Source: Bacteroidia bacterium
Lineage (GTDB): Bacteria; Bacteroidota; Bacteroidia; UKL13-3
Assembly (NCBI GenBank): GCA_021740845.1
Contig: JAIOYZ010000001.1
Coordinates: forward strand, 62,001-126,000
DNA: 64,000 bases
Reading direction: 5' to 3'
The first letter of the stretch is position 1; every line of letters begins with the position of its first letter. The notes below the pieces were generated by a model. It was not told the DNA's origin. It worked only from the letters and a program-made list of their open reading frames with translations, and made no database searches. Both the position numbers and the translations under genes were made by a program. This document shows, one piece after another, positions 1-64,000 of the stretch.

Positions 1-448
1 GAACTCCATTCCAGTATAAAAGCCCGTGTTTAAGTTTGAAACACCTTGAGAGCAATTCCATACTTGACAACTGAATTGAGCTATGTTTTTGGTAATGTAC
101 TTTGTGAGGTAGGAGGGAATTGACCTTGGATTTTTTAAAGCAATTCTTTTTACATCAAAAAGCCGAAGAGGGTTTGAAATTTTCTTCCCTTGGATGAATT
201 CCGCTTATTGCTTACAACTCTATACCGTATTTCCATACTTTTTTAATATCCCAGAATTTATCAGTAATTAAATGAAAGTGGATATTTCCCTCAAAAACTT
301 CGTTACTTATTTGTTTCTGATTACCCACTTAGCATAGTAAAGTTATTTTCACAGGCATATACCGCAAATTATAATAGATTGTATAACTTTATTGCTCATA
401 TATAACCGTTATAAACAACCCCAAAAAACGACCGAGAACCAGAAATAA
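1..448. other. Noncoding left edge
   Basis: No reading frame of useful length and no recognisable RNA was seen on either strand up to the first gene. AT-rich sequence just before 449 probably holds the promoter of the Crp/Fnr gene, but no clean TTTG/TAnnTTTG pair could be placed. Confidence 0.5.
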
Positions 449-1024
449 ATGGAAAAAATTATAAAGCATTTCGACAAATACCTTCCTTTGGGCGACAACG
501 AAAAAGAAGCCTTGACAAGTCGGTTGACGGAGCGTAAAATAAAACGGAAACAATACATTTTACAAGAGGGCGACACTTGCAAGTATTTTAGTTACGTTGT
601 TGATGGGTGTTTTAAAACTTATGGAGTGGACAATTCTGGCAAAGAACATAACCTTCTATTTACTGCCGAGGACGACTGGATTACGGATATTGACAGCTTA
701 CACAAAGAGCGACCCTCCAAATTGTTTATTGAGGCAGTTGAACCTTCTGTTATTCTTCAAATATCTAAAGGCGACCTTTGGTATTTATACACCAATTATC
801 CAAAGTTTGACAGGAACTTCCGAGTAATTATCGAAGACAAATATATTGAACTTCAAAACCGACTTCTTCAAACTTTCAGCACGACGGCATACCAACGCTA
901 TGAAAGTTTCTTGGATCAATATCCGAACCTTGCTAACCGATTACCCAATACACAAATTGCATCCTATCTTGGAATTACTCCCGAATTTTTAAGTAAAATA
1001 AGGAACGAGAGAGCAATAGAATAA
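449..1024 (+). CDS. Crp/Fnr family transcriptional regulator
   Basis: 191 residues, the usual length for the short Crp/Fnr-like regulators of Bacteroidota. Residues about 10-115 look like the cyclic-nucleotide-binding beta-roll (ILQEGDTCKYFSYVVDGCFK is the typical strand-turn pattern). Residues about 145-188 carry a helix-turn-helix ending in NTQIASYLGITPEFLSKIR, the Crp recognition-helix pattern. No Cys cluster for an Fe-S cluster is visible, so it is not an Fnr oxygen sensor; the ligand is unknown. The gene ends 116 bases before the NAD(P)-binding gene, which it may regulate, as such regulators often sit next to a small redox gene. Function beyond DNA-binding regulator is inference. Confidence 0.88.
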   Translation: MEKIIKHFDKYLPLGDNEKEALTSRLTERKIKRKQYILQEGDTCKYFSYVVDGCFKTYGVDNSGKEHNLLFTAEDDWITDIDSLHKERPSKLFIEAVEPSVILQISKGDLWYLYTNYPKFDRNFRVIIEDKYIELQNRLLQTFSTTAYQRYESFLDQYPNLANRLPNTQIASYLGITPEFLSKIRNERAIE

Positions 1025-1140
1025 ATTACCCTTAATCTACATTAAGACTATTTCTTAAACCAGTTCATAGGTGTGTGCTTTGCTTTCATCTCATCTTTGT
1101 ATTGTCAATTTTGACATAAAACAAATTCAATACAACAGAT

Positions 1141-1803
1141 ATGAATAATTCAAAAACAACAGTAGCGGTAATTGGACTTGGCAACATTGGGAAAGCCATC
1201 GCAACAAATCTAGTAAAAGGAAATCATACCGTAATTCTTGCTTCAAGAGATAACGAGAAAACAAAATCATTAGCAGAACAATTGGGCAACCTGGCTACCA
1301 CGAAAGAAATAGTGGATGCTATAAAAGAAGCGGAAGTTATTATTCCTGCTATTTATTTCAACGCCTTAAAAGATTTTTTTCAAACGTTTTCAAAAGAACT
1401 GGACGGAAAAATAATTATTGATGTATCAAATCCCATTGCTCCTGATGGGAATGGTGGGTTCAAGAAAATTATTGCCGAAAATGAATCCGCTGGAAAAATT
1501 CTTTCTGATTTAATTCCCAAAAACGCTAAACTAATTAAGGCTTTTGGAACTTTAGGTGCTGTTTCACTAATAAATTCATCATTTAATGAGCCTGATAAAA
1601 AAGTTCTTTTTTATGCTTCCGATAGCACCAATAGTAGCCAACAAATTGAAGAGCTTATTACAAGTAGTGGTTTCGTTCCAATCAACGTTGGAGGTATTGA
1701 CCAGTCAATAAAAATAGAAGTATTTGGCGACCTGCATGAATTTGGAGCTTTGGGCAAACCTGTTTCACTTGCCGAAGCGAAAAGCAAAATTTCTCACTCA
1801 TAA
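1141..1803 (+). CDS. NAD(P)-binding reductase, F420-oxidoreductase-like family
   Basis: 220 residues starting with a Rossmann motif VIGLGNIGKAIATNL at residues 10-24, then the HTVILASRDNEK strand expected for NADP-preferring members (the SR after the second strand fits 2'-phosphate binding). It resembles the NADPH-dependent F420 reductase/ProC-like NAD(P)-binding family (PF03807) annotated in many bacteria as an NADPH-binding oxidoreductase. No substrate can be read from the sequence. The stop is 10 bases before the ATG of the following lipoprotein gene, so the two are likely cotranscribed, with the Crp/Fnr gene upstream as possible regulator. Confidence 0.78.
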   Translation: MNNSKTTVAVIGLGNIGKAIATNLVKGNHTVILASRDNEKTKSLAEQLGNLATTKEIVDAIKEAEVIIPAIYFNALKDFFQTFSKELDGKIIIDVSNPIAPDGNGGFKKIIAENESAGKILSDLIPKNAKLIKAFGTLGAVSLINSSFNEPDKKVLFYASDSTNSSQQIEELITSSGFVPINVGGIDQSIKIEVFGDLHEFGALGKPVSLAEAKSKISHS

Positions 1804-1813
1804 AAACAATGTA

Positions 1814-2299
1814 ATGAAACAATTAATAATATCTGCAATGTTGCTTATATCTATAGCATCTTGCCAAAACGAAACAAAAAATCAATCAAAAAATTCAACA
1901 CAAGATAATATGGAACAGTCAACAGAAAAATCAGCATTAGAAAAATTACTTTTCTCTTATCGTGATGCTTTAAACACATCAGACGTAAATAAAGTATTGC
2001 CACTTTATACAAAAGATGGGGTATTTATGCCTTCCAATGCACCTTCAGCAATCGGACAAGACCAAATAAAAGGTTCTTACGAATTTGTCTTTTCGCAAAT
2101 TCAATTAAACATCGAATTTTTTATAGACGAAATTGTTGTAAATGGCGACTATGCTTTTGTACGGACAACTTCTAAAGGCACGACATTAATTCACGCTAAC
2201 GGACAAACTGTAGAAGAAGAAAACAGAGAACTTTTTGTTCTTCAAAAAACAAACGGACAATGGAAAATAAGCCGTTATATGTTTAATAAAATGAAATAG
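1814..2299 (+). CDS. SnoaL-like/DUF4440 (SgcJ/EcaC family) lipoprotein
   Basis: 161 residues from the ATG at 1814. The frame is open upstream inside the previous gene, but the start chosen gives a lipoprotein signal (MKQLIISAMLLISIASC). Residues about 40-158 match the NTF2-like fold used by SgcJ/EcaC/DUF4440 proteins: LLFSYRDALNTSDVNKVLPLYTKDGVF, then a strand-rich half ending in NGQWKISRYMFN. These small alpha+beta barrel domains bind or turn over small hydrophobic ligands; the substrate is unknown. Likely exported and membrane anchored. It is cotranscribed with the NAD(P)-binding gene. Confidence 0.82.
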   Translation: MKQLIISAMLLISIASCQNETKNQSKNSTQDNMEQSTEKSALEKLLFSYRDALNTSDVNKVLPLYTKDGVFMPSNAPSAIGQDQIKGSYEFVFSQIQLNIEFFIDEIVVNGDYAFVRTTSKGTTLIHANGQTVEEENRELFVLQKTNGQWKISRYMFNKMK

Positions 2300-2333
2300 G
2301 CGGACAAGCAGGGCAGCCTATAAAAGAGGTATA

Positions 2334-2364
2334 CGTCAGACGGGGTTTCCAGCTTCGTTTGACG
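2334..2364. other. Imperfect hairpin after the lipoprotein gene
   Basis: CGTCAGACG (2334-2342) and CGTTTGACG (2356-2364) pair over 9 bp with one G-T wobble. Only a short T run follows, so it is at best a weak terminator for the upstream operon. Confidence 0.35.
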
Positions 2365-2573
2365 CCTTTTGCGTATATTTGAATTCGGTTCTCCTTAACA
2401 GATGCAGAGGCAAAATCCGGCCCGAACTAAAGCCGCAAATAGTTTGTCATAAATCAATGACTTTGCCAAGTCATTGAATCTTATTCAAAAGATGGAAGAC
2501 AAAAGAGTGAAGGATAAATAAAGTGGTGGAACTCAAACGAAGTGAATGGCCATGCTACCGAAAAAAAATTTGA

Positions 2574-2816
2574 GAGGCCTTCCAAAGACGACTCTCAACA
2601 GTAGTCTTTAATCCAACTATTGCTGCAAAAGACCTTTATATAAAATCGCTTCGACAATTGATAGACGATGAAAGCCAAATTGACTACGAGACTTTAGGAA
2701 AGGAAAAAACCAAACGAAACATCGAATTAAATAAAATAGTTGACGACCTTAACAAATTGATTACAGACAATTTTTATTTACGCATGGCACAGGAATTTCA
2801 TTATGAAAACTATTAA
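2574..2816 (+). pseudogene. Possible 3' remnant of an unknown gene
   Basis: An 80-codon open frame follows a TGA at 2571 and has no start codon near its beginning. Its translation is protein-like and charged (KDLYIKSLRQLIDDESQIDY, later KIVDDLNKLITDNFYLRMAQ), as expected for the C-terminus of a helical protein, and it ends in TAA at 2814-2816. The upstream frame is interrupted. I read this as a truncated gene; the family is not recognised, and chance coding-like sequence remains possible. Confidence 0.3.
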
Positions 2817-3018
2817 TATAATTGACGGAAGATAAACCACTACCATTTACCTGAGTAGACGAAAAAGGGTCGTGTCCTTCGATTCAACTCAGGAACCACA
2901 TTGCTTTTTTGTTTTACTCTTTAGCTAGGTTCAAAACGAGATTGACTGAAAGCAAATTTTGACAAGGTCCATTTGAAAAATCTTATTATTCCTTCTTTCC
3001 TAAATAAACTCACGCATA

Positions 3019-3058
3019 TAAAAAAAGGCAAGCCTGATTTCACCAGACCTGCCTTTTC
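3019..3058 (-). terminator. Rho-independent terminator
   Basis: On the minus strand AAAAGGCAGG is followed by a short loop region and CCTGATTT-side complement CAGGCTTGCCTTTTTTT, giving a GC-rich stem ending in a long T run. It lies 30 bases after the stop of the membrane-protein gene at 3089 and fits as its terminator. Confidence 0.75.
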
Positions 3059-3088
3059 ATAATAGAATTTTGTCTTTAGAAAAATGTC

Positions 3089-3634
3089 TTATGCCGACAA
3101 TTTATTGCCAACCCAACCAAGGATTAACCAAGGTCCAATGCCATCTAATAAATGTGCTAAAATATCTGGATTTTTGAACCAAATAAAATTGGTATAAGGC
3201 ACAAAGCAAAAGGAAATAAAGCCTATTGCCAAGGATAAAAGGATATCATTTTTTAAACTTCTTTCCTTCATTTGTCCCATAAGCCAAAATAGCAACCAAG
3301 ATATAATGGCACAAGTGAAGAATCCTCTAACCATGTTCATACCCATAGCATAACTATTGTTCATCTGGTAATTTAAAACTGCCCAAGGCTTGCCTTCAAA
3401 CTTTTTCATCTCTTCTGCGCATTTTGCCTCATCATTCATAAAAGCTGGGTCGGGCTGACCCAATACATACATGCCCTCAGGTAAACCCGATTTTTCCATG
3501 GCCATCAATAAAGAATCTTGTAAAGGTGTGTAGCTCTGTGATGCTTTGTGAAAATTAGGCATGGCAAACGACATAAACAGCCAAAAGAATAAGACCACTG
3601 CCCCAATTAATGTAAATAATAAATGTTTTTTCAT
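3089..3634 (-). CDS. Predicted inner-membrane protein, unknown function
   Basis: 181 residues with an N-terminal hydrophobic segment (LLFTLIGAVVLFFWLFMSFA), a polar middle region of about 70 residues (25-95) that probably faces the periplasm, and three more hydrophobic segments at about 100-118, 128-148 and 160-176. Family not recognised. No catalytic motif stands out. It has its own downstream terminator at 3019-3058 and is separated from the DUF3037/HipA-like pair by 115 bases, so it appears to be a single-gene unit. Confidence 0.7.
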   Translation of the reverse strand: MKKHLLFTLIGAVVLFFWLFMSFAMPNFHKASQSYTPLQDSLLMAMEKSGLPEGMYVLGQPDPAFMNDEAKCAEEMKKFEGKPWAVLNYQMNNSYAMGMNMVRGFFTCAIISWLLFWLMGQMKERSLKNDILLSLAIGFISFCFVPYTNFIWFKNPDILAHLLDGIGPWLILGWVGNKLSA

Positions 3635-3749
3635 AAGTTTAGTTTTAGGTTTTGTATCTCAAATCTAAACAAATGAATTTAATTGAAAAGCCGCTTTCAA
3701 CTTTTTTACAATTCATTTAACCAAAAGGTATTCAATTTCTTGTCTAAAT

Positions 3750-4133
3750 TTATTCCACCATTTCGGCAAATAATTTTTCTAGGGTTTCTTCCGGATTATG
3801 GCATAAACCAGGATGTACTTTAGAACATTGAACCATGGTGCTGCGTGTAGCTGTTAACCATCTAAAACGTTCAGCAACGGGTAGTGAACCAATTAAACCA
3901 CCAGCACTTTTACCCTCGCATATTTTAGAAAATGCAACTAAATGCTCCTCCATTTCTTTCTCATCAATTTGCGCCCACAAGGATTTTAAACGCTCAGGAG
4001 AAAGCACGTATTTTAAAGAAATATAATCCAAGTCCTTGCAAAAAAGTATTACACCTACATTCACAAATTCCTCCCGTTCTACCCTTGGAACTACCCGAAT
4101 TATCGCATATTCAAACACCTTACTTTTTTGCAT
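3750..4133 (-). CDS. DUF3037 family protein
   Basis: 127 residues from the ATG at 4133; a TTG two codons upstream is also in frame. The opening FEYAIIRVVPRVEREEFVNVGVILFC is the typical DUF3037 (PF11236) signature, followed by a helical region and GGLIGSLPVAERFRWLTATRSTMVQ. The molecular role is not known. It overlaps the 3' end of the HipA-like kinase gene by 14 bases, so translation is coupled. Genes of these two families often occur as neighbours, which suggests they work together, but what they do is not established. Confidence 0.85.
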   Translation of the reverse strand: MQKSKVFEYAIIRVVPRVEREEFVNVGVILFCKDLDYISLKYVLSPERLKSLWAQIDEKEMEEHLVAFSKICEGKSAGGLIGSLPVAERFRWLTATRSTMVQCSKVHPGLCHNPEETLEKLFAEMVE

Positions 4134-4908
4134 TTTCAATCTCCTTTATCAGGTTTTCGGAATGCTCCAATCTGTCTAAAATAAATTGTCCATAGGCATT
4201 TCTTTGCTCTTCGATGGTTGCATAAATTAAATCTGCCTCCAGCCAAACTGCCGGTATTTGGTCAATTATTTTTCTAATATTTTCTGCAGTTAAGTTCTGT
4301 TTGATCCAAACAAATGCTTCTCGAAATTGCGTTGCTTGAGGAAGTAATACATGTTTTTGAATCAACTCAAAAGGCTGCGATGCCTTGTTTGTCCAAGGGT
4401 TTCCAGAATGATGAAAGTACAATGCTGCTCCATGGTCTATAAGCCAAAGCTCTTTATTCCACCAAAGCATATTGGTGTTTCGTGCAGTTCTATCCATGTT
4501 CATCAAAATAGAATCTAAACAAACAATTAATGATGCCATTTTATCTTCTACCTTATATACAATTGGATCAAAACTAATGGAACCCGATAAATAATGTAAA
4601 GCCAGATTTAAACCGGTACTGGCTTTTAATAAATCCTGTATTTCCTCATCGCCTTCTGTTCTTCCAAAGGCTTCATCGAGGGTAACAAAAACCAATTCGG
4701 GCACCTTTAACCCCAATAATCGCGCTAACTCTCCTCCAATTAATTCGGCAATTAAAGCTTTGCAACCCTGACCAGCACCTTTAAATTTCACTACATACAA
4801 AAAGCCATCATCCGCCTCCGCAATGGCAGGCATGGAGCCTCCTTCGCGCAGCGGCGTAACATAGCGTGTAAGGTTAACAGTTCTTAGTTCGGTTACAATT
4901 GGATGCAT
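4120..4908 (-). CDS. HipA-like kinase family protein
   Basis: 262 residues from the ATG at 4908 (a TTG lies two codons earlier). The features fit the stand-alone HipA-like kinase fold: FLYVVKFKG with the nucleotide-binding Lys at about 41, then the catalytic segment NMDRTARNTNML (Asp139, Asn144/146) and the metal-binding LIDHGAALYF (Asp158). HipA proteins phosphorylate protein or small-molecule substrates; the target here is unknown. No HipB-type DNA-binding partner is adjacent, so it is not a classical HipBA toxin-antitoxin pair; instead the partner is the overlapping DUF3037 gene. Confidence 0.82.
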   Translation of the reverse strand: MHPIVTELRTVNLTRYVTPLREGGSMPAIAEADDGFLYVVKFKGAGQGCKALIAELIGGELARLLGLKVPELVFVTLDEAFGRTEGDEEIQDLLKASTGLNLALHYLSGSISFDPIVYKVEDKMASLIVCLDSILMNMDRTARNTNMLWWNKELWLIDHGAALYFHHSGNPWTNKASQPFELIQKHVLLPQATQFREAFVWIKQNLTAENIRKIIDQIPAVWLEADLIYATIEEQRNAYGQFILDRLEHSENLIKEIENAKK

Positions 4909-4950
4909 GCTCAATATTACAAATATTTGTTTGAACCGAAAAATTGGTAA

Positions 4951-4990
4951 TAGCTCTTGGCTATTAGCCTTTAGCCTTTAGCTATTAGCC
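4951..4990. repeat. TTTAGCC heptamer tract
   Basis: Imperfect 7-bp periodic repeats of the word WTTAGCC (ATTAGCC, TTTAGCC, TTTAGC, TATTAGCC) in the gap upstream of the HipA-like gene. One of several period-7 tracts in the window. Eleven bases earlier (4929-4940) is an incomplete copy of the GTTTGAACC palindrome. Confidence 0.65.
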
Positions 4991-5170
4991 CAATATCATC
5001 CAAAGATTTAATGAAAGAGGATTGTCTTTATGTTTTCATTCAATCCTCCAAATCCTTCGAATAAATGTGAGATAGATTGATTTGCCATTTATAAAAAGCT
5101 TAAATATTGAGATTCATTTAAACCCTTTAAAGAAACTTCCAAATTCTCAATCAACTCAGTATTCCCTTAT

Positions 5171-5710
5171 CTAAGCTCCCTTCTCCCCAACAAATTGGTC
5201 GTGCGGAAATTTGAACAAAACGTTGAAAGTTGTCAAAGAACCATAAATACGTGTAATATATTGTTGCATATTTACTTTGTCCTCATCACTCAATTTCTCA
5301 TGTGCATTGATGCGCTGTTCCAAAACACGTAACCTATCGCGAAGCATTACAATTTTATGAAAGAAGGAGTCTATTGTAATTTCCTTGCCTGCCATATTTT
5401 TATCACCGGGTGTTAGAAGCATTTTACCGCCAGTCCATTTGCCTGCTAAACTAACATGCTCAGGTATTTCCGACCAGCGTCTTAAAATTCCCATTAAGGT
5501 TTTTTCCATTTCCAAGCTGCTAATCATATCGTCTGGGGTATCAACTGCTTCAATAATTTCGAGATTATTGTCAAAACGGTGAATGTCTTTTTTGCCTTCT
5601 TCCACAAAAGTAATTTGATAATGTACACCTTTTGAGTTCACTACAACACCCAAACCATAATCTGGATGCCTTACTCTACTGCCTATTCCTAAGTTATCTG
5701 AACTTGCCAT
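5171..5710 (-). CDS. Conserved protein with N-terminal Tudor-like domain
   Basis: 179 residues. Residues about 8-52 (IGSRVRHPDYGLGVVVN...ITFVEEGKKDIHRFDNNLEII) follow the pattern of the small SH3/Tudor-like domain found at the C-terminus of UvrD/PcrA helicases, which contacts RNA polymerase. The rest (residues 60-179) is mainly helical with no motif I recognise. I infer a cytoplasmic protein, perhaps binding nucleic acid or RNA polymerase; no enzymatic function is evident. It is transcribed divergently from dcd, with 82 bases between the start codons. Confidence 0.65.
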   Translation of the reverse strand: MASSDNLGIGSRVRHPDYGLGVVVNSKGVHYQITFVEEGKKDIHRFDNNLEIIEAVDTPDDMISSLEMEKTLMGILRRWSEIPEHVSLAGKWTGGKMLLTPGDKNMAGKEITIDSFFHKIVMLRDRLRVLEQRINAHEKLSDEDKVNMQQYITRIYGSLTTFNVLFKFPHDQFVGEKGA

Positions 5711-5792
5711 TTTTTGTTTAATTTTTAGATGTGAGCAAAATAATTTTTTTCATTGTAATTCTAAGGGTTTAATTTGTTAAAAATTTACTTAA

Positions 5793-6329
5793 ATGATCTT
5801 ATCTGATAAACGCATCTTAGAAGAAATGGAAGCAGGCTCCATACTAATTGAACCATTTAGAAAAGAATGCCTAGGAACAAATAGCTACGATGTACATTTA
5901 GGAAGGCATTTAGCAACCTATAAAGACCGTGTTTTAGATGCACGAGAACACAATAAGATAGATACATTTGAAATACCACAAGAAGGATTTGTTTTGCAGC
6001 CTAATACACTCTATTTAGGCGTTACAGCAGAATATACAGAAACCCACAAACATGTTCCTTTTTTAGAAGGTAAAAGCAGCACAGGCAGATTGGGTATTGA
6101 TATACATGCAACAGCAGGTAAGGGAGATGTGGGTTTTTGTAATACATGGACATTAGAAATTTCATGTGCACAGCCAGTAAGAATTTATGCAGGAATGCCT
6201 ATTGGACAATTAATTTATTTTGTGGTAGAAGGTGAAATTGAAACGATGTACAATACCAAAAAAGGCGCCAAATACAACAAACGCGGAGTAAAACCTGTTG
6301 AAAGCATGATGTGGAAGAATAAGTTTTAA
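5793..6329 (+). CDS. dcd: dCTP deaminase
   Basis: 178 residues, the normal Dcd length. It deaminates dCTP to dUTP, feeding dTMP synthesis. The family hallmarks are present in order: the start MILSDKRILEEM, the nucleotide-binding EGKSSTGRLGIDIHATAG (residues about 92-109), and GFCNTWTLEI (residues about 114-123), whose Glu corresponds to the catalytic Glu of Dcd, then the pyrimidine-binding GMPIGQLIYF. Some homologues are bifunctional deaminase/dUTPases; this one cannot be distinguished without structure-based alignment. It is a single-gene unit. Confidence 0.93.
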   Translation: MILSDKRILEEMEAGSILIEPFRKECLGTNSYDVHLGRHLATYKDRVLDAREHNKIDTFEIPQEGFVLQPNTLYLGVTAEYTETHKHVPFLEGKSSTGRLGIDIHATAGKGDVGFCNTWTLEISCAQPVRIYAGMPIGQLIYFVVEGEIETMYNTKKGAKYNKRGVKPVESMMWKNKF

Positions 6330-6526
6330 TTGTTTATTCCATATCAAATTTATTGCCTCCAAAATTTGATTGAATAATCAAAAATAATTGCTTTCAGATT
6401 TATTTGAAGGAAACCTTGGATAAGATTTTCAATTTTTAAACAGAGATTTTGCCTCTCAAATAAAATGATTGAAATTTTATTCGGAAATATTCGTTCCTTG
6501 AACTACCTAACGAAAACTAAATCCGT

Positions 6527-8911
6527 ATGAACCAAAATTTCATGGCAAAAATCTTTGTCATTCTCTGTCTCATATTTTTTCAAGCAACAGCGCTTTTGGG
6601 TCAAACCAAAAAATTTACTATAAGCGGCTACGTTAAAGAAAAAGGGAGCTCAGAACTCATGATTGGCGCCAGCATTGCTGTTCCTGCCCTAAAATCGGGC
6701 ACCATTTCTAATAATTATGGCTTTTATTCCCTCACACTTCCCGAAGGAAAATACCAAATTATAGTTAGTTATATTGGCTATGCTCCCAAAGCATTTTCAA
6801 TAGACCTTACCCAAAACATTGAAATGGATATTGTGCTTGAACCAAGCTCTGCAATGAAGGAAGTGGTGGTATCGGCAGAGAAACAACAAGTGAAAGTTTC
6901 TGATGAAACCCGAATGAGTGTAATTGAGATTCCTATTCAACAAATAAAAGATATTCCTGCTTTGCTTGGTGAAAAGGATGTGCTAAAAGTTCTGCAATTA
7001 TTACCGGGCGTACAAAAAGGTGGCGAAGGAAACTCTGGAATATATGTGCGTGGTGGTGGACCAGATCAAAATCTAATTATCCTTGATGATGCAATTGTTT
7101 ACAATGCTTTTCACTTGTTTGGCTTCTTTAGTTTGTTTAATGGCGATGCACTAAAAAGTGTTGAATTAACCAAAGGCGGCTTTCCTGCCAGATATGGTGG
7201 TAGGCTTTCATCAGTAATTGAGATGAACATGAAGGAGGGCAATAAAGAAAAAATAAAAGGCGAAGCTGGAATAGGAGTTTTATCTAGCAGATTTGTTTTA
7301 GAAGGTCCGCTCATTAAAGGAAAATCTTCCTTTTTGATTTCTGCCAGGAGAACCTATTTTGATATTTTGGCAAGACCGTTTATGCCGCAACAAAATAAGG
7401 TAGGGTATTATTTTTACGACTTTAACGCAAAGGCGAATTATGAAATAAACCATAGAAATAAGTTGTTTTTGAGCGGATATTTTGGCAGAGATAATTTCTA
7501 TTTTAAATCGAAATACGATAATAATTCTATAGACAATGGTGGTCTTAAATGGGGTAATATTACAGGTACCTTGCGCTGGAACCACTTGTATAATCCAAAA
7601 CTTTTTGCCAATACATCCTTTATTGTTTCTGATTATAAATTCAATTTATATCAAGATAGTCGATCGAATGGAGTGGTTTATAAGCTAAGCTATACTTCTG
7701 GAATACAAGATTATACTTTAAAGCACGATATCGATTTTAGGCCCAGCACCAATCATACTATCAAAGCTGGCGCACAATTAATTCGCCACCAATTTGTTCC
7801 TTCTGCAATAGTTATCAAAGACGATTTTTCGGGTCAAAACCAAAACTCAAAAAATGTATTGATATCATTTGAAAATGCATTGTATGCAGAAGACGATATA
7901 AAAGTTAGTTCGAAGTTGCGCTTAAATCCTGGCTTACGTCTGACCCAATTTTCGGTTTCGGGTACCAATTATTTTAATGCTGAACCAAGATTTAGTGCAG
8001 CCTATAAATTAAAGAGTGATTTGGCTGCCAAGGCATCTTATGCAGTGATGAATCAATATGTACATTTGCTATCTAATACTAGCGTTGGTTTGCCTACAGA
8101 TTTATGGGTTCCTTCAACGCCTCAAGTGAAACCAGAGCGTTCTTGGCAAATTGCAGGAGGCTTGGCCAAAGACTTTCTAGAAAAAGGTTTTGCAGTAACA
8201 ATAGAAGGTTATTACAAAGAGGCAGGCAATATCATTGCCTATAAAGAAGGTGCCAGTTTCCTTGACTCTGACCCCGAAGAAGCAAGTGCATCGGGTAGTA
8301 CCTCTTGGGAAGAAAATATTACTAGTGGAAGGATGTGGAGTTATGGTGCAGAGTTTTTATTACAAAAGAAAACAGGGAACTTTACGGGATGGATAGGGTA
8401 TACTTTAAGTTGGACCCAAATGAAATTTAACGATCTGAATTTTGGTGAAAAATTTTGGGCAAGGTACGATAGACGCCATGATATTTCGGTGGTTGCCATG
8501 TACAAGCTTAGAGAAGAAACCAAAAACCAAAACGGTATAAAGTTATCAGGAACCTGGGTATATGGAACAGGTAATGCCATAACCTTGCCCATTGCAGAAT
8601 ACGAAGCACCTATTCATAATCCGGGTCACCAAAGTCCTTTCACAAATTATTATAATTCGGCTTCACAATATACTTCGCGGAATGCATTTAGGATGGCTCC
8701 TTACCACCGCATGGATTTTGGCATACAAGTGCAAAAGCAAATGAAACATTGGGTAAGAACTTGGGAGTTTAGTGTGTATAATTTGTATAATAGATATAAT
8801 CCTTATTTCTATTATATCGGATACCAACCAACAAGTTATTCTAACAGAGTATTAATGCAAATTACCTTATTTCCTATTGTACCATCTGTAAGCTGGAACA
8901 TTAAATTTTAA
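6527..8911 (+). CDS. TonB-dependent receptor with carboxypeptidase-like N-terminal domain
   Basis: 794 residues; outer-membrane transporter energised by TonB. Signal peptide to about residue 25 (ends ATALLGQ; ATG at 6542 is an alternative start). Residues about 30-112 are a CarboxypepD_reg-like domain (ISGYVKEKGSSELMIGASIA...YGFYSLTLPEGKYQIIVSYIGY). Residues about 140-235 are the plug (PGVQKGGEGNSGIYVRGGGPDQNLIILDD). The remainder is a beta-barrel ending in an aromatic residue (SWNIKF). The substrate cannot be read; absence of SusD next door argues against a glycan locus. The DUF4249 lipoprotein gene follows after 4 bases and is the usual partner of this receptor type. Confidence 0.92.
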   Translation: MNQNFMAKIFVILCLIFFQATALLGQTKKFTISGYVKEKGSSELMIGASIAVPALKSGTISNNYGFYSLTLPEGKYQIIVSYIGYAPKAFSIDLTQNIEMDIVLEPSSAMKEVVVSAEKQQVKVSDETRMSVIEIPIQQIKDIPALLGEKDVLKVLQLLPGVQKGGEGNSGIYVRGGGPDQNLIILDDAIVYNAFHLFGFFSLFNGDALKSVELTKGGFPARYGGRLSSVIEMNMKEGNKEKIKGEAGIGVLSSRFVLEGPLIKGKSSFLISARRTYFDILARPFMPQQNKVGYYFYDFNAKANYEINHRNKLFLSGYFGRDNFYFKSKYDNNSIDNGGLKWGNITGTLRWNHLYNPKLFANTSFIVSDYKFNLYQDSRSNGVVYKLSYTSGIQDYTLKHDIDFRPSTNHTIKAGAQLIRHQFVPSAIVIKDDFSGQNQNSKNVLISFENALYAEDDIKVSSKLRLNPGLRLTQFSVSGTNYFNAEPRFSAAYKLKSDLAAKASYAVMNQYVHLLSNTSVGLPTDLWVPSTPQVKPERSWQIAGGLAKDFLEKGFAVTIEGYYKEAGNIIAYKEGASFLDSDPEEASASGSTSWEENITSGRMWSYGAEFLLQKKTGNFTGWIGYTLSWTQMKFNDLNFGEKFWARYDRRHDISVVAMYKLREETKNQNGIKLSGTWVYGTGNAITLPIAEYEAPIHNPGHQSPFTNYYNSASQYTSRNAFRMAPYHRMDFGIQVQKQMKHWVRTWEFSVYNLYNRYNPYFYYIGYQPTSYSNRVLMQITLFPIVPSVSWNIKF

Positions 8912-8915
8912 GACC

Positions 8916-9731
8916 ATGAAACGAATTTTATATCCAATTTTATTTATACTAATTATTGTCGCAAGTTCATGCGAAAGAGAGGCCACTGTAGCGGTTCCAG
9001 AAACCAAACCTATACCTGTTTTATACTCTTTTTTATCACCAGACTCCAAAGAAATTCGAGTATCTGTTACTATGTCGCAACCTGTTTTTGGTAATGCCTC
9101 CTCCGGTGTTTTTAACCAAGTCCAGGAAGCAGTTGTAAGCATTAGCGATCAGCTAGGGAATACTAAAATTATTCCATTTTCCTCAGATGAAAATTGCTTT
9201 TATTTGGTTCAAACCGAATACCCTATTTTAACCACCAATACCTATACTATTGAAGCTAAATGGGGCGATTATAAGGTAACAGGAAAAACAACAGTGCCAC
9301 TAAATAACCCCAATTTTGATAGCGCCTATGCTGAAGAAATTGGCGCAAGTCAGTGGGGAGATATTCAATATAGATTTTTGGTAAAATGGACTGATATTCC
9401 AGGTGAAACAAATTATTATAGAACCAGTTTTGAGGAAGTTGTTTGGAGTTCAGGATTTGGTGATAAAATGTTTAGCGATGTAGGTAAAGATGGACAAGTT
9501 TTTTCTGATAAATTTGATTACTATTCGTTTTCGGGCAGTTCAGCAAAACCATTAATAAATGCCTATTTAATCAATTGCGATAAGGTTTATTACGAATATC
9601 ATCGCCGTAGATTAAACTATTTTGGAGATGATCCATTTAGCGAACCTGTGCAACAATATTCAAATACAATTGGAGGGTTAGGCGCTATTGGAAGTTACCG
9701 TGTTTCTATGAAAGAAATTCCAATTAACTAA
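8916..9731 (+). CDS. DUF4249 family lipoprotein
   Basis: 271 residues with a lipoprotein signal (ILFILIIVASSC, lipid-bearing Cys19) and a beta-rich body typical of DUF4249: IPVLYSFLSPDSKEIRVSV near the N-terminus and an Ig-like N-terminal half with YTIEAKWGDYKVTGKTTVP. These lipoproteins are encoded directly after DUF4249-type TonB receptors and are thought to be surface or periplasmic accessories. Codons 98-101 contain an in-frame copy of the GGTTCAAACC palindrome (9206-9215, read as LVQTE). The last 4 bases overlap the end of the convergent gene. Confidence 0.87.
   Translation: MKRILYPILFILIIVASSCEREATVAVPETKPIPVLYSFLSPDSKEIRVSVTMSQPVFGNASSGVFNQVQEAVVSISDQLGNTKIIPFSSDENCFYLVQTEYPILTTNTYTIEAKWGDYKVTGKTTVPLNNPNFDSAYAEEIGASQWGDIQYRFLVKWTDIPGETNYYRTSFEEVVWSSGFGDKMFSDVGKDGQVFSDKFDYYSFSGSSAKPLINAYLINCDKVYYEYHRRRLNYFGDDPFSEPVQQYSNTIGGLGAIGSYRVSMKEIPIN
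9206..9215. repeat. In-frame GGTTCAAACC palindrome inside the DUF4249 gene
   Basis: TTTGGTTCAAACCGAA reads as LVQTE in the lipoprotein. It is one of six copies inside coding sequence, which shows the motif is tolerated in genes, not restricted to terminators. Confidence 0.9.
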
Positions 9732-10309
9732 TCGTTTAAACCTTTGCCCTCTAGAATTGCGGGGATGCATTTTTCTATTCTAGACTCTCTTGTTTTGGTT
9801 TGCTTTGCTGCCGAAAAAAATAGGTTGTAAGCGCGTTGTCTTCCGGGTGTTAAGGCTTCAAAAGCTGTTTTTAATTCTGCGAATTCATTTAATTTCTGTT
9901 CAAATTCTTCTACGAGTTTTAGTTCAGAAATCTTTTTTAATTCAACTTTCAATCCCGAATTTTCAACTTCAATTGCTTCAAAAATATGGGCTCTTAATAC
10001 ATCTTCAAGCTTAAGAATTTCCTCTAAATTAGTAAACCTAATTTGCCGAGGTGCTTGAACGTTTTCGGTTTGTTGAACCAATATAGAATGAGTATCTTTA
10101 AGCAAAGCGCCTTTAAAAAAAAGGAAGGCACAGTATTCCTTAAAAGCATGTATTAATACAATGTTTTTACCCTGATTTGTATAACAAGGACAGCCCCATT
10201 TTAGTTCCTCGCTCAAGCCAGTAGAAAGAACAATAGCGCGCATTTTCTCAATTTCCTTCTTCCATTTTTTCTCTTTCGTAAAGTAAAAATCTACCTTAGG
10301 GTTCATCAT
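9728..10309 (-). CDS. DUF1801/YdeI (OmdA-like) family protein
   Basis: 193 residues. Residues about 15-115 match the DUF1801/YdhG-like fold (SEELKWGCPCYTNQGKNIVLIHAFKEYCAFLFFKGALLKD), and residues about 145-190 match the YdeI/OmpD-associated C-terminal domain (FEALTPGRQRAYNLFFSAAKQTKTRESRIEKCIPAILEGKG). A small cytoplasmic protein of unknown biochemical role; family members have been linked to stress or peptide resistance in a few species. It converges on the DUF4249 gene with a 4-base overlap. A palindrome copy lies 11 bases upstream of its start. Confidence 0.88.
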   Translation of the reverse strand: MMNPKVDFYFTKEKKWKKEIEKMRAIVLSTGLSEELKWGCPCYTNQGKNIVLIHAFKEYCAFLFFKGALLKDTHSILVQQTENVQAPRQIRFTNLEEILKLEDVLRAHIFEAIEVENSGLKVELKKISELKLVEEFEQKLNEFAELKTAFEALTPGRQRAYNLFFSAAKQTKTRESRIEKCIPAILEGKGLND

Positions 10310-10320
10310 AGTATTTATTC

Positions 10321-10330
10321 GGTTTGAACC
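10321..10330. repeat. GGTTTGAACC palindrome site
   Basis: Full 16-mer TTCGGTTTGAACCAAA (10318-10333) in the divergent gap between the YdeI-like gene (11 bases from its ATG) and the CocE-like hydrolase gene. Confidence 0.9.
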
Positions 10331-10406
10331 AAAAGAATGTAAATAACTTTTGGTCTAAAGTGCCAAGATAAAAAACATTCAAAGAATTACAAATTTTCGC
10401 TCATTG

Positions 10407-10432
10407 TCCACCGAAGCCTTGACGTAGGTGGA
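10407..10432. repeat. Small palindromic REP-like element
   Basis: TCCACC (10407-10412) and GGTGGA (10427-10432) flank CGAAGCCTTGACGTA, followed by GTTTAATCGTTTT. A degenerate relative, CGAAGCTTCAGCGTAGG, with TTTAATCGTTTA words around it, lies near 57217-57254. Similar short elements are dispersed in many bacterial genomes; no transposase was found here. Confidence 0.5.
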
Positions 10433-10490
10433 TGTTTAATCGTTTTTAGTTTAAATTTTAATAACTCATAATTAAGATCTCATAATTTAT

Positions 10491-10552
10491 TACTCAAAAC
10501 TCAAACCTCATAACTTAAAACTCAAAACTTAAAACTTAAAACTCAAACTCCC
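10491..10552. repeat. AACTYAA heptamer tract
   Basis: Seven-base periodic tract of AACTCAA/AACTTAA words, ending just before TATATTAG (10555-10562), which fits a Bacteroidota -7 element for the downstream gene at 10576. Confidence 0.7.
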
Positions 10553-10575
10553 TATATTAGCAAAAAAATAATTTC

Positions 10576-12465
10576 ATGAAAATAAGGTTCCTTCTCGTAT
10601 TCATTTTATTTTATATCGGCAGTCAGGCGCAAACAATTACGGAAGCTTGGCTAAAAGAAAATTATACCAAAACAGAAACGCTCATTCCCATGCGCGATGG
10701 TATAAAACTCTTTACTGTAATCTATGCTCCCAAAGATAAAAGTACAAAGCATCCTATTTTAATGAACCGAACTCCATACTCATGTTCACCATATGGTGAA
10801 GGAAAATTCTCCTATCGTTTGTTTGCCACCTATTGGAAAGAATATGTTAAAGAAAATTATATAATCGTAATTCAAGATGTGCGCGGAAGATGGATGAGTG
10901 AAGGCGAATTTGTGGATGTTCGTCCGTTTATTGCCAACAAGAAAACCAATGCAGATATAGATGAGGCAAGTGATACTTACGATGCAGTTGAATGGTTGGT
11001 GAAAAATGTAGAAAGCAATAATAAAAATGTGGGAGTATTTGGAATTTCATACCCAGGTTTTTATTCCACAATGGCGGCCGTTTCTGGGCATCCAGCAATA
11101 AAAGCAGTTAGTCCACAAGCACCGGTAACCGATTGGTTTATGGGAGATGATTTTCATCACAATGGTGCTTTTATGATTAATGATGCCTTTAGTTTTTATT
11201 CGGGTTTTGGGCAGCCCAGACCAAAACCCACAACTATAGGACCGCGTAACTACATTAACTATTATACCCGCGATCAATACAATTTTTTTCTAGAAACAGG
11301 CGCTGTTAGCAATTTCACTAAACTTATGGGAGATAGCATTAAGTTTTGGAACGATTTAATTCAACATCCCAACTACGACGATTGGTGGAAAGCACGTGAT
11401 GCAAGAAGAGCTTGCTATAATATTAAACCTGCAACTTTAGTGGTGGGTGGTTTGTTTGATGCCGAAGATTGTTTTGGTGCTTGGCGTTTGTATGAAGCCA
11501 TCGAAAAACAGAATCCTAAAAGCAATAACAAATTGGTAATGGGTCCTTGGTTTCATGGAGGTTGGAGTAGGGGAGATGCTTCTTATTTGGGTAATATAAG
11601 GTTTGGTTCAAACACAGCCTTGCATTACCAAGAGAAGTTTGAAATTCCTTTCTTCCAATACTACTTAAATGGCAAAGGTTCTTTAAATAATTTGGCCGAA
11701 GCCAATGTGTTTTTTACTGGAGAAAATACTTGGCATTCATTGGATACTTGGCCTCCAAAGAACACAAAAATGCAAGAATATTATTTTAATCAAGAGGGCG
11801 GTTTGAGCCAAAGTAGAAGTCCGATAGTAAGTTCTTTTACAAGCTATACCAGCAACCCAAATAAGCCTGTTCCTTATACCGAAGATGTGGGTACAGGAAG
11901 AACAAGAGAATACATGACAGACGACCAACGTTTTGCTAGTAGAAGAACAGATGTGATTTCATTTATGGGTGATGTGTTAACAGAAGAATTAACCTTGGCA
12001 GGAACAGTGACTGCAGATTTGCAAGTAGCTATATCTTCTACAGATGCCGATTTTATTGTGAAGATTATTGATGTGTTTCCTAATGGATATTCATACGATA
12101 CAACTGTTTTTGGTTATGGAAATGGAACTAATTATTTGATGGATGGTTACCAAATGTTGGTCCGCGGAGAAGTAATGCGAGGTAGGTTCAGAAATAGCTT
12201 TGAGAAACCGGAGGCGTTTAAACCAGGTATTGTTACTCAGGTAAAATTTGACTTACCTGATGTGGCACATACATTTCAAAAAGGACATCGCTTGATGATA
12301 CAAATACAAAGCACTTGGTTTCCGTTGGTGGATAGAAATCCTCAGCAGTTTGTAGATATTTATCAGTGTTCGGATAATGATTTTATCCCCTGCAATATTC
12401 AAATCTACCACGATGAAACCCGCGCGAGCAAGGTGATATTGCCAATTTTGAAAGGTGCTTATTAA
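10576..12465 (+). CDS. Secreted CocE/NonD family hydrolase (X-Pro dipeptidyl-peptidase-like)
   Basis: 629 residues with signal peptide MKIRFLLVFILFYIGSQAQ. Residues about 35-350 are the alpha/beta-hydrolase domain of peptidase family S15: IPMRDGIKLFTVIYAP at the start, the nucleophile elbow GISYPG (Ser158), Asp295 in GGLFDAED and His327 in GPWFHGGW complete a visible Ser-Asp-His triad. Residues about 400-625 form the jelly-roll C-terminal domain (TLAGTVTADLQVAISSTDADFIVKIIDVFPNG). Family members cleave esters, acylated antibiotics or Xaa-Pro dipeptides; this sequence alone does not say which. Exported to periplasm or medium. Single-gene unit. Confidence 0.92.
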   Translation: MKIRFLLVFILFYIGSQAQTITEAWLKENYTKTETLIPMRDGIKLFTVIYAPKDKSTKHPILMNRTPYSCSPYGEGKFSYRLFATYWKEYVKENYIIVIQDVRGRWMSEGEFVDVRPFIANKKTNADIDEASDTYDAVEWLVKNVESNNKNVGVFGISYPGFYSTMAAVSGHPAIKAVSPQAPVTDWFMGDDFHHNGAFMINDAFSFYSGFGQPRPKPTTIGPRNYINYYTRDQYNFFLETGAVSNFTKLMGDSIKFWNDLIQHPNYDDWWKARDARRACYNIKPATLVVGGLFDAEDCFGAWRLYEAIEKQNPKSNNKLVMGPWFHGGWSRGDASYLGNIRFGSNTALHYQEKFEIPFFQYYLNGKGSLNNLAEANVFFTGENTWHSLDTWPPKNTKMQEYYFNQEGGLSQSRSPIVSSFTSYTSNPNKPVPYTEDVGTGRTREYMTDDQRFASRRTDVISFMGDVLTEELTLAGTVTADLQVAISSTDADFIVKIIDVFPNGYSYDTTVFGYGNGTNYLMDGYQMLVRGEVMRGRFRNSFEKPEAFKPGIVTQVKFDLPDVAHTFQKGHRLMIQIQSTWFPLVDRNPQQFVDIYQCSDNDFIPCNIQIYHDETRASKVILPILKGAY

Positions 12466-12503
12466 GGTCTATTTGCCTATTTATTGTTGCTTTGGAAAGG
12501 CTA

Positions 12504-14606
12504 TCAAATAACTTTAGTTTTAGGTATTAATTGATAGGTTAAACGCAAATAGATATATTTTTCTTCGTAATTATTTTTGTAATCACCTTGGTCGTTAAAT
12601 GGCATATAACCACCTTCTGCTTCAATTGAAATTGCATTTGTTAAATTGTATTGTAACCTAATGGTATTGCCTTGTCTAATTAGGGAATATCCTAAACTTT
12701 CAATTTGGTTTTTATTTTGGTTGGTGCTTAGGTTCAAAAAGAATTTCTTTTTTACAATTTCTAAGGTTAACAATGCTCCAAAACTTTCGATAGAATTAAT
12801 GGGGATACCAGTAAAATCATTCATAGAACTTAATGAGTAATCGAGGGTTAAGTTTACCCTTTTACCAAATCCCTCACTTAAGCTAAAAAGGTAATTTGTA
12901 TAGGTGTTGTTTGTTTCTGGGCGATAAATATCTTCACGAATATTTTCTCCGTAGTAGATTCTAAAATTGTGATTGATTCCCCAAAATTTAACTCTATAAA
13001 ATAGGAACAAAGAACGAGTTGTTAATTGGTCTTTAATACTCGGTATTGCAAGTAATAAACTCTCACTATTTCTGGTTTGGGTTTGGTAATTTGCTGTTAG
13101 GGAAGGTAGTTTTGTATGGGGAGAAAAGGTAAATCCAGCGCCTCTAATTTCTGTTTTTAGAAGAGATGGTAAACTTTGATTTAGGTTGTTTGAGAAGTTT
13201 TGATAATTTATGCTTAGATTCAATTTTCGCTTAAATATACCAATCCTTTCAGTAACATTATACCCATTGTAATTTTTCCTTAAATAGGGATTGCCAAGAG
13301 AGTTAAATGAGCCTCCATTTTTTCTGTATTCAGCGGCAAAATTATGGTGTTTGGTATTGTGTTGAAAGTTGCCATAATAGGCTACCATATCAGTATTTGT
13401 AAAGTCCGTTGGAACAGTTGAGGCATTTATTATTAATATGTTTTTTAACGACATTGGGTCAAAACCGAGTTTAATTCCAAAAGTTGTATCCACTTGTTGC
13501 GGGTCTATTACACCATAGGAAATATCATTGGTTATAGCAGAAGCTGCTATTCCACCGCTTAAGACAATTTTTTGTTTGAATAATTTCATTACAATATCTG
13601 CTCCTGCTGCAATATTGTCTTTTGGCAGTACACCATATTTTATGGATGAGGTATCGTCTTTAATTTTAAGTGCGTTAACACCAAAAATAAAATTGCCTCT
13701 TTTGCCGCCTAATGCCAGCCTTGATGCCATCATATTTCTTTGATAGGTGCCTGGAACTAGATATTGACTATCGTTTATTACATTGCTTGGAATAAAACCA
13801 TCTCCTATGGAATAGGAGCCTATTGAACCTTCAATTTTTTGGTTGAGTGAGCCTTGGAAAAAGCTGATAGATGTGTTTTTTGATTTTAATAAAACAGAGA
13901 ACCCTCGCATCCTTATTCCTGTTAATATAAGTTTATCCAAGCTTGGGTTTATATCTCCATAATCAACTTCTATGCCTTTATAATGCAAACCTACCTGAAA
14001 GAAATCACGCGATTGTACTCCAGGTAAATTGTCGCTTGTTGTAAAATAACGGATGGGAATTGATAAATCCCCTTTTTGGATGTTTACATCTGCCGAAAAG
14101 GTAGCAGTAGAGGGTGGCTCCTGCCTGAGTGAGGCTCCAGTTCCGGTAAGTACCGTATTTCTGTTGTCCAATACTATGCCACCCGTTACTTGAAACGGCT
14201 TGGTTTTAGAGGAGTCGCTTGATTTTCCTTTAAGCTGCTCTTGGTTATAATTTACATAGAAAGTCCATGAAATGATATTCTTTTTTTTACTGCCCTTGTA
14301 CCTATAGTTAAGAACCAAATGGTGTTTTCCGTTGCTTAAATTTCCTAAGTATAAAAATTCAACTTGTTTAGCTTTTAATTTATTGATTCCTTGAATTGGA
14401 ATATTATCTAAATAAATTTGGAATTTTTGTTCTGTAATGGGTTGATTAAAACGAATAGAAACCAATAGATTTTCTGAACCAATAATAGAGTTAGGCCTAG
14501 GAGATAGAATTTCGTAATTTGGGTTTTGTGCGCATAAAGTCCAACCAATAGACAACATCAACAGGAGGCTATAGTACCTTGCGGCATACCCGTTCATAGT
14601 ACACAT
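12504..14606 (-). CDS. Predicted outer-membrane beta-barrel protein with Ig-like N-terminus
   Basis: 700 residues (ATG at 14597 is an alternative start), signal peptide ending near LCAQ. Residues about 28-120 look like one Ig-like sandwich (EILSPRPNSIIGSENLLVSIRFNQPI...YRYKG). From about 140 on, alternating short beta-strands with Tyr/Phe-rich girdles (YRVKFWGINHNFRIYYGEN, IYLRLTYQL at the end) suggest an outer-membrane barrel. Family not recognised. Last gene of a four-gene minus-strand run starting at 20862; its start follows the upstream stop by one base, so it is translationally coupled to the FN3-domain gene. It may be the membrane anchor or exporter of the secreted proteins before it; that is inference. 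Confidence 0.65.
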   Translation of the reverse strand: MCTMNGYAARYYSLLLMLSIGWTLCAQNPNYEILSPRPNSIIGSENLLVSIRFNQPITEQKFQIYLDNIPIQGINKLKAKQVEFLYLGNLSNGKHHLVLNYRYKGSKKKNIISWTFYVNYNQEQLKGKSSDSSKTKPFQVTGGIVLDNRNTVLTGTGASLRQEPPSTATFSADVNIQKGDLSIPIRYFTTSDNLPGVQSRDFFQVGLHYKGIEVDYGDINPSLDKLILTGIRMRGFSVLLKSKNTSISFFQGSLNQKIEGSIGSYSIGDGFIPSNVINDSQYLVPGTYQRNMMASRLALGGKRGNFIFGVNALKIKDDTSSIKYGVLPKDNIAAGADIVMKLFKQKIVLSGGIAASAITNDISYGVIDPQQVDTTFGIKLGFDPMSLKNILIINASTVPTDFTNTDMVAYYGNFQHNTKHHNFAAEYRKNGGSFNSLGNPYLRKNYNGYNVTERIGIFKRKLNLSINYQNFSNNLNQSLPSLLKTEIRGAGFTFSPHTKLPSLTANYQTQTRNSESLLLAIPSIKDQLTTRSLFLFYRVKFWGINHNFRIYYGENIREDIYRPETNNTYTNYLFSLSEGFGKRVNLTLDYSLSSMNDFTGIPINSIESFGALLTLEIVKKKFFLNLSTNQNKNQIESLGYSLIRQGNTIRLQYNLTNAISIEAEGGYMPFNDQGDYKNNYEEKYIYLRLTYQLIPKTKVI

Positions 14607-14607
14607 T

Positions 14608-16416
14608 TTAGTCTAATGTTTTATTAAACTTTACATAAATCATATTGGTGACAGGTGCCGAAATAGGACTTTCAACTCCAATATTTGAAACGGCTTGAAT
14701 GGTAAAACTATAATTTGTATTTAATTTTAATTGTGCGCTTGTAAAACTAGTAGCATTGCCCTTTAATTGAAATTCACTTGCCACCATATTGCCATTTTGG
14801 TAAACCCTAAAACCTTTAATATCGGGTTGTTTATAATTCCAATTAATGGTAATCCTTTCTAAAGAATCAATTTTAGAATTGCTTATTCTTGGGCTTGGCA
14901 AAACACCCGATGGAGCATAAACTGTTAAGGTATCACTTGGTTCTCCCAAGGTTTTATATTTACTTATGGGAACCAATACAAACTTGTAGTAATTGGCTGA
15001 AGTATTGTTTATAGGGTAACGAATGTTATTGTCTGTAATTTTAGGAATACTTGCTTCTAAATACATTTTTTGGTCGAACCTATTGCTTGCATACAATTGA
15101 TAAGATTCTGTTAGAGTATCTGCTATTGGTTTCTGCAACCAATTTATTTGAATATAGGATTTATTTGATTCTCTAATAAATTTCCCGGTTAGCGATTTTG
15201 GTTTGTATAAATTAACCGAGGGCAAATAAAAAAACAGATGTTCTGTTGATGGAATTTTTGTTCCATCTTTATAAAGTGTGCTAATTCTAAATTTAATATA
15301 ACTGCTAGGTGGCGAATAGTTAGTGTCGATAAATACACTAGGATTAGCTGAATAACTTGGAGTAACTTGACGAAAGGTGCCAGGTAATATTGCCTTTTCC
15401 AAAATAAAACCTTTAATATATTTGTTTTCAGATGGGGGAAATTTCCAAGTAATGGTAGGGTATTTGTCTCCCAAATTGGCATTGCATTCTATGGAGATTA
15501 TTTCGGCCTGATTATAGGATTCTGGAAAAAGGTTTGGATCAAAAGGAATAGGAATTATTTTGCTCTCATGGTTGAAACTTGTTTTAAATGCCAATCCATA
15601 TTCCGATTTGTCGCGTATGCTTTCTGAAAGATTAAAATAAGTATAACTGCCACCCATTTTAGAAAAAACTGCTTCTTTCGTTAACCTTACCCATTGGTTG
15701 TTTATTTTCTTGTAAACACAAAATCCTCTCAACAGAACCTTATCCAATTTCTTATCCGTATTCGTCCAAATAAATTGAATGCCTTTTTCAAGCCCTACTT
15801 TTTTGATTTCAAAACCAAATTCAAATTTTGTTTCCAACAAGGTAATACCATCCCAAGTGTAAGTGGCAATTGGTTTGTTGCTAACTCTATTGCCTTCCAC
15901 ACTAAATAAGGCATAGTCCGTTTCTACACCCTTTTGAATTTTATCATCCACCAATGCAAATCCATTTATTAATGCAAAATCATAATCCAAGGCAATGGCA
16001 AAAGATATATTTTTAAGCGCGTTTGGGTCAGACAGAATTTTATTTATATAGTCTTGGTGTGAGATTGGCTTTGTCTTTTTGTCTGCAATTAATTGGTGTA
16101 GTTTCTCATTTATTGTTGCACCTTTATTTTGGTCTGAACCTAAATTGGTATACGATTTATTTTCCTTAATCTCTGGAATAATAAAACCTTCATGAAGATT
16201 CTCCCAAGTAGTGCTCGATTTAAGTTTCTTTTTAATTACAAATCCTGTTTGTTTTTTGGGCCATTCTTTAAAAAACCAGATAAGCTTAAGGTTAGTTCCA
16301 TCCAAACTTTCGCCTTTTAAAGCTGCTGTTTGACCCAAAGCAAAGTTTACCCCGATGAGGTGAAAACAAATTGCAAATGCTACAAATATTTTAAGTTTAT
16401 ATAGATATACTAACAT
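14608..16416 (-). CDS. Exported protein with fibronectin type III-like domains
   Basis: 602 residues with an N-terminal signal (FVAFAICFHLIGVNFALGQ). The body contains several FN3-like repeats, clearest near the C-terminus: ITINWNYKQPDIKGFRVYQN...TNYSFTIQAVSNIGVESPIS, and earlier ITWKFPPSENKYIKGFILEKA. The N-terminal third has no recognised domain. No T9SS sorting signal, lipobox or enzyme motif is seen. Its ATG overlaps the 3' end of the large glycine/asparagine-rich gene, so the cluster is tightly coupled. Probable role in protein-protein contacts at the surface. Confidence 0.72.
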   Translation of the reverse strand: MLVYLYKLKIFVAFAICFHLIGVNFALGQTAALKGESLDGTNLKLIWFFKEWPKKQTGFVIKKKLKSSTTWENLHEGFIIPEIKENKSYTNLGSDQNKGATINEKLHQLIADKKTKPISHQDYINKILSDPNALKNISFAIALDYDFALINGFALVDDKIQKGVETDYALFSVEGNRVSNKPIATYTWDGITLLETKFEFGFEIKKVGLEKGIQFIWTNTDKKLDKVLLRGFCVYKKINNQWVRLTKEAVFSKMGGSYTYFNLSESIRDKSEYGLAFKTSFNHESKIIPIPFDPNLFPESYNQAEIISIECNANLGDKYPTITWKFPPSENKYIKGFILEKAILPGTFRQVTPSYSANPSVFIDTNYSPPSSYIKFRISTLYKDGTKIPSTEHLFFYLPSVNLYKPKSLTGKFIRESNKSYIQINWLQKPIADTLTESYQLYASNRFDQKMYLEASIPKITDNNIRYPINNTSANYYKFVLVPISKYKTLGEPSDTLTVYAPSGVLPSPRISNSKIDSLERITINWNYKQPDIKGFRVYQNGNMVASEFQLKGNATSFTSAQLKLNTNYSFTIQAVSNIGVESPISAPVTNMIYVKFNKTLD

Positions 16417-19384
16417 AGCCTGTTGAGAATTGATTGCCCCAGAATGGGATTGAAATTGGAAGGGTTACCAAAACATTTGCGCCCAAGGATAAACTCCCAT
16501 TATTATAACCAACATCTCCATTTGCCTCTGCGCTTCCTTGTAGGGTAGTGCTATAAACCCAAGTATCAAAATTTAGTGTTCCTGTTCCTGTAGCATTAAC
16601 TCCAAAAGTTCCATTTATTCCATTTTGGTTGAAACCCATGTTTATATTGGAATTCATATTAAAATTAATGGTTCCTGTAATGCTATTTCCTCCTGCACTT
16701 ACACCAAGTGAATAACCAAATCCGCAGGTGGCTCTTCCACTTAAATTACCGCTTAAGGATTGTAAACTATTCAAATTTCCACTTAGTCCTATATTCCCAT
16801 TGGTGAGCTGAATTTTTCCTCCAAACATAGAGCCGCCCATATTTGCTCCACTGGCCGAAAATTGGTTGTTTCCAAAAGCAAAATTTACATTTAAATTATT
16901 GGAGGTAAAGATGAATCCGCTGCCAGGAATTTTGATGTTTGCACCCACACTTCCTTGTATAGTTTGGTCGGGAATTTTATAGGTAACATTGCAATTGCCA
17001 TCAAAAAACTTGTTATTTTTTAATACGGCAACCGTGCCTGCTAAGGTTAAACTAACACTTCCATTGCCAAATTGTACCATTGATTCTCCTGTAACCTCAC
17101 ACATATTTCCAACATCTGCTACGCCTAATTTTAAGCCGGCAATGTAATTTCCTTGCAAGGGATTTCCAGGGCCGTTTACGTTTTGTAAAGAGTAATTATA
17201 ACCAACTTTTCCGCCAATTTGGGTTAACTTTAATCCTGAATTTCCTAATGGTACATTGGCCTTAACAGTTATGGCCAAATACGCGTAGTTATAAGAATTG
17301 TTTCCAGCTCCTTCAGTACCTATATCTAGGGTGCCATCCATTCCAATGGTGGCAAAGTCTCCATTAAAATTACCAGAGAATTTATTGGTTCCAAACGTAG
17401 CTGTAAAACTTAAACTAGCTGGTGCTCTATTTAAACTGCCTGCAATTTGTCCAATAGTTATGGCACCTGGTTCATCAATTTCAAATTTGTCCACTGCAAT
17501 CATAGCAGCGGTACCAGTAGCACTTATTTCTACTTTAGCTGTAATGGATAATTTACCCGGTGGGCCGCTGGTAAAACTTGCATTTTCTAAGGTAAATTTA
17601 AAGCCGCTGTATTTAATCATTCCGCCACAATTAAAGGTAACCAGGGCTCCATTTTCAATCTTAAATTGGTCCACATTTACTTTGGCATCAAATGAATTGT
17701 GCTTGGCTTTTAAACTGCCTTCTACTTTGGTTAAATCAAAATCTTGGTTGAAATCCGCATTTAAATTAAACTCATCTAAGGTCATTGTAAATGCTTTTAT
17801 ATCTGTTGCACCTAACTGTGCATTACACCCTCCACCATCTTGAAAGGTAAGTGATAAGTCTATTGAACCTGTTAGTGCTTTCATTTCGGATATGCCAACG
17901 GTTCCGCTACCAGCAGTTAGTTTAAATGAGCCATCTGTAACCTTTATTTCGGTACCTAAGGAAAGAGCTTTCAATTGAACTTTAAAGGCATTTGTTTTAT
18001 AAGTTGGGGTTCCATTAATTACAAAATCTCCTGCTAATAATCCATCTGCATCTAGGTTGCCTGTATAGCTAGCCAATTTAACTTCTGCTCCATCACTTTG
18101 TTTACATAAATCAATAACTATACCCTGAATGCCACTAAAGTTATACGTTCCCGAAAAATCGCTACCACCAGAAAAAGTGAATGTAATATCAGAATTGGTT
18201 CCTTTTCTTAAATAAACAAATTGCTTCCCAAGAGATAAATCTCGGTCTTGTGGGTTGGATACATTTATGGTTACGGTTCCATTTAAACTTCCGGACTGGT
18301 TCACCGTTAATGCAATTTGTTTTACTTTTAATTCAAAGGTTTCTACCCCTCTAATGCTAATTGCTGGAACCACTATTTCACCCGTCCAATCGGCAGATAC
18401 TTCACTAAGGGAACCATTTTCGCAATGCTTTTTGAAAGATAAATTAACATTGTTTTGTATATTAACCGTTCTACTTATGGCACCTTCCATTGTGAAGGTT
18501 AAACCCGTATTATTACTTTGATAGCTGCAATTGCCAGAGCCATCCACCCCTTGATTAATTGGGTTGGCATTTACATTAAAACTCAAAGGTCCAGCACTAA
18601 CAGTTCCGTTTATTGGCTTGCAATTGCACTCGCAGGTGGATAAAGTTCCTTCATCTTCGTAGCTTATTCCATTAATTTCATACTTTACCTTAACAATCGC
18701 ATTGTGCACACTTGTATCCAACAATTTAATATGAGCAGTTTGGCTTGATGCATTGGTGATTTGAACATTTGAGTTTGCGCAGGTCCAAGTATAATTGCCC
18801 ACATTTAATGGAAAGGCACTAGCAGTTATGTCTTTTTCCCCTGTAGGACCTAAACATATTTCGTCTGGAATAGTAACCAAAATACTAACCACATTAAATT
18901 GCAATTGATGGGTACCGGTTTCGCTAACAATTTCATGTGCTCCTGGCGTATTATTGTGATGTGTACATCCGCCATTTCCAGATGCAGAGCCATTGTCGCT
19001 GCAATAATACGTGCTGCTTACATCGCCTGAAGTGCCAGTTCCATAAGGTCTACTATAACCAATTTGATAATCTATAGATAAAGTTGCAGAGGATTGAGTA
19101 CCGGCTTGTGGCGCGGTTGATGCATCTACCTGAACCGTTCCATTCCAAGTTTTGTTTTCGTTGGGTGCAATAGAAAATTGACTTGGATCTAAACTATAGT
19201 GAATAGGTCCAGTGGTATTTACTGTAAAACTTCCGTTTTCATATTTATCGGTTGCTTTAGAATAGGAACCACTAAAACTGCTTCCTTGGCCAGTTTGCTG
19301 ACTAAAATACATAGTGGTTACTTGGGTCCAAGCTTTGGAACAAAATAACATAAGTACCAGTAAGAGCCTTACTTGATTTTTCAT
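16397..19384 (-). CDS. Large exported glycine/asparagine-rich beta protein
   Basis: 995 residues from the ATG at 19384, which gives a clean signal peptide (MKNQVRLLLVLMLFCSKAWTQ) and starts 14 bases after the previous stop; the frame is open further upstream but that would overlap the preceding gene. The N-terminal 300 residues contain an Ig/PKD-like segment and a Cys cluster (CECNC). From about 280 to the end it is built of short strands rich in G, N, S and T (LSGNLNSLQSLSGNLSGRAT, MNSNINMGFNQNGINGTFGV), as in beta-solenoids or repetitive adhesins. No sorting domain at the C-terminus (ends STGYVSISI). Family not recognised. Inferred surface or extracellular structural protein. Confidence 0.68.
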   Translation of the reverse strand: MKNQVRLLLVLMLFCSKAWTQVTTMYFSQQTGQGSSFSGSYSKATDKYENGSFTVNTTGPIHYSLDPSQFSIAPNENKTWNGTVQVDASTAPQAGTQSSATLSIDYQIGYSRPYGTGTSGDVSSTYYCSDNGSASGNGGCTHHNNTPGAHEIVSETGTHQLQFNVVSILVTIPDEICLGPTGEKDITASAFPLNVGNYTWTCANSNVQITNASSQTAHIKLLDTSVHNAIVKVKYEINGISYEDEGTLSTCECNCKPINGTVSAGPLSFNVNANPINQGVDGSGNCSYQSNNTGLTFTMEGAISRTVNIQNNVNLSFKKHCENGSLSEVSADWTGEIVVPAISIRGVETFELKVKQIALTVNQSGSLNGTVTINVSNPQDRDLSLGKQFVYLRKGTNSDITFTFSGGSDFSGTYNFSGIQGIVIDLCKQSDGAEVKLASYTGNLDADGLLAGDFVINGTPTYKTNAFKVQLKALSLGTEIKVTDGSFKLTAGSGTVGISEMKALTGSIDLSLTFQDGGGCNAQLGATDIKAFTMTLDEFNLNADFNQDFDLTKVEGSLKAKHNSFDAKVNVDQFKIENGALVTFNCGGMIKYSGFKFTLENASFTSGPPGKLSITAKVEISATGTAAMIAVDKFEIDEPGAITIGQIAGSLNRAPASLSFTATFGTNKFSGNFNGDFATIGMDGTLDIGTEGAGNNSYNYAYLAITVKANVPLGNSGLKLTQIGGKVGYNYSLQNVNGPGNPLQGNYIAGLKLGVADVGNMCEVTGESMVQFGNGSVSLTLAGTVAVLKNNKFFDGNCNVTYKIPDQTIQGSVGANIKIPGSGFIFTSNNLNVNFAFGNNQFSASGANMGGSMFGGKIQLTNGNIGLSGNLNSLQSLSGNLSGRATCGFGYSLGVSAGGNSITGTINFNMNSNINMGFNQNGINGTFGVNATGTGTLNFDTWVYSTTLQGSAEANGDVGYNNGSLSLGANVLVTLPISIPFWGNQFSTGYVSISI

Positions 19385-19398
19385 AATCTTCCTATTTA

Positions 19399-20862
19399 TT
19401 ATTTCGGAATGCCAAATAATTGTCGAGCCATTTGATTGATTAACCAATCCCTATTACTTAAAACTTCTTGTTTAGATTGGATGGTAATAACTTGAAATTC
19501 GGTTACCTTGTCTACCTTAATAACAATGGCAACTTGCGATGGATTATTTCCAGCTGTAAATAATCCTGTTTGAGTGATTTTCCCCTTATCTGGAGGTGAA
19601 AGACTAAACACTGGTTTTGCATCTATTAACACTTGGTTGTCTTCATTAAAACAAACCACATTTAATTGAATCGACTCATTGGGTTCGATGGTTTCCACCT
19701 GAGGAAAAATAGAAATTTTGCTTACATATTTTGGCGTCTCCGAACCGCCGCCACTTCCACCTCCTTGTTGGGTGCCAGATTCATAAACAAATCGAAATAC
19801 CTCGCTTGGTATAGCAATATTGCCTTTTGAACTTTGAATATTACCTGTAATTTGCCAGGCATACATAGTGTTATTAATTAACTTCTCCGCCGAAACTGGA
19901 TACAATAAACTTGTACTGGTTAATTCTTTGGTTTGATACACGGGAATATTTCTAATTGCCTCCTCAGGGGTTTGATTTGGCAATACTTTATAAAGAGAAA
20001 AGTTAAATGTTTTAGTTTGTCCAAACCATTGAAATAGGGGATATGGGTTTTGGATTTTTTCAACACCCATATCAAAGCGGTTGCCCGGACCAATCAATTC
20101 TGGATTGTAGTTGGGATTAGAAACCAAAGTGCCAGCATCATCCCCATAAATAACTTCGTTTTTCTCGTTTAAAACCTCCAGTTTGTAAGTGTAATAGTCG
20201 GGAGGGAATGTCCCTCGGAGTTTAACAGCCTCCAAAAATTCATTTCCAATTGTCCCGTTTAAATCAAAAAGGTTAAAGTCTCTATTGGTTAATTGCACTA
20301 CCTCGTTTTCTTTTACTAACTTATTCTTAAGAGAAATTTTGCCAAGATATCCAGCAGAAGAATTAAGCGAAACTTCTACCCTTAAAACCCTATCAACACC
20401 ATCATTGAAAATTCGAACAAAAAATAATATAGGTGCAGATTTTGGGTTGGTAGGGTCTAAATCAATTAATTTAATGGTTTCTATTTGAAGTAATTCCAAA
20501 CTGGCTTTAAAATTCCCTGTCAAATCAAAAACTTCAAAAGCATTTACTTGCTCAATTATTTCATTTTCGGTACTCAATTTTAGGTTCCTAAAACCTATAG
20601 GTGCAGAATTGGCAATACTTATAGAAAGCACCAATGTGGTTGGTGAATTAACGGTTACCTTTGTCACCGTAATTCCATCTCCAAATTCAGCTTTTGTAAT
20701 TCCTTGCTTAAAATTGGAACCGCTTGCAAGCACACTTAAATCGTAAACTTTTCCTTGAATTCCAGACTTTGGACTAATATTTATTATTTGCTGTCCAATA
20801 GCAGATGTGGATGTGGCAAAAATCAATAGGAAAGTGAAAAACCATAAGAATAAATTTTTCAT
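19399..20862 (-). CDS. Exported IPT/TIG-domain protein
   Basis: 487 residues, signal peptide to about residue 24 (FLLIFATSTSAIGQ). Residues about 26-115 fit an IPT/TIG Ig-like domain (ISPKSGIQGKVYDLSVLASG, later GFRNLKLSTEN). The middle is unassigned; a Gly/Ser linker near residue 370 (QQGGGSGGGSE) is followed by an Ig-like group-2-type domain (IEPNESIQLNVVCFNEDNQV). First gene of the four-gene run; a good Bacteroidota promoter lies 20 bases upstream. The function is unknown, but domain types point to an extracellular binding or structural role. Confidence 0.72.
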   Translation of the reverse strand: MKNLFLWFFTFLLIFATSTSAIGQQIINISPKSGIQGKVYDLSVLASGSNFKQGITKAEFGDGITVTKVTVNSPTTLVLSISIANSAPIGFRNLKLSTENEIIEQVNAFEVFDLTGNFKASLELLQIETIKLIDLDPTNPKSAPILFFVRIFNDGVDRVLRVEVSLNSSAGYLGKISLKNKLVKENEVVQLTNRDFNLFDLNGTIGNEFLEAVKLRGTFPPDYYTYKLEVLNEKNEVIYGDDAGTLVSNPNYNPELIGPGNRFDMGVEKIQNPYPLFQWFGQTKTFNFSLYKVLPNQTPEEAIRNIPVYQTKELTSTSLLYPVSAEKLINNTMYAWQITGNIQSSKGNIAIPSEVFRFVYESGTQQGGGSGGGSETPKYVSKISIFPQVETIEPNESIQLNVVCFNEDNQVLIDAKPVFSLSPPDKGKITQTGLFTAGNNPSQVAIVIKVDKVTEFQVITIQSKQEVLSNRDWLINQMARQLFGIPK

Positions 20863-20881
20863 GTTTGAGTGAGTTATTATT

Positions 20882-20912
20882 CGAAAATAAATTTAAAATT
20901 ATGATAATCAAA
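20882..20912 (-). promoter_or_regulatory. Bacteroidota-type promoter of the four-gene export cluster
   Basis: On the minus strand TTTG (20909-20912) is followed by a 19-base spacer and TATTTTCG (20882-20889), one mismatch from the TAnnTTTG -7 consensus. It lies 20 bases before the ATG at 20862. Spacing and position fit the primary sigma factor of this phylum. Confidence 0.6.
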
Positions 20913-21325
20913 CGGATAAATTTGCGTTTTGTGCAAATGGCCTTTCTAGTTAAAAAACGATTTAGGTTCAAAATGAAAGGATTTTAGATAACAAAAAACT
21001 CGCTGGATATAAGTAAATATACGCAAACTCGCTCGTCGGTAGTTCAATTTTTTAAGATTTTTTATTCCCTTTTTCCTTCCAGGTTTTTTTACCAAGTTGC
21101 AAGCAAAAAAATGATTTTGCAAAAATTGTATTTGTCTAAAATTAGTTGCTTTTATTTCAAATGCTAGTTTATTTAGGTTCGGTTTGAACCAAAAGGAAAT
21201 TCAAAAGAAAGGACAAAAAGAGAGTTGAAATTGGTGGTTAGAAGCACAATAATTATTTAGGTTTTTCACCTCGGAATAAAATGGTTTAGGAAGAAGTAAA
21301 GTGGGGTCTTTTTTGATTAAATTGA
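20913..21325. other. Intergenic gap with one palindrome
   Basis: No gene seen in about 410 bases. It contains the 16-mer TTCGGTTTGAACCAAA with GGTTTGAACC at 21181-21190, plus a half-matching GGTTCAAAAT near 20965. Confidence 0.6.
21181..21190. repeat. GGTTTGAACC palindrome site
   Basis: Embedded in AGGTTCGGTTTGAACCAAA, the same 19 bases as the copy inside the alpha-2-macroglobulin gene at 60131. It lies between the export cluster and the epimerase gene. Confidence 0.9.
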
Positions 21326-22324
21326 TTAGTTATTATTAACCTTTCTTAACTTTTCTATCAATTCGTTTTTTAGCTTATCCTCCATTCCGTATTTGGGTTC
21401 GTACCAAGCCAAAGATTCGTAATAATCTATGGTGTTAGAAACAGATTCCCTAAATTCAGTTGTTTGCATTTTCAAATCGGTTAGTAGCTTTTTGTTATCA
21501 TAAGTATAATAATCACAATCGAGCCACAAGGGAATATCTATCCATTGTGAAATGTTATTTTCATGCAGAAATATTGAATCTACATTTTGTGTTTTTGCTT
21601 TTTTTTCTAAAAGGTTGGAGGCCGTTTTCACTAACTCCGAAATGGATAATTGGGGAAAGGATATAATGTTATAAGTTTCTGAACCAAGATTTAAAGTTAC
21701 TAATTTTAGTATGGCTTGAACCAAATCCTTTACATAGGTCACCGAAAATTTATTTGTGCCCTGATTTGGTATCAATAGCGTTTTCTCGCATTTTATTTGA
21801 TAAAGCCAATAATAAAATCTATCGGTTGAATCAAAAGGGCCATAAATTAATGAAGGACGAAGAATGCTATATCTTAAACCGCTTTTCTTTAGTATTCTCT
21901 CACATTCTGCTTTCCTGTTTCCATAAGTTGCGTTAGAAGTGTCAATACCTTCTTCATCTGAACAATTTAAGGTTGGGGCGTTTTCGTCTCTACAAATTGT
22001 TTGATTTATTTCATTGTTATAAACTGAACAAGTTGAAATAAAAATATATCGTTGAACTGATTTATCAAGGTGAGAAACGATATCAGAAAGCGATTTTGGA
22101 AAATAGCATGATAAATCAATAATGTAATCCCATTTTTCTTGGAAAATCTGATTTATATCTGAGGTGTTTCTATCGCCAATTATTTTTTTAATTTTCGGAT
22201 ATAATTCTGGATTTGTTATTCCACGATTAAACAGAGTAATCTCGAAATTATCTTGTGAAGTTAAACTTTCAACCAAGTGCCTTCCAATAAAATTTGTTCC
22301 ACCTAAGATAAGTATTTTAAGCAT
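21326..22324 (-). CDS. NAD-dependent epimerase/dehydratase (extended SDR)
   Basis: 332 residues. Nucleotide-binding motif LILGGTNFIGRHLVESL at residues 4-20, the catalytic serine region ISTCSVYNNE, and the active-site YGNRKAECE (YxxxK) near residue 138, followed by the substrate-side RPSLIYGPFD. These are the marks of extended short-chain dehydrogenases acting on nucleotide sugars or similar. The specific substrate is not identifiable, and no sugar-biosynthesis genes are adjacent. C-terminal ~30 residues are charged and unusual. Stand-alone gene flanked by palindromes at 21181 and 22389. Confidence 0.88.
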   Translation of the reverse strand: MLKILILGGTNFIGRHLVESLTSQDNFEITLFNRGITNPELYPKIKKIIGDRNTSDINQIFQEKWDYIIDLSCYFPKSLSDIVSHLDKSVQRYIFISTCSVYNNEINQTICRDENAPTLNCSDEEGIDTSNATYGNRKAECERILKKSGLRYSILRPSLIYGPFDSTDRFYYWLYQIKCEKTLLIPNQGTNKFSVTYVKDLVQAILKLVTLNLGSETYNIISFPQLSISELVKTASNLLEKKAKTQNVDSIFLHENNISQWIDIPLWLDCDYYTYDNKKLLTDLKMQTTEFRESVSNTIDYYESLAWYEPKYGMEDKLKNELIEKLRKVNNN

Positions 22325-22388
22325 GCGTTTGGTTTTCTATTTTGATATTGGAGTAAATCTAAAACAAATTCCTTATTAAAAACTATTT

Positions 22389-22398
22389 GGTTCAAACC
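22389..22398. repeat. GGTTCAAACC palindrome site
   Basis: 16-mer TTTGGTTCAAACCGAA, 65 bases upstream of the epimerase start and 70 bases after the stop of the LCIB-like gene. With the copy at 25001 it brackets the channel/bestrophin/LCIB operon. Confidence 0.9.
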
Positions 22399-22467
22399 GA
22401 AATTGTTTTTAAATTTATTATGTTATTGTTTTAAATAGTTTTTAGCCTAATAACTATGTAAAAACTC

Positions 22468-23214
22468 CTATTTGGTTATATAGCCAAGGTTATTTTTTCT
22501 TGTTTTTGTGCTTAGGTCTATTACATCAAAACGTCTTACTTGTGTAAAACTACCCATATCACTGTCGCTGTTTATGAGTATTGCTCCCACAAGAATAACA
22601 AACTTACAGTGGTAATTTGTTTTATCCACCAATTCATTTATACGATTATCAATGGCTTCGTACATTATTTCGGTTACTTCAAACAATGGGGTTTTAGCAT
22701 TGAGAACTCTTTCTTTTTCGGCATAAAGAATTTGTTCAATAGTGTTCATTTGATAGTCTAACTCGGTAATGTTGCCAGCGGTAATTTGGTTGCTTATTAA
22801 TTTGTCTAATGCTCCTTTTGCTGCCCCACAACAACTACTATTTTTGCTTTGCCCCATTCGATGAATTTCGCCAATTGTTCCATCCTTTGTAATACCAATA
22901 TGTGGTCCATAATAAATAAAAACTGCACCCTCATCTGGAACATGGCTGGCAAATGCTCCCATACCCGTAAGTCCTGTAAATGGAAAGCCATTTAACCCAC
23001 CCATTTTAAAAGGGCCTAAAAATTCTTGCGTTCTTATAGGATATTGAATACTATTTACATCATCACTACAAACACTGTCGGCAAGCATTACTAGATTGGG
23101 CTCTAAATCCAATTCATATTCAACAAAATCAATGATTTTGTTGACACTATCAATAGTTGTTATTGCTTTTGGATACCACTTATGAATGATGTTTAATTTT
23201 TCTCTTTTTTTCAT
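22468..23214 (-). CDS. LCIB/C-type carbonic anhydrase-like protein
   Basis: 248 residues. The sequence matches what I know of the limiting-CO2-inducible protein B/C family (LCIB_C_CA, PF18599): ADSVCSDDVNSIQYPIR (Cys49, Asp51/52, Arg61), then GGLNGFPFTGLTGMGAFASH and VPDEGAVFIYYGPHIGI (His91, His105), then SSCCGAAKGA (Cys128/Cys129). In characterised LCIB homologues a Cys-His-Cys zinc site carries carbonic anhydrase activity; the residues listed are the candidate ligands. The N-terminal 35 residues are helical and there is no signal peptide, so it is cytoplasmic. It is the last gene of a three-gene operon, 10 bases after the bestrophin gene. Assignment rests on motif memory, not on a search. 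Confidence 0.75.
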   Translation of the reverse strand: MKKREKLNIIHKWYPKAITTIDSVNKIIDFVEYELDLEPNLVMLADSVCSDDVNSIQYPIRTQEFLGPFKMGGLNGFPFTGLTGMGAFASHVPDEGAVFIYYGPHIGITKDGTIGEIHRMGQSKNSSCCGAAKGALDKLISNQITAGNITELDYQMNTIEQILYAEKERVLNAKTPLFEVTEIMYEAIDNRINELVDKTNYHCKFVILVGAILINSDSDMGSFTQVRRFDVIDLSTKTRKNNLGYITK

Positions 23215-23224
23215 TTTAATTTAC

Positions 23225-24232
23225 TTAAAGTATGATATTGTTTTTGGGTTGAAGCGCTGGTGGCAAATTAGTTTCACCAAGCATTTCTCTCATGTCAATT
23301 TCAATAGCTCTGCTCATTTGCGAAATAGGAACATCATTTGCCGAGCCTTCAAACGGATTTTCGGTGCTTTCGCCAACTTGTTCTAAAGAGGTATAAACCC
23401 AAGAAATTAATACACTAAATGGAATTACCAACCAAACCAAATTTCCTTTCATAAAACCATCTACACTTTCGTTGAGTTTATCAAATTCTTTGAGCATGCC
23501 AAAAGGTAAAAGCAAACAAAATAGTTTAATAAAAAAGGAGTTAATAGTTGCAAACTGACGAGGGTAGGGGAAGTTTTTAATGCGCTCGCTTTTTCCTTGT
23601 TGGTCGAATAAATCCTTTATTGCTTTTTGCATTTCCACAAACCTATAATCTTCAATTTCTTTGTTGTCGAATAATTGCTTGGTGGCTTTGCTTTGCAAGC
23701 TCAAAAGCTGTGCAGCTTTGTTTTTTGTAGTGAGAATGTATTTCAATTCATCATCTGAAAGATATTTTTTCAATTCATCTTCCAGTGGAGTTTCCATTTC
23801 GGGAATAGAATAATATGCCTTGTATTCTATATTATAGGATTTGTTAGAATTTTCCCATGCCTTTGTATCACGCATAGCATAGCGCAAAGCCGTTAGCCAA
23901 GCAAAATGACGATAAACCAATTCTTTAGATTTTTCGGGGTTGCTAATAAAATCTCTACTCATGGTTCCCCAAGTTCGACTACTATTTAAAATGGCACCCC
24001 AAATTTGTCTTGCTTCCCAGGTTCTATTGTAGGTTTGTGTGTTTTTAAAACCAACAATAAAGGCAGTGGCTGTTCCTAATAAAGCAACCACCGACCAAGG
24101 AATTGCTATCCATTTTAAGCCTGCTACTTGATAAAAAAGAACGGGAATAATGCCAATAAGTAAAAGTATGTAGATATTTCTTCTTGTCCAAGAAAGAAAT
24201 TCTGAGAATTTATAGGATCTACCTGAATGCAT
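23225..24232 (-). CDS. Bestrophin-family anion channel (UPF0187)
   Basis: 335 residues. The N-terminal half is diagnostic: FLSWTRRNIYILLLIGIIPV, IPWSVVALLGTATAFIVGFKNTQTYNRTWEARQIWGAILNSSRTWG, the bestrophin/UPF0187 signature with two N-terminal membrane helices, and a second membrane pair at about 235-280 (FFIKLFCLLLPFGML, LVWLVIPFSVLISWVYTSLE). Bestrophins form pentameric channels; bacterial members conduct cations or anions, and eukaryotic and algal ones pass Cl- and HCO3-. Its ATG overlaps the stop of the upstream channel gene by one base (TAATG), and the LCIB-like gene follows after 10 bases. Inner membrane. Ion selectivity is not deducible from sequence alone. Confidence 0.9.
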   Translation of the reverse strand: MHSGRSYKFSEFLSWTRRNIYILLLIGIIPVLFYQVAGLKWIAIPWSVVALLGTATAFIVGFKNTQTYNRTWEARQIWGAILNSSRTWGTMSRDFISNPEKSKELVYRHFAWLTALRYAMRDTKAWENSNKSYNIEYKAYYSIPEMETPLEDELKKYLSDDELKYILTTKNKAAQLLSLQSKATKQLFDNKEIEDYRFVEMQKAIKDLFDQQGKSERIKNFPYPRQFATINSFFIKLFCLLLPFGMLKEFDKLNESVDGFMKGNLVWLVIPFSVLISWVYTSLEQVGESTENPFEGSANDVPISQMSRAIEIDMREMLGETNLPPALQPKNNIIL

Positions 24233-24903
24233 TATTTTTCTGTTTTTGAAACGAATTTACTAATAAGAATGCCAACTAAAACAACGGAATAAAATTGCCC
24301 AGCAATACCAAAGAAGGAAGTTATTAATTTAGTGTAATGTGTGTTTGGGGTAATGTCGCCAAAGCCAATACTAGTAAGTGTAATTGAACTAAAATATACC
24401 AAATCCATATAGGTTGAGGCTGGACAAGATAAATCAATTCCTTTGAAGGATTGTGGATTTTGATAGACAAAAAATTGCAAAAGAAAAGTGCTTATTTCAA
24501 TGAGTAAAAAATAACCACAAGCCGAAGCTGAAATTATATCAGTATTTATATAGCTTGGTTTGATTAAATAATTTAGCACTTCCCATAAGATGAAAGAAAA
24601 GAAAACTACATAGCCAATATTTAGAAAAATAAAATAATAAGGATTGCTGCCCCAAAATGTTAAGCCAATAGGCAAGGCAAAAACAAGTAGAAAAAGCACT
24701 TTTTGAATTAGGTTTTTCCAATGACCTTTCTCAATAAAAACACCTACACTGGCTATTCCCAAAATAAGCATATTAATTGGCCAAATTACTTTGGTATAAA
24801 ATGGTAAATCACTTAAAAATATTCCAATAAAGAGGTGTTGAACCAAAGCTAATAGCAATAATTCATATTTTTCTTTGTGTATGAAGTTTAAAATTGTCTG
24901 CAT
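24232..24903 (-). CDS. Two-TM pore potassium-channel-like protein (Ion_trans_2)
   Basis: 223 residues with about six hydrophobic segments. The C-terminal pair encloses a pore loop with selectivity filter TSIGFGD (residues 177-183), the K+-channel signature, followed by the last membrane helix FFGIAGQFYSVVLVGILISKFV. There is no RCK/TrkA-N regulatory domain. The N-terminal four segments have few basic residues, so no voltage sensor is evident. First gene of the operon; TAATG coupling to the bestrophin gene suggests coordinated K+ and anion flux. Palindrome 25001 lies 98 bases upstream of its start. Confidence 0.87.
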   Translation of the reverse strand: MQTILNFIHKEKYELLLLALVQHLFIGIFLSDLPFYTKVIWPINMLILGIASVGVFIEKGHWKNLIQKVLFLLVFALPIGLTFWGSNPYYFIFLNIGYVVFFSFILWEVLNYLIKPSYINTDIISASACGYFLLIEISTFLLQFFVYQNPQSFKGIDLSCPASTYMDLVYFSSITLTSIGFGDITPNTHYTKLITSFFGIAGQFYSVVLVGILISKFVSKTEK

Positions 24904-25000
24904 TAATGAGCCTTTACAATGTCAAAACGATTTTTATTTCTATAGTCTTTTTGTATCGGTTTTCAATTTATAAATTTCAAATGATTTTTTAAAACTAATT

Positions 25001-25010
25001 GGTTTGAACC
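25001..25010. repeat. GGTTTGAACC palindrome site
   Basis: Sequence AATTGGTTTGAACCAAAATT, in the gap between the antitoxin gene end (25143) and the start of the K+-channel-like gene. Confidence 0.9.
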
Positions 25011-25142
25011 AAAATTGGGTTTGGTGAAATTTACAAAAGGATGGTTTAAGTGTGAAATTTTAAGTTAAGAAGATGACCTTTTTAGCTAAATTAAATAGAA
25101 AAGTTTTATCCATGTTTTGGAATTCAAGATCACATTCACTTA

Positions 25143-26231
25143 TTAATTTAACTTTTTATCTATTTTAGTTTTTATGCCGTAATGGTTCATTTCAAAACAT
25201 GCACGACCCAGAATTATCGCTGGATGAATTCGATGTTTATTTGAAAATTTGCTGATAATTTCATCGTTTAGCAGCGTATGGTTTTTTAAAAATTCATCCC
25301 AATAATTGGATGGTATTAAATTTTCTTGTGCATATTGGTTTGCTGCATTTTCAATTTCGTTTTCTTCAATTTTAGTTAAGTCAAGAAATTTAATTTCTTT
25401 GTTTTCTTTTAAGTGAAGAGCAATGTGGCCAATTTCGTGCAAAATGGTAAATGCCAAATTATCAATTCTATTGTGTCTTAGCGTTAATGCAATTGCAGGA
25501 TTGTTTTTCGACCAGAATGAATATCCATCAATTGGCGTTTTTTCTAATTTATCAATCATCAAAAATTTAATACCATATTGAGATAATTTCTTTTCAACTA
25601 GCTCTATGGTATTTTTGTTTTTATAAAAAATCTCTCTCAACTCATTGTTTAATTGAGGCAAGTTTTCAGAATGGAATGTGTTGGTTTTTTTTCTTTCTGC
25701 TTCATATTCCGCAAGAGATGTCCATGCAAATATGTTTTTGTTGTCTAGTTGAAGTTTTTCGCTTTTTTTGAAAAAGGCAAATTTTTTCTCTGAAAATTTA
25801 TTTACTAATCCATCAATAGATTTAACCGAATAAATTGACTGAATAATAGAAATATTGACAAAAAGATCATTTGTTAAATAGCCTTTTTTGCCGAAATATT
25901 TAATAGGAACATACTGACTAACTATTTTCCAAATCTCTATATTTTTAATCTTTGCTATATTTTTTTCCTTGATCTTCGCATTGTCAATTTCAAATTGTGA
26001 TTGAAATTTCATCCAGTAATCTGCTGAAATACCTAAAGATTTTTCTAATAGTATAGCAATGTCGGCTGTTACTGGTCTTTTTCCTTTTACGATTTCATTT
26101 AGGAATGAAGGTTTAACTCCCAAAAGAACAGCTAAGTCTTTTTGTGTTAAATCCTCGCGTAGCTCTAATTCATCTTTTATTAAAGTGCCTGGATGAGTAG
26201 TTTCAAATGGTATTAATGTTTTAGTTGCCAT
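25143..26231 (-). CDS. HigA-type antitoxin fused to ImmA/IrrE metallopeptidase
   Basis: 362 residues. Residues about 8-90 are a HigA/VapI-type XRE domain (HPGTLIKDELELREDLTQKD, LAVLLGVKPSFLNEIVKGKR, LEKSLGISADYWM). Residues about 200-340 are an ImmA/IrrE-type metalloprotease with HEIGH at 265-269 and a downstream NEIENAANQYAQENLIP helix bearing the third zinc ligand (Glu294). In ImmA systems such proteases cleave repressors; here protease and DNA-binding antitoxin are one chain. It lies 13 bases after the HigB-like toxin gene, so toxin comes first as in higBA. The protease may allow regulated antitoxin self-removal; that is inference. Confidence 0.87.
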   Translation of the reverse strand: MATKTLIPFETTHPGTLIKDELELREDLTQKDLAVLLGVKPSFLNEIVKGKRPVTADIAILLEKSLGISADYWMKFQSQFEIDNAKIKEKNIAKIKNIEIWKIVSQYVPIKYFGKKGYLTNDLFVNISIIQSIYSVKSIDGLVNKFSEKKFAFFKKSEKLQLDNKNIFAWTSLAEYEAERKKTNTFHSENLPQLNNELREIFYKNKNTIELVEKKLSQYGIKFLMIDKLEKTPIDGYSFWSKNNPAIALTLRHNRIDNLAFTILHEIGHIALHLKENKEIKFLDLTKIEENEIENAANQYAQENLIPSNYWDEFLKNHTLLNDEIISKFSNKHRIHPAIILGRACFEMNHYGIKTKIDKKLN

Positions 26232-26244
26232 AATGTTTGATTTT

Positions 26245-26565
26245 TTAAGAATAATGATTACTTAACTCTACAATTTCACAAATGGTGATAGTATAAGGTT
26301 CTTCACCCTCTATTGACGAAGAAAATTCAATGCGATATTTATCATTCACTCGTACAGATTCCAAACCTTGTTTATCACCACTTAGCTTTTCATAATTCAA
26401 ACTTTTAATTGGATATAAGTCCTCAATTTTATTAGCTACTCTTAATTTATCAATTGTGTTTTTATATCTCTTTATAATATCTTTTTGAAACCTATATTTT
26501 TTACTATTCGATTTTCCAAACGCATATAATTCTTCCAGATAGGCTTTTGTGAATTTTATTTCCAT
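26245..26565 (-). CDS. HigB/RelE-type toxin
   Basis: 106 residues, the usual size of plasmid-maintenance killer toxins (HigB family, RelE fold). Typical elements: a helical N-terminal half (RFQKDIIKRYKNTIDKLRVA), then LYPIKSLNYEKLSGDKQGLESVRVNDKYRIEFSS with the conserved Arg and RIEF strand, and an end strand ITICEIVELSNHY containing the conserved HY. These toxins cut mRNA on the ribosome. The following gene is the HigA-ImmA fusion antitoxin. No mobile element is adjacent. Confidence 0.86.
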   Translation of the reverse strand: MEIKFTKAYLEELYAFGKSNSKKYRFQKDIIKRYKNTIDKLRVANKIEDLYPIKSLNYEKLSGDKQGLESVRVNDKYRIEFSSSIEGEEPYTITICEIVELSNHYS

Positions 26566-26834
26566 TGGGGGTAGGCAATTTCTCCCAGCAAAGATATGGA
26601 AGTTTTTTTTGATTCACTAATATAGTGAATAATTTTTAATTGAGCTTTGTCAGTTTTTTTTTAAATCACTTATATACAGACAAGTGGGGTATATGGAGTT
26701 ATTGATTTTTTTTTAGCCTAGCATTAATTTCTGAGCAGAAAATATTATGTCAATAAGTGTCCTGTTTATTTCAAGAAATCGAAATTCCTTTATTTTAAGG
26801 TTTTTTTTTAATCAAGTTGAATCTCAATTTTGTT

Positions 26835-27155
26835 TCACTTGGTATCAATTTCAAACCAATTTGGTGCACTTGCATTTGGAAAACAATTTTTTATACTTAG
26901 TTTTTTTACAAATTGGCTTAGGGCTTTTTCCCCAAATCTCAAAGTCAATTCATATTCTGTTTGTCCATCTTTGCCAATAAAGGCTTTCAGTTGAACTTGC
27001 CTTTTGTTAATTACAAGTTTTTGAGAATAGTCATTCTCATCTTTTTTTAATAAAACGCCATCACACCAAAAGCCTTTTATTTGTTCATTAGCTGAATTCT
27101 CAAAAGCTTTACAAATTTCAAATTCTAAAAAATCACAAAAGTCTCGATCTAACAT
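26835..27155 (-). CDS. Hypothetical protein
   Basis: 106 residues, acidic N-terminal helix (FCDFLEFEICKAFENS) followed by a two-strand/helix pattern (VQLKAFIGKDGQTEYELTLRFGEKALSQFVKKLSI). No family recognised and no signal peptide. Short stand-alone gene with palindrome 27217 62 bases upstream. The size and position in an accessory stretch would fit an immunity or antitoxin-like protein, but nothing supports a particular function. Confidence 0.6.
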   Translation of the reverse strand: MLDRDFCDFLEFEICKAFENSANEQIKGFWCDGVLLKKDENDYSQKLVINKRQVQLKAFIGKDGQTEYELTLRFGEKALSQFVKKLSIKNCFPNASAPNWFEIDTK

Positions 27156-27213
27156 AAAGTCACTTAATTCAATTTGATAAATTTTATTACTGTGTTTTGT
27201 TTTATAGGAACTA

Positions 27214-27229
27214 TTTGGTTCGAACCAAA
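27214..27229. repeat. Perfect 16-bp palindrome TTTGGTTCGAACCAAA
   Basis: Symmetric CG-centred version of the dispersed motif, in the gap between the GNAT gene end and the hypothetical gene start. Identical 16-mers occur at 41942 and 43035. Confidence 0.9.
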
Positions 27230-27306
27230 ATTGGGAATGTGTATATGGGTTAATTTTATTAGATTAGAAAGGCTATTTTAAGAATTGGTGTTTCAGATGA
27301 ACATGA

Positions 27307-27774
27307 TTATTCTATTACTTTCCACATTTTTTCATTGTAATATTCAAACCCACTTTTCATGAAAAAATTGCGGGCTATTGTGTTCTTTGTCCAGTGATTT
27401 AATTCAATATTTTCAATATAATTTGATTTGGCAAAAGTATGGGTAGCTTCCAATAATTGCTTTCCTATTCCTTTTAATTGGTATTTTTTCAATACTAAGA
27501 TTTGATCAATCAAAATATAATTCCTTGAATATTGAAAAGGATTGTCGGCAAACTTTATTTTGAATAACAAAACATATCCCAATACAGTTTCATATTCCTT
27601 TGCAATAAGTGCTACTGCATTTTCATTGGTGAGGGTAGTTCTAAAAAAACTGCGGACAGCTTCCCTGTTATATGGTTTAAAAATATTGGGTTGCATTTGA
27701 TGATGATACAATTGAATTTCTTCATTCATTTCAGCAAGCAAATTGTAATCTTTGGTTTCAAGTATTTCTATCAT
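27307..27774 (-). CDS. GNAT family N-acetyltransferase
   Basis: 155 residues from the ATG at 27774 (a TTG one codon upstream is also in frame). GNAT fold: residues about 60-75 strand VALIAKEYETVLGYVLLF, then DQILVLKKYQLKGIGKQLLEATHTFAK with the acetyl-CoA-binding Q/RxxGxG/A pattern (QLKGIGKQL), and NHWTKNTIARNFFMKSGFEYYNEKMWK near the C-terminus. It transfers an acetyl group from acetyl-CoA to an unknown amine. Its start overlaps the stop of a 17-codon upstream frame (TGATG), a remnant of another gene's 5' end. Confidence 0.87.
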   Translation of the reverse strand: MIEILETKDYNLLAEMNEEIQLYHHQMQPNIFKPYNREAVRSFFRTTLTNENAVALIAKEYETVLGYVLLFKIKFADNPFQYSRNYILIDQILVLKKYQLKGIGKQLLEATHTFAKSNYIENIELNHWTKNTIARNFFMKSGFEYYNEKMWKVIE

Positions 27775-27827
27775 CAATAGTTTTTTGTAATTTCTAGCTC
27801 ATGAAATAATTTTTCAAATAGTCCCAT
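27774..27827 (-). pseudogene. Truncated 5' end of a DUF4253-type gene, now a 17-codon leader frame
   Basis: ATG at 27827 opens MGLFEKLFHELEITKNY and stops at a TGA whose A starts the GNAT ATG. The first residues match the intact DUF4253 gene at 33922 (MGLFEKIFRKT), and the upstream DNA matches too, so a gene start with its promoter region was copied or left behind and fused in front of the GNAT gene. It may now be translated as a coupled leader. Confidence 0.6.
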
Positions 27828-27948
27828 TTTATTATCGTTGATTTTAGTTGGGGAAATCCAATGTGTTTATTCAATATTGTTATTGGTGCTGTTTTTATAT
27901 GATTACTGCTAACCTATAAATACACTTCTTCAACCCAAGCAAATCATA
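27811..27948. repeat. Duplicated promoter/5' module, copy 1
   Basis: Shares long identical runs (for example TTGATTTTAGTTG, CAATATTGTTATTGGTGCT, AACCCAAGCAAATCAT) with 33903-34042, including the first codons of the DUF4253 gene. Orientation is the same. This copy drives the GNAT gene. Confidence 0.75.
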
Positions 27949-28010
27949 CAAGCGGCCTTTTTCAAAAGAACTGAGCTAATATTTTTTGTAATTGTCGTCT
28001 TTTGTTTTCA

Positions 28011-28175
28011 TTATTGTTCAGTTTTTTTTGTTCTACCTTTCAAAACTTTCTTTTTGAGTAATGATTTTTTTGCTAAAGTTGCCAAGTCAGAATTTGGGTC
28101 TTTAAACTGTTCGGCAAGTTCCGTTTTAGTCAGTCCCTTAAGGTCTTTTTGTGTTGTATGAATGCTTCTTGACAT
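28011..28175 (-). CDS. Small basic hypothetical protein
   Basis: 54 residues from the ATG at 28175; a TTG-initiated extension to 28277 is possible but its residues look non-coding. The sequence has LKGLTKTELAEQFKDPNSDLATLAKKSLLKKKVLKGRTKK, a helical segment ending in a Lys-rich tail that could bind nucleic acid. Function unknown. Upstream it faces the HigA-type antitoxin gene at 28341, transcribed in the same direction. Confidence 0.5.
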   Translation of the reverse strand: MSRSIHTTQKDLKGLTKTELAEQFKDPNSDLATLAKKSLLKKKVLKGRTKKTEQ

Positions 28176-28340
28176 ATTGTTTATCGTTTTACAATTGGCA
28201 ATACCGATTGACGTTTTGGAGGATTTGCGATGGTATGCGTTTGAACTCAAATGTAACTTAGGGGAACGATTTACCAACTACTAAAATCCCATCAAACAGA
28301 GACGAATTGCGCGCCTATTGCAAATGTGTTATGTGCCGTA

Positions 28341-28655
28341 TTATTGTCCAATACTGATGTTTAAATTCGGAAGTTCTACGTGGAGTTTAACTTTTGCTTT
28401 TAGTGCGGCAAAAACTCTCAGTAAAGTGTCCATAGTTACATTACTTGCATTGTTTTCAAGTCGTGAAATTTGTGCTTTTTGAACACCAATTAGTTTCCCT
28501 AATTCCTCTTGCGTCAAGTTTCTTTCTTGTCGTGTTTGTTTAATGGCTTTACCAATTAAGTCCATTTGAAGTTCGTATTCAAATACTTCTCGTTCAGGTG
28601 TCCCAATTTTACCAATTAGTTTGTCTTGAACTTGGTTTAATGTATATACTTTCAT
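28341..28655 (-). CDS. XRE-family antitoxin
   Basis: 104 residues. Residues about 35-92 form an XRE helix-turn-helix (IKQTRQERNLTQEELGKLIG, VQKAQISRLENNASNVTMDTLLRVFAAL). It would neutralise the toxin and repress the operon. Its ATG overlaps the stop of the upstream toxin gene in ATGA, toxin-first as in higBA modules. Confidence 0.88.
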   Translation of the reverse strand: MKVYTLNQVQDKLIGKIGTPEREVFEYELQMDLIGKAIKQTRQERNLTQEELGKLIGVQKAQISRLENNASNVTMDTLLRVFAALKAKVKLHVELPNLNISIGQ

Positions 28656-29008
28656 TTTTTCTTGGTTTTAACTTGTTTGTCTAATAAGTATTTTGTCCTA
28701 ATGTTAACCGCTTTTTGAATTTCATTGTCTGGAACTTTGCTTCTCTTTTTAATAAATCCATGTGTCGATACTACCAAGGTATCTGTAGTTGAAGTCTTGT
28801 CCCAAAAGGCAAGTAGTCGATATTGCAATCCTTGATACAAAGTTCTAAATTCCCAAATTTCGTCCGATAGTTTTTTAAAAAGTTCGGGGTCAAGTTCTAC
28901 TTGAGATTTACGAATATTGTAAAGTATTTTTTCGTAATGCTTCCGTTCTAAATTACTCAGAAATTCAAATGCCTCGTCTAAAAATATGATTTCAAAATGT
29001 TTGTCCAC
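28652..29008 (-). CDS. RelE/HigB-type toxin (phage Gp49-like, PF05973)
   Basis: 118 residues from a GTG start at 29008; the nearest upstream ATG is out of frame. Family pattern: FLDEAFEFLSNLERKHYEKI, LDPELFKKLSDEIWEFRTLY, YRLLAFWDKTSTTDTLVVSTHGFIKKRSKVPDNEI. The conserved WEFR, YRLL and HGF..K elements fit Gp49-like mRNA interferases. Followed directly by its XRE antitoxin gene. A second TA pair of different subtype lies 2.4 kb away at 25.1-26.6 kb. Confidence 0.88.
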   Translation of the reverse strand: MDKHFEIIFLDEAFEFLSNLERKHYEKILYNIRKSQVELDPELFKKLSDEIWEFRTLYQGLQYRLLAFWDKTSTTDTLVVSTHGFIKKRSKVPDNEIQKAVNIRTKYLLDKQVKTKKK

Positions 29009-29130
29009 TACTTAAATTATTCATGAAGCAAAGATAGTGAAAGTTTCGTTAAAATGAAACTTTTGTGTTCCTTCCCTGTCGGTTGGTCGGGGCTGAAATA
29101 TGGCACATAACTTATAAAATACTCTACTTC

Positions 29131-29270
29131 AACCCAAGCAAATCATGCCTTAAAAGTTCTCCTAAAAGAACACTAAAAGTGAAAATAAGATGTGCATTCA
29201 GATAAGGAATCATAGGCTTAGGCTTTTGCTTAACGAATATATACTAAGGATTTCCTTTATGCAATTTTTA
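29131..29270. repeat. 140-bp direct repeat, copy 1
   Basis: Nearly identical to 34027-34166 (about 140 of 140 columns alignable with few differences), sharing AAGATGTGCATTCAGATAAG and the long run up to TTTATGCAATTTTTA. No reading frame. It sits in the 530-base gap upstream of the toxin gene, which otherwise holds palindromes at 29315 and 29370-29419. Confidence 0.85.
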
Positions 29271-29314
29271 ATCACTGGGTTTAAGAAGCTTTTGATTTTG
29301 GCAAGCCTAATTTT

Positions 29315-29324
29315 GGTTCAAACC
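29315..29324. repeat. GGTTCAAACC palindrome site
   Basis: 16-mer TTTGGTTCAAACCGAA, 46 bases before the paired hairpin copy at 29370. Confidence 0.9.
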
Positions 29325-29369
29325 GAAAGAGATTTTTAAGATGAAATAGGATAGGAGGAGCATGCAATA

Positions 29370-29419
29370 TTTTGGTTCAAACCATATTGCTTTTAATATT
29401 GGTTTGAACCAAACGAAAT
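29370..29419. repeat. Paired-palindrome hairpin, 50-bp element copy 1
   Basis: GGTTCAAACC (29374-29383) and GGTTTGAACC (29401-29410) face each other; with TTT/AAA flanks and ATATT/AATAT inside they give a stem of about 18 bp with one bulged T and a GCTTTT loop. All 50 bases are identical to 30859-30908 and 34207-34256. It lies between the toxin gene start and the DUF4932 gene end. Confidence 0.92.
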
Positions 29420-29539
29420 AAACCTAGAATAACCTTGAAGCTTACGGTGATTTGGTATAATGTGAATATTTATATCAAAAATTTATTTCCGTTGCGGGAC
29501 ACTTTTTGTAGCAATAAGCTAATAATTTTATGGTGTTAA

Positions 29540-30634
29540 TTAATTTGCGGCCTGGGTTTTAATTTCCCCTAAGCGTCTAAGAATATTTGGGTAAAAATCT
29601 ATCAACGTAGGATATTTGTCTCTTTGGGTTTCGTAAATTTTCAATTCTTCAACAATTTCTGTAACATAATCAAACCCAACCGATTTTTCATAGTCTGTTA
29701 ATTCTGTGGCCGCCTCTTTTCCATATACGTTTTCAACAATTCTTATTGTTGTTGCTCTTACCATAAGTTCAAGCATAAAACTTTCCCAAGTTGCATATCC
29801 TTCTTGTTGTATTTTTTCCTTGATTCCAGGATACAGGTCAGTTTCAAACTTTTTACTTTCAGCCATAAATTGCTCAACAATTGGGTTAGAATAGTTATGA
29901 CTGAATTCGTGGATTACCATGTCTTGTTCTAAATATATTTTGTCATATACAGGAATAGAATCTTTTGCTCCTCCCGGACCAATTAAGGCATAGAGTTCGT
30001 TTTGATCCGTTCTTTCAATGGTAAAACCTCCAGAATGAAGCAAAGGTGAAAGAATAACATAATATTTTGCGGGCTTTTTTGTCCCAAAATAGTTTTCAAT
30101 TACTTGAATAATGTCTTTTCTGGTAAATGAATCTTTTACATCAGTTGCTATTTTATCTAGAAAAGTTTCTTGACTTTTAAAGAACTTTTCACATTGGGTT
30201 TCAGTGTAAAAATTAATCAACTCTTTTCTGAAAAGTTCCAATGAATCCGAATTCATAGGTCTAATACTAAAGGGGAAATTCACAGTCTGATTATTAGTAA
30301 ATTCGGGAAAGTTGGTGTGTTGGAAAAGCCAATTTACTGCGTAGTCTGCAACAAAACCTCTTTGTACAAGTTTTTTGGCTAGCAAAACAGCAGTATGATT
30401 TTTGTATTTATTGAAATAGGCTAAAGCATTTGCTTGGTAGGAATTGGGGAATGGCGTTAATAGGGGATAGTCGGAAAGAAGAAATACAATATACATCGTT
30501 TCCACCCTTTTGTCTGTTTGAAATTCTAGATGTGTAGGGTCTTTTTGTCCATCAGAATTACCTGATTTTTGCACATTGGTATTGCACGAGAAAAGAGTCC
30601 ATGCTATGAATAATAGGGTTAAGATTCGTGTCAT
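29540..30634 (-). CDS. DUF4932 putative metallopeptidase lipoprotein
   Basis: 364 residues from the ATG at 30634, which gives a lipoprotein signal (MTRILTLLFIAWTLFSC, Cys17); an in-frame start 15 codons earlier would spoil it. HEFSH at residues 242-246 is a zincin HExxH motif in the context MVIHEFSHNYSNP, and a possible third ligand lies in the following helices. This matches DUF4932, annotated as a peptidase-like family in Bacteroidota. Exported, membrane anchored. No experimentally known substrate. Stand-alone gene between two copies of the paired-palindrome element. Confidence 0.8.
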   Translation of the reverse strand: MTRILTLLFIAWTLFSCNTNVQKSGNSDGQKDPTHLEFQTDKRVETMYIVFLLSDYPLLTPFPNSYQANALAYFNKYKNHTAVLLAKKLVQRGFVADYAVNWLFQHTNFPEFTNNQTVNFPFSIRPMNSDSLELFRKELINFYTETQCEKFFKSQETFLDKIATDVKDSFTRKDIIQVIENYFGTKKPAKYYVILSPLLHSGGFTIERTDQNELYALIGPGGAKDSIPVYDKIYLEQDMVIHEFSHNYSNPIVEQFMAESKKFETDLYPGIKEKIQQEGYATWESFMLELMVRATTIRIVENVYGKEAATELTDYEKSVGFDYVTEIVEELKIYETQRDKYPTLIDFYPNILRRLGEIKTQAAN

Positions 30635-31047
30635 AATCTTATGGGGATAATTACAAAAAAAAATATATTTATTAAACATCCTGCTGTCGCTTTATTTTTA
30701 ATAAATCAATCATTAAATATAAAAAAGGGACTTCCTTAAAATTATGCATAACCTTAGTTTCAAATGGGAAGGCTTTTAGTAATGCAATATATTATATCTA
30801 CTTGTTTCAATCAACATTGTTTTATTTAATTTTAAGAGGTTTCCAAAAGCTAACTCAATTTTGGTTCAAACCATATTGCTTTTAATATTGGTTTGAACCA
30901 AACGAAATTTCACTAGAAAAGACTTCAATTTAAAACGGAAGATGTTTGCTAATAGAGTTTCAATTTCGGTGCTCCAAAAGATGTAGGTCCGATGAGAGGA
31001 GGTAGGAGTGAATCTCCCCTGCGTTACTTGATTAGCAATACTTGTTT
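30635..31047. other. Intergenic gap
   Basis: No gene seen. Besides the hairpin at 30859-30908 it contains an AT-rich stretch near 30640-30840 that probably holds the DUF4932 promoter. Confidence 0.55.
30859..30908. repeat. Paired-palindrome hairpin, 50-bp element copy 2
   Basis: Same 50 bases as at 29370-29419; arms at 30863-30872 and 30890-30899. Flanking DNA is unrelated to the other copies, so the 50-bp unit itself is what is shared. Confidence 0.92.
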
Positions 31048-32160
31048 TTAGTTTGTCCAAGGTTCTTTGTCTCTAGCATTCACGAATTTTTCACCATCAA
31101 AAATGCATAGTCCCTGCCAACTTCCAAACCAAACTTGTCCTTTTTTGTCCTCGAGAATACTTAGTGTGACATTAGATGTTAAGCCATCTTTTGTTGTGTA
31201 TTGTTTGAAATTTTCGCCATCATATTTGTAAACACCAAAACCTTCTGCCGTAAACCAAATATTTCCTTGGCTGTCTTCATATAAATTGTAAGTTTCTTCA
31301 CCTTCAATAATGCTATCTTTAGTGAAGTTCGTAAATGTTTTACCATCAAACTTACTTACACCACCATAAAAAGTTCCTATCCAAATATTTCCTTTCCTGT
31401 CCTCTAAAATATCTGCTGTATTATTATCTACTAGTCCGTAATTAGTGGTTAAATGCGTAAACTTCCCCTTGTTATATTTGAATATTCCATTTCCATCAGT
31501 AGCAAACCACATGGTTCCATTTCTATCTTCTATGATTTTAAAAACCAATTTACCAGATAGCATAGGTTTTGCATTTTCTGCTTTTGAATCTGGCAACGAA
31601 AATGGTATAAACTTCTCTCCGTTAAATTGAAAAACACCTCCTGTTGAACCAACCCAAATAAGTCCGATTTTGTCTATTGTTAAGCCCCAAATTTCCGCAT
31701 TCACACCTGGCAGTCCTTCTTTGAATGAAAAGGCTTTAAATTTTACACCATCGTATTTTATAAGCCCTACGGATGTTCCAAACCAAATATTACCTGCCTT
31801 ATCTTCTACAATCTTTAAAACTCTAAATTGTGGCTTGATTCCATCAATGGTTATTTTTTCAAGTATTTGTCCATTATAGCGAATTATTCCATCTCCATTT
31901 GTTCCAAACCAATAGTTCTCTTTTTTGTCCTGATACATTGTTCTGACAAACTCTCTTACCATTCTGTTTAAGTTAGTGTGAATTTGAGGAAAGGTCGTGC
32001 TTTGGTTCAAAATGAGTGCTTGTGTGTTTACTTCAGTTTCTTTTATTTTAATAGCAGATTTTTCTTTCACTTGTGCTGTGCTCGATGTTATTTGAATCGT
32101 CAATAGAACTAAAATTAAGTACTTTACTTTAAATATCATCTTATCATTAATTTTTACCAT
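31048..32160 (-). CDS. Exported Reg_prop seven-blade propeller protein
   Basis: 370 residues; ATG at 32139 (MIFKVKYLILVLLTIQITSS) is an alternative start that leaves a cleaner signal peptide. Seven repeats with the two-component-regulator propeller pattern are visible, e.g. NYWFGTNGDGIIRYNG, NIWFGTSVGLIKYDG, LIWVGSTGGVFQFNG, TMWFATDGNGIFKYNK, NIWIGTFYGGVSKFDG, QVWFGSWQGLCIFDG. In hybrid two-component systems this propeller is the periplasmic sensor; here there is no kinase, regulator or membrane anchor after it. A free-standing propeller is probably a binding protein. Ligand unknown. Confidence 0.87.
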   Translation of the reverse strand: MVKINDKMIFKVKYLILVLLTIQITSSTAQVKEKSAIKIKETEVNTQALILNQSTTFPQIHTNLNRMVREFVRTMYQDKKENYWFGTNGDGIIRYNGQILEKITIDGIKPQFRVLKIVEDKAGNIWFGTSVGLIKYDGVKFKAFSFKEGLPGVNAEIWGLTIDKIGLIWVGSTGGVFQFNGEKFIPFSLPDSKAENAKPMLSGKLVFKIIEDRNGTMWFATDGNGIFKYNKGKFTHLTTNYGLVDNNTADILEDRKGNIWIGTFYGGVSKFDGKTFTNFTKDSIIEGEETYNLYEDSQGNIWFTAEGFGVYKYDGENFKQYTTKDGLTSNVTLSILEDKKGQVWFGSWQGLCIFDGEKFVNARDKEPWTN

Positions 32161-32327
32161 AATGTTGGTTTTATAATTGTTCCTAAAGGTTTGGGATTAG
32201 AGTAGTATTGGATTAGGTAGCCCCAATTACCATGCAATACGAATATAACAAATGAGCACTTAATACCACTGACGCTCTTCATTCACCATAGCGGCTGGGC
32301 GTGTTTTACGTGTTTTAGCGGTAGTTT

Positions 32328-33296
32328 TTATTGGTGGCTTAATAGCCAATTTATGGCCACTTCTAAGGTATTATTGCCATAACAATACACATCTGGATAA
32401 ACACAATTTCCATATTTCGTTTTGTTTCTGTCTGCAAATACACTTACAGTTAAGTTTATTCTTGAAGTATCAGATAAAGTGTATACACGATTGCAAGTTG
32501 AAACTCCAAATGTGTGTGTGCCAAACGACTTGGTTTTGCTTCGGCCTTTAAAGGCTATGGCAACTGCTTCTCCAGAACTTGCAGTAATACTATCTGTAAG
32601 AATTGCAACATAAGGATTAGGGGAATTTAATTGGTAGGTCTTAGTAGATAGCTCCCACCAAATACTTTTCTCATCAAATAGGTGTCCATTTTTATAGTTC
32701 CAAGTATTGAAGGAACTGTCGGGATAGAAAAAATATCCTAATACACCTTCCCCCAAAATAGGACCTACTGCAACTAACATAGGAACCATATCTCCTCCAA
32801 AATTTCCCCTCAAATCTACAATCCACCCCTTTAGATTTATTTTATCTTGTTTAGCAATTTTGTCTATAACAGAATTGATATAGTTTTTTTTCTGTTGTTC
32901 GTCACCCATACAAAAACCAATTCTAATATAGCCTATGTTTTCGGGTACAATTTCATCCTGCAATATCGGCAATGGAGCCAAATCGCTCGTATCTTGAGAA
33001 ACAGCATTTGCAGCAAAATAACTATGATTGTCTTCTAATTTGCTTATTGCATAAGTAATTGAAGGATGTGTATTTTCGATTGTTTTCGACCCTTTTGCAT
33101 GTCTATAAACATCATTTCTAAATTCTTCCCAATTAATCTTGTCTTTATTTATTGAATTGTTCTGCAGTAAATTAATTACTTCATCAATATAGCTTTTTGA
33201 AACAGGTGATAGATTTTGAGAATTCCCACAAGTTGTAAATAAACTCAATACTAAAATGAAGAATAGATATTTAGCAATAGTTTTTAGTCCCACCAT
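32328..33296 (-). CDS. S41 (tail-specific protease-like) peptidase, lipoprotein
   Basis: 322 residues with a lipoprotein signal (FFILVLSLFTTC, Cys23). The S41 core is present: IGYIRIGFCMGD, GWIVDLRGNFGGDM and ILTDSITASSGEAVAIAFKG, where Ser240 in SSGE is the expected nucleophile; a Lys of the catalytic dyad is not obvious at the usual distance, so activity is uncertain. There is no PDZ domain and it is shorter than Ctp/Prc proteases. Its start overlaps the end of the DUF4253 gene by 13 bases, so the two are cotranscribed. Confidence 0.84.
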   Translation of the reverse strand: MVGLKTIAKYLFFILVLSLFTTCGNSQNLSPVSKSYIDEVINLLQNNSINKDKINWEEFRNDVYRHAKGSKTIENTHPSITYAISKLEDNHSYFAANAVSQDTSDLAPLPILQDEIVPENIGYIRIGFCMGDEQQKKNYINSVIDKIAKQDKINLKGWIVDLRGNFGGDMVPMLVAVGPILGEGVLGYFFYPDSSFNTWNYKNGHLFDEKSIWWELSTKTYQLNSPNPYVAILTDSITASSGEAVAIAFKGRSKTKSFGTHTFGVSTCNRVYTLSDTSRINLTVSVFADRNKTKYGNCVYPDVYCYGNNTLEVAINWLLSHQ

Positions 33297-33922
33297 AAAT
33301 AAATTGTTCCTGTTCGTTTCATTTCTTCTTCAAGTGCATCTACTGTTTCTGTCCCTTGGTCAACAACGTCAGGGCAAAATTCATAGACTTCTTGGGCTAA
33401 TTTTTTGAAGTCTATGTTTCTGTTCTTGATTTTACATTCGCAAAAGTCAGGGCCAATACCAATGGGTATTATTCCAAATTCGTTGTCCCATTTCTTATAC
33501 CTCTCTATTATGTTGTTCGTTTCAATATCGTAGTTAATGCCATTTGTTTCGGCTAATTCCATAAGTTTATATGGGTCAGATGTTGCACCTGTCAAGCCCA
33601 CTATGTAACCGTTTTGAGCAATTCCAAATATGAAAATGTATTTTCCTTGCTTTTTAAAATGTTCAAGATTGTCTAAAACAATTTTTTCTGCATTTTCTTC
33701 AGAGGTCAAACTGCAGATTGCATTTGGTTTTTCAATTTCTGAATATTCCTGTTCAAATTTCAACACTTCTATGGGGCGTTGCGTTAGCTTTTTCAAAAGC
33801 ATGCCGTCTTCTTCTGAAAGATTTGCGTTTTTGCAAAGTTGCTTTTCGTTGTCTGTAAGAAGGTCTGCTGAAAATGAAATTTTATTCTTCGTTTTTCTGA
33901 AAATTTTTTCAAATAGTCCCAT
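33284..33922 (-). CDS. DUF4253 domain protein
   Basis: 212 residues, cytoplasmic. The C-terminal half matches DUF4253 (PF14062): FGIIPIGIGPDFCECKIKNR, FKKLAQEVYEFCPDVVDQGT and the typical end MKRTGTIYLWWD. Function unknown; the family is common in polymorphic-toxin and accessory loci. It overlaps and precedes the S41-like gene. The first codons and upstream DNA have a truncated copy at 27774-27948, evidence for local recombination. Confidence 0.83.
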   Translation of the reverse strand: MGLFEKIFRKTKNKISFSADLLTDNEKQLCKNANLSEEDGMLLKKLTQRPIEVLKFEQEYSEIEKPNAICSLTSEENAEKIVLDNLEHFKKQGKYIFIFGIAQNGYIVGLTGATSDPYKLMELAETNGINYDIETNNIIERYKKWDNEFGIIPIGIGPDFCECKIKNRNIDFKKLAQEVYEFCPDVVDQGTETVDALEEEMKRTGTIYLWWD

Positions 33923-34042
33923 ATTATTTTCGTTGATTTTAGTTGAGGAAATGCAATGTATTTAATCAATATTGTTATTGGTGCTTTTTTATAAGGTTAC
34001 TTCTATCTTATAATTAACACTTCTTTAACCCAAGCAAATCAT
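33903..34042. repeat. Duplicated promoter/5' module, copy 2
   Basis: Intact counterpart of 27811-27948, containing the first codons of the DUF4253 gene and about 120 upstream bases. It runs into the 140-bp direct repeat at 34027. Confidence 0.75.
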
Positions 34043-34166
34043 GCCTTAAAACTGCTCCTAAAAGAACACTAAAATAAAAAATAAGATGTGCATTCAGATA
34101 AGGAATCATAGGCTTAGGCTTTTGCTAAACGAATATATACTAAGGATTTCCTTTATGCAATTTTTA
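34027..34166. repeat. 140-bp direct repeat, copy 2
   Basis: Pairs with 29131-29270. In both loci a paired-palindrome 50-bp element follows within about 100 bases, and both lie upstream of a minus-strand gene. The 600-base gap here (33923-34529) holds no gene. Confidence 0.85.
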
Positions 34167-34206
34167 ACTTTGAGGTATGGGACGCTATTAATATTGGCAT
34201 GGCTAT

Positions 34207-34256
34207 TTTTGGTTCAAACCATATTGCTTTTAATATTGGTTTGAACCAAACGAAAT
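34207..34256. repeat. Paired-palindrome hairpin, 50-bp element copy 3
   Basis: Arms at 34211-34220 and 34238-34247. It lies about 270 bases after the stop of the T9SS cargo gene and 40 bases beyond the direct repeat. Confidence 0.92.
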
Positions 34257-34529
34257 TTGCTAAAAGAAAACGAATAAATTCTTACTTCACCTCTGTTTTA
34301 ATATTTAAGATTTGGTTCAAAGATCTTTTTATGCTGCTTAAGGTTTTACTATTACAGGCTTTAGTATGCGATTTAAACAAAAAGCAGCCTTAACTAAAAG
34401 GTCTGTTTCTGTAAATTTTTCTCCTTCTTTTTATTAGAAATATTAGTTAATGCGCGTGTTTAAAATTTGTAGAAAATTTAGCTCTTCCTTTAAACCAAAT
34501 AGGGTTGCCAACTTGTCTAAAAATACTTC

Positions 34530-36578
34530 CTAATTAAGAACTACCTTATGGAATATCGACTTATTTTGGTTCGATAATTTAATTAAATAAATTCCCCTTG
34601 TTAGTTCACCTACGAATATTTCGTCTCTTAACTCCAGTTGAGTTTTGCTTAGGATAAGCCTTCCATTTATATCATAAAGTTCCAGTGTAAGTGCCTCCAT
34701 AAGTTGGCCACTTTGCTCAATAAATATACTGGTTTTTGCAGGGTTGGGATAGACCTTTATTTCTGAAAATTTTTCATGAAAATCTATTCCCACCAACATA
34801 ATTTCTATGCAATCTGAGGTATCAATGCAGCCATTTTTCTTAATTTCCACAGCATAACTTCCGCTTGAGTCGGCAGTAAATACTTTAGCATTTGCTCCTA
34901 CAATAGGTGCATAAGCCTGGTTGCAATACAACCATTGATATTCTGCATTAGTTGCTAATGCTGTTAGCACAGCGTTATTCCTATTCACCGCTTTGGTTAT
35001 TGTATTAATTACTAGGTCAACTATAACAATACTATCTCTATTGCTTGTGGAAATTAAAGTGTCGAAATACCTTCCACTTTGCGTGAAATACTTGGTGCCA
35101 AATTGAAATCCATCGCAAGCAGTTGCTTGAAATAAGGAAAATAAGGGTGCTTGTACTTTCCACACTTCTCTTCCAGATATAATATCGTCCACACTAAAAT
35201 AAAGGTCGTTATTAACTGCAATTAAATTATAGGGTGTTGATGATCCAGAACCAAGCACAATATCCTTTACTAAGGAAACAGAATTAGCTATAAGTATCCA
35301 TAATTCCTCTCCATTAGTGCCATTATTGGCAACAAAATATAACACATCACCCACTATTTCTAAATCCTTAGGATTTGATCCCATTGAACCCGGATAAATA
35401 TCTTTCACCAGAAGTAAAGTATCGTCTTGTGCCACCCAAAGTTCACTTCCAAAAGTGGTTGAGTTGGCTACCAAATACAATTTGTCGCCTAAGGTATTTT
35501 TGTTGGATAAAGTAGCTGCATTAAAAACACTGGGCACACCTACTTTGTAGGCAGTGTCGCCAATGGTTTTCCATAGTTTTCTTACATTTACACCTTCGTC
35601 TGCTACAAAATAAAGTGTATTTCCAACAGCTATTAAATCATAAGGAGAGGAGCTAGTTGTTCCAGTATTAATATCTTTAACTAAATAAATAGAATCATCT
35701 TTTAATTTCAATAATTCCCTGCCAACACTTGCATCCTCTGCACTAAAATATAGAAAGTTATTTACCACCAAAAAATTCTCAGGGTTGGATGAGTTAGAAC
35801 CAAGAAAAATGTCTTTTACCATATAGGCCGAGTCGCCCACTGTTTTCCATAATTCTCTACCATTGGCTGGCGATTCTGCAGTAAAATATAAAGCATGGTC
35901 AAATGCAATTAGGTTTTGCGGGATGGCAAATTTTTTGTAAGGAATTCCTTTAATTTTATAAATAGTATCGCCAGTTGTCATCCACAATTCATCCGTATTG
36001 GTGCCATAGGATGCGGTAAAATACAAAAGACTATCTACCACTGTAAAATTATCAGGACTAGAACCTGGAGAGCCAGTATATAGGTCTTGAACCAAAAAGG
36101 CAGAGTCATTATGCAATCTCCAAAGTTCTCTACCAGTAATGGCGTCACCTGCCGAAAAGTAGAGGTCTTCTCCCATAACAAATAATTCTTGTGGTAGGCT
36201 GTTTCCTGTTGGGTTTATGTCCTTTACCATATATGCAGAATCTCCTTCTGCTTTCCACAATTCGTGACCATTAACGCCATCTTCTGCACTAAAATAAACC
36301 GCATTTCCAATATTGGTTAAATACCTTGTAGAACTTAACGTAGAGCCGGGGTAAATATCTTTAACCAAAAACACAGAGTCTCCTGATGTTTTCCATAGCT
36401 CAAAATTGCTTGTGCCATCATTAGCAATAAAATACATTTCATCTCCTGCTTTAGTAAAGTTGCTTGGATTTGCTCCTTGTGGACCAGAATAAATGTCTTT
36501 TACTAAATACGGAACTTGTGCCAATGCAGATTGCATTGCAAAAAGGAATAAAATAAGTAGTAGTTGGTTACGTTTCAT
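34530..36578 (-). CDS. T9SS-secreted ELWK-repeat protein
   Basis: 682 residues: signal peptide (LLLILFLFAMQSALAQ), ten repeats of about 48 residues each ending in motifs like GRELWKTxGDSxYLVKDI (e.g. FELWKTSGD, GHELWKAEGD, GRELWRLHND, GSELWVAQDD), a linker domain around 500-590, and a type A T9SS sorting domain (KVYPNPAKTSIFIEQSG ... ELYDINGRLILSKT ... GIYLIKLSNQNKSIFHKVVL). The repeats should make a beta-propeller or solenoid on the cell surface or outside. The repeat count and a preserved C-terminal signal suggest a functional exported protein. Substrate unknown. Confidence 0.9.
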   Translation of the reverse strand: MKRNQLLLILFLFAMQSALAQVPYLVKDIYSGPQGANPSNFTKAGDEMYFIANDGTSNFELWKTSGDSVFLVKDIYPGSTLSSTRYLTNIGNAVYFSAEDGVNGHELWKAEGDSAYMVKDINPTGNSLPQELFVMGEDLYFSAGDAITGRELWRLHNDSAFLVQDLYTGSPGSSPDNFTVVDSLLYFTASYGTNTDELWMTTGDTIYKIKGIPYKKFAIPQNLIAFDHALYFTAESPANGRELWKTVGDSAYMVKDIFLGSNSSNPENFLVVNNFLYFSAEDASVGRELLKLKDDSIYLVKDINTGTTSSSPYDLIAVGNTLYFVADEGVNVRKLWKTIGDTAYKVGVPSVFNAATLSNKNTLGDKLYLVANSTTFGSELWVAQDDTLLLVKDIYPGSMGSNPKDLEIVGDVLYFVANNGTNGEELWILIANSVSLVKDIVLGSGSSTPYNLIAVNNDLYFSVDDIISGREVWKVQAPLFSLFQATACDGFQFGTKYFTQSGRYFDTLISTSNRDSIVIVDLVINTITKAVNRNNAVLTALATNAEYQWLYCNQAYAPIVGANAKVFTADSSGSYAVEIKKNGCIDTSDCIEIMLVGIDFHEKFSEIKVYPNPAKTSIFIEQSGQLMEALTLELYDINGRLILSKTQLELRDEIFVGELTRGIYLIKLSNQNKSIFHKVVLN

Positions 36579-37156
36579 TGATTCTTTAAATGTTTTAAAT
36601 ATTGGGTTGTTCTTCCCTTGGTTTTTGCTTCAATTTGAAATTTAGGAACGGGTAACCTTGGTCAGTTTTATAAATTCCTAGAGAACTAATTTTCTATTTT
36701 TTTGTAAACTAGGGAAGGAATTTAATGTTCTTAGTCTTTCCAAACGCAGTTCTTTTTGAACCTATTTTTCTGTTGCATAAAAGCGCATTTTCCTTTTCAT
36801 TTTTTTTACAATAGTCCAAAGGTTTGCTGCAGCGAGTTATGCAACTAGTTTGGGTTTGGTTTGTTGAGCCAAGATAGGGGAAATTTGCAAAAGAAAAATG
36901 TAAAATCATAGGTGGATACTCTTGCTTTGGAAGTTTAGTAGGATAAATTCCCTCCACAGATTTCACAGCAAGATCTTAAAACAAGTATTTTAGTTTAAGT
37001 AATTTGCAAAAGTACTTATTCTGTTCTTCGTCTTTATCAAACAACAGTTTTGCTAATTCTTAGAATGAGATTCCTTATCACCTCATCCAAATTTTGGTTC
37101 AAACCGAAATTTACTAACTGAATTTTGTTGGAAATGAATAGGAGGGAATGCCCCTA
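36579..37156. other. Intergenic gap
   Basis: No convincing gene in about 580 bases; a short minus-strand frame at 36709-36966 lacks protein character. Contains the palindrome at 37096. Confidence 0.6.
37096..37105. repeat. GGTTCAAACC palindrome site
   Basis: 16-mer TTTGGTTCAAACCGAA, 52 bases before the bidirectional terminator at 37157. Confidence 0.9.
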
Positions 37157-37200
37157 AAACCAACCTTGTATTTTGAAATAAAAGCAAGGTTGGTTTTTTA
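37157..37200. terminator. Bidirectional rho-independent terminator
   Basis: AAAACCAACCTTG (37157-37169) and CAAGGTTGGTTTTTT (37186-37200) form a perfect 13-bp stem with T runs on both strands. It lies 5 bases after the stop of the response-regulator gene. Confidence 0.88.
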
Positions 37201-37204
37201 TCTT

Positions 37205-37603
37205 CTAAAGATTTTTTATCATATCAATAAACTTATCTTTTGATATGGGTTTTATAATATAATCAGAAACGGCACTAATGGATTTTGCCCGAGTGATGTC
37301 GTCGGGAGAAATGGAAGAGGAACAAATGTAAATGGTAATCTTTTTGCCGAGGCTAGGATATAGTTTCACATATTCATCTAAGAATTGCCAACCATTCATA
37401 ATGGGCATGCTTAAATCCAATAAGATAATTTCGGGCAAGGCATCCAAATCGTTTTTGTTGTCTATCAAAAAATTTAAAGCGTCTAATCCATTTTCAAATA
37501 CTTTAATAAGCTCAATTAATTTAGTTTCCTGGATTGTTTTTTTTGTTAAGAAAACGAATACATCATCGTCGTCTACCAAAGTGAGTGTTTTAATTTTGTT
37601 CAT
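37205..37603 (-). CDS. Single-domain response regulator
   Basis: 132 residues from the ATG at 37603, a start that overlaps the kinase stop by one base (TAATG); a longer frame exists but lies inside the kinase gene. Receiver-domain residues: acidic cluster LVDDDDVFV near residue 9-12, phospho-acceptor Asp in IILLDLSMPIMNGW (about residue 59), Ser/Thr in YICSSSIS and Lys in YIIKPISK. No output domain, so it acts as a shuttle or by protein-protein contact. Partner kinase is upstream and coupled. Confidence 0.92.
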   Translation of the reverse strand: MNKIKTLTLVDDDDVFVFLTKKTIQETKLIELIKVFENGLDALNFLIDNKNDLDALPEIILLDLSMPIMNGWQFLDEYVKLYPSLGKKITIYICSSSISPDDITRAKSISAVSDYIIKPISKDKFIDMIKNL

Positions 37604-39087
37604 TATTTTTGGTTTATAAATTCTACAAAAAAGGTACTTCCTATTCCAGGTTGGCTTTCTGCCCATATCCGCCCACCCATTGCATCCACTTGGGTTTTGA
37701 TCATAAACAAACCAAAACCTTTTGCATCGGGATGTTTGTGAAAGACTTTTCTAATCTTAAAAATTTGGTCCTTATGCATCACCAAATCTATCCCAAGTCC
37801 GTTATCAGAAACCGATAATAGAATAGAAGAAGGGGATTGGTACTGAGTTTTTATTTTAATTATTGGAGTGCGGTTTGGAGATTTATATTTAAGTGCATTG
37901 CTAATTAAATTAGTCAATATACTTTCAATGTATTTTTGAGGAAAAAACAGATTGGAGGCTTCATTAATATCATGTTGAATACTGGCTTGGTATTCCTTTA
38001 TTTGTGTTTCAAAACCAATCAAAATTTTCTCTAAACATTCTTTTAATCCTATTTGATCCGATTTTATTTCAGTGTCTTGTTTCACCTGAATGGATTCTAC
38101 CAATTCGTTAAAAACCTCCATTAGATGGTTTACAACGGGTTTTATTTTAGACAGTACTTTTTGGGTTTCATCCTCATCTTGGCTAGTTTCAAGAAAATCA
38201 ACCAACATGGAAATATTAATTAATGGTGCCCTTAAATTATGCGAAACAATATTGCAGAAATCTACCAATTGCGTGTTCTTTATTTCCAAAATACGAGCAT
38301 ATTCAATTGCCTTAACATTATTAGCCTTAATTTGCTCCACACTTAATTTGCTTTGCGTAATATCCGAGCGAATGGCAACATATTGATAGGGTTTGCCTAC
38401 TTGGTTTAAAAAGGGAACAATAGTGGTATCTACCCAATAGGTGGAACCATCTTTTGCCTTATTTTTTAGTTCGCCCTTCCATACTTTTCCATTGGCTATG
38501 GTAGTCCAAAGGTCCTTGATAAACTCCTTGGAATGATAACCTGAATTAATTATTCGGTGGTCTTGGCCAATTAATTCTTCGGCAGAATACTTTGAAATTT
38601 TGCAAAAGTTTTCATTCACATGTTTTATAATTCCTTTTTGGTCGGTTATGGCTACAATAGCCGATTCATCTAGTGCATATTTGTAATCAGAAACTTCTTT
38701 TAGTGAAGTCTTAAGTTCTTCTTCTCCCTTTTTCCTATTGGTTATATCATATCTAATGGCCACATATTGGTAAGGTTTTCCAATGGCATCTAAAAACGGA
38801 ACGATGGTAGTATCTACCCAGTAAATGGTTCCATCTTTTGCCTTGTTTTTTAGTTCGCCCTTCCATACTTTCCCATTGGCTATAGTTGTCCAAAGGTCTT
38901 TGATAAACTCCTTTGAATGATACGCCGAATTAATGATTCTATGGTCCTGGCCAATTAATTCTTCTATCGAATATTTGGAAATTTTGCAAAAGTTTTCATT
39001 TACATGTTTTATAATTCCCTTTTGGTCGGTAATGGCAATAATAGATGATTCATCGAGTGCATATTTATAATCGGTTATTTTCTCCAT
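37603..39087 (-). CDS. PAS-PAS sensor histidine kinase
   Basis: 494 residues from the ATG at 39087 (a GTG three codons upstream is in frame). Two PAS/PAC units of about 127 residues (6-128 and 133-255) are nearly identical to each other (KYALDESxIxAITDQKGIIK, KVWKGELKNKAKDG, VGKPYQYVAIR), a recent tandem duplication also visible in the DNA. A coiled linker leads to a HisKA-type helix with FCNIVSHNLRAPLINISM (phospho-acceptor His283), then an HATPase with N-box LTNLISNALKYKSPN and G-boxes LSVSDNGLGIDL and GFGLFMIKTQ. No membrane segments, so it is a cytoplasmic sensor. The coupled response regulator is its likely target. Confidence 0.93.
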   Translation of the reverse strand: MEKITDYKYALDESSIIAITDQKGIIKHVNENFCKISKYSIEELIGQDHRIINSAYHSKEFIKDLWTTIANGKVWKGELKNKAKDGTIYWVDTTIVPFLDAIGKPYQYVAIRYDITNRKKGEEELKTSLKEVSDYKYALDESAIVAITDQKGIIKHVNENFCKISKYSAEELIGQDHRIINSGYHSKEFIKDLWTTIANGKVWKGELKNKAKDGSTYWVDTTIVPFLNQVGKPYQYVAIRSDITQSKLSVEQIKANNVKAIEYARILEIKNTQLVDFCNIVSHNLRAPLINISMLVDFLETSQDEDETQKVLSKIKPVVNHLMEVFNELVESIQVKQDTEIKSDQIGLKECLEKILIGFETQIKEYQASIQHDINEASNLFFPQKYIESILTNLISNALKYKSPNRTPIIKIKTQYQSPSSILLSVSDNGLGIDLVMHKDQIFKIRKVFHKHPDAKGFGLFMIKTQVDAMGGRIWAESQPGIGSTFFVEFINQK

Positions 39088-39835
39088 AACAATCACTTTT
39101 GGGTTAGTTAGGAAGCTTAAGAAAAAACAAAATTTCGAAAAGGGGTAAATGCCATTAGACTTGGCTTAAGGCTACAAGTTGGACTTGGTTTTAGAGCTTT
39201 AAATAGATGCAAAATTGCCTAGCCAAGTATGTTTTAAACTTAATCCAAGGGCAGACTAAACGTATTCTTTGAAATGATTCAAAGACAATTGGAGAGAGAG
39301 TTTTCTTTTATTTCTTAAAAATGGGTAGGCAAGCATTTATTACTTGTATAAATTCCAAGTACAATTTCATTTCCTACCTTAACTCAAAGTTATTAAAATA
39401 AATTACTCTAGGTCTATTTCCATTTGTAAAATTTTCTGTTACACCCTTCTTCATAAATCTAATTTTGGTTCAAACAGGTATGTATTTAAATTCGGTTTGA
39501 ACCAAAGGAAATTAATAAATATTCATTCTTAATTTCCATCTCAAACTTTTCTAATAATTCTAAATGCTATACTTAGTGTTTTAGTACAATGATGTTTTTC
39601 TTGGTTCAAAACATACCGAATTATATTACCTCGTTGTGAACGGGAATATGAAATGGCACCATAACCTTCTTGCCATTGAAATTTACCTTCTAGGAATTAA
39701 TTTTCATTAATCCATTTTGATGAAGATGATATCAATATTCTCCTCAAATTAGAAATTCGGACGATAAAAAAATTTGCTTATGAATAAAAAAAGTAAGCCC
39801 AATTATAGGCCATGATTTTCTTTCTTGATAACAAT
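39088..39835. other. Long intergenic gap
   Basis: About 750 bases without a gene. It holds the inverted palindrome pair at 39467-39503 and an incomplete copy GGTTCAAAAC at 39603; otherwise only AT-rich DNA was seen. Confidence 0.6.
39467..39503. repeat. Imperfect paired-palindrome hairpin
   Basis: GGTTCAAACA (39467-39476) faces GGTTTGAACC (39494-39503) in TTCGGTTTGAACCAAA; AATTTTGGTT/AACCAAAGG flanks extend the pairing. One arm is degenerate by a base. Confidence 0.85.
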
Positions 39836-40951
39836 TTATTCAGGAGTAATTTTTGATTTTTTGATGCAAAAAACTGCTCTTCTAGTGGGTTCCGAAATTC
39901 CTAAACCTTCTTGCTTATAATTGCCTTCCGAAAAAGCAAATTCGGTTAGTAGCCAAAGTTCATTTTTTACAGATAAATAGGCATCTTCTAAACCAGGAGG
40001 ATATTTTCTAGAATGGGAATTGGTCGGTTTTAGGATATTAGGTTTTTTAGGAGTATTGGCATTGATATCAATGTACATTTTATAAAAATTGCTTCTGTTG
40101 TCGGCACCAAAGCTTGTAGATAACCAAAGGATTGTTTTCCCGTTTGTTGCTTTGGATGCTACCATTCCTTGAATTTTCTTGTAATCATCGGGCAGCCTAT
40201 AAACGGATATTTTATTGGTAGTAGAATTAAATTTTGAGGCTTCTTGCTGATTTTTTGGAGCCTTATACCAGGCCATTAAATTAGGGTCTTTGTCGGAAGG
40301 TTTTTCAGCGAATGTGCCTATTAAAATTGACCCTCGGTCTTTATCAAATGAAATAAATGAAGGTTTAATTGGTGCATTGTAGTTATACTCCTCCATAAGT
40401 ATGTAGGTATAATCATAAATAGCCTCAGCTTCTGGTAATTTGATTATTTTATTATAATCATAAACACGGATTAGGTTATTACCTGGTCTTGAATCGGCAA
40501 CATGTAATTTGCCATTAACTACAGAAATTCCTCCTGCATGCATATCTGGATAGGTCTTCTTGTTTTTATCTATAAGGAGAAGGTGTCTATAGTTTAGTGA
40601 AGATAAATCTACAACAGAAATCCTAGCACCTCTTGAATCATATTTAGATTCTTCTTTTCTTCCATACCAACTAACAAAAATATACTCCTTACCACCTTCA
40701 TTTAAACCTGTAATCCCTTGTGGACGCCATTTTTTTGTTTTGGAGTCGTCAGAATCCCAAAGAAAGCCTCTTTCTGCATTTGGAAATTCTTCCATTTTAT
40801 TGCCTTTCAAACTAACGGCTTTCCTATTCAAATCAAGGCTTACCAATTTAATTTTATTCGCTTGATTTTCTTTGAAAATATTCATTGAAGTAAGGCACAA
40901 AACGCATCCTAATAGGATTAAAAATGTGGTCGAAAATTTTCTTGTTAGCAT
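39836..40951 (-). CDS. Exported beta-propeller-like protein, unknown function
   Basis: 371 residues from the ATG at 40951, giving signal segment MLTRKFSTTFLILLGCVLCL; an earlier in-frame start adds 16 unconvincing residues. The body has repeated strand-turn units with Asp/Gly turns (YIFVSWYGRKE, ISVVDLSSLNYRHLLLI, GKLHVADSRPGNNLIRVYDY, GSILIGTFAEKP) like a beta-propeller, and a Pro-rich stretch NTPKKPNILKPTNSHSRKYP. No enzyme motif. Family not recognised. Confidence 0.65.
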   Translation of the reverse strand: MLTRKFSTTFLILLGCVLCLTSMNIFKENQANKIKLVSLDLNRKAVSLKGNKMEEFPNAERGFLWDSDDSKTKKWRPQGITGLNEGGKEYIFVSWYGRKEESKYDSRGARISVVDLSSLNYRHLLLIDKNKKTYPDMHAGGISVVNGKLHVADSRPGNNLIRVYDYNKIIKLPEAEAIYDYTYILMEEYNYNAPIKPSFISFDKDRGSILIGTFAEKPSDKDPNLMAWYKAPKNQQEASKFNSTTNKISVYRLPDDYKKIQGMVASKATNGKTILWLSTSFGADNRSNFYKMYIDINANTPKKPNILKPTNSHSRKYPPGLEDAYLSVKNELWLLTEFAFSEGNYKQEGLGISEPTRRAVFCIKKSKITPE

Positions 40952-41111
40952 GAAATAAAGTTTAATTGTAAGGATAAATTCGTATTGATTTAGATGCAAT
41001 TAAAGTAAAATAACCAAATAGAAATGTAAAATTAATAGGATTGGTTCTCCAATGTCTAATTTAAAAAATAAATAGGGCAAGATAGAATAGGTTCCTAGTG
41101 GGTTTTGGGTT

Positions 41112-41121
41112 GGTTTGAACC
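41112..41121. repeat. GGTTTGAACC palindrome site
   Basis: TTGGTTTGAACCAAAC, in the gap between the start of the propeller-like gene and the end of the DUF2185-like gene. Confidence 0.9.
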
Positions 41122-41211
41122 AAACAAATTATATGGTCTTTGTTTTTTATTGGGTTGCCAAAGTAAATGAGTTCCAAAATTATTTGAATGTATGTTGGAT
41201 GGTAATTGCAA

Positions 41212-41811
41212 TTATTTTTTCAAGGTTTCATCCAACCAAACTTCTTCATAATTGTCCTTGCCTAATAAAAATCTAAAGCCGGTATCCAGACCAAAATAGT
41301 TAATTATCTCGGGTCTAATTTGTAATAAATGTTCAGCCAAAATTGCTTGAAAGAAATCTTTGTTTTTGGAATAATCACCAGCCCAAATATACCAACCAGA
41401 AGTGCCATCCTCTGTTTTAAGCCTTATACCATTCAATGGATTTTGATTTAAATTTAGCGAGACCCAAACGTTTAATTTTTTATTTATTGGGTTCCATTTA
41501 GAATTAAACTTTGAGCAAATTTCTTTCTGTTTTTCAATATGAGAATTCCAAAAATTATATTCAATTAGCTTATCAATATTATTTTCAAGTCTTTCTTTCC
41601 AAAGTTGTATATTAACCTTATTTATTGGAAAATTAGCCTCTTCATTATCCCATTCAACAATAGTATTTGTCATTACTTCATCTTCATCATTACATTCTAA
41701 TTGATCAGAAAAAATTAGTGTAGAAGCAAACTTTGCAATTTCATTTTTGTCAATTTCATCTATAAGAAATTTATTACATAGTTGAATTAAATCTTTTCTT
41801 TGAATTTCCAT
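41212..41811 (-). CDS. Hypothetical protein, C-terminus resembles DUF2185/Imm33-type immunity domain
   Basis: 199 residues. The C-terminal part, RLKTEDGTSGWYIWAGDYSKNKDFFQAILAEHLL ... YFGLDTGFRFLLGKDNYEEVWLD, resembles the DUF2185/Imm33-type domain used as an immunity protein in polymorphic-toxin loci. The N-terminal half (residues 1-110) is helical with no family I know. No toxin gene is adjacent, so an orphan immunity gene is one reading. The assignment is from memory of the pattern and moderately uncertain. Confidence 0.55.
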   Translation of the reverse strand: MEIQRKDLIQLCNKFLIDEIDKNEIAKFASTLIFSDQLECNDEDEVMTNTIVEWDNEEANFPINKVNIQLWKERLENNIDKLIEYNFWNSHIEKQKEICSKFNSKWNPINKKLNVWVSLNLNQNPLNGIRLKTEDGTSGWYIWAGDYSKNKDFFQAILAEHLLQIRPEIINYFGLDTGFRFLLGKDNYEEVWLDETLKK

Positions 41812-41941
41812 TTTCTATTTGTTTTAAAACAACCATAACTGTCTAATTATTTTCCTTCAAATCCTTACTGCAAGCTAACTATTCCATTCAAATATGCTAA
41901 GAGTATTTTGGCTTTTTTGCTTCAATCAATTCTAAATATAA

Positions 41942-41957
41942 TTTGGTTCGAACCAAA
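41942..41957. repeat. Perfect 16-bp palindrome TTTGGTTCGAACCAAA
   Basis: In the 300-base gap (41812-42117) between the immunity-like gene start and the membrane-protein gene end. Further along, GCCATAA at 42106 and TTATGGGC at 42119 make a loose inverted repeat at the 3' end of the membrane-protein gene. No gene otherwise. Confidence 0.9.
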
Positions 41958-42117
41958 AATAGTAGAGGTGTGGTTTGGGTTTGGGTGCTGGGGTGAACGG
42001 TTTGCGTATATGACTTGTGGCGGTTTTCGAAGCACTTTCCTGTCGGTTTGCAACAAATTTACTTAAAAGCACAAAGCTTGAATTTACCACTTTCCCCGCC
42101 ATAAGTTATATATGTTG

Positions 42118-42906
42118 TTATGGGCAGGGTTTTTCTTGTAATTTTCCATAAATCGTCCCGTCAATGTCGAACTGACTTTGTCCATATTCGAGTCTTATTA
42201 TTTTTCCGCAATTCACTTGAATTACAAAAGCAAAGTTTTCCATTGAAGCTGACATATTTCCTGAACCATTCTCAATGTGGTCTAAATATCCTGGCAAAGC
42301 TTTTTTTAATGGCTCAATTTCGTCTCCGACTTTGAATTTTGGTATTGTCCTAGCCACAATTTTCTGTCGTATTTCGTCAGTCATAAAACGGTAAACTAAG
42401 TTTGGTGCAACAAGCGGTAAAAACCACAAGAAAAATCCTAGAATTATTGCTGGAGATAGAAAGAAAATTGTCTTTGTTATTGGTCTTTGGTTTAGTAAGT
42501 CGATTATCTTTTCTTGCTTTATTAAAAGCGAGTAGGCAAGTCCAAAGAAAAGTCCGACAAGAATTGCTTGGGGCAAAAACATTGTTACTAATTCAATACT
42601 TCTGAAAATTCCACCTGCAATTATTGAATATGTCAATGCTCCATAAACTGTCGATACTGGTATAAATAGTTTTGGTTTGAATAATTTTTTTGAATGGTCA
42701 AGTCGACTTATTGGCCAAATAATGAAAACGGCCCAAGCAATTGTTATGAAAAGGCCCGACCAAAAAATAATTACTCCGCTGTCGTCTGCTTTTCCGTCTT
42801 CCGAAACAAGGTAAATTGAATTGAGAATGTTCATCAACGTCCAAGCAATGGTCATTGAGAAAAATCCAATTGTTTGTTTAACGCTATTTATTTTCTGTGT
42901 CGTCAT
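42118..42906 (-). CDS. Predicted membrane protein, unknown function
   Basis: 262 residues with five or six hydrophobic segments in the first 175 residues (IGFFSMTIAWTLMNILNSIY, GVIIFWSGLFITIAWAVFII, FLPQAILVGLFFGLAYSLL, TIFFLSPAIILGFFLWFLPL) and a soluble C-terminal domain of about 85 residues (KFKVGDEIEPLKKALPGYLD ... VNCGKIIRLEYGQSQFDIDG). Family not recognised. Stand-alone gene flanked by two identical CG-centred palindromes (41942 and 43035). Confidence 0.6.
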   Translation of the reverse strand: MTTQKINSVKQTIGFFSMTIAWTLMNILNSIYLVSEDGKADDSGVIIFWSGLFITIAWAVFIIWPISRLDHSKKLFKPKLFIPVSTVYGALTYSIIAGGIFRSIELVTMFLPQAILVGLFFGLAYSLLIKQEKIIDLLNQRPITKTIFFLSPAIILGFFLWFLPLVAPNLVYRFMTDEIRQKIVARTIPKFKVGDEIEPLKKALPGYLDHIENGSGNMSASMENFAFVIQVNCGKIIRLEYGQSQFDIDGTIYGKLQEKPCP

Positions 42907-43034
42907 TTTTTACCTTGCCGCCAACTAATTCATAAAAGAAACAACCTTCCACAAGCGGCCCAAATAAGCTTGCTATAAGCATTGTACTTTTAAATCCGCA
43001 ACCAATTTATAAATTAAATTTGGCTTTTTTTTTA

Positions 43035-43050
43035 TTTGGTTCGAACCAAA
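43035..43050. repeat. Perfect 16-bp palindrome TTTGGTTCGAACCAAA
   Basis: Same 16 bases as 27214 and 41942, 129 bases upstream of the membrane-protein start. The surrounding gap 42907-43214 has no gene. Confidence 0.9.
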
Positions 43051-43214
43051 AATAGATGAAAGAGATAGGGATTTGTTTTTTTTATGTTGAAGAATGGTTT
43101 GGAAAAGTTTGGCAGGAGCTAATTGAATGGTGAAAGTCTCCATCCTAAATAATATTGAATACGAAGTAGGTTGTTTTTTTAATAATAATTGCGGTAATCG
43201 AGTTAAGCTAACTA

Positions 43215-43628
43215 TTAACGTTTTTGACTTCCATAAATGGTTGTACTACCATCAGAATCTTGCTTAAATTTTGTTTTGCAATAGTCATAACGATTAGCTA
43301 TTTCTATTATACAAGAGTCGCTATCAATTAAAAATTTTTTATCTTTAAACTTCAGAAAATTGGGTTTGTCAATCGGATTAATTGAATCCCCTGAATAGGA
43401 GTTTAAGGTTAAGGTGTCATGATTTATTTTATATGTTCCATAAGAGTTTGTTAAGCCAAAATGTCCTTCCGATTTGAAAGTATAAGTCTTCTCAGTTTTG
43501 AAATGGTATTCCCATTTAGTATCTGCCCAAGAACCATAATAATCGCCATCAATGGTGTCAATATCTAAGGTTGCTTTAAAGGGAATCACTAAGGAAGTGA
43601 AAAAAAGCACTATTGAAATTTGGTTCAT
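43215..43628 (-). CDS. Small exported protein, unknown function
   Basis: 137 residues from the ATG at 43628, which gives signal sequence MNQISIVLFFTSLVIPFKA; a TTG-started extension to 43691 is unlikely. Short strands (GDYYGSWADTKWEYHFKTEK, TYTFKSEGHFGLTNSYGTYK) suggest a lipocalin-like or META/HslJ-like small beta barrel as seen in many Bacteroidota. No lipobox. Function unknown. Gap 43629-43930 after it contains no gene; the sequence GGTTCGAATCC at 43753 is not a tRNA. Confidence 0.6.
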   Translation of the reverse strand: MNQISIVLFFTSLVIPFKATLDIDTIDGDYYGSWADTKWEYHFKTEKTYTFKSEGHFGLTNSYGTYKINHDTLTLNSYSGDSINPIDKPNFLKFKDKKFLIDSDSCIIEIANRYDYCKTKFKQDSDGSTTIYGSQKR

Positions 43629-43930
43629 AATAGAATTGCACATTTCGAGTTTCAATAAAAAAATAAATACAGTGCAAGCTAACAATTTCAATCAGTATTT
43701 GCTCATGAAAAATCAATGCATTTCTGGATACAAAAATGTTTTAAAACATTTTGGTTCGAATCCAATGTCGGATTGGAAATCCGAATAAGCAAGAGTAACC
43801 AGTTTATAAATGATTTGTTGCGGTCTTTAAGGATTTGCAATTCCGCAAGAAGCGAACTTAACTAAGAATTGAATATCCTAAATTTAGGAATTTTTTCAAC
43901 TTAAGCTATATACATTCTGGTGTTGGTGTT

Positions 43931-44260
43931 TTATTTTTTATACTTTATTGCTATTCCTGATGCTATTGGATACCAAGCCTGAAAGTCATACTTAATCTCA
44001 ATAATTGCGTCTGCTTTTATTTCAAGGCCTTTCTTTTTAAGTCCTTCAAGAAGTTTTTGTGGAGTGTGAAATAATCCGCCGTCAACTTGAATATAACAAA
44101 TTTCGGTATAATCACGCAATGGTAATTTAGTCGAGTATAGTTCTATTTCTTCTTTATCGGTTGTGGTTAAAGTTGCAATTCTTGTTGTTGTGCAACTACT
44201 TATAATTAGTAGAATTGTGAGCAGCCCCAAAGTAATTTTTCCCATTGCTTTATTTATCAT
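43931..44260 (-). CDS. Small lipoprotein
   Basis: 109 residues with lipobox LLTILLIISSC (Cys23). The rest (IELYSTKLPLRDYTEICYIQVDGGLFHTP, LLEGLKKKGLEIKADAIIEIKYDFQAW) has an alternating beta/alpha pattern like small YbjQ/DUF74- or heavy-metal-binding-type folds, but I cannot name the family. Same direction as the WG-repeat lipoprotein gene upstream, with 57 bases between them, so possibly cotranscribed. Confidence 0.65.
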   Translation of the reverse strand: MINKAMGKITLGLLTILLIISSCTTTRIATLTTTDKEEIELYSTKLPLRDYTEICYIQVDGGLFHTPQKLLEGLKKKGLEIKADAIIEIKYDFQAWYPIASGIAIKYKK

Positions 44261-44317
44261 AAAAATGAATTTTCAACAATAACGCTATTCCTTGATTTAT
44301 GGTATCCTTTACTTCCA

Positions 44318-45922
44318 CTAATTGGTCCATATCATAACTCCAATTTTGTCCTTGTCTTTTGGTTGTAGAAATTGCCCATAATTTATATGACCAGAGTACT
44401 CGTTAGAGACAATTATTTGCTTGTCGATTAAGAGAATGAAACGTAACTGTGTTTTATAATTTCCTTTGAAAATTGGAGTAGGGAAAATTTGAAATTCGTT
44501 GGAACCAAGTGGTAAAGTGAAATAACTATTTCCGCAAAAGCTATATATAAAATTTTCGATATCTTGCCATTCACCATTCCTATTTTTTGCCTGTTGAATA
44601 ATTTCAATTATACCATCTTGCACCGGAACTTGAATGGTGTTTTTTGTTCCATTGATAAAATAAAGTTTGAATGCGAAATATTTATCTGCAAAAACTGTCA
44701 AATCAGTGGTGTCAATTTTGAGAGTGATTGAATTTACATCAGGGGAATTTCGTTTTCTTGGATAATTGTCTGGGCCAGCATATTTATGAGCTGTTAGGGG
44801 TTGGTTGATTTCTAAAGTATCAAGGTCCCACTTAGATAAATCAATTTTTGTGTATTCAAAGCCAAATTGCTCTTTCCAAACAAAATCACCTTTATAGTTT
44901 ATGTAACCCCATTGATGGTTTTGTTTTACTCTGCAAAGTCCATTGGAGAAACCTCCATATTCTATTCTTTCAAATTGTGGTTTGATTGCTATTTTCCCTT
45001 CTTTGTTCATAAAGCCCCAGCCTTCATTAACTTCATAAGCGGCAAGTCCTTCCTTAAATTCCTCTATTACGGGTAGATTTAAAAGGGGAGTTACTAACTT
45101 CCCTGTGGTGTCAATAAAGCCTTTCTCATAATTAGGAAATGGAAAAGTTATTTGGGCAAGGCCGTCAGAAAAACTAGAAAAATCCATATCGGCATTTTGA
45201 GGTGATACTTTGGTTTTCCCAGTTTTGTCAATGTAAAATGTCTGGTTGTTTACATGGATTTTTGCTAGACCTTCCGAAAATTTACCATGGCCCATCGATG
45301 GAAATTCCGCTATAATATTTCCAGAGGTGTCATAGTATCTTGTAGTGTCGCCCCGCCAAAAACTTGAAAGACCTTCTTGAACCATTTCACCTTTTCCTCC
45401 CCAAACCTGAACAATTCCGTCATGAAATGAAGAGCCACCGCCATATGGATAATGGGTATTGAAAACTATTTTGCCTTTTGAGTCTATAACACAGACTTCG
45501 CCATTTATTTTTACAGTTGCCCTACCATAAGCAAATCGACTTATATTATTATGAGGAGTAAAAAATGCTATTGTGCCGTCTGTTTTAATAAATGCATATT
45601 GAAAAGATTTGTTTTTTTTAATGGTAACCATGCATAGCCCATCAGAGAATTCATTTACTTCAAAGTACTTTGGTTCAATAACAATTTTTCCTGTGGTATC
45701 AATAAAACCCCAAACGGTGTCCAAAAGAATTGGAGCAAGGCCTTCAGAAAATTGGCCTGCCTTTTCGAATTGACATTTTATTGCTATTTCACCATTTGAA
45801 TTTATGTATCCCCACTTGCCAAATTCTTTAATAGGGAAAAGTCCATTTGGTTTATTGCGAATAGTTGTTTCACTACAAGCAAAAATCAAAAGAAAAATGG
45901 TATAGCTAAGTAGTTTTTTCAT
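44318..45922 (-). CDS. WG-repeat lipoprotein
   Basis: 534 residues from the ATG at 45922, giving MKKLLSYTIFLLIFAC (Cys16). At least eight WG-type repeats follow (KWGYINSNGEIAIKCQFEKA, VWGFIDTTGKIVIEPKYFE, GFIDTTGKLVTPLLNLPVIE, GWGFMNKEGKIAIKPQFERI, QWGYINYKGDFVWKEQF), the typical FSEGLA/FSDGL turns between them, and a non-repeat C-terminal domain of about 140 residues. WG repeats occur in surface-exposed proteins of this phylum; ligand unknown. Confidence 0.9.
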   Translation of the reverse strand: MKKLLSYTIFLLIFACSETTIRNKPNGLFPIKEFGKWGYINSNGEIAIKCQFEKAGQFSEGLAPILLDTVWGFIDTTGKIVIEPKYFEVNEFSDGLCMVTIKKNKSFQYAFIKTDGTIAFFTPHNNISRFAYGRATVKINGEVCVIDSKGKIVFNTHYPYGGGSSFHDGIVQVWGGKGEMVQEGLSSFWRGDTTRYYDTSGNIIAEFPSMGHGKFSEGLAKIHVNNQTFYIDKTGKTKVSPQNADMDFSSFSDGLAQITFPFPNYEKGFIDTTGKLVTPLLNLPVIEEFKEGLAAYEVNEGWGFMNKEGKIAIKPQFERIEYGGFSNGLCRVKQNHQWGYINYKGDFVWKEQFGFEYTKIDLSKWDLDTLEINQPLTAHKYAGPDNYPRKRNSPDVNSITLKIDTTDLTVFADKYFAFKLYFINGTKNTIQVPVQDGIIEIIQQAKNRNGEWQDIENFIYSFCGNSYFTLPLGSNEFQIFPTPIFKGNYKTQLRFILLIDKQIIVSNEYSGHINYGQFLQPKDKDKIGVMIWTN

Positions 45923-46249
45923 TTTTTTTGTAGGCTTGTTTTTAAATAAATCATTTGTTTTATAGTTTTTATTCAATTGTTAAAGCCATTTAATTTTTGC
46001 TCAAACTGTTTCTGGATATTGCCGCCTCCAAAATTTCTCCAATTTACAAATACCAATTTTATAAACATATCAATCACCCAAGCAACAGAACTCTACTTAA
46101 AAAACATTAATTATTAATTCCAAAAAGCTTTCAAATGGAATTCCAAAGTCAAAGGGGTTGATAAACGAATATACTGATTTACGGTGCATTTTGCATACTC
46201 ATTTTGCTTGAGAAATGCTTGGACTTGAGTTAAATAAAATAGCTCTTTT

Positions 46250-46286
46250 GGTTCAAACCGAAATGCCTTTAGTTTTGGTTTGAACC
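46250..46286. repeat. Paired-palindrome hairpin
   Basis: GGTTCAAACC (46250-46259) and GGTTTGAACC (46277-46286) with TTTT/AAAG flanks; 17-base loop GAAATGCCTTTAGTTTT. The left arm is part of the 16-mer TTTGGTTCAAACCGAA. It lies in the 505-base gap 45923-46427, otherwise without a gene (a 76-codon minus frame there spans the repeat and is not protein-like). Confidence 0.9.
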
Positions 46287-46427
46287 AAAGAAAATATATA
46301 GAACAGGAGCTGAAATTAGCTGGAAAGAGGAGTGCGGTAGGCAATTAGAGAAGGTTCTCAAGCAAGGGTAAAAAAGGGGACGAGAACTTAAAATGAAATT
46401 TTCTCGGGTTGCTTTAAGGCCGATAGC

Positions 46428-47912
46428 TTATTTTGTTTCGATGTCAATTATTTTTTGGCCCTTATCTCCTAAATAATGTTGCAGTATTTTTTCATAAACT
46501 TTATACCCATCATCCACATTGGTAAATATTATTAGTCCTTGTTTTGTTTTTGGTAAAATAAAAACTATGGTTTGACAACCTTTGTCTGCTCCTCCATGAG
46601 ATAAAACATATTCTCCATTTCCTATATCGTAAATTTCAAATCCAAGCCCAAAGAATTTTCCAGGTTTGGTTTCAACTTGATTTTTAATCATATCATTAAA
46701 AACAGTTTCATTTATTCCATCACTTTTCATTACACTAGTTAAAAATTTACCATAATCTTCAACTGTGGTCAATAGGTTGTCTGCACCGTTGGAAATTGTG
46801 TTTTTTTCTGTTTGGTAGGCAATTCCCTTATCGTTATAACCTATAGCAAATCTTAAACTGTCGGTTTTGCTATCCCAAAAATATTTGGTATCAGTCATTT
46901 GTAATGGCTCAAAAATTAATTCACTTGCTAATTCATTGAGTGATTTATGAAATTTTGTTTCAAGTGCTTTTCTCAAATATTCAAAACCTTCTCCCGAATA
47001 TTGATACTTTGTTCCTGGCTGAAACTCAAAATGTAATTTTCCGTCATTATTGTTTCCTCGCCAATTAGTAAAACCTGTTTGGTGGCTTAAAATATGTCTT
47101 GTGGTAAGTAACTTAGAATTTTTATCTTTTGAAACATCTGGGTCAGTCCAATATTTATAAATGGGTTCATCTAAATTCCATTTACCCAAACTCACTAACT
47201 TTAAAGCCACTATTGTTGTTATTGGTTTGGTCAAAGAAGCCACATTGAAAATGGTGTTGTAAGGTGCTGAAATGCCTTTTGCAATTTCGCCAAAAACTTT
47301 CACTTGTTGCAACTTTCCATCTTTAATAACTCCAATTCCTAAGGTTGGGACTTTGTTTTCTTTCAACCACTTTTCTATTTCAGCATCCTTGTCGAATATT
47401 GAGGATTGGTAATTGGAAAAATTGTTGTCTTGGTGATTATAACTCAAACTTTTAGTTAATTTCCATATTCCATTTTCTAAAAGCCAAACGTGAGTGAAAT
47501 TGGCTGAGCTTGCATAGGTTTCTTTTTTGCCCCCAACTGTTTCATAAAATTTATGGTTTCCAGTTTGTATTGCTCCGTATAATACTTTGTTTTTATAAAG
47601 TGGGTAAATTTGTAAACTTTCTAATATCAATTCACGCCTTGATTGGTAAGTAGTTGGCGATTTACACAACCCATTTCTTAATTTTTCTAAAAATTCATTT
47701 TTGTTTGAAATACTATCTTTATCATGAAAGAATTCAAATTTTTCACTTAATAAAATTTCAATCTGTTTAAGGTCGCAAGTATTAAAGCCAACCTCAAAAA
47801 GCAAACTATCTTTTGAAAGAATGGTTTTATACAATTCTGTGTTTTTTTCAACCTGTGCAAATGCTGAAAAATTTGTCAAGCAAAGGAAAACTAGAATTAT
47901 TTTTTTTCTCAT
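46428..47912 (-). CDS. Serine hydrolase (beta-lactamase class C-like) with N-terminal NTF2-like domain
   Basis: 494 residues: signal peptide (IILVFLCLTNFSAFAQ), residues about 24-158 a DUF4440/NTF2-like domain (FNTCDLKQIEILLSEKFEFF ... FTHVWLLENGIWKLTKSLSY), then residues about 175-485 a penicillin-binding-protein/class C fold with the nucleophile motif NVASLTKPI (SxxK, Ser226, Lys229), PGTKYQYSGEGFEYL at the YxN position (YSG) and SHGGADKG as the third box. Members are D-aminopeptidases, esterases or PBP4-like enzymes; the substrate is unknown. The fused NTF2-like domain is uncommon. Confidence 0.88.
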   Translation of the reverse strand: MRKKIILVFLCLTNFSAFAQVEKNTELYKTILSKDSLLFEVGFNTCDLKQIEILLSEKFEFFHDKDSISNKNEFLEKLRNGLCKSPTTYQSRRELILESLQIYPLYKNKVLYGAIQTGNHKFYETVGGKKETYASSANFTHVWLLENGIWKLTKSLSYNHQDNNFSNYQSSIFDKDAEIEKWLKENKVPTLGIGVIKDGKLQQVKVFGEIAKGISAPYNTIFNVASLTKPITTIVALKLVSLGKWNLDEPIYKYWTDPDVSKDKNSKLLTTRHILSHQTGFTNWRGNNNDGKLHFEFQPGTKYQYSGEGFEYLRKALETKFHKSLNELASELIFEPLQMTDTKYFWDSKTDSLRFAIGYNDKGIAYQTEKNTISNGADNLLTTVEDYGKFLTSVMKSDGINETVFNDMIKNQVETKPGKFFGLGFEIYDIGNGEYVLSHGGADKGCQTIVFILPKTKQGLIIFTNVDDGYKVYEKILQHYLGDKGQKIIDIETK

Positions 47913-48204
47913 ATTTTTTGTCTGTCAATGCTTGAAAGATGCCTGGTAAAATTAGTGCTAACACCAAACAAAGAAAAAACTAATTCAAGAGATAAAATGT
48001 AAAACTCGCAATAAAACCGACTAAATCCAAGTTCGTTATTTTTGTATTTTGAAAATCATATAATGTCCAAGAACTTTTAACAACTAAAACCCAAAACTAT
48101 TTTGCCTCTAGCAGCTGGCAGCAACTGGCAGGGATTTGCTTTAAAGAATGGACTTTCTTCCTCGCTTCTCGCTTATTTCTGGATTCTGGACTCCTGGTTT
48201 CTTA

Positions 48205-48293
48205 AAACCCAAAACCCAAAACTCAAAACTCAAAACTCAAAACCCAAAGACCAAAACCCAAAACCCAAAACCCAAAACCCAAAACCCAAAACC
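48205..48293. repeat. CCCAAAA heptamer array
   Basis: Seven-base repeats: early units vary (CCCAAAA, CTCAAAA), and from 48257 to the end there are six perfect CCC tracts spaced by 7. The minus strand reads (GGGTTTT)n, four or more G3 runs with T4 loops, a potential G-quadruplex. It abuts the stop codon of the rfaE1-like gene. Upstream 48105-48195 holds phrases CTGGCAGGGATTT and TTCTGGATTCTGGA that recur at 57279-57345. Confidence 0.88.
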
Positions 48294-49265
48294 CTACAAC
48301 TTCATCGCCTCTTCAGTCAATCTGTTTTTATTAATAGGAATAACTCCAACCTCTTCGCATACCAAACCACCTGCTAGATTAGATAAAGCTGCTATGTCTT
48401 TGTTGGGAATACCCAGTGCAAGACATAAGGAGGCCACCGAAATAACCGTATCTCCAGCGCCACTTACATCGGCAATTTTTCTGAGGTGTGCAGGAACATA
48501 TTCAAAGGTTATACCATCCGTAATCATCACCCCTCTTTCGCTCATGGTTACCATCACGTTCTTAAGTTCCATTACTTTCATCAAATCTTGTATGGTAGCT
48601 TCAAACTCTGCTGGGTTAGATGGATCTGCATCACGCTTAAATCCTTCTTTTAATTCTTTTAAATTGGGTTTAAATAAATCAACGCCTTTGTAGTCTATAA
48701 AATTCCTTTTCTTAGGGTCAACCACAACTTTAATATTTGCCTTATGCGCCTGCTGAACAATTTGATCAATAAGCATTGGTGTTACTACTCCTTTGTCGTA
48801 ATCCTCAAACAAAACTACATCAGCAGCGGGTAATAAATCGTTTATAATGCGCTGACTCAAAACATAAGTATCGTACTCTGAGATAGGATGAGTTTGCTCA
48901 TTGTCTATGCGTATCATTTGATGACCTTGAGCCATCACTCTTGTTTTAGTAGTAGTTTGGCGTTCCTTAGAACGAATAATACCTCCGCTATGAATATGTG
49001 CATTTTCTAATAAGGCAAGCAAATCATTGCCTTCCACATCGTCGCCAATAACAGAACAAAGAATAGGTTTTGCGCCCAAAGCTACTAGGTTCAAAGCTAC
49101 ATTTGCTGCTCCTCCCAATCGGTAATCTTTGTTTTGAACCGCCAAAACTGGCACCGGCGCTTCTGGTGATATTCTATCTACATGCCCAATTAAATAAGCG
49201 TCTATCATCACATCGCCAATAACCAAAACTCGTAGTCCTTCAAATTTATTTATAGTATCTTTCAT
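48294..49265 (-). CDS. rfaE1: D-glycero-beta-D-manno-heptose-7-phosphate kinase-like (PfkB family)
   Basis: 323 residues, PfkB/ribokinase fold. Start region VLVIGDVMIDAYLIGHVDRISPEAPVPVL is the RfaE kinase-domain signature; RLGGAANVALNLVALGAKP is the substrate-side motif; DVSGAGDTVISV near residue 265 is the PfkB anion-hole motif with the catalytic Asp. It phosphorylates heptose-7-phosphate in ADP-heptose synthesis for lipopolysaccharide. The nucleotidyltransferase half of bifunctional HldE is absent, so it is the HldA/RfaE1-type single-domain form. Other PfkB sugar kinases cannot be fully excluded. Follows the aminotransferase gene by 14 bases. Confidence 0.88.
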   Translation of the reverse strand: MKDTINKFEGLRVLVIGDVMIDAYLIGHVDRISPEAPVPVLAVQNKDYRLGGAANVALNLVALGAKPILCSVIGDDVEGNDLLALLENAHIHSGGIIRSKERQTTTKTRVMAQGHQMIRIDNEQTHPISEYDTYVLSQRIINDLLPAADVVLFEDYDKGVVTPMLIDQIVQQAHKANIKVVVDPKKRNFIDYKGVDLFKPNLKELKEGFKRDADPSNPAEFEATIQDLMKVMELKNVMVTMSERGVMITDGITFEYVPAHLRKIADVSGAGDTVISVASLCLALGIPNKDIAALSNLAGGLVCEEVGVIPINKNRLTEEAMKL

Positions 49266-49279
49266 TCTATCAATTTTTA

Positions 49280-50473
49280 TTAGGCCAATTTAGCTAAAGC
49301 ATTTTTAATTCTTTCTATTGCCATTGTTAATTTTTCGTCGCTGGTGGCATAACTAATGCGCAAACAATTGGGATTGCCAAAAGCCTCGCCAGTAACCATG
49401 CTTACATGACCTTCATTTAATAAATACATGCACAAGTCGGTGGCGGTTTCTATTTTTTCTGAACCAAAATGCATTCCCAAGAAATGAGATATGTCTGGGA
49501 AAAAGTAAAAGGCTCCATCTGGATGATTGCATTTAATACCCGGTATTTGAGACAAGCCCGCCAACATAAGTTCTTTTCTTCTCCTAAAAGCCTCCACCAT
49601 TTTAAAGCTAGGTTCTCTGCTTCCCGTTAAGGCTGCAACTGCCGCTTTTTGGGTAATACCACTGGTCGCACTAGTAAACTGCGATTGTATTTTTTCGCAG
49701 GCTTGGGCAATTTCTTTTGGCGCTCCCATATATCCCAATCTCCAACCCGTCATGGCAAATCCTTTCGATAAGCCATTAATGGTTATGACTCTGTTTTCCA
49801 TTCCAGCAAATGTTCCAATGCTGATATGTTTAGAAGAGAAATTTATGTATTCGTAAATCTCATCTGAGATAATAATAATTTCGGGATGCTTTCTAAATAC
49901 TTCAACCAAAGATTCCAATTCGTCTTTGCTATATACAGAGCCAGTTGGGTTGCAAGGAGAAGAAAATAAAAACGCCTTCGATTTTGGCGTAATGGCTGCT
50001 TGTAATTGTTGGGCTGTTATTTTATAGTTTTGATCCAAAGGGGCGTCAATAAACGCAGGAACACCTTCGGCCAATTTCACCATTTCGGAATAGCTAACCC
50101 AATAAGGAGTAGGAATAATAACTTCATCTCCAGGATTAACTATCGCCATAATTGCGTTCATGATGGAATGTTTAGCACCTGTAGAAACCACAATTTGATC
50201 GGGAGCATAGTGCAAATTATTTTCCTCTAAAAACTTCTTAGATATAGCTTCTCTTAATTCTGGAATACCAGCAACTGGTGTATAATAAGAGAAGTTATTA
50301 GTAATTGCTGCAATAGCTGCCGCTTTTATGTGTTCGGGTGTTTCAAAGTCGGGTTCACCCAAACTTAAGCTTACCACATCAATTCCTGTAGCCGCCAATT
50401 CTCTGGCTTTCTTGCTCATAGCAATGGTTTGCGGCTCATTAATCTGAAAAACCCTATTAGCTAATGTTTCCAT
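49280..50473 (-). CDS. Pyridoxal phosphate-dependent aminotransferase (AspC-like)
   Basis: 397 residues, class I fold type. SLSLGEPDFETPEHIKAAA near the N-terminus, YTPVAGIPELREAISKKF, STGAKHSIMNAIMAIVNPGD, SSPCNPTGSVYSKDEL, IIISDEIYEYINF and the PLP-lysine motif NGLSKGFAMTGWRLGYMGAP (Lys at about 238) are all as in the aspartate aminotransferase I-gamma group. It transfers amino groups between Asp or another amino acid and 2-oxoglutarate. First gene of a two-gene unit with the rfaE1-like kinase. Confidence 0.93.
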   Translation of the reverse strand: METLANRVFQINEPQTIAMSKKARELAATGIDVVSLSLGEPDFETPEHIKAAAIAAITNNFSYYTPVAGIPELREAISKKFLEENNLHYAPDQIVVSTGAKHSIMNAIMAIVNPGDEVIIPTPYWVSYSEMVKLAEGVPAFIDAPLDQNYKITAQQLQAAITPKSKAFLFSSPCNPTGSVYSKDELESLVEVFRKHPEIIIISDEIYEYINFSSKHISIGTFAGMENRVITINGLSKGFAMTGWRLGYMGAPKEIAQACEKIQSQFTSATSGITQKAAVAALTGSREPSFKMVEAFRRRKELMLAGLSQIPGIKCNHPDGAFYFFPDISHFLGMHFGSEKIETATDLCMYLLNEGHVSMVTGEAFGNPNCLRISYATSDEKLTMAIERIKNALAKLA

Positions 50474-50611
50474 CCTTTTTTACTTGGTGCCGCGAATATA
50501 GGATATCCTTTCAGTTCCCGCGAACAAGATTTTTGGGTTTATTTTAGTAAATAATCCAAATACCTATCTCCAATAACTGCATTTTGCGCAAATCTTCCTT
50601 CGTTTAATTTC

Positions 50612-50709
50612 GGTTTGAACCAAAAAAATCAGGTTTAAGTTTCAATTCAATGGATTTTAGGCGATAACCCAAAGACTTTGATTTTTATAGGTTCAAACCA
50701 ATTTTCATA
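50612..50709. repeat. Two palindromes in opposite orientation in a divergent promoter gap
   Basis: GGTTTGAACC at 50612-50621 (in TTCGGTTTGAACCAAA) and GGTTCAAACC at 50700-50709, 78 bases apart, between the starts of the aminotransferase and CsgG-like genes. The right copy ends two bases before TTTTC and 26 bases before a good -7 element at 50736. Confidence 0.88.
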
Positions 50710-50735
50710 GGCCTAGGTATGGGAATAGTTTTGCC

Positions 50736-50743
50736 TCACAATT
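50736..50743 (+). promoter_or_regulatory. -7 promoter element of the CsgG-like gene
   Basis: TAGTTTTG matches TAnnTTTG exactly, 13 bases before the ATG at 50757. A weak -33 (TTTTC, 50712-50716) is at about 19-20 bases. The GGTTCAAACC copy lies immediately upstream of the -33 position, where an activator might bind. Confidence 0.5.
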
Positions 50744-50756
50744 AATCAACAAAAAC

Positions 50757-51878
50757 ATGAAAATTTCAAATCATCTAACCCAGGTTTTTTTAGCTACTTT
50801 TTTACTATTAGCTATGTTTGGTTCAGCCCAAACCGTAAAAACCAAACCAACCTTAACTGTTCTTAACATAGATACCAAAGGTATTCCTTTTGACCCAAGC
50901 CAAATGGGAAACCTAGCCAGAATTGAACTCGAAAAATTAGACCTATACGATGTAACCGATAGATACGATGTGGCCTATTTAATAGATAAAAACAAACTGA
51001 ATATTACCAATTGCTATGGTAAAATGTGTTTGTTGGAAATGGGCAATATTATTAAATCTGATTATATGTTTACTGGTAGTGCAGAGTTATATGGCGAAAC
51101 AATCATTTTTACCTTTAGATTGATTAATTTAAAACAAGCTGGGGTTGAAAAAACTACAGTTATGGAGTTCTTAAATTTGCCATTAGAATTGCAAAACATG
51201 ACCGGCATTGTGATTCGCAAAATGTTTGATAAACCCAACGATGATGCCGAATTAGCTCGCTTAACAAAAAAGTTTAATTACGAAAATTCAACCAATAACC
51301 CCGATAAAGATTTATTAAATTTACAAGGTCCACGTTTTGGATATTCCTTTATTTTTGGTGAAAATGCCAAGATATTAAAAGAAGGAACCGAGCATGGTGG
51401 ATTTGATGCCTATCCAGCTATGTTTCAATTTGGCTATCAATTCGAGAAACAGTATTTAAATGAGGGAAATTACCAAGCTTTATTTGAGTTTATTCCTATG
51501 ATTTCTGGAATTGATCAGCAAATGTTTATCCCTAGCATTGCCTTATTAAATGGATTTAGAAATACAAAAAATGGTTGGGAAGTTGCAATTGGGCCATCTT
51601 TTAGCATTTCACAATACTCAGAAATGGGTTTTTATAATGGTAAATATTATACCAAAACAGATTTAAATAATATGGGACAAAGAGAAATTGAAACCAAAAG
51701 AAGATTGAATAGCAAAGGAGATATTGGTATTGGTTCAGCCTTAGTTTTTGGTTTAGGTAAAACAATTAAATCTGGTAAAATGAATATTCCTATAAACTTT
51801 TTCTTCACCATTCCTACCCACGATGGATTTAGATTAGGTGTATCTGTAGGTTATAATTCTAAAAATTCAGGTAAGTAA
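50757..51878 (+). CDS. Exported protein with CsgG/TolB-like N-terminus and barrel-like C-terminus
   Basis: 373 residues, signal peptide to about residue 25 (FLATFLLLAMFGSAQ). Residues about 30-150 (TVLNIDTKGIPFDPSQMGNLARIELEKLDLYDVTDRYDVAYLI ... FTGSAELYGETIIFTFRLIN) follow the alpha/beta pattern of CsgG or TolB-N-like periplasmic domains that count lipoprotein partners. Residues about 190-373 are strand-rich with Tyr/Phe ends (FGYSFIFGE, FFFTIPTHDGFRLGVSVGY), possibly an eight-stranded barrel. Function unknown. It has its own promoter at 50736 and a strong terminator at 51905. Confidence 0.72.
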   Translation: MKISNHLTQVFLATFLLLAMFGSAQTVKTKPTLTVLNIDTKGIPFDPSQMGNLARIELEKLDLYDVTDRYDVAYLIDKNKLNITNCYGKMCLLEMGNIIKSDYMFTGSAELYGETIIFTFRLINLKQAGVEKTTVMEFLNLPLELQNMTGIVIRKMFDKPNDDAELARLTKKFNYENSTNNPDKDLLNLQGPRFGYSFIFGENAKILKEGTEHGGFDAYPAMFQFGYQFEKQYLNEGNYQALFEFIPMISGIDQQMFIPSIALLNGFRNTKNGWEVAIGPSFSISQYSEMGFYNGKYYTKTDLNNMGQREIETKRRLNSKGDIGIGSALVFGLGKTIKSGKMNIPINFFFTIPTHDGFRLGVSVGYNSKNSGK

Positions 51879-51904
51879 AAATAAGCATTCAGAAGCTTTG
51901 TCAG

Positions 51905-51932
51905 AAAAAGGCCCATTTGGGCCTTTTTTTTT
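51905..51932 (+). terminator. Rho-independent terminator
   Basis: AAAAAGGCCC, loop ATTT, GGGCCTTTTTTTTT: an 8-bp GC-rich stem with a 9-T tail, 26 bases after the stop at 51878. Confidence 0.93.
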
Positions 51933-52066
51933 GTTTTAAATCGGCCATTCTTGCTTGGTGTACTTGAGTTTTGCGCCAATGTTACCGAAAAAACGCATTG
52001 GTTAATTAATTGCCGAAAATGAGTGCGGACTGTGGTAGCATTTCACCTAAAAAGTGTTTTGTCATC

Positions 52067-52076
52067 GGTTCAAACC
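52067..52076. repeat. GGTTCAAACC palindrome site before clpB
   Basis: TCGGTTCAAACCAAAACG, ending 19 bases before the clpB ATG, so it is inside or just before the 5' untranslated region. Confidence 0.88.
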
Positions 52077-52095
52077 AAAACGTAATTTATAAACC

Positions 52096-54696
52096 ATGAA
52101 CTTAAATAATTTCACCATCAAAGCGCAGGAAGCTGTTCAGCATGCACAACAAATAGCTGTTGGTTTCTCGCATTCAAACATTGAAACAGGACATTTACTT
52201 AAAGGCTTGTTGCAATCAGATGAGCAAACCATTAGCTTTTTGCTTAAGAAAGTAGAAGCCAATTCAACTAGGCTGAACCAAGCCTTGGATGCAGTTCTTC
52301 AATCTTACCCCAAAGTATTGGATAATCCAGCACAGTATTTATCCAATTCGGCAAACCAAGTTTTAATTAAAGCACAAGCCTCTCTAAAAGAATTTGGCGA
52401 TGAGTTTGTTGCCGTTGAGCATTTGCTTTTGGCTTTGCTTACCATTTCTGATCCTATTGCAACTTTGTTAAAAGATGCCGGAGTTAGCGAAAAACCATTG
52501 AAGGCTGCTATCAAAGAATTGCATGGCGGTAATTCTGTTAATTCCCAGAATGCAGAAGCGCAATACAACTCCTTAAATAAATTTGCCAAGAACTTAAACG
52601 AATTGGCTCAACAAGGAAAATTAGATCCTGTAATTGGGAGAGACGAAGAAATAAGAAGAGTTCTTCAAATTCTATCGCGTAGAACCAAAAATAATCCTGT
52701 ACTTATTGGCGAGCCTGGCGTTGGTAAAACAGCCATTGCAGAAGGTTTAGCTCACCGTATTGTGAATGGAGATGTGCCAGAAAACCTAAAAAGCAAACGC
52801 GTTTTCTCTTTAGATATGGGTTCTCTAATTGCAGGTGCAAAATACAAAGGAGAGTTTGAAGAAAGATTGAAATCAGTAGTGAAAGAAGTTACCAAAAGCG
52901 ATGGTGAAATTATTCTCTTTATTGATGAAATTCATACGCTTGTTGGTGCTGGTGGTGGTGGCGAAGGTGCCATGGATGCTGCCAATATTTTAAAGCCTGC
53001 CTTAGCGCGTGGTGAACTTAGGTCCATTGGTGCAACTACACTTGCAGAATACCAACGTTACATAGAAAAAGACAAAGCTTTAGAGCGAAGGTTCCAAAAA
53101 GTTTATGTAGAAGAACCAGATACCGAATCTGCCATTTCTATTTTGCGTGGCTTAAAAGAACGCTACGAAGTGCACCACAAAGTGCGTATCAAAGACGAGG
53201 CAATTATTGCAGCAGTAGAATTATCCCAACGCTATATTTCAGATCGTTTCTTGCCAGATAAAGCCATTGATTTAATGGACGAGGCTGCTTCTAAATTACG
53301 ACTAGAAATTGATTCCGTACCAGAAGAATTGGATCAACTTGATAGAAGGATAATGCAGTTGGAAATTGAGCGTGAGGCTATCAAACGTGAAGGTGATGCG
53401 GCCAAGGTAAAAGACTTGGGAGAGGTTATTGCCAACCTGCAGGTTGAGCGCAACGAGTTAAAAGCAGAATGGCAAAGTGAAAAGATTTTGGTAGAAGGAA
53501 TTCAAACTGCTAAACAAGAAATAGAAAATTTAAAGGTAGAAGCAGAGCAAGCAGAACGTGCTGGTGATTTTGGCAAAGTAGCAGAGATTCGCTATGGCAG
53601 AATTAAGGATGCAGAAGCCAAAGTAATTGAGTTAAAAAACAAACTTCAAGAGCAACAAGGCGATCATGTTTTGGTGAAAGAGGAAGTAGATAGCGAAGAT
53701 ATTGCAGATGTGGTGAGTCGTTGGACGGGTGTTCCGGTTACACGCATGTTGCAAAGCGAACGCGAAAAATTATTGCACTTAGAAGATGAATTGCACAAAA
53801 GAGTGGTTGGTCAAGAAGAGGCTATTATTGCCATAAGTGATGCTATTCGCAGAAATAGAGCAGGTCTGTCTGATCCAAAACGTCCTATTGGTTCTTTCAT
53901 TTTTCTGGGAACAACAGGTGTTGGTAAAACAGAATTGGCAAAGGCTTTGGCTGAGTTTTTATTTAACCAAGACAATGCCTTAGTGAGAATAGACATGAGC
54001 GAATACCAAGAGAAACATACCGTTTCTAGATTAATTGGTGCGCCTCCGGGATATGTAGGTTACGAAGAAAGTGGCCAGTTAACAGAGGCTATTCGTCGTA
54101 GGCCATACAGCGTGGTTTTATTAGATGAAATAGAAAAAGCGCATCCAGATGTATTCAATATTTTGTTGCAAGTTTTAGACGATGGAATCTTAACAGATAA
54201 TAAAGGTAGAACAGCTAATTTTAAGAATACCATTATCATTATGACAAGCAATATTGGTTCGCACTTAATCCAAGAAAAATTTGAGAACTACAACGACGAT
54301 AACAAGGAAGAGTTGATGGCAGAAGCCAAGGTGAATGTGATGGACTTATTGAAGCGCAGTATTCGTCCGGAATTCTTAAATAGAATTGACGATGTAATTA
54401 TGTTTACTCCATTAACCAGAGAAGATGTTAGAAGCATAGTAAACATTCAATTAGATGGAATAATAGAAAAGTTGCATGAGCAAGGTATTAGCTTTACAGT
54501 TACAGAGCCAGCATTAGATTGGTTAGCACAATTGGGCTATGATCCACAATACGGAGCACGACCATTAAAAAGAGTTCTCCAACGCAAAATTTTAAATGAA
54601 TTATCAAAAGAAATTTTGATGGGAACTATAAAAAAAGATGCTATTGTAAGCCTTGATTTAGACAAAAACAATCAATTGGTTTTTACAAATAGTTAA
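52096..54696 (+). CDS. clpB: ATP-dependent chaperone ClpB
   Basis: 866 residues, the normal ClpB length. N-terminal Clp repeats (residues about 3-140, [20 protein letters not shown]), first AAA+ module with Walker A GEPGVGKT at 205-212 and Walker [10 protein letters not shown], the long coiled middle domain at about 400-530 ([20 protein letters not shown]), second AAA+ module with GTTGVGKT at 605-612, and the C-terminal D2-small domain ([20 protein letters not shown]). With DnaK it pulls proteins out of aggregates. No CIRCE element or sigma-32-type sequence was recognised; the palindrome at 52067 lies close to its start. Confidence 0.97.
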
Positions 54697-54756
54697 TTCC
54701 AATCAAAAATCTATTTCAAAATTTGATGCATTAAAATTTGAAATAAAAATCAAAAA

Positions 54757-54776
54757 GGTATGGCTTCAGCCATACC
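54757..54776. repeat. GGTATGGCTTCAGCCATACC hairpin after clpB
   Basis: Arms GGTATGGCT/AGCCATACC with two-base centre, followed by TTTA, 60 bases after the clpB stop; preceded by the AT-rich inverted repeat ATTTCAAAATTT/AAATTTGAAAT (54714-54742). It may act as the clpB terminator and is also a member of the palindrome family in the following repeat array. Confidence 0.65.
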
Positions 54777-54787
54777 TTTAAAAAAAT

Positions 54788-55163
54788 GCAACAAATCAAA
54801 TTATTGATATAAATATTCAAAAAAATCAATTGGTTATGGCTTCAGTCATACCCTTAAAAATCCCAGAATAAATAGGGCTTTAGCCAAACTACAACATCCA
54901 ATATTTGGCTAAAGCCTCAATTTTAATCCAATCATTCCATCCCTCCAAATAAACCTAGAGGCAATTGAATTTGCATCAAAATCAAATCAAATTTTTGATA
55001 ATAAATTTTCAAAAAATCAATAGGGTATGGCTTTAGCCATACCATTAAAAATCCCAGAATAAATAGGGCTTTAGCCAAACCACAACATCCCATGTTAGGC
55101 TAAAGCCCCAATTTTAATCCAATCATTCCATCCCTCCAAATAAATCTAGAGGCAATTGAATTT
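54788..55163. repeat. Tandem repeat of about 190 bp built from palindromes
   Basis: Two head-to-tail units: 54788-54972 and 54973-55163, alignable over their length. Each has a GGTATGGCT-type palindrome (GGTTATGGCTTCAGTCATACC 54832-54852; GGTATGGCTTTAGCCATACC 55024-55043) and a GGCTTTAGCC/GGCTAAAGCC inverted pair (54876-54885 with 54907-54916; 55067-55076 with 55098-55107), then a shared run ending in GAGGCAATTGAATTTGCA. A third unit starts and stops after a few bases. No reading frame. Confidence 0.88.
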
Positions 55164-55193
55164 GCAATTATTTATAACCTATAAATGGCCTTT

Positions 55194-55345
55194 GGTTCAA
55201 ACCTAACTCCTAACTCCTAAAACCTAAAACCTAAAACCTAAAACCCAAAACCCAAAACCCAAAACCCAAAACCCAAAACCCAAAACCCAAAACCCAAAAC
55301 CCAAAACCCAAAACCCAAAACCCAAACCTCCTTTAGGTTCAAACC
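55194..55345. repeat. Two GGTTCAAACC sites flanking the CCCAAAA array
   Basis: Sites at 55194-55203 and 55336-55345, both with GGTTCAAACC in the same orientation, on either side of the heptamer array in the convergent gap between clpB and the T9SS gene. Confidence 0.85.
55206..55326. repeat. CCTAAAA/CCCAAAA heptamer array
   Basis: Starts with CTCCTAA and CCTAAAA units, then twelve CCC tracts in exact register from 55244 to 55323. Minus strand reads (GGGTTTT)n, capable of G-quadruplex formation. Same word as 48205-48293. Confidence 0.92.
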
Positions 55346-55365
55346 AACCCCAACCAAAATTTACC

Positions 55366-55423
55366 AAAGACCAAAGACCAAAGACTAAAGACCAAAGACT
55401 AAAGACTAAAGACCAAAGACCAA
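55366..55423. repeat. AAAGACY heptamer array
   Basis: About eight 7-base units AAAGACC/AAAGACT between the array at 55206 and the T9SS gene end. Confidence 0.88.
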
Positions 55424-55433
55424 CTCCCAACGA

Positions 55434-57053
55434 CTACTCCGCCACCACCACTTTCTTCGCTACTTGGAAATTACTTCCATTGATGCGCACAAAATATATT
55501 CCTGGCAAAACACCCGGTAGTTTAATGTTTAGACTAGTTTGATTTGGTGATAAGTATTGGGTATAAACTTGTTTTCCGTCAATAGCAATTAGTTCTATAA
55601 AGAGTTTCTCTGAACTCGGTTTACCCAGCTCTATAGTTATTTGCTCTTTTGCAGGATTTGGAAATACATCAAACGAATTTGAATTTTTACTTTGTTCATT
55701 TAACGCAGTAACACCATTTACTTTAAAGCTTAAATACCGAGTAGTGCTGCCTTTTATCGGACAAGCCCTATCGCTTGCATTTAGTGATAATAAATAAGGT
55801 TCTGTTCTAACATCTCCAAAAGTTGGAGTCCAGCAAAATTTAATGCTATCCTTTTTTGGACCGTTAATACCTCTACTTGAAGGATCGTATAAATGAGTAA
55901 TTGTTGCACCTGCATTAAACAGCTCGTTTTGCTTATTCCATGTAAAATCTGTGGTATCACTTGAATTGGTATTGTCCCATGCACCAATGCTTATGCAAAA
56001 TTGTTTTCCATAATCAAGGTTGTAAAAATATGCGGGTTGTGGGGTAGTTAATACACCAGCAAAATCGTAAGTTCTTATAACTGGTGGGTTATTACTAGGA
56101 CATGTCATAGATTGAATAAAAATATCTCTGGTGACCTCTCCAACCAATTCCATTTTACCGTTTATTTTTTGCCATTGTTTTACAACTAATGGCATATTAC
56201 CAGCAAATGAGCCTAGTGCGCGGTAACGAATTTCTCCAAATGAATTAATTTCAATTCCAGCTGGTGGTAAGGCAGGCGGACTTTGAATAGGCGCTCCTAA
56301 ATATGGAAATGGGACTGTTGGTGAATAAGGAGTTGCATACGTAACTGGTGTATTTCTGTTTAGAAACATAGGTCCTTTTTCGTAACTTAAACTATCCCCA
56401 TCGGGGTCTATTGCACCCATGGTATGGGTATTGTCTTGTCCTGCACAAACCACAAAAACTGGGTGATTGGTAAATAGGGGAGAGCTATTACAGTTATCTG
56501 CGCAACGGTTAATCATTATATCTGTATAATAATTTGTAGCGTTTGGGTTAACAATAGTAGTTAAATCAGATTTTCTACAACATTGCGAAAAGCCAATTCT
56601 CACCTTACAACAAGCGGATGGCACGGTGTTTAAATTTACTAAACCTTCAAAATAATAGACCTCAATACCAGGAGAAAAAGTTCCCGGTGTTCTAGACCCA
56701 CAATTACTACAAATCGATTTTTCTGTTTTGCATAGCTGAACCACATCAAAAGCAGAAGCACTTTTTACTATTGATAAATCTGCATTGCCATAAGCAATAT
56801 CTAAAAAATCTTTATCGAAACCTCTAATATCTACACTTACTTTGCAGCTAGAATTAAGTGAAGAAGGGCAATCGGCACAGAACTCTAATCCATTACAATC
56901 GCGGTACAATTTGATGCCAATTTTATAAACTCCAGGCGTGCTGGTGCAGGTATAGCTCATTTCGCTGCAAACCACATTGCTGGCAGAGCTTTGGTTCGAA
57001 CCTAACCCTAAAAGTAATAGTAGGGATAGCATGATTTTTAGTAAAGTTTTCAT
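55434..57053 (-). CDS. T9SS-secreted cysteine-rich protein
   Basis: 539 residues from the ATG at 57053 (an earlier in-frame ATG adds seven residues), signal peptide ending near SNQSSA. The region 10-230 is rich in Cys, several in CC and CxxC pairs (SACCKVRIGFSQCCRK, CADNCNSS), indicating disulfide cross-links outside the cell. It ends with a type A sorting domain (FDVFPNPAKEQITIELG ... GIYFVRINGSNFQVAKKVVVA). The body repeats a pattern known from gliding-associated surface proteins of this phylum (GDSLSYEKGP, FTWNKQNELFNAGAT). The first codons contain a CG-centred palindrome (56993-57002, read as GLGSN). Probable surface adhesin or structural protein. Confidence 0.85.
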   Translation of the reverse strand: MKTLLKIMLSLLLLLGLGSNQSSASNVVCSEMSYTCTSTPGVYKIGIKLYRDCNGLEFCADCPSSLNSSCKVSVDIRGFDKDFLDIAYGNADLSIVKSASAFDVVQLCKTEKSICSNCGSRTPGTFSPGIEVYYFEGLVNLNTVPSACCKVRIGFSQCCRKSDLTTIVNPNATNYYTDIMINRCADNCNSSPLFTNHPVFVVCAGQDNTHTMGAIDPDGDSLSYEKGPMFLNRNTPVTYATPYSPTVPFPYLGAPIQSPPALPPAGIEINSFGEIRYRALGSFAGNMPLVVKQWQKINGKMELVGEVTRDIFIQSMTCPSNNPPVIRTYDFAGVLTTPQPAYFYNLDYGKQFCISIGAWDNTNSSDTTDFTWNKQNELFNAGATITHLYDPSSRGINGPKKDSIKFCWTPTFGDVRTEPYLLSLNASDRACPIKGSTTRYLSFKVNGVTALNEQSKNSNSFDVFPNPAKEQITIELGKPSSEKLFIELIAIDGKQVYTQYLSPNQTSLNIKLPGVLPGIYFVRINGSNFQVAKKVVVAE

Positions 57054-57552
57054 AAGTCTTATTTTTATACCCACAAAGTTTGCTGAAAATAACTTAATCT
57101 CAACTTAATAATTAACTGCTAAATGGATATCTTAGCATTGATGTTTAGGGTTTAATCGTTTATGTGTTTAATCGTTTAAGGTTTGGTGCAAGTACATCCT
57201 AAGTTTGCCTCGCAAAGCGAAGCTTCAGCGTAGGTTTGGGGGTTTAATCGTTTATGCGTTTAATGTTTAAAAAAATCTGGATTCTGGATTCTGGTCTCTT
57301 CATTTTCTCTTGCACCTAGCTGCTGGCACTTAGCACCTGGCAGGGATTTACTTTTTTGGCATTACCTCAAAACTCATAACCACTATCTAGGTTCAAACCA
57401 ACTCCTAGAATCTAAAGCCAGATGCTAGCAGCTAGCAGCCAGCAGCCAAACACCACAAGCAGCCATAACTTCCATCTTCCATGGAACCAAAATAAATTTA
57501 TTGGTGACTATTAATTTGTTCTTTCGTATGTTTCACCCTTAAACATTTTTTT
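57054..57552. other. Divergent intergenic gap with recurring phrases
   Basis: No gene. TTTAATCGTTTA occurs at 57151, 57167 and 57243 (also as TTTAATCGTTTT near 10435). CTGGATT words (57278-57297), CTGGCAGGGATTT (57340) and AGCAGCC words (57428-57447) repeat phrases of the 48.1-kb tract. GGTTCAAACC lies at 57390-57399. Promoters of the T9SS and alpha-2-macroglobulin genes must be here but could not be placed. Confidence 0.6.
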
Positions 57553-60500
57553 ATGAATCGATTGTTACTGTTTTGTGCATCGCTATTTGTTGCCTTACAA
57601 CTTAATGCTCAGCAATTTGATTTTGCTCCTCAACAAACTTACACGTATGTGTATCGTTTGGATTCTGCACAAGCAAGTTTTGCGTTCAAAAAAAATGTAT
57701 TTGATACACCTTGGTTTTTTAATAATAAGGTAGATAGTTTTTTACAGGTATCACCCCGATTAGAACCGGGTGTTTATATACTTGCTCGCTATGTGGAACC
57801 TCATTTGGGATATCAAATTCTAACCGTTCCTTTAGGCAAAATTCAGGTAAATGCTTTCAATGGTATTGTGCAAGTAAGGTTGTTCGATTCTTCCTATAAT
57901 CATCTGCCAAACGTGAGCTTTTGGGTCAACCAAAAATTAATGGAATTAGATACTCTTTGCGATTGTTATAATTTGGATAGAAAAAGCAAAGTCAGAGATT
58001 TTTTTATTAAGAAAGACCAATCTATAATGTTAGGTAAAATAGAAGGAGATTACAAAACCTATCCAACGCCACCGCCCGTTTCTTATGGTGGCACGCCCGC
58101 AATTTCGCATGGTTATTTTATTGTTAATCAACCCAAATACCATTCTGGCGATAGTGTTAAGCTTAAAGCATATATCTTAAATGGAAATGGTGTTCCTTTT
58201 ACAAAGCCTTTGAAATTATTTCTTATTCCAGGTTATCAACCCTATAAAAAAGTTTTTATGGGCTATGTAAAACCAGAAACAAAAGGTGCCTATGTACATC
58301 AATTTAAATTGGCAGATACCCTAAAAATAGATAGAAATTACACCTTGCATTTTGAGGAAAAAAATGGCGCCAGTTTAATGAGTTGTAATTTTAACATCGA
58401 AGATTATAAGTTAAGAAATAGCACCTATTCTGCAGAAATTGAAAAGGCAAAAGTTTATAAGGGAGAAAAAATAAAGTTTAGGTTGAACGCAAAAGATGCC
58501 AATGATTTGCCGCTAACAGATGCCCGTGTTCGCTTGCGAATTAAAATGCTTTCCTTTCATAATTTTACTGGCAAAATTTTGTTTGTTCCCCACATTTGGC
58601 GCGAGAAAATGTACGAAACTTTTGTGGAAATGGATATCTCAAATGCAACAGAAATTATTATTCCGTCAAATGCGCTTCCTGCTTTAGACATGCAACTTAG
58701 AGCCGAAATTAGTTTTAGCAATGCCGCTGGCGAATTGCAAAAAAGAGAGATTAATTTTGAGGTAACTCAACAAAGCGATTATTATTCTTTCACTTATGAA
58801 GAAGGAACCCTTCAGGCCTTATTTATTTCCAATGGAGAAATGCCAAAAGTTAAGGCAATTTTAAAAGGATATTTATACAATGAACTAATACGATTGGATA
58901 CCATTCAATTGCCTTCTACCCATTTTATTGATCCAAATTGCGAGAAATACCAATTGCTAGATTCTTTAGGAAAGGAAATACAATGGTTGTTTTTACCTCA
59001 TATGCCACAGCCTATTTTTGTTGAAGGCAAACGTACCCACGATAGCATTTTTATTTCTGCTTATAATCCTGGAAACTTCCCTTTTTACTTTAGAATTTAT
59101 AGAGATGATAAGCTGATATTGGTTGGCAAAGACCGCAATTTTAATTACAGAAAAGTAGATACTTCTGGCACTTCTTATAATATTATCTATACCTATATCT
59201 ATAGAGGTGTTTCAACGATGCAAGAATCTGTTTATACGTTTAAAGAAAGAGAGTTAAATGTTAAAACAAATTTGCCTTTAGAAATTTATCCCGGACAAAC
59301 ACTTGCGGTTGATATAAAGGTTTTAAATTCTAATAGGAGTCCTCAAGCCAATGTTAACCTAACTGCATTTGGAATTAACTCCCAATTTGAAGGAATGTAC
59401 ACTCCTTCTTTGCCTTATTTTGGTGAGGAAAAAGATAGAATTCTTTTGAATGAAAGAACTCGTTTAGATGTTTGGCCATTTCCAAATCAATACTTGGCTA
59501 TTAATTATATTTCCTATACCACTTTACTAAAAGCAGGTATCGTTCGTATTGGCGATTATCGTTTGCGTTATCCCAATGAGATATTGTTTGTGGCAAAGAA
59601 AAAATTGCCTCGCGCCCAATCTGAGTTTACTCCTTTTGTGGTGGCAAATGGCAAAAGGGTAGAGGTGAATTATATGGAAATAGATGGCAAACCAAATTAT
59701 GTAAAAGGTTTGAACCAACCCAATTATTCGTTTTGGATTAGTGCTGGTAAACATGAAATTAAACTACGTACCAAAAGTTCTTTGTACACCATTCCTAATT
59801 TAGTTTTCACAGATAGTTTTAAATACATTTTAAGCTTTGATACACTTTGCCTCCCAGCAGGAATTACCAAGCAAGCCATGTCTTCTCAGTTGAGTTTTAG
59901 CAAAGAAGAAATGGAAAAGATTAAGTCGCACCTATTTATGTTTTTACCAAAGAATTTTGGGCTTACCTATAAAGATGTTTACTTGGTTCAGGACCAAAAA
60001 ATAAGTGGATTTTTGTATCCAATAACACAACATTATTCCAATGAAAAGCGAGAAAATGAATTTGCTTATGGCTTATTTTCTCACGATTCCATTTCATTTA
60101 TTGTAAATGGTTCTTTGTTTCATAAGGTTCGGTTTGAACCAAATAGCCGTTACGTGTATTTTAGGGAAAGAATCATCAGAGAAGAAATTGATTCTATTGA
60201 GTTGCCTTATGATTTTGCCTTTTTCAAAATTAATGATGAGTCGTTTAGAACATTATACGATACCGCCTTGCGTGTTATTATTCCTGAGCCAGAAGTGCAT
60301 GATTGGGGCGCTGCTGCAAAAGAAAAAGAAAAATCAACAGTAGATGAGTTATGTTATTTTAATTTTCGGTTTGAACCAAAACAAAGTGAAAATGAGCTAA
60401 GATCTGATGTGTATTTCACTGGTTTAAGAGATGTGGGAGTGAGAAATTTTATTCTTATTAACCAACAAGATGAATTGCAAAGTATTATGAACCCTGCCTA

Positions 60501-63500
60501 TACTTTGGGTCAAACCGAATTGAATTTATTGCTACAACATGGTACATACGATATCTATTTTACAGGTGAGAACAACCGTTTGGGCAAAATCTTAAACCAA
60601 GAAATCAAGCCAGATGGCATGCTATTAATTCGCCTTGATTCTACTGATTTTGTAAATTCTTGTCAAGAGCTAGAAGTATTGATTCCAAAGGCTAAACGCC
60701 TGCAAGAAATTTACCACATGCGCGAATCTATGTTGGTAAATTACCGACCAGAAGATTACGTAGAAGTTCGTGAAAAAACGAGTTTCCAACTTAGTGCTTC
60801 CGATGAAAAACCTCCCATTCTTTCAGGCTTTGTTTTTGATAAATACGGTACAGCCTTAAATGAAGTTATTATCACTTTAGAGCAATCTGGTAAAGTTAAA
60901 GGGATTTCCTTTTCTGATGTTACTGGTGGTTTTTTAATCAAAGACCTCGAGCCAGGAAATTACCAATTGCGCTTAACTCGCTACGGTTCATGTGTAACCA
61001 TTATTCAACATGTTCCTTTGCAACGTAATAAAGTGCATAACCTAAGCATTCGATTACAAGAATGCGGTTTTGGAAGCGATGGTGGCAATCCTGCTCCAAC
61101 AGTATATTTTGGTAAATCTAAGATTAGTAAAAGTGATTATATTAAGTATAGTGATACCAAAGAACCCTTAGAAAAAGGGACTGGAATGATAAAAGGGAAA
61201 ATTGTAGATGCCAATACCAAAAGGGCTTTAGATTATGTGTCCATTTCGATAAAGAAAAATGGCGTAAATATTAGCAGTAGTTTGACCGATGATGAAGGCG
61301 AATTTGTTATTAAAAATTTAGCATCAGGTGAATATGATTTACACGCCTCTTTTGTTGGGTATAAAAATGTCATCATTTCTCAAATTCAAGTTAATAAGGA
61401 TGAGATTCGGTTTGTTAATTTTAGCATGGAAGTTTCTAATAATCAAAATTTACAGGAAGTGGTTGTTTCATATAAAAGGTCTCTGGTTGATCCTGGGGGA
61501 GTAAGAGGAAGTACTACTAGTCATAAAGAGGTGATGGCGCTTGGTACTCGGTCTGTAAATAGTATAGCAGGTACTTCCTTGGGTGTTGAATCTCGATCTG
61601 GTGGCACTCCTAATTTTAGAGGAGCTAGGGCAGATGGCACTGCCTATTATATTGATGGTGTTCGTGTAAATGCCACCGCTACTAATACGCCAATGAATGC
61701 TATAAGCAATATTGAGGTGGTAACTTTGGGAGTGAACCAAGCCTTTAAAGAGGAGCAAAAATCGCGTTTGTTTGCTATGGCAAATAACCAAGAAGTAAAA
61801 GAGAATAGAGACAATTTTAGAGACTATGCGTTTTGGGTGCCAAATTTAGTGACCAATAAATTTGGTGAAGCACATGTGAGCATCACTTTCCCTGATAATA
61901 TTACCCGCTGGCGCAATTTTATAATGGCCATGGACGAAGGTTTAAACACCAAAGTTTATACCCATGATATTAAAGCTTACAAACCACTTTCTGCCAGTTT
62001 ATACATTCCAAGTTTTGCACTCAAAGGAGATAAGATTTTTATCAAAGGGAAATTAGCTAATTATACTGGCGAGGAGTTTGAAATAACATCAGCCTTCCAA
62101 ATGAAGGATTCTTTGCTTCAAGAAAAAACACATTTACTCAAGCAAGGTTTAGTAGAAAAAACTTTGGTTCAAACCGAAAATTTAGATACCCTAATTTTAA
62201 GTTATAAACTTAATACCAAGCTAAATTATGCCGATGGTGAGAAATACCTTTTGCCTGTTCTACCTAATGGAATTGAGCAAAATATCATTACCTATTATTC
62301 TTTGGATAAGGATACTGTTTTTAATTTTTCTACAGAAGCAGAAGGTAAGTATACTTTGAGCTTAAGCAATAATTATACTCAGTTAATTCGCGACGAAATA
62401 CAACGTTTAAAAGACTATCATTACGGTTGTGTAGAGCAAACTACATCTAAACTAAATGCCTTATTGGTAGAAAAAAGTTTGTGCAAATTATTGGGTGATT
62501 CCTTTCAAAACGAGGAATTAATTAAGATCTGCATTAAGCGATTGGAAGTGATGCAACAATCTAATGGAGCTTATGGTTGGTTCTCTCGTTCTGGTGCTGA
62601 GGTTTGGTTGACACATTATGTGCTGACAACCTTATTTGATGCGCGAAAAATGGGTTATCGGTCTCATGCTTACAGCAATGGAATTGCATACTTAAATAAA
62701 CATAATGGTGAGTTTAATCAAAGTGATAAAATTAAGGCTTTACAGCTTCTTTTTGCCGAAAGAATTGATGTGGATTATACAGGTATCTTATCTAAAATTG
62801 AAGAAACTAATCTCAATTTTTATGATAGGCTTTTGATTACTTATGTAAAACAACAAATGGACTTGCCACATTTTTCAGGATTTTTATTCGAAGGAATTCA
62901 GAAAGATGCAGAAGGTGGAATTTATTGGAATACTCCTACTTTAAATATTTACCAGAATAGGGCCAATGCTGGATTAATGGCTTATGAAGTTCTAAAGAGA
63001 GACCAAGCAGATTCATCTATTTTGGCTGGTATTCGCAAGTATTATTTCAACGAGAAAACATTTGGAATGGGTGTTTATAGAAATACTTTAGAGTCGGCAA
63101 AAGTTTTGCAAACAATGGCAAAAGATATTGCCTTGAGCGAAAAAGGAACCTTGTTTACCAGGGTTAAATTAAATGGAAAAGACTTGGGAACACAATTTCC
63201 GATGAAGTTAAATTTAAGCAATGGCACTTCCTATTCCGTTGAAAAAACAGGTGCGAAAGGACGCATGTTTGTTAACCAAAAAGTTTTTGTAGAACAACCA
63301 AAACAAGATACCTTATTGTTTAAAATTAATAGCTATTTTACACAAGACAATCACCAAGTAGATACTTTGCAAACTAATTACCAAATTAATTATGTGGTAA
63401 ATGTGTATAGCTTGAAAAATCAAGAGTATGTGATGGTACAAATTCCAATTCCTGCAACTTGCAATTACCTAAATAAGTTAAACAGATTCAATGCGGATGA

Positions 63501-63693
63501 AATAGAATACCACAAAGACCGAGTGATTCTTTACTTCAGGAAAATGCGCGCAGGCTCGTATAATTTTACTTTTAGTCTTGAACCAAGATTTGAAGGAGAG
63601 TTTACCTTATTGCCTGTTCAAGTAGAAAATATGTATGATCCAGAAGTGAAGGGGAATAACTCCTCTAAACAGGTTCGGGTAGGAGGGAAATAA
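57553..63693 (+). CDS. Alpha-2-macroglobulin family protein with inserted TonB-plug-like domains
   Basis: 2046 residues; signal peptide to about 19 (FCASLFVALQLNAQ). Early macroglobulin (MG) domains (HGYFIVNQPKYHSGDSVKLK at about 188), two CarboxypepD_reg-like domains at about 1086-1165 and 1212-1295, a TonB-plug-like segment at about 1313-1400 (GGTPNFRGARADGTAYYIDG), then the A2M domain from about 1420 (FWVPNLVTNKFGEAHVSITF) and a thioester motif GCVEQTT with Cys1626 and Gln1629. Bacterial A2Ms trap proteases at the inner membrane or periplasm; thioester presence marks the protease-trapping type. The carboxypeptidase-like/plug block lies where the bait region normally would be. Four in-frame palindrome copies occur at 59707, 60131, 60368 and 62166. 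Confidence 0.88.
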   Translation: MNRLLLFCASLFVALQLNAQQFDFAPQQTYTYVYRLDSAQASFAFKKNVFDTPWFFNNKVDSFLQVSPRLEPGVYILARYVEPHLGYQILTVPLGKIQVNAFNGIVQVRLFDSSYNHLPNVSFWVNQKLMELDTLCDCYNLDRKSKVRDFFIKKDQSIMLGKIEGDYKTYPTPPPVSYGGTPAISHGYFIVNQPKYHSGDSVKLKAYILNGNGVPFTKPLKLFLIPGYQPYKKVFMGYVKPETKGAYVHQFKLADTLKIDRNYTLHFEEKNGASLMSCNFNIEDYKLRNSTYSAEIEKAKVYKGEKIKFRLNAKDANDLPLTDARVRLRIKMLSFHNFTGKILFVPHIWREKMYETFVEMDISNATEIIIPSNALPALDMQLRAEISFSNAAGELQKREINFEVTQQSDYYSFTYEEGTLQALFISNGEMPKVKAILKGYLYNELIRLDTIQLPSTHFIDPNCEKYQLLDSLGKEIQWLFLPHMPQPIFVEGKRTHDSIFISAYNPGNFPFYFRIYRDDKLILVGKDRNFNYRKVDTSGTSYNIIYTYIYRGVSTMQESVYTFKERELNVKTNLPLEIYPGQTLAVDIKVLNSNRSPQANVNLTAFGINSQFEGMYTPSLPYFGEEKDRILLNERTRLDVWPFPNQYLAINYISYTTLLKAGIVRIGDYRLRYPNEILFVAKKKLPRAQSEFTPFVVANGKRVEVNYMEIDGKPNYVKGLNQPNYSFWISAGKHEIKLRTKSSLYTIPNLVFTDSFKYILSFDTLCLPAGITKQAMSSQLSFSKEEMEKIKSHLFMFLPKNFGLTYKDVYLVQDQKISGFLYPITQHYSNEKRENEFAYGLFSHDSISFIVNGSLFHKVRFEPNSRYVYFRERIIREEIDSIELPYDFAFFKINDESFRTLYDTALRVIIPEPEVHDWGAAAKEKEKSTVDELCYFNFRFEPKQSENELRSDVYFTGLRDVGVRNFILINQQDELQSIMNPAYTLGQTELNLLLQHGTYDIYFTGENNRLGKILNQEIKPDGMLLIRLDSTDFVNSCQELEVLIPKAKRLQEIYHMRESMLVNYRPEDYVEVREKTSFQLSASDEKPPILSGFVFDKYGTALNEVIITLEQSGKVKGISFSDVTGGFLIKDLEPGNYQLRLTRYGSCVTIIQHVPLQRNKVHNLSIRLQECGFGSDGGNPAPTVYFGKSKISKSDYIKYSDTKEPLEKGTGMIKGKIVDANTKRALDYVSISIKKNGVNISSSLTDDEGEFVIKNLASGEYDLHASFVGYKNVIISQIQVNKDEIRFVNFSMEVSNNQNLQEVVVSYKRSLVDPGGVRGSTTSHKEVMALGTRSVNSIAGTSLGVESRSGGTPNFRGARADGTAYYIDGVRVNATATNTPMNAISNIEVVTLGVNQAFKEEQKSRLFAMANNQEVKENRDNFRDYAFWVPNLVTNKFGEAHVSITFPDNITRWRNFIMAMDEGLNTKVYTHDIKAYKPLSASLYIPSFALKGDKIFIKGKLANYTGEEFEITSAFQMKDSLLQEKTHLLKQGLVEKTLVQTENLDTLILSYKLNTKLNYADGEKYLLPVLPNGIEQNIITYYSLDKDTVFNFSTEAEGKYTLSLSNNYTQLIRDEIQRLKDYHYGCVEQTTSKLNALLVEKSLCKLLGDSFQNEELIKICIKRLEVMQQSNGAYGWFSRSGAEVWLTHYVLTTLFDARKMGYRSHAYSNGIAYLNKHNGEFNQSDKIKALQLLFAERIDVDYTGILSKIEETNLNFYDRLLITYVKQQMDLPHFSGFLFEGIQKDAEGGIYWNTPTLNIYQNRANAGLMAYEVLKRDQADSSILAGIRKYYFNEKTFGMGVYRNTLESAKVLQTMAKDIALSEKGTLFTRVKLNGKDLGTQFPMKLNLSNGTSYSVEKTGAKGRMFVNQKVFVEQPKQDTLLFKINSYFTQDNHQVDTLQTNYQINYVVNVYSLKNQEYVMVQIPIPATCNYLNKLNRFNADEIEYHKDRVILYFRKMRAGSYNFTFSLEPRFEGEFTLLPVQVENMYDPEVKGNNSSKQVRVGGK
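59707..62175. repeat. Four in-frame palindromes inside the alpha-2-macroglobulin gene
   Basis: GGTTTGAACC at 59707-59716 (reads GLN), 60131-60140 (RFEP), 60368-60377 (RFEP) and GGTTCAAACC at 62166-62175 (VQTE). Three carry the full TTCGGTTTGAACCAAA 16-mer. Confidence 0.9.
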
Positions 63694-63746
63694 GGTTGTG
63701 ATTAGTTGATAATTTTAAGGTCATCATTCCAAATTTATTGAATTGC

Positions 63747-64000
63747 CTATTCGTAATTAGGATAAATTTTATTCTCTTTCACCTTACTTTTTACCTTACC
63801 GGTATTTGCATCAATTATCAATTTCACCGATTTAACTTTGGTGCAGCCATTGGTATGCTTGCAATCTCCTTTTCTGGTATACGAATATTTTATGGATTGA
63901 ACCATCCATTCGGAAGTGGTTTCATTTAGTTTAACAAAGGGTTTATTGTCTCCATTTTCCCAATAAGCACCGTGCTTTTTAGCAATTTTTATTACGTCAT
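63747..64000 (-). CDS. 3' part of an unknown gene (runs off the right edge)
   Basis: 83 C-terminal codons visible, ending in TAG at 63747-63749; the gene starts beyond 64000. Sequence DVIKIAKKHGAYWENGDNKP, later KGDCKHTNGCTKVKSVKLII and DANTGKVKSKVKENKIYPNY, a small alpha/beta protein with two Cys (or a PepSY-like module). Convergent with the alpha-2-macroglobulin gene, 53 bases apart. No family assigned. The plus-strand frame across the same bases is a shadow. Confidence 0.7.
   Translation of the reverse strand, partial: DVIKIAKKHGAYWENGDNKPFVKLNETTSEWMVQSIKYSYTRKGDCKHTNGCTKVKSVKLIIDANTGKVKSKVKENKIYPNYE

Follow-up and report, generated by a model that had tools for sequence, protein, structure and literature searches.

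A bacterial gene set of a K+-channel-like protein, a bestrophin and an LCIB-type carbonic anhydrase as a possible CO2-driven acid-loading valve

What might a K+-channel-like protein (KCH), a bestrophin and an LCIB-type carbonic anhydrase do together in a bacterium? The question is raised by three minus-strand genes at 22468-24903 of the window, that is, the whole stretch of 64,000 nucleotides of Bacteroidia bacterium DNA that we analyzed (Table 1). Our recheck reproduced exactly the layout given in a preliminary description of this DNA, in which base 24232 is common to the KCH and bestrophin ORFs (TAATG, a one-base overlap) and 10 bases separate the bestrophin from the LCIB-type gene. The sequence motifs named there were found in the window translations, and the three gene identities were upheld by Pfam matches that all exceeded the curated cut-offs. 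On the same strand, the 5′ neighbors of the trio (25143-26565) are a HigA/IrrE-like gene (HTH_3 and Peptidase_M78) and a HigB-like toxin gene; the 3′ neighbor is an epimerase-like gene. We propose that the trio may form one functional unit, an acid-loading valve, powered by CO2 and by the membrane potential, that would help against alkaline or electrophile stress, and we give this whole explanation, functional unit included, a joint probability of about 0.5.

Table 1. Genes of the trio and residues discussed in the text, with window positions
Feature	Position	Strand	Remarks
K+-channel-like gene (KCH)	24232-24903	minus	223 aa; Ion_trans_2; homologues at 15 other loci
KCH selectivity filter TSIGFGD (residues 177-183)	24355-24375	minus	TxGxGD-type
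Bestrophin gene	23225-24232	minus	335 aa; Bestrophin_2 (PF25539)
Bestrophin pore neck: Thr54, Phe58, Phe62	24047-24073	minus	aligned to KpBest I62, I66, F70
LCIB-type beta-carbonic anhydrase gene	22468-23214	minus	248 aa; PF18599
Codons 49-51: Cys49 (predicted Zn ligand), Ser50, Asp51	23062-23070	minus	from alignment
His91 codon, counterpart of PtLCIB4 His88	22942-22944	minus	from alignment
His105 codon, predicted Zn ligand	22900-22902	minus	from alignment
Arg119 codon	22858-22860	minus	from alignment; 116/116 rows
Cys129 codon, predicted Zn ligand	22828-22830	minus	from alignment

The last gene of the trio had been read as LCIB-type from its motifs, and both a profile search and a predicted structure bore this out. 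The match to PF18599 (LCIB_C_CA) was strong (1e-76, 257.6 bits; curated cut-off 25), and the model of the enzyme (pLDDT 93.9) aligned with PtLCIB4 from the diatom Phaeodactylum (PDB 5b5y) with a Z score of 29.1, an rmsd of 2.4 and 29% identity (236 aligned residues), compared with Z scores of only about 10-12 for classical beta-carbonic anhydrases. PtLCIB4 and other LCIB-family structures were also matched by sequence alone. The window enzyme thus has the PtLCIB4 fold and keeps the counterparts of its Ser47 and His88; the position of Ser50, which matches Ser47, holds Ser in 105 of 116 aligned LCIB rows, and PDB 5b60 is PtLCIB4 with an Arg mutation at this position. The active-site set Cys-Asp-His-His-Arg-Cys is intact in 115 of the 116 rows, the window included. 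We take Cys49, His105 and Cys129 to be the zinc ligands, and Asp51, His91 and Arg119 are predicted active-site residues. These roles were transferred by alignment with PtLCIB4, from the known features of the LCIB family and from a review that names His162 and Arg194 of the algal protein (PMC5876011). A single homologue (L147, genome G643) departs from the full set of three predicted zinc ligands, with Gly, Asn and Ser in their place and Asp, His and Arg kept; it may be a natural pseudoenzyme. CO2 hydration is a putative activity of the window enzyme. According to one review, carbonic anhydrase activity was shown by none of three structurally characterized LCIB homologues (PMC5876011), which counts against the valve reading; another review describes PtLCIB3 and PtLCIB4 as apparently active in a constitutive way (PMC9614477).

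Carriers of PF18599 are patchily distributed, with 3 of 64 genomes in the host family, 18 of 395 in the class and 35 of 395 in the phylum. The window enzyme was the seed for a scan of species genomes, and the shares of linkage given below accordingly apply to its own subfamily. The scan returned 101 relatives, and the 80 best were taken as named loci. A bestrophin ORF was present in the examined flank at 46 of these 80 loci (a remnant at L056 was left out), on the LCIB strand in all 46, and it immediately adjoined the LCIB gene at 41, upstream in 36 and downstream in 5. For the 36 upstream cases, the gap had a median of 12 bases and was at most 30 bases in 30 of them, a few lengths being overestimated as they were taken from the BLAST start. 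At L090 and L098 the bestrophin lay about 5 kb away, and at L126 it was in pieces. Among 40 regions from 51 other LCIB genomes, a bestrophin was found at 7, all of the window type and two of them duplicating named loci; in these 40 regions none stood beside other LCIB clades. A 582-aa open frame at L036/L128 was considered as a bestrophin-LCIB fusion and rejected, as it resolved into two overlapping ORFs in different frames.

Chance adjacency to LCIB should be rare, because the 37 genomes counted hold only 0-6 bestrophin matches each (the host has one other bestrophin). On the LCIB tree of 116 rows, the 51 bestrophin-linked rows, including four with remnants or distant neighbors only (L056, L126, L129 and L123), all fell in one clade of 88, and linkage required 15 changes, at least 6 of them forced. 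The bestrophin tree of 87 rows required 7 changes between linked and unlinked, of which starred branches force at least 5; several such changes imply that the pairing arose, or was maintained, with several lineages of bestrophin. We therefore consider it very improbable that the genes act separately and owe their linkage to shared transfer or chance only, given the common strand, the short gaps and the several bestrophin lineages involved, even though the patchy spread in the host family and the scatter of the nearest LCIB relatives over four named orders would suit such an explanation. Order labels on the LCIB tree needed 28 changes against a possible minimum of 7, which suggests transfer of the LCIB gene between orders, label changes being no proof and the labels of the Limnohabitans (L107) and Chthonomonas (L120) MAGs possibly reflecting binning errors. 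We found no LCIB match in the plasmid and phage collections that were searched. A point against a functional unit is that an adjacent bestrophin is missing at 36 of the 86 window-type LCIB loci.

Palindromes at 22389 and 25001, on either side of the trio, were considered as borders of a mobile cassette and discarded as genome-wide repeats. The palindrome TTYGGTTYRAACCRAA is dispersed (for example, at 22389-22398, 25001-25010 and 29374-29410), and its core GGTTYRAACC occurs 31 times in the window against 0.32 expected. Twenty-five of the 31 cores lie outside ORFs of at least 100 aa; such ORFs cover 80% of the window. The host genome (G000) holds 540 copies of the palindromic 16-mer and 0 of a reversed control, and 18 other genomes of the genus hold 3-187 copies against 0-2 for the control.

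In the valve reading, the bestrophin would pass anions. The window bestrophin matched Bestrophin_2 (1e-42, 147 bits; cut-off 27) and, by sequence, solved bestrophin chains down to 4e-24, with KpBest at E 5.8e-23. KpBest from Klebsiella (PDB 4wd8, so named in PMC9076864) belongs to the same family, but its neck is I-I-F and it is a Na+ channel, whose selectivity is shifted towards Cl- by I66F (PMC8496536), whereas the window neck is T-F-F. Necks were aligned for 48 linked bestrophins, among them that of the window, and for 39 unlinked ones hand-picked from 111 matches in the genomes of the same survey; the middle residue was Phe in 48 of 48 linked (T-F-F in 41, I-F-F in 7) versus 14 of 39 unlinked sequences, counts that ignore the kinship among the interrelated linked rows. 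The linked bestrophins thus carry a Cl--favoring neck residue, which is only suggestive of anion (HCO3-) conduction, because VCCN1 is an anion channel although its neck is Pro-Leu-Phe (PMC9076864) and because 14 unlinked bestrophins share the Phe neck. On the bestrophin tree these 14 group in one region with the linked ones, and no LCIB or K+ channel gene was found within the 1.4-4 kb around each. Two profiles, one of them built from the unlinked set, revealed no second bestrophin type beside LCIB.

The third component would supply the path for positive charge. KCH matched Ion_trans_2 (1.4e-11, 44.5 bits; cut-off 22.5), and residues T177, I179, G180, G182 and D183 of its filter are invariant in an alignment of 15 rows; its monomer model was too poor for a fold search (pLDDT 50.3). 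The recurrence that had been anticipated for the three-gene order was found: KCH, bestrophin and LCIB genes stand in the same order and on the same strand at 15 loci beyond the window (the bestrophin of L056 being a remnant only), which is more than chance would give, and the KCH loci span named Flavobacteriales, Chitinophagales, Cytophagales and Sphingobacteriales records, among others. A TMEM175 channel accompanies the pair at L120 and, beside KCH, at L123; a Na+/H+ exchanger does so at L115-L117 and L134. A comparison of 50 linked with 36 unlinked window-type loci counted same-strand genes at most 4 positions away; its query proteins were drawn from linked loci (a bias that favors the linked set), and its Fisher values ignore relatedness. 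A cation path, whether KCH, TMEM175 or a Na+/H+ exchanger, was found at 20 of the linked and 1 of the unlinked loci (Fisher 3e-5). For redox or AraC genes the counts were 13 and 1 (Fisher 0.006), at loci that are partly close relatives (L115-L117; L085, L099 and L118). A Pfam census free of this query bias gave, for 147 neighbors at linked loci, 8 short-chain dehydrogenases, 7 AraC-type proteins, 4 aldehyde dehydrogenases, 4 glyoxalases, 3 Na+/H+ exchangers and 2 TMEM175 proteins; these families are absent from the 25 listed for 110 neighbors at unlinked loci, which means at most one protein each. The genes beside the window trio itself, the epimerase-like gene and the HigA/HigB-like pair, are not detoxification genes, and this counts against the stress-valve reading.

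A channel for K+ and one for anions would together release salt, and the set could be an osmotic or voltage release valve. KCl or other salts would then flow through the bestrophin and the K+ channel, with the enzyme helping to regulate them or to buffer pH. In favor of this reading, the bestrophins of eukaryotes have been described mainly as Cl- channels (PMC8496536), and the cation partner differs between loci. A salt valve, however, needs no catalytic residues, yet the enzyme keeps them in all but one of the aligned rows, and we regard this explanation as unlikely; the presence of the enzyme at every locus follows from the seeding of the survey and is not evidence against it.

The preliminary description had offered a bicarbonate-handling or pH/anaplerosis system in which the K+-channel-like protein balances charge. 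In our view a bicarbonate-handling unit is likely, with a cation path enriched at the linked loci as counted above, and the anaplerotic or basal supply role is not supported. Each of the 37 LCIB genomes examined encodes a beta-carbonic anhydrase, and 4 of them a RuBisCO-family gene (open frames of 414-423 aa), leaving 33 without one; carbon concentration or a basal supply of HCO3- is therefore an unlikely purpose, and the patchy spread of the LCIB enzyme argues in the same direction. The host genome gave no match to a RuBisCO-family gene, so a RuBisCO-based CO2-concentrating mechanism lacks its enzyme there. Its one beta-carbonic anhydrase match, in a search that covered the beta family, is a 741-aa SulP-beta-carbonic anhydrase fusion (L211:629-2854, host genome C56).

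The same figures bear on bicarbonate uptake, in which the bestrophin would admit HCO3- and the enzyme would interconvert HCO3- and CO2 for carboxylases. LCIB enzymes can accompany uptake systems, as in a more distant LCIB clade of family f25. At 5 of its 16 loci an Sbt_1 gene (Na+-dependent bicarbonate-transporter type) stands no more than 3 genes away and a P-II-like gene no more than 4, calls for which one protein of each cluster was scanned. These Sbt_1 and P-II-like genes lie upstream on the opposite strand (L154, L159, L162, L165 and L166). HCO3- could also enter when external pH is high and the potential weak. Against uptake stand the beta-carbonic anhydrases already present in every LCIB genome tested, the fusion in the host, the rarity of RuBisCO-family matches and the unfavorable energetics of passive anion entry at -100 mV; we judge it rather improbable.

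Taken together, we suggest the following putative mechanism for the acid-loading valve. A cytosolic LCIB-type zinc carbonic anhydrase would convert CO2 to HCO3- and H+, and HCO3- would exit through an anion-selective bestrophin of the inner membrane. Positive charge would follow as counter-ion through the K+ channel, or through another cation path at other loci. The net outcome would be a loss of K+ and HCO3-, with the proton staying in the cytosol and acidifying it, and a small cytosolic acidification is reported to protect E. coli from electrophiles (PMC10224563). From the sequences and computations described here we infer HCO3- as the permeant ion, K+ as its counter-ion, the direction of flow and the triggering stress, and the joining of CO2 hydration, HCO3- and K+ exit and electrophile protection into one stress valve would be a further step of the same kind. 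As for the direction, an inside-negative potential means that a passive anion channel tends to export HCO3-. With CO2 equilibrated, the computed E(HCO3-) was above an assumed membrane potential of -100 mV in 4 of 4 pH cases. In the pH 7.8/9.0 case it was -71 mV, and at an assumed -60 mV the flow would be inward; the direction is thus not safe at external pH 9, where alkaline stress is proposed.

The Chlamydomonas LCIB/LCIC-BST1-3 system of the CO2-concentrating mechanism likewise has an LCIB-family protein working with bestrophins. LCIB/LCIC is reported to interact with BST1 and BST3 (PMC6708349), and in the algal model LCIB/C turns CO2 into HCO3-, which then passes through a bestrophin (PMC6708349, PMC13159521), so that its first two steps resemble those proposed here. 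The Chlamydomonas pair, however, resides in the chloroplast and serves RuBisCO, whereas the Bacteroidota set is operon-like, includes a K+ channel and occurs in genomes mostly without a RuBisCO-family gene. SulP-beta-carbonic anhydrase fusions, one of which is in this host, also bring a transporter together with a carbonic anhydrase; they differ in their transporter and carbonic anhydrase families and in being a single polypeptide. With the Kef K+ efflux systems the likeness is one of proposed logic alone, as K+ leaves, the cytosol acidifies and protection from electrophiles results (PMC10224563); Kef couples K+ efflux to proton influx, whereas the proton of the window trio would come from CO2 hydration, and we claim no homology. 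As a tentative extension, which we consider rather improbable, the set could do with the power of CO2 what Kef does, in response to alkaline or electrophile stress: a dedicated LCIB enzyme would make H+ and HCO3- from respiratory CO2, HCO3- and K+ would leave together and acidify the cytosol without an antiporter, and the modules would have been rebuilt with exchangeable cation parts (KCH, TMEM175 or a Na+/H+ exchanger).

A bacterial LCIB relative is not in itself new, since PMC5876011 credits Jin et al. 2016 with the description of an enzyme of this type from a cyanobacterium. No bacterial LCIB-bestrophin operon was found in the literature on LCIB or on bestrophin with carbonic anhydrase, as covered by titles and the beginnings of abstracts, without preprints and most subscription papers. 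What is known, then, is the algal interplay of LCIB and bestrophins, and what appears to be new here is an operon-like bacterial pair, often with a K+ channel. The linked loci also provide a natural collection of bacterial bestrophins with a Cl--favoring neck, together with a possible reason for it, whereas KpBest, the solved bacterial one, is a Na+ channel. Our analysis places the algal partnership of LCIB and bestrophins in bacteria that mostly lack RuBisCO-family genes, where cultured strains of Pedobacter or Flavobacterium make it open to experiment.
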